In this document: positions 1 to 8,404 of the stretch, one piece after another
Position numbering within the stretch: position 1 is the stretch's first letter
Layout of the letters: each line of letters starts with the position of its first letter
NCBI GenBank assembly: GCA_027064425.1
Contig: JAMOPO010000045.1
Location: forward strand, 1 to 8,404
Source: Methanobacteriota archaeon
GTDB taxonomy: Archaea > JAADCQ01 > Methanopyri > Methanopyrales > Methanopyraceae
Length of the DNA: 8,404 nucleotides
Reading direction: 5' to 3'
Notes under the pieces: generated by a model
Databases searched by the model: none
Told to the model about the DNA's origin: nothing
The model's input: only the letters and a program-made list of their open reading frames with translations
Position numbers and translations under genes: made by a program

Positions 1-475
1 CGGATATCCAACCGACGGTACTCAGGCCGGGGCCAGCGGCCGTCCCCCGGCGGCCTACGGGGCTGTCACCCTCTCCGGCGGCCCGTTCCAGGGCACTTCG
101 GCCGTTCCGGGGGAGACGGCCGCGTGAACGGCCCCGGCCTGCAACCCCACATCCACCCGCCCTTTCGGGCGGGTGTTCAGTTTGCCCTCTGCCGTTTTCG
201 GTCGCCCCTACTCACGGCATCGCGTTTGCTTTCTTTTCCTCCGCCTACTAAGATGTTTCAGTTCGGCGGGTTCCCCCTCCGGCGGTACTCCCCCGGGCCC
301 GAAGCGGGCCCGGGGTTTCCCGCCGGAGTGCCGGGGCCTTTCGGCCCCGGCGGGAGGTCCCATTCGGCGATCCCGGGTTCCACGGCTGCATGCGCCTCGC
401 CCGGGCTTATCGCAGCTTGCCACGGCCTTCCTCGGCGCCCGAGCCGAGGCATCCACCCGACGGCTTAGCCGACCC
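1..475 (-). rRNA. 23S ribosomal RNA, 5' part (runs off the left edge)
   Basis: This is the first ~475 nt of large-subunit rRNA, read on the minus strand. Conserved 5'-domain blocks are visible in order: GGTGGATGCCTCGGC (457-443), AAGCTGCGATAAGCC near 418-404, CCGAATGGGACC near 370-357, the segment around GTAGGCGGAGGAAAAGAAAG (about 252-232), then GTGAGTAGGGGCGACCGAAAACGGC near 215-190, and AGTACCG near 24-18. The 5' end is set at about 475 by analogy with archaeal 23S genes, where GGTGGAT lies roughly 18-19 nt from the mature end; the error is probably less than 10 nt. Helices are lengthened by very GC-rich pairs, as expected for a hyperthermophile. Predicted proteins in this stretch are artefacts. 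The gene has a promoter of its own at 604-611, and the nearest upstream gene is tRNA-Val, not 16S rRNA. Confidence 0.95.
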
Positions 476-580
476 GGCGGGGGCCGGTTGGCCCCCGCCC
501 GGGGCCGGCGTGGGGCTTGTGTCGACCCCGGACCCCCGGGGGTGTTTCCCCCGGGGGCTGCCCGGGGTCCCATCCCGCGG
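476..580 (-). other. 23S rRNA leader with two strong GC hairpins
   Basis: This non-coding stretch lies between the predicted 23S transcription start (about 580, placed ~25 nt after the TATA box) and the mature 5' end. The first hairpin has outer arms GACCCCGG (524-531 and 562-569) and inner arms of CCCCCGGGGG (533-542 and 548-557) around a 5-nt loop, with small bulges at 532 and 558-561. The second (473-503) pairs CCCGGCGGGGGCC with a matching arm around a GGTT loop, with one bulged base, and reaches into the rRNA 5' end. Such leaders normally carry rRNA processing structures. The partner 3' trailer is outside the window, so a bulge-helix-bulge processing stem cannot be tested here. Confidence 0.6.
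524..569 (-). repeat. Inverted repeat in 23S leader (18 bp in two stems)
   Basis: The outer 8-bp stem (524-531 with 562-569) and the inner 10-bp stem (533-542 with 548-557) are all G-C except one A-T pair. The inner arms are each self-complementary, so they are both direct and inverted repeats of one another. It lies wholly inside the predicted 23S precursor leader. Confidence 0.8.
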
Positions 581-603
581 CCATTGGCGGCCGGGAGGGG
601 GGC

Positions 604-611
604 TATATAAA
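604..611 (-). promoter_or_regulatory. TATA box of the 23S rRNA gene
   Basis: On the minus strand this reads TTTATATA, an exact match to the archaeal TATA consensus, preceded by an A-rich stretch (CAAAAACTA) that fits a TFB recognition element. It stands out in otherwise very G+C-rich DNA. Transcription would start near 580, giving a leader of about 105 nt before mature 23S. Confidence 0.8.
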
Positions 612-657
612 TAGTTTTTGTGGGGGTGTGGGGCGGGTCTTCGGTCTTTATGCCGGG

Positions 658-684
658 AAATCGTTTTGGAACTCGAAACGATTT
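658..684. repeat. AT-rich perfect inverted repeat between tRNA-Val and 23S promoter
   Basis: AAATCGTTT (658-666) and AAACGATTT (676-684) are perfect 9-bp inverted arms separated by 9 nt. The repeat starts a few bases after the tRNA 3' end and lies about 47 bp upstream of the 23S TATA box. It could be a tRNA transcript-end structure or a dimeric-protein operator for the rRNA promoter. The sequence alone does not decide. Confidence 0.6.
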
Positions 685-688
685 GGGC

Positions 689-765
689 TGGTGGGCCCGC
701 CGGGATTTGAACCCGGGACCACCGGCTCGTAAGGCCGGCGTTCTGCCGGGCTGAACTGCGGGCCC
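689..765 (-). tRNA. tRNA-Val (anticodon UAC), C8-type gene, CCA encoded
   Basis: A complete cloverleaf folds on the minus strand. The acceptor stem GGGCCCG (765-759) pairs with CGGGCCC (699-693). The D stem is GTTC/GAAC, with loop AGCCCGGCA holding G18G19. The anticodon stem CCGGC/GCCGG encloses loop CTTACGA with anticodon TAC (731-729), reading GUA valine codons. The variable loop is TGGTC and the T arm is CCGGG-TTCAAAT-CCCGG. The discriminator is A (692), followed by a genomically encoded CCA (691-689). A35, C36 and A73 fit valine identity. Position 8, almost always T, is C here (plus-strand G at 758). In Methanopyrus kandleri many tRNA genes carry C8, which the deaminase CDAT8 converts to U8. 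There is no intron. Confidence 0.96.
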
Positions 766-798
766 GTCCCGGGCCGTGGTGGTCCCGGCGGGGGGTGG

Positions 799-806
799 TT
801 AAAAAC
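799..806 (-). promoter_or_regulatory. TATA box of tRNA-Val
   Basis: GTTTTTAA on the minus strand is centred about 37 bp before the tRNA 5' end, which predicts a start near 777 and a short 5' leader for RNase P to remove. It lies just past the mch stop codon (817-815), so the tRNA can be transcribed independently of mch. Confidence 0.6.
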
Positions 807-814
807 GTTGCGGG

Positions 815-1783
815 CTAGAGGCCGAAGGACTGGCGTAGGATCTCGGTGTTGATGCGGCCGGCGGTGTAGGTGCGGCCGTTCTCGAGGTCGTTGACGACGG
901 CGCGGGCGGGGGCGAAGACGCCGGGGTCGATCTTGTAGAAGTCGCCGCCGGCCTCCTCGAAGATCTCGAGGAAGGGTCGGCCGTAGTCGTCGCTGGCCTC
1001 GGAGGGGAGCTGCTCGACGATCTCCTTGAGCTCGTCGGTCCCGTCCTCGACGTAGTAGTACACGGTCCCGCCGTAGAGGATGGCGTCGTTGGTGCGGCCC
1101 ATGGCCTCCTGGTCGTCCTCGGCGACGGGGGCGATGGGGGCGGTGCCGGTGGCGTGCTGGACGCGGGTGACGTCGTAGTCGAGGACCTCGTGGAGCTTGT
1201 AGAGGCCGGTCTCGACGACGCGGGCGGAGACCTGGACGGAGCCGACGATGGAGGCGGTGGGTGCGACGAGGAGGTAGAGGTTCTCGGGGTCCACGCCGCA
1301 CTCGTCGGCGATGTGGTCGGCGACGTTCTCGTCGGGTAGTTCGGCGGCCTCGAGGCAGAGGACGGCGACGTCGGCGTCGTCCTCGTAGTCGAGGGCCTCG
1401 TAGGTCTCCTTGGGTTTGAGTGCGAGGGCGCGGGCGGGTCCGGAGCCCATGGCGAAGTAGTCGTCGACTTGGATCTGCCAGCCGGCCTTCTGGGCGGCGA
1501 GGGTGGCGATGGCGGGGTGGTCGGTGGTCACCTGGACGGCGGGTAGGGTGAGGTCGTCGTGCTCGAACTCGGTGAGCTCGACCTGGGCGAGGCCGCCGAG
1601 GCAGATCTCGGAGTAGACGAGGCCGGCCTCGAGGCCGCCGGGGGCGTTGACGCCGAAGTCGAGGACGGTGGTGCCGTTGTCGAGCTCGTGGGCCTCGATG
1701 CGGAGCTCGTCGGCGCGGTCGAGGGCGCGCTCGGTGAGCTTGGCGGCGAGCTCGTTGACGCTGGGCTGGGTCACGGTGCTCAC
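815..1783 (-). CDS. mch: Methenyl-tetrahydromethanopterin cyclohydrolase
   Basis: Mch converts methenyl-H4MPT and water reversibly to N5-formyl-H4MPT, a cytoplasmic step in reducing CO2 to methane. The 322-residue reading frame has the normal family length (about 315-325). Family blocks include [20 protein letters not shown] (51-70), [12 protein letters not shown] (80-91), [18 protein letters not shown] (109-126), [20 protein letters not shown] (171-190), [12 protein letters not shown], and [12 protein letters not shown]188 and E191 in SARVVE match the Arg/Glu pair I recall as active-site residues in the Archaeoglobus enzyme. The protein is very acidic, as known for the salt-dependent M. kandleri enzyme. 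The GTG at 1783 overlaps the upstream stop by 4 nt. However, the Shine-Dalgarno-like AGGGGTGA (1787-1780) sits 5 nt before a second GTG at 1774, so translation may begin there (319 residues). Stop is TAG. It probably shares a transcript with the upstream gene. Confidence 0.97.
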
Positions 1784-1787
1784 CCCT
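1780..1787 (-). promoter_or_regulatory. Ribosome binding site of mch
   Basis: AGGGGTGA overlaps the end of the preceding gene. It abuts or overlaps the GTG at 1783 but is 5 nt from the GTG at 1774, which favours the latter as the start. Confidence 0.5.
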
Positions 1788-2517
1788 GCAGGAAGTGCTT
1801 GGTGATGCGTTTGATCCTCAGGGTGATCGCCTCGCGCTCCTTTAATGAGGGTTCCACGTCGACGGCGTCTATCGACTCGGGGAGGACGCTGCGGAGGTCC
1901 TCTCGGATGCGTTCGAGGGTGCGCTCGTCGATCCCGGCGGGGAGGCGGACGGTGAGGTGGAGCTCGACGTGCTTGGCGCCGAGGGCGCGGAGCATGCGTT
2001 TGAACTCGTCGACGGGGTCGTACTCCTCGAGGTAGTCCTCGATGAGGGACTCGGCGGCGCGCTCGATGGCGTCGAGGTCGATGCCGAGGTCCTGGAGGAG
2101 CTCCTCGCGCTCGCGCTCTCGGGCCTCGAGGTCGACGTCTTCCTCGGCCTTCTCGGTGCGGATGGGCTCCTTGAGGAGGGCGTCGGGGTTGGAGCGGCGG
2201 ATCATCTCGTAGGTCTGTGGGTCGAGCTCGTAGAGGTCGGCGAGGGCGGTGACGTCGTTCTGGAGGAGTTCCTGGAAGGTCTTGACGGCCTCCTCGGCGT
2301 GGAGCTCGTCGTTGGAGCGGACGAGATCGAGGTGGGCGGCGGTGATGTGGCCCTCCTCGACGAGGAGGAAGAGGTCGTAGATCTCCTCGTGGTCCTGGGT
2401 GGTGGCGCGGATCATCGCGTACTCGTGGTCGGCGGAGAGCTGCTCGAGCTCCTCCCAGGAGTTGATCTCGACGCTCTTCTCCTCGGGCTTGAGCCGGGTG
2501 GGGTAGCGGAACGGCAA
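1780..2517 (-). CDS. Uncharacterised acidic protein co-transcribed with mch
   Basis: I do not recognise this 245-residue protein with certainty. Residues ~20-85 ([10 protein letters not shown]... [20 protein letters not shown]...AVKTFQELL) have the hydrophobic-strand, Gly turn, 'xxAA', helix pattern of small PATAN/DUF4388- or DUF2226-like domains; this is an inference from pattern only. Residues ~120-175 are highly charged and probably form a long helix or coiled coil ([14 protein letters not shown]). Residues ~180-240 look like an alpha/beta domain with alternating strands ([19 protein letters not shown]). There are no cysteines, no membrane segments and no signal peptide, so it is likely cytoplasmic. 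The start is TTG at 2517: an in-frame stop lies 21 nt upstream, and no ATG, GTG or TTG follows before the ATG at residue ~35. The promoter at 2552-2559 predicts a start ~12 nt before the TTG. Its end overlaps mch by 4 nt, implying coupled translation and perhaps a linked role. Confidence 0.85.
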
Positions 2518-2551
2518 GGCGGTTGGCCCGGAGAATTAGGCGGTTTCCGGG

Positions 2552-2559
2552 TTAAAAAA
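2552..2559 (-). promoter_or_regulatory. TATA box of the acidic protein-mch operon
   Basis: TTTTTTAA on the minus strand is centred about 39 bp before the TTG start at 2517, predicting a nearly leaderless mRNA (start near 2529). No Shine-Dalgarno sequence precedes that TTG, which fits. The T-run is shared with the terminator of the preceding gene. Confidence 0.6.
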
Positions 2560-2575
2560 CGCCCGTGCGGGCGTT
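2554..2575 (-). terminator. Hairpin plus T-run terminator after the transglutaminase-like gene
   Basis: On the minus strand AACGCCCG (2575-2568) pairs perfectly with CGGGCGTT (2565-2558), the central CA making a minimal loop. The run of six T (2559-2554) follows at once. The first arm begins inside the TAA stop codon (2576-2574). It resembles a bacterial intrinsic terminator; archaeal RNA polymerase also ends at T-runs. Confidence 0.7.
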
Positions 2576-3236
2576 AGAAGGGGAGGTTGGCGTAGGTGGC
2601 CCGGAGGTGGATGCAGCGGGAGTTGGGGTTGGTCGGGTCCATCCGGACCCACCGGACCTCCTGGGCCTTGCCGTTCTCGACGTGCTCGGGGAGGGCTACC
2701 TCGACGCAGACGTGGCCGCACGTGCCCCAGTGGGGGAAGTACGAGGTCTCGAAGCGGTAGCGGGCGGGGATGCCGGCGGCGCGGCAGAGGGCGATCATGA
2801 GGTGGGCGTGGTCGCAGCAGTTACCGCGGCCGAGCTGCAGGGTCTTCCACGCGCCGTACCGGGTGTTCAGGTAGTACACGTACCTGATCCCGTGCGGGTC
2901 GACGCTGTCGTACGGTGAGACCCAGTACTCGATCCTCTTGGCGGCCCTGTACACCAGCTCGTCCAGCGGTGTGCCGGCGCGGTACTGGTCCCACCAGGTG
3001 GACGGCGGTCCGAGGACCTCTCGGACGATTCGCTTCCAGTCGCTCAGGTGCTCGGGGTTCAGGTTGCGGTCCCAGTTGTTGACGTACGTGGCGACGATGG
3101 TGGGCGGGTAGACGCCGACCCACGGGTAGTCACCGACGTCGACCTCCGCGTGGGGGGCGGGGGGCGTGAGGAGGTTGAGGCCGCCGAAGCCCAGCGCCAG
3201 GATGAGCGTGAGGAGGAAGATTACCGGTGATATCAG
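2574..3236 (-). CDS. Exported or membrane-anchored transglutaminase-like protein, start codon uncertain
   Basis: The C-terminal domain is a transglutaminase-like cysteine protease fold with a complete Cys-His-Asp triad. GRGNCCDHAHL gives the Cys (~140 counting from 3236), followed by ALCRAAGIPARY, then CGHVCVEV (His ~175) and RWVRMDPTN (Asp ~200). The first GTG (2954) would give only 126 residues and cut into the domain. The same frame stays open upstream and encodes a hydrophobic segment (LISPVIFLLTLILALGFGG), a Pro-rich linker and Trp/Tyr-rich sequence (YPWVGVYPP, WDRNLNPEHL). That N-terminus looks like a signal peptide or anchor, placing the enzyme outside the cell. No ATG, GTG or TTG exists in frame between 2954 and the upstream stop at 3368. 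A purine-rich GGGGGAG near 3251-3245 precedes CTG (3236) and ATA (3233), so a non-standard start there is my best guess. The triad and GIPARY context resemble pseudomurein endoisopeptidases; a wall-remodelling role is inferred. Confidence 0.75.
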   Translation of the reverse strand: MISPVIFLLTLILALGFGGLNLLTPPAPHAEVDVGDYPWVGVYPPTIVATYVNNWDRNLNPEHLSDWKRIVREVLGPPSTWWDQYRAGTPLDELVYRAAKRIEYWVSPYDSVDPHGIRYVYYLNTRYGAWKTLQLGRGNCCDHAHLMIALCRAAGIPARYRFETSYFPHWGTCGHVCVEVALPEHVENGKAQEVRWVRMDPTNPNSRCIHLRATYANLPF

Positions 3237-3355
3237 CGTTCGTTCTCCCCCTGTTAGCCACGGATTCTTCGCGCCGGGCGCCCCGGCCGGTGACCTTTTA
3301 ACCGTAGGGGAACGCGCTGCACGGTCGGTGCGACTGGTGTGCCTAATCCCTCGGG
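3237..3355. promoter_or_regulatory. Divergent intergenic region
   Basis: This lies between the minus-strand transglutaminase-like gene and plus-strand argH. It holds one TATA-like element (3294-3303), an AGGGGGAG purine block for the minus-strand gene, and otherwise GC-rich sequence without other recognisable sites. Confidence 0.6.
3294..3303 (+). promoter_or_regulatory. TATA-like element of argH, possibly bidirectional
   Basis: CCTTTTAACC is centred near 3298, predicting plus-strand initiation near 3324, about 32 nt before the ATG of argH. Read on the other strand it is GGTTAAAAGG, almost the same, predicting minus-strand initiation near 3272, a suitable distance from the non-standard start region at 3236-3231. 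No other A+T-rich box occurs between the two genes. Confidence 0.5.
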
Positions 3356-4918
3356 ATGACCGGAGTTACCCCCGCGGACCCGCGGGGCGTGAAGAGATTG
3401 GCACTGGGGGGACCGGGGTACCGCGGCGGTCGCGTCTCCGGCGAGCGGGATCCCGACTTCGAGCGGCTGTCCTGCTCGCTGGATCAGGATCGGGAGATCT
3501 TCCACTGCGACGTCTGGAACTCGCTGGTTCACGTGCTGGCCCTGTGGGAGGCGGGCGCGCTGGACGGGGGTGTCGCGGGGAGCCTGGCGGAGGGGCTGCT
3601 GGAGATACTCCGCGAGGGTCCGGACGGGCTGCCGGAGGAGGCGGAGGACGTGCACGAGGCGATCGAGGTGCGGCTGCGGGACCTGGTGGGTGAGGAGGCG
3701 GGGTGGCTGCAGCTGGGTCGTAGTCGGAACGATCAGGTGGCGACGAGCGTGCGCATCCGGCTGCGGGAGCGGCTGGCGGACGTGGTCCTGGAGCTCCTGC
3801 GGCTGGGCGAGGCGCTGGTGGCGCGGGGTCGTGAGCTGGCGGGCGTGCGGCTCGCGGGTTACACGCACCTGAGGCGGGCCCAGCCGTGCTCGCTGGGCTT
3901 CTGGCTCACGTCGTACGTGCCCGAGGTGGTGCGCGGGGCGCGGGCGCTGCTGCGGGTGCCGGGGTTGGAGGAGTGCCCGCTGGGATGCTCCGCCTTCTCG
4001 GGGTCCACGGTGCGGGTGGATCGGCACCGTGAGGCCACGCTGCTGGGGTTCCGGCGGCCGGCCCGGCACTGCGGGGAGGCGACGGGGCTGCGGGGTCCGC
4101 TGCTGGAGGCGTTGGGGCGGCTGGCGACGGTGGCGTCGGGGTTGACGAGGCTCGCGTCGGACCTCGTGCAGCTGGCGTCGGACGACGTGGGGGTGGTCGA
4201 GCCGCCGGACGAGCTGTCCTCGACGAGCTCGGTGATGCCGCACAAGAAGAACCCGGACGCGTTGGAGCTGGCGCGGGCGGAGCTGTCGGTCGTGTCGGGG
4301 GTGAAGGGGCTGGGGGACGGCGTGCACGGGAAGCTGCCGCTGTTCTACAACCGGGACCTGCAGGTGCTGAACGGGCTGGTCTGGGACGCGTTGGACCGGT
4401 TCGAGCTGTCCGTCCGGGTGCTGAGGAAGGTGGTCGAGGGGATGGAGGTGGACGAGGAGCGGGCGGAGGGGACGCTGAAAGGCTCGCACGCGGTGGCGGT
4501 GGACCTGGCGGAGTTCCTGGCGGACGTCGGGGGCCTGACGTTCCGGGAGGCGCACCGTGTGGTGGGGAGGGTGTCGGCGAGGCTGGATCGGGAGGGCGTC
4601 CCGATGACGCGGGAGCATGCGGGTCGGGTGGCGGAGGAGCTGCGGCGGGAGGGCGTCGACGTGGACGAGGAGGAGCTGCGGGAGGTGCTGGATCCGGGCC
4701 GGGCGGTGAGGCGGCCGGTGGAGGGGTCGACGGACCCGGATCGGCTGGGACCGGCGCTGCGCAGGCTGGAGGGCGAGCTGCGCGGTGTTCGCCGGGCGCT
4801 AGACGACCGCGCGGGGCGCTGGCGGCGGGCGCTGCGGGCGACGGAGGTGGCGCTGGGTCGGCTGGGGGTGGAGGGGTTTGCCGAGGAGTACGAGCGGTAC
4901 TGGCGTCCCGGTGCCTGA
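3356..4918 (+). CDS. argH: Argininosuccinate lyase
   Basis: ArgH splits argininosuccinate into arginine and fumarate, the last step of arginine synthesis; it acts as a cytoplasmic homotetramer of the fumarase/aspartase superfamily. Landmarks are YRGGRVSGERD (22-32), LGRSRNDQVATSVRI (120-134), GYTHLRRAQP (168-177, with the conserved Thr-His), the superfamily signature SSTSSVMPHKKNPD (288-301) carrying the flexible-loop catalytic serine, and YNRDLQ (331-336). At 520 residues it is longer than usual (about 450-490), from a short N-terminal extension and roughly 40-50 extra C-terminal residues. The segment before the signature (about 230-255, RRPARHCGEATGLRGPLLEAL) is diverged from the family's usual Asp-Ala-Val-Ser-x-Arg-Asp motif. 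The ATG at 3356 is chosen by position after the promoter, but GTG 3389 or TTG 3398 remain possible because conserved sequence begins only near residue 21. Stop is TGA. Confidence 0.93.
   Translation: MTGVTPADPRGVKRLALGGPGYRGGRVSGERDPDFERLSCSLDQDREIFHCDVWNSLVHVLALWEAGALDGGVAGSLAEGLLEILREGPDGLPEEAEDVHEAIEVRLRDLVGEEAGWLQLGRSRNDQVATSVRIRLRERLADVVLELLRLGEALVARGRELAGVRLAGYTHLRRAQPCSLGFWLTSYVPEVVRGARALLRVPGLEECPLGCSAFSGSTVRVDRHREATLLGFRRPARHCGEATGLRGPLLEALGRLATVASGLTRLASDLVQLASDDVGVVEPPDELSSTSSVMPHKKNPDALELARAELSVVSGVKGLGDGVHGKLPLFYNRDLQVLNGLVWDALDRFELSVRVLRKVVEGMEVDEERAEGTLKGSHAVAVDLAEFLADVGGLTFREAHRVVGRVSARLDREGVPMTREHAGRVAEELRREGVDVDEEELREVLDPGRAVRRPVEGSTDPDRLGPALRRLEGELRGVRRALDDRAGRWRRALRATEVALGRLGVEGFAEEYERYWRPGA
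3370..3387. repeat. GC inverted repeat at the 5' end of argH
   Basis: CCCCGCGG (3370-3377) and CCGCGGGG (3380-3387) form a perfect 8-bp inverted repeat with a 2-nt spacer. It falls within the first 11 codons if ATG 3356 is the start, but in the 5' untranslated region if GTG 3389 or TTG 3398 is used. Confidence 0.55.
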
Positions 4919-4921
4919 GGC

Positions 4922-4927
4922 GGAGGT
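4922..4927 (+). promoter_or_regulatory. Ribosome binding site deciding the start of the PP-loop gene
   Basis: GGAGGT lies just after the argH stop and 4 nt before GTG 4932, a good match to the archaeal 16S tail. It favours that start over the in-frame GTG 4911 and TTG 4878, neither of which has such a well-placed site. Confidence 0.65.
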
Positions 4928-4931
4928 CCGG

Positions 4932-6461
4932 GTGTGCCTGGAGTGCGAGCTCGTGACGCCGCTGGAGCGGTGCCCGGAGTGCGGCGGGGAGGCGCGTCCG
5001 GCCGGCGCGACGCCGCCGGCCGAGGTGCGGCCGGTTGGGGAGGAGTACCTCCGGTTCCTGCGGGAGGTGCTCGAGTCGGAGGGGCTGCCGCGGGGGCTGC
5101 TGTCCCGGCGGGAGCTGCTGCTGGTGAACCGGGCGCCGGAGCTGGACCTGATGGACGAGGTGATCGGGCCGGAGCCGATCGTGTCGGTGAGGTACGACCT
5201 CCGGGAGGGCGAGTGGACGGTCGTGTTGAAGGAGGAGGGGGCGCGGCGGCTGTACGAGCTGGGCGGCGCGTGCGTGGAGGTGGATCGGGGCGCGGCGGAG
5301 GCGGTGCGGGATGGGAAGAACCTGTTCGCGCCGGGCGTGGTGGCGGCGGATGACGTGGAGCCGGGCGACTGGGTGGTCATCGAGCACGGCGGGAGGCCGG
5401 TCGCGTTCGGGCGCGCGGTGATGTCGGGGGAGGAGATGGTCCGGCGGTCGCGGGGCATGGCCGTGCAGACGCGGGGGAGCGTGGAGGGTGAGCCGCGGCG
5501 GCTGAGCCGGGACTTCCGGCAGGTGGCGGAGGCGCACGAGGAGTACCTGGAGGAGCGGCTGGAGCGGAGCGTCGAGATCGCGCGGGAGCACGTGGACGGG
5601 CCGGCGTTCGTCTCCTTCTCTGGGGGCAAGGACAGCCTGGTCACGGCGGTGGTGGCGGCGGAGGCGGGCGTGGAGCGGGCGGTGTTCGTGGACACGGGGA
5701 TGGAGCTGCCGGAGACGCTGGAGGCGGTGAGGCGGGCGTCCAGCCTGGTCGACGTGGAGGAGCTGGAGTGCGGTGAGGACGTGTTCTATCGGGTCTCGGA
5801 GGCGCTGCTACCGCCCTCGAAGGACAACCGATGGTGCACGCTGGTGGGCAAGCTGGCCCCGCTGATGCGGTACGCGCGATCGGAGTTCGGGCGGCGGTTC
5901 TACACGCTGGTGGGAGTGCGGCGGTACGAGTCCGGGACGCGGGCGGAGCGGGGCCGGGTCTGGGAGAGTGACGCGGTCCCGGGCCAGGTGAACGTGGCCC
6001 CGATCTTCGACTGGTCGTCGCTGGACGTGTGGCTGTTCCTGCACGCGTGGGACCTGCCCTACAACGAGCTTTACGAGCACGGGTTCGACCGGATCGGGTG
6101 CTACATGTGCCCGGCGAGCAAGGTGGGCGACTTCGAGCTGGTGCGGCGCGTGCACGGGCGGCTGTGGCGGAGGTGGGAGGAGCTCCTGGAGTCGTACCGG
6201 CGGCGGCACGGCCTGCCGGAGGACTGGTTGAGGTACCACGTGTGGCGGTGGCTGCGACCGGAGGGTGAGATCCGTCGGGTGGCGAGCGAGGAGGCGCTGC
6301 GGTGGGGCGAGCGGGTCATGTCCCGGTGGCTGGATCGGAGGCCGCGGGAGGCGGCGCGGGAGTTCAAGTCGGAGGGCTGTCCGGGGTGCCCGTACTGCTC
6401 GGCCGCGGGCTCCGGGGAGTGCGTGGTGCTGAGGGAGACCCTGCGGAAGCTGGAGGGGTGA
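4932..6461 (+). CDS. PP-loop (PAPS-reductase family) protein with Zn ribbon and PUA domain
   Basis: This 509-residue multidomain protein resembles the archaeal group annotated as phosphoadenosine phosphosulfate reductase (COG0175). Counting from GTG 4932, a zinc-ribbon pair opens the protein (C2, C5, C14, C17). A PUA-like domain, an RNA-binding fold, covers about 112-182 (GKNLFAPGV, GDWVVIEHGGRPVAFGRA). The ATP-pyrophosphatase PP-loop is FVSFSGGKDS (226-235), followed by FVDTGMELPET (252-262), WCT with C302, and GVRRYES. C-terminal cysteines C390 and C393 (GCYMCPASK) plus C483, C486, C489 and C497 (CPGCPYC...C) could bind an Fe-S cluster or zinc. True assimilatory PAPS reductases lack Zn-ribbon and PUA domains, so an RNA-directed role such as tRNA thiolation is a reasonable inference, unproven. 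It follows argH by 13 nt and is probably co-transcribed; in-frame upstream starts (GTG 4911, TTG 4878) would overlap argH. Confidence 0.88.
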   Translation: MCLECELVTPLERCPECGGEARPAGATPPAEVRPVGEEYLRFLREVLESEGLPRGLLSRRELLLVNRAPELDLMDEVIGPEPIVSVRYDLREGEWTVVLKEEGARRLYELGGACVEVDRGAAEAVRDGKNLFAPGVVAADDVEPGDWVVIEHGGRPVAFGRAVMSGEEMVRRSRGMAVQTRGSVEGEPRRLSRDFRQVAEAHEEYLEERLERSVEIAREHVDGPAFVSFSGGKDSLVTAVVAAEAGVERAVFVDTGMELPETLEAVRRASSLVDVEELECGEDVFYRVSEALLPPSKDNRWCTLVGKLAPLMRYARSEFGRRFYTLVGVRRYESGTRAERGRVWESDAVPGQVNVAPIFDWSSLDVWLFLHAWDLPYNELYEHGFDRIGCYMCPASKVGDFELVRRVHGRLWRRWEELLESYRRRHGLPEDWLRYHVWRWLRPEGEIRRVASEEALRWGERVMSRWLDRRPREAAREFKSEGCPGCPYCSAAGSGECVVLRETLRKLEG

Positions 6462-6501
6462 GGGCTCCCCGGCCTGACCGTCCCGCCGGTGGGGCGCTCG
6501 A

Positions 6502-6510
6502 GGTAAAAGG
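6502..6510 (+). promoter_or_regulatory. Weak TATA-like element before the PLP gene
   Basis: GGTAAAAGG is the only A+T-rich box in the 81-nt gap between the PP-loop gene and the PLP gene. Its centre predicts initiation near 6532, about 11 nt before the ATG. Read-through from the argH unit is an equally good explanation for expression. Confidence 0.35.
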
Positions 6511-6542
6511 CTGGCCCCGCCTCGTCTGCAGGGCGAGCTCGG

Positions 6543-7535
6543 ATGGGCGTGCGGGAGGAGGCGCTTCGGGTCATCCGGCGGAGGATCGAGCGGGGTCAGC
6601 CGCTGTACGACTTTACCGGCCTGGCCTCGAGGGCGCGGGTTGAGGCGGCGCCGGACGAGGTGCGGACGTACCTGTCCGAGGCGCTGATTCTCCCGGAGGT
6701 TAAGGAGGCGTGCCGGGAGCACTTCGAGGCGCCGGAGTGCGACGTGGTCGTGGGCTCTCGGACGACGGGGCTCGTGATCGCGGCGGTGCTGGCGCTGGAG
6801 CCGGAGCGGGTGCTGCACGTGCTGCCGGAGGGTGGCGAGGCGCACCCGTGCGTGGAGCGCGGGTGCGAGCTGGTCGGGGCGGAGTACGTGGAGGTGGAGG
6901 GGCTGGAGGAGGATCCGGAAGAGTTCGACCTGGTCGTGGTGACGGGGTGTGACGTGAGCTGGCGGGTGATCGACGAGGAGGTGCTGGAGCGGGTGGGCGG
7001 GGCCGAGGTCCCGTCCCTGCTGGACGACGCTTCGGGTGATCGGGTCCGGCGGCTGCACGGGCAGCGGCCGGGGCCGGCGTACGGGTTCGACCTGGTGGTC
7101 ACGAGCTGTGACAAGCTGATGGAGGGGCCGCGGTGCGGGGTGCTGGTGGGCGAGCCGGAGCTGGTGGATCGGGTGCGGCGGGTCTGCGAGGAGCTAGGGT
7201 GGACGGTGGATGGCCCGACGCTGGCTGCGGTGCGGGCGGCGTTCGAGCGGTTCGATCTGGAGCGGCTGCGGGAGCGGTTGGACGGGATTGACGTGGTGGT
7301 GGAGGGCCTCTCGGGGGTCGTGGAGGTGGAGCGGACGGGTGCGGGCGTGGTGTTGGAGGTGGAGGACCCCGTGGAGGTGGGGATGGAGCTGCTCCGGGAG
7401 CACGGGATTATGACGATCCCGGTACTGGGCTACCCGGGCGTGAGCCGGGAGCTGAGGCTGAACCTGCTGACGGAGGACGCGGAGCGGTTCGGTTACGGGC
7501 GGTTGGTGGAGGTGCTCCGGGGGGTGCTGGGTTGA
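6543..7535 (+). CDS. SelA-like pyridoxal-phosphate protein, UPF0425/MJ0158 family
   Basis: This 330-residue fold-type I PLP enzyme belongs to the archaeal SelA-like group exemplified by MJ0158. Visible marks are an N-terminal helix (EEALRVIRRRIERGQPLYDFTGL), a cofactor-phosphate-binding-like turn VVVGSRTTGLVIAAVLAL (68-85), the PLP-ring aspartate region PSLLDDASGDRVR (157-169, D161/D162), and the Schiff-base lysine in VTSCDKLMEGPRCG (K191). The small C-terminal domain ends with IPVLGYPGVSRELRLNLL. Bacterial SelA makes selenocysteinyl-tRNA, but archaea use PSTK and SepSecS; as I recall, the M. jannaschii homologue did not show SelA activity, so the real substrate is unknown. The ATG at 6543 has no strong Shine-Dalgarno; a weak TATA-like box at 6502-6510 would give a short leader. 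The end overlaps the next gene by 4 nt (TTGA). Confidence 0.88.
   Translation: MGVREEALRVIRRRIERGQPLYDFTGLASRARVEAAPDEVRTYLSEALILPEVKEACREHFEAPECDVVVGSRTTGLVIAAVLALEPERVLHVLPEGGEAHPCVERGCELVGAEYVEVEGLEEDPEEFDLVVVTGCDVSWRVIDEEVLERVGGAEVPSLLDDASGDRVRRLHGQRPGPAYGFDLVVTSCDKLMEGPRCGVLVGEPELVDRVRRVCEELGWTVDGPTLAAVRAAFERFDLERLRERLDGIDVVVEGLSGVVEVERTGAGVVLEVEDPVEVGMELLREHGIMTIPVLGYPGVSRELRLNLLTEDAERFGYGRLVEVLRGVLG
7521..7526 (+). promoter_or_regulatory. Ribosome binding site of the small membrane protein
   Basis: GGGGTG inside the end of the PLP gene is 5 nt from TTG 7532. This supports that TTG, and therefore the overlapping TTGA stop/start arrangement, over the in-frame ATG at 7544. Confidence 0.55.
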
Positions 7536-7825
7536 CGGGGACGATGCTGGAGGAGTACGTGGGCGCGCCGATCGTGGAGCTGGCGATGGTGGCGGTGGCG
7601 GCCTACGTGGTCGCCCGGCACGGTCTGCCGGCACTGGTCCGGGGCGAGGGAGAGGTGGACAGGCGCTGGCTGGTGACGACGGGGCACGCGCTGGCGGTCG
7701 TGTGGGGGACGGTGGTGCTGGTCTGGGCGTTGGGGTTGACGACGCCGTTGACGGCGCGGCTGGCGCTGGTGTGCTCGCTGGTGGTGCTGGCGGTGGGGCT
7801 GTGCCCGCGGCGCCCCGGGGCGTAA
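7532..7825 (+). CDS. Small membrane protein of unknown function
   Basis: I do not recognise a family for this 97-residue protein. It has three likely transmembrane segments: about 12-34 (GAPIVELAMVAVAAYVVARH...), 47-69 (LVTTGHALAVVWGTVVLVWA...), and 73-91 (TARLALVCSLVVLAVGL). A charged loop (RGEGEVDRR, 37-45) separates the first two and a basic tail (CPRRPGA) follows the last. There is no cleavable-signal pattern and no catalytic motif. Its TTG start overlaps the stop of the PLP gene by 4 nt and has a ribosome binding site at 7521-7526, so the two are translationally coupled and probably made in proportion. The A+T-rich sequence at its TAA stop is also the predicted tfb promoter. Confidence 0.8.
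   Translation: MTGTMLEEYVGAPIVELAMVAVAAYVVARHGLPALVRGEGEVDRRWLVTTGHALAVVWGTVVLVWALGLTTPLTARLALVCSLVVLAVGLCPRRPGA
7811..7822 (+). repeat. GC palindrome at the end of the membrane protein gene
   Basis: CGCCCCGGGGCG is a perfect 12-bp palindrome ending at the last coding bases, followed at once by the A+T-rich TAATTTATTT. The arrangement resembles a short hairpin plus T-rich terminator sharing bases with the next promoter, though the loop would have to come from opened stem pairs. Confidence 0.45.
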
Positions 7826-7832
7826 TTTATTT
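7823..7832 (+). promoter_or_regulatory. TATA-like box of the TFB gene
   Basis: TAATTTATTT overlaps the TAA stop of the preceding gene. Its centre predicts initiation near 7853, leaving a leader of about 37 nt before TTG 7890. It is among the most A+T-rich tracts on the right side of the window. Confidence 0.55.
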
Positions 7833-7875
7833 GAATCCTTCCCCGAAAAGCCAACCGGCGCGTTTCCGGGGCGCA

Positions 7876-7883
7876 GGGGGTGA
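7876..7883 (+). promoter_or_regulatory. Ribosome binding site of the TFB gene
   Basis: GGGGGTGA is a strong match to the archaeal 16S tail. It is 6 nt from TTG 7890 and 9 nt from GTG 7893, so both adjacent codons are possible starts. Confidence 0.65.
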
Positions 7884-7889
7884 GTCCCG

Positions 7890-8404
7890 TTGGTGTATAC
7901 CGAGTCTGAGCACAACGTCTGTCCGAAGTGCGGTAGCACCAACCTGGAGCGGGACGAGAAGCACGGCGAGCTGATCTGCCGCGACTGCGGGACGGTCGTG
8001 GAGCAGCTGATTGACTACGGGCCCGAGTGGCGGGCCTTCAACGCGGACCAGCGGACGCAGCGGGAGCGTACGGGCGCGCCGATCTCGGAGCGGCACCCGC
8101 ACCGGCTGGGTGACACGGTCATTGACGATCGGGACACGCACGGTAAGCGGCTGGTGGACTGGCGGTTCAAGCGGCTGAAGCGGTGGGACCGGTGGATCTC
8201 GAACGATCCGGTGTCGCGGAACATCCGGTCGGCGGTGGAGCTGATCGAGCGGGTGTGCTCGCAGGCGAACATCCCGCGGTCGGTGGTGGACGAGGCGATC
8301 CGGATCTACCGGAAGGCGGTGGAGAAGGACCTGGTGCGGGGTCGGTCGATCGAGAACACGGCGGCGGCCGCGCTGTTCATGGCGTGCAAGAAGCGGAAGC
8401 ACCC
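7890..8404 (+). CDS. tfb: Transcription initiation factor IIB (TFB), 5' part, runs off the right edge
   Basis: TFB binds the TBP-TATA complex and the BRE and brings RNA polymerase to archaeal promoters. The 171 complete codons present cover an N-terminal zinc ribbon (C11, C14, C30, C33: CPKCGS, CRDCG), the B-finger/B-reader with the family hallmark GPEWRAF (44-50), RTGAP, and much of the first cyclin-like repeat (SAVELIERV through IENTAAAALFMACK). The linker after RTGAP (ISERHPHRLGDTVID) departs from the usual His-Asp-x-Gly-Leu pattern, and the end of the repeat reads FMACKKRKHP where YAACR is typical, so this TFB is somewhat diverged. It starts at TTG 7890 or GTG 7893 behind a strong ribbosome binding site, with its own promoter at 7823-7832. 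The second cyclin repeat lies beyond the window. Confidence 0.93.
   Translation, partial: MVYTESEHNVCPKCGSTNLERDEKHGELICRDCGTVVEQLIDYGPEWRAFNADQRTQRERTGAPISERHPHRLGDTVIDDRDTHGKRLVDWRFKRLKRWDRWISNDPVSRNIRSAVELIERVCSQANIPRSVVDEAIRIYRKAVEKDLVRGRSIENTAAAALFMACKKRKH

Follow-up and report, generated by a model that had tools for sequence, protein, structure and literature searches.

The window, a contig of 8,404 bp from an archaeal genome of 1.54 Mb that is 99% complete (G000), carries a tRNA-Val(UAC) gene in which position 8 is C in place of T. We consider it highly probable that this gene is functional and that its transcript is trimmed, edited from C8 to U8 by the CDAT8 orthologue that G000 encodes, and perhaps thiolated thereafter. 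Whole-genome placement lists G000, a heat-loving archaeon, in the same genus as Methanopyrus kandleri AV19 (G001). Judged from sequence, with a CDAT8 that is 73% identical to that of AV19, the genome represents a species different from M. kandleri. C8 editing is already published for M. kandleri; what the window adds is a further species with this known system, not a new system. Across the five Methanopyrus genomes examined, the combination of C8 tRNA genes and CDAT8 is a fixed genus trait, and not a peculiarity of one strain.

The tRNA-Val(UAC) gene and its surroundings

The only tRNA detected in the window by ARAGORN is tRNA-Val(tac) (689–765, minus strand), which was matched by Rfam RF00005 over 692–765 of the same strand with a score of 65.4 bits. 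The gene strand reads GGGCCCG-C8-A9-GTTC-A14-G15-CCCGGCA-GAAC-G-CCGGC-CTTACGA-GCCGG-TGGTC48-CCGGG-TTCAAAT-CCCGG-CGGGCCC-A-CCA. All seven pairs of the acceptor stem form and the T arm is intact in the Rfam alignment. A14 is the canonical partner of U8 within the tRNA core. The initial annotation had located the gene and had read C8 from the plus-strand G at 758, with A14 and the G15/C48 pair normal and the cloverleaf otherwise intact; its coordinates and bases proved exact by sequence, ARAGORN and Rfam, and the alignment confirmed its description of the remainder of the tRNA as normal. The gene is identical in G000, AV19 and two further genomes (G002 and G003), and the tRNA census of G000 contains no other tRNA-Val(UAC). 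The features of the region are summarized in Table 1.

Table 1. Features of the tRNA-Val(UAC) region and related palindrome copies.
Feature	Position	Strand	Basis
tRNA-Val(UAC) gene, CCA encoded at 689-691	689..765	minus	ARAGORN, Rfam RF00005, sequence
tRNA-Val(UAC) anticodon TAC	729-731	minus	
tRNA-Val(UAC) position 8, C replaces T; CDAT8 predicted to deaminate C to U here	758	minus	sequence; identical gene in G001, G002, G003
tRNA-Val(UAC) A14	752	minus	sequence and alignment
TTTTTAA, TATA-like, 34-40 nt before the tRNA 5' end; probable promoter (inferred)	799..805	minus	sequence
TATA-like TTTATATA in the tRNA-Val to 23S interval; possible promoter for 23S alone (inferred)	604..611	minus	sequence
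Imperfect palindrome AAATCGTTTCGAGTTCCAAAACGATTT, 4 nt past CCA; copy of genus-wide CGTTA(N)9TAACG	658..684	minus	sequence; AV19 report PMC5217627
23S rRNA, 5' part, cut by contig end; begins 208 nt downstream of tRNA-Val	1..480	minus	Rfam RF02540, 266.9 bits
Methenyltetrahydromethanopterin cyclohydrolase (mch), upstream neighbour of tRNA-Val	815..1783	minus	PF02289, E 9e-142; TIGR03120, 474 bits
Further copies of the palindrome	L155:438, L158:475, L161:520, L166:460		

Minimum free energy folding favoured the cloverleaf with neither C8 nor U8 (gaps of 9.5 versus 7.9 kcal/mol, respectively, at 37 °C, and 10.9 versus 10.1 kcal/mol at 85 °C), and base 8 pairs with G66 in the folds of both. For this G+C-rich tRNA without modifications, nearest-neighbour folding is thus uninformative.

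The tRNA-Val(UAC) gene lies just upstream of the 23S rRNA gene in three genomes, namely G000 (480–765 of the window), AV19 and G002. The 16S gene of AV19 is about 68 kb away from this pair; thus, 16S and 23S are unlinked in AV19 and do not form one operon. AT-rich elements similar to TTTTTAA also precede other tRNA genes of G000. A sigma-70 and terminator scan was set aside as inapplicable to archaea. Elsewhere in the window, a gene for a PUA-domain, PAPS-reductase-like protein (4911–6461, plus strand; NF010367, 649 bits) adjoins one for an MJ0158-type PLP enzyme (6543–7535, plus strand; TIGR03576, 383 bits).

Position 8 of tRNA genes in Methanopyrus

Position 8 was surveyed in the standard tRNA genes of G000 and of four other genomes of its family, all of one genus; tRNA-Sec was left out since its core differs. 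The raw automatic tally, before inspection, gave C8 in 26 of 30 genes in G000 and 26 of 31 in AV19, and was then corrected for the 5' end of initiator tRNA-Met, for a tRNA-Asp matched only in part by Rfam, and for missed tRNA-Glu (two genes) and tRNA-Trp genes. Rfam misplaces the 5' end of initiator tRNA-Met (G000:C27:200325-200395 and homologues), which then reads as T8; with the true start, AGCGGGG-C8-GGGG, it is a C8 gene.

After correction, C8 is present in 31 of the 34 standard tRNA genes of G000, the three T8 genes being tRNA-Gln and two tRNA-Pro. The corresponding numbers of C8 and T8 genes are 30 and 4 in AV19, 31 and 3 in G002, and 24 and 3 in each of the incomplete drafts G003 and G004. 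The AV19 result agrees with the 30 of 34 tRNAs reported as C8 for M. kandleri (PMC3695527), which validates the census. The tRNA genes sampled as controls in four other archaeal genomes, 30 in all, invariably have T8.

The genes for tRNA-Gln and both tRNA-Pro are T8 wherever they were found among the five genomes. In contrast, tRNA-Thr(GGU) is T8 only in AV19 (G001:C1:1020437-1020511) and C8 in G000, G002 and G004; therefore, the organism of the window would need editing in one tRNA more than M. kandleri. The census of the incomplete drafts did not find tRNA-Gln in G004 or tRNA-Thr(GGU) in G003, and one tRNA-Pro of G004 was seen twice, at contig ends. The extra C8 gene is a new detail of the window's species and indicates that the set of C8 genes still drifts within the genus, the balance of C8 and T8 providing a natural experiment on how dependence on editing is maintained.

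The CDAT8 orthologue

A search of G000 for THUMP domains identified six loci, one of which encodes a CDAT8 orthologue of 296 residues that combines a deaminase motif with a THUMP domain at the C-terminus (G000:C3:38729-39616, minus strand). The protein matches M. kandleri CDAT8 (PDB code 3G8Q) over the whole chain, with residues 18–295 aligned to residues 2–278 (E 3.7e-134, 450 bits), and its THUMP domain is recognized by Pfam (PF02926, residues 216–293) with 28.4 bits against a cut-off of 20.6. Sequence identity to the orthologues of the four other Methanopyrus genomes ranges from 66 to 83%, with the highest value for G004. Among the five orthologues there is no variation in the deaminase residues H61-A62-E63 and P83-C84-x-x-C87. 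The protein resembles M. kandleri CDAT8 in the order of its domains, with the deaminase preceding the THUMP domain, in its HAE and PCxxC motifs and in its overlapping downstream ORF, but with the upstream TTG as start codon its N-terminus would be extended by a few residues. The downstream ORF overlaps the end of the CDAT8 gene in all five genomes, which suggests an old, conserved operon; in G000, this ORF reads by inspection as the rRNA dimethyltransferase KsgA (ksgA).

A profile built from the five sequences and searched against 297 genomes found full-length CDAT8 in all five Methanopyrus genomes and in none of the 292 other archaeal genomes. Weak matches over the C-terminal (THUMP) half were obtained in five non-Methanopyrus genomes, in none of which the deaminase part was matched. 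CDAT8 and C8 tRNA genes co-occur in all five Methanopyrus genomes. A viral origin of CDAT8 was also considered; searches with a single query sequence, which reach close relatives only, found no relative in IMG/VR and only a Methanopyrus-type MAG among genome contigs.

Proposed editing of tRNA-Val(UAC)

For M. kandleri, an RNA-Seq study has reported editing of C8 to U8 in the tRNAs taken as a class (PMC3695527). The 3' and 5' ends are described as being processed before CDAT8 converts C8 to U8, with introns removed last, and the THUMP domain of CDAT8 presumably holds the CCA end (PMC3695527; PMC9957541). The window is consistent throughout with this scheme. CDAT8 is also active on micro-helix RNA, and it is the enzyme assigned in the literature to the position-8 site (PMC9957541).

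By analogy with M. kandleri, the tRNA-Val(UAC) gene of this Methanopyrus species would be functional and give rise to a transcript carrying C8, the ends of which would be trimmed before editing. The CDAT8 orthologue would then bind the tRNA through its THUMP domain and deaminate C8 to U8, restoring the U8-A14 tertiary pair. Since a ThiI homologue is encoded in G000, the restored U8 could subsequently be thiolated; this is the weakest step of the scheme because the homologue scores 239.9 bits, just below the NCBI equivalog cut-off of 264.5 bits. The tRNA-Val has the features expected of a CDAT8 substrate, with C8, A14 and both the acceptor stem and the T arm, the portion that CDAT8 recognizes, all present and CDAT8 encoded in the same genome, and no evidence against the proposed explanation was found. 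The initial annotation had regarded the gene as a likely editing substrate, since M. kandleri encodes C8 in many tRNAs and repairs it with CDAT8, and had suggested a search of the genome for a CDAT8 homologue and for other C8 genes. The orthologue and 30 other C8 genes are indeed present, and both support this reading, in which editing of the transcript itself is drawn from M. kandleri. The further suggestion that C8 marks the taxonomic origin of the window was also right, given the placement of the genome in the genus of AV19.

The genome sequence alone would also be compatible with a tRNA-Val that works with unedited C8, its core tolerating the cytidine while CDAT8 edits other tRNAs only. 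This is very unlikely, as AV19 has an identical gene, and CDAT8 of M. kandleri edits tRNAs as a class after their ends are trimmed. Moreover, A14 is retained, as expected if U8 is restored, and the acceptor part corresponding to the micro-helix on which CDAT8 acts is intact in tRNA-Val. Restoration of U8 by an enzyme other than CDAT8 might be considered in view of the further THUMP proteins encoded in G000; however, inspection of their ORFs found the deaminase motif in none of the five, one of which is ThiI by Pfam, and the literature names CDAT8 for this position, which makes another enzyme extremely improbable.

A sequencing or assembly error, or a tRNA-Val pseudogene, could be suspected from the shortness of the contig and its end within the 23S rRNA gene. 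The probability of either is negligible: the prevalence of C8 among the other tRNA genes of G000 and its recurrence in this gene in three further genomes argue that C8 is not a sequencing slip, and these replicate genomes refute the error or pseudogene reading. In addition, what is the sole tRNA-Val(UAC) of a nearly complete genome retains its cloverleaf, CCA and anticodon intact. Editing of a functional tRNA-Val by CDAT8 is the explanation that we retain.

A palindrome downstream of stable RNA genes

Downstream of AV19 tRNA genes, a previous study reported the motif CGTTA(N)9TAACG and speculated that it signals 3' maturation in connection with C8 editing (PMC5217627). The element of the window occupies the same site, just after the tRNA, but has GTTT...AAAC in place of GTTA...TAAC, a symmetric change. 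Across the five genomes, a strict expression found the palindrome core in 154 of 157 tRNA 3' flanks; two of the three missed flanks show the palindrome on visual inspection, and a contig end truncates the third. GTT and AAC are in exactly the same register in 148 of 153 cases. The palindrome also follows T8 tRNAs, tRNA-Sec, SRP RNA, 16S and 23S, and is thus more widespread than published, where it was described for AV19 tRNAs only.

Paired positions of the palindrome form Watson-Crick pairs no more often than base frequencies predict (for positions 9 and 17, 71 observed and 66 expected), so there is no RNA hairpin conserved by compensatory change. This lack of covariation, together with the occurrence after T8 tRNAs and after tRNA-Sec, SRP RNA, 16S and 23S, makes a link to C8 editing unlikely, which bears directly on the published speculation. 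On the sequence evidence, a 3' boundary or termination role at the DNA level would fit better. The palindrome may, tentatively, be a DNA-level 3'-boundary element of Methanopyrus stable RNA genes at large, rather than a signal for tRNA maturation or editing; it could, for example, be bound by a dimeric protein that halts or insulates transcription, a suggestion we put forward with the same reserve. In each of two genomes tested, the strict pattern is present at about 50 sites, and a reversed control gave no match. Among copies outside tRNAs, 21 of 23 lie near an ORF end, compared with 62% of random positions, a weak test given how common long open frames are in DNA so rich in G+C.

Introns and other tRNA features

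The intron content of tRNA genes also differs from that of AV19. The tRNA-Val(GAC) gene contains an intron in G000 and none in AV19, while the tRNA-Asn and tRNA-Cys genes contain introns in AV19 and none in G000, such that these three introns vary in presence from one Methanopyrus species to another. Two tRNA-Glu genes, each having the anticodon UUC, contain an intron in the anticodon loop as well as the unusual D-loop insert known from AV19; three genomes (G000, AV19 and G002) have retained both copies.
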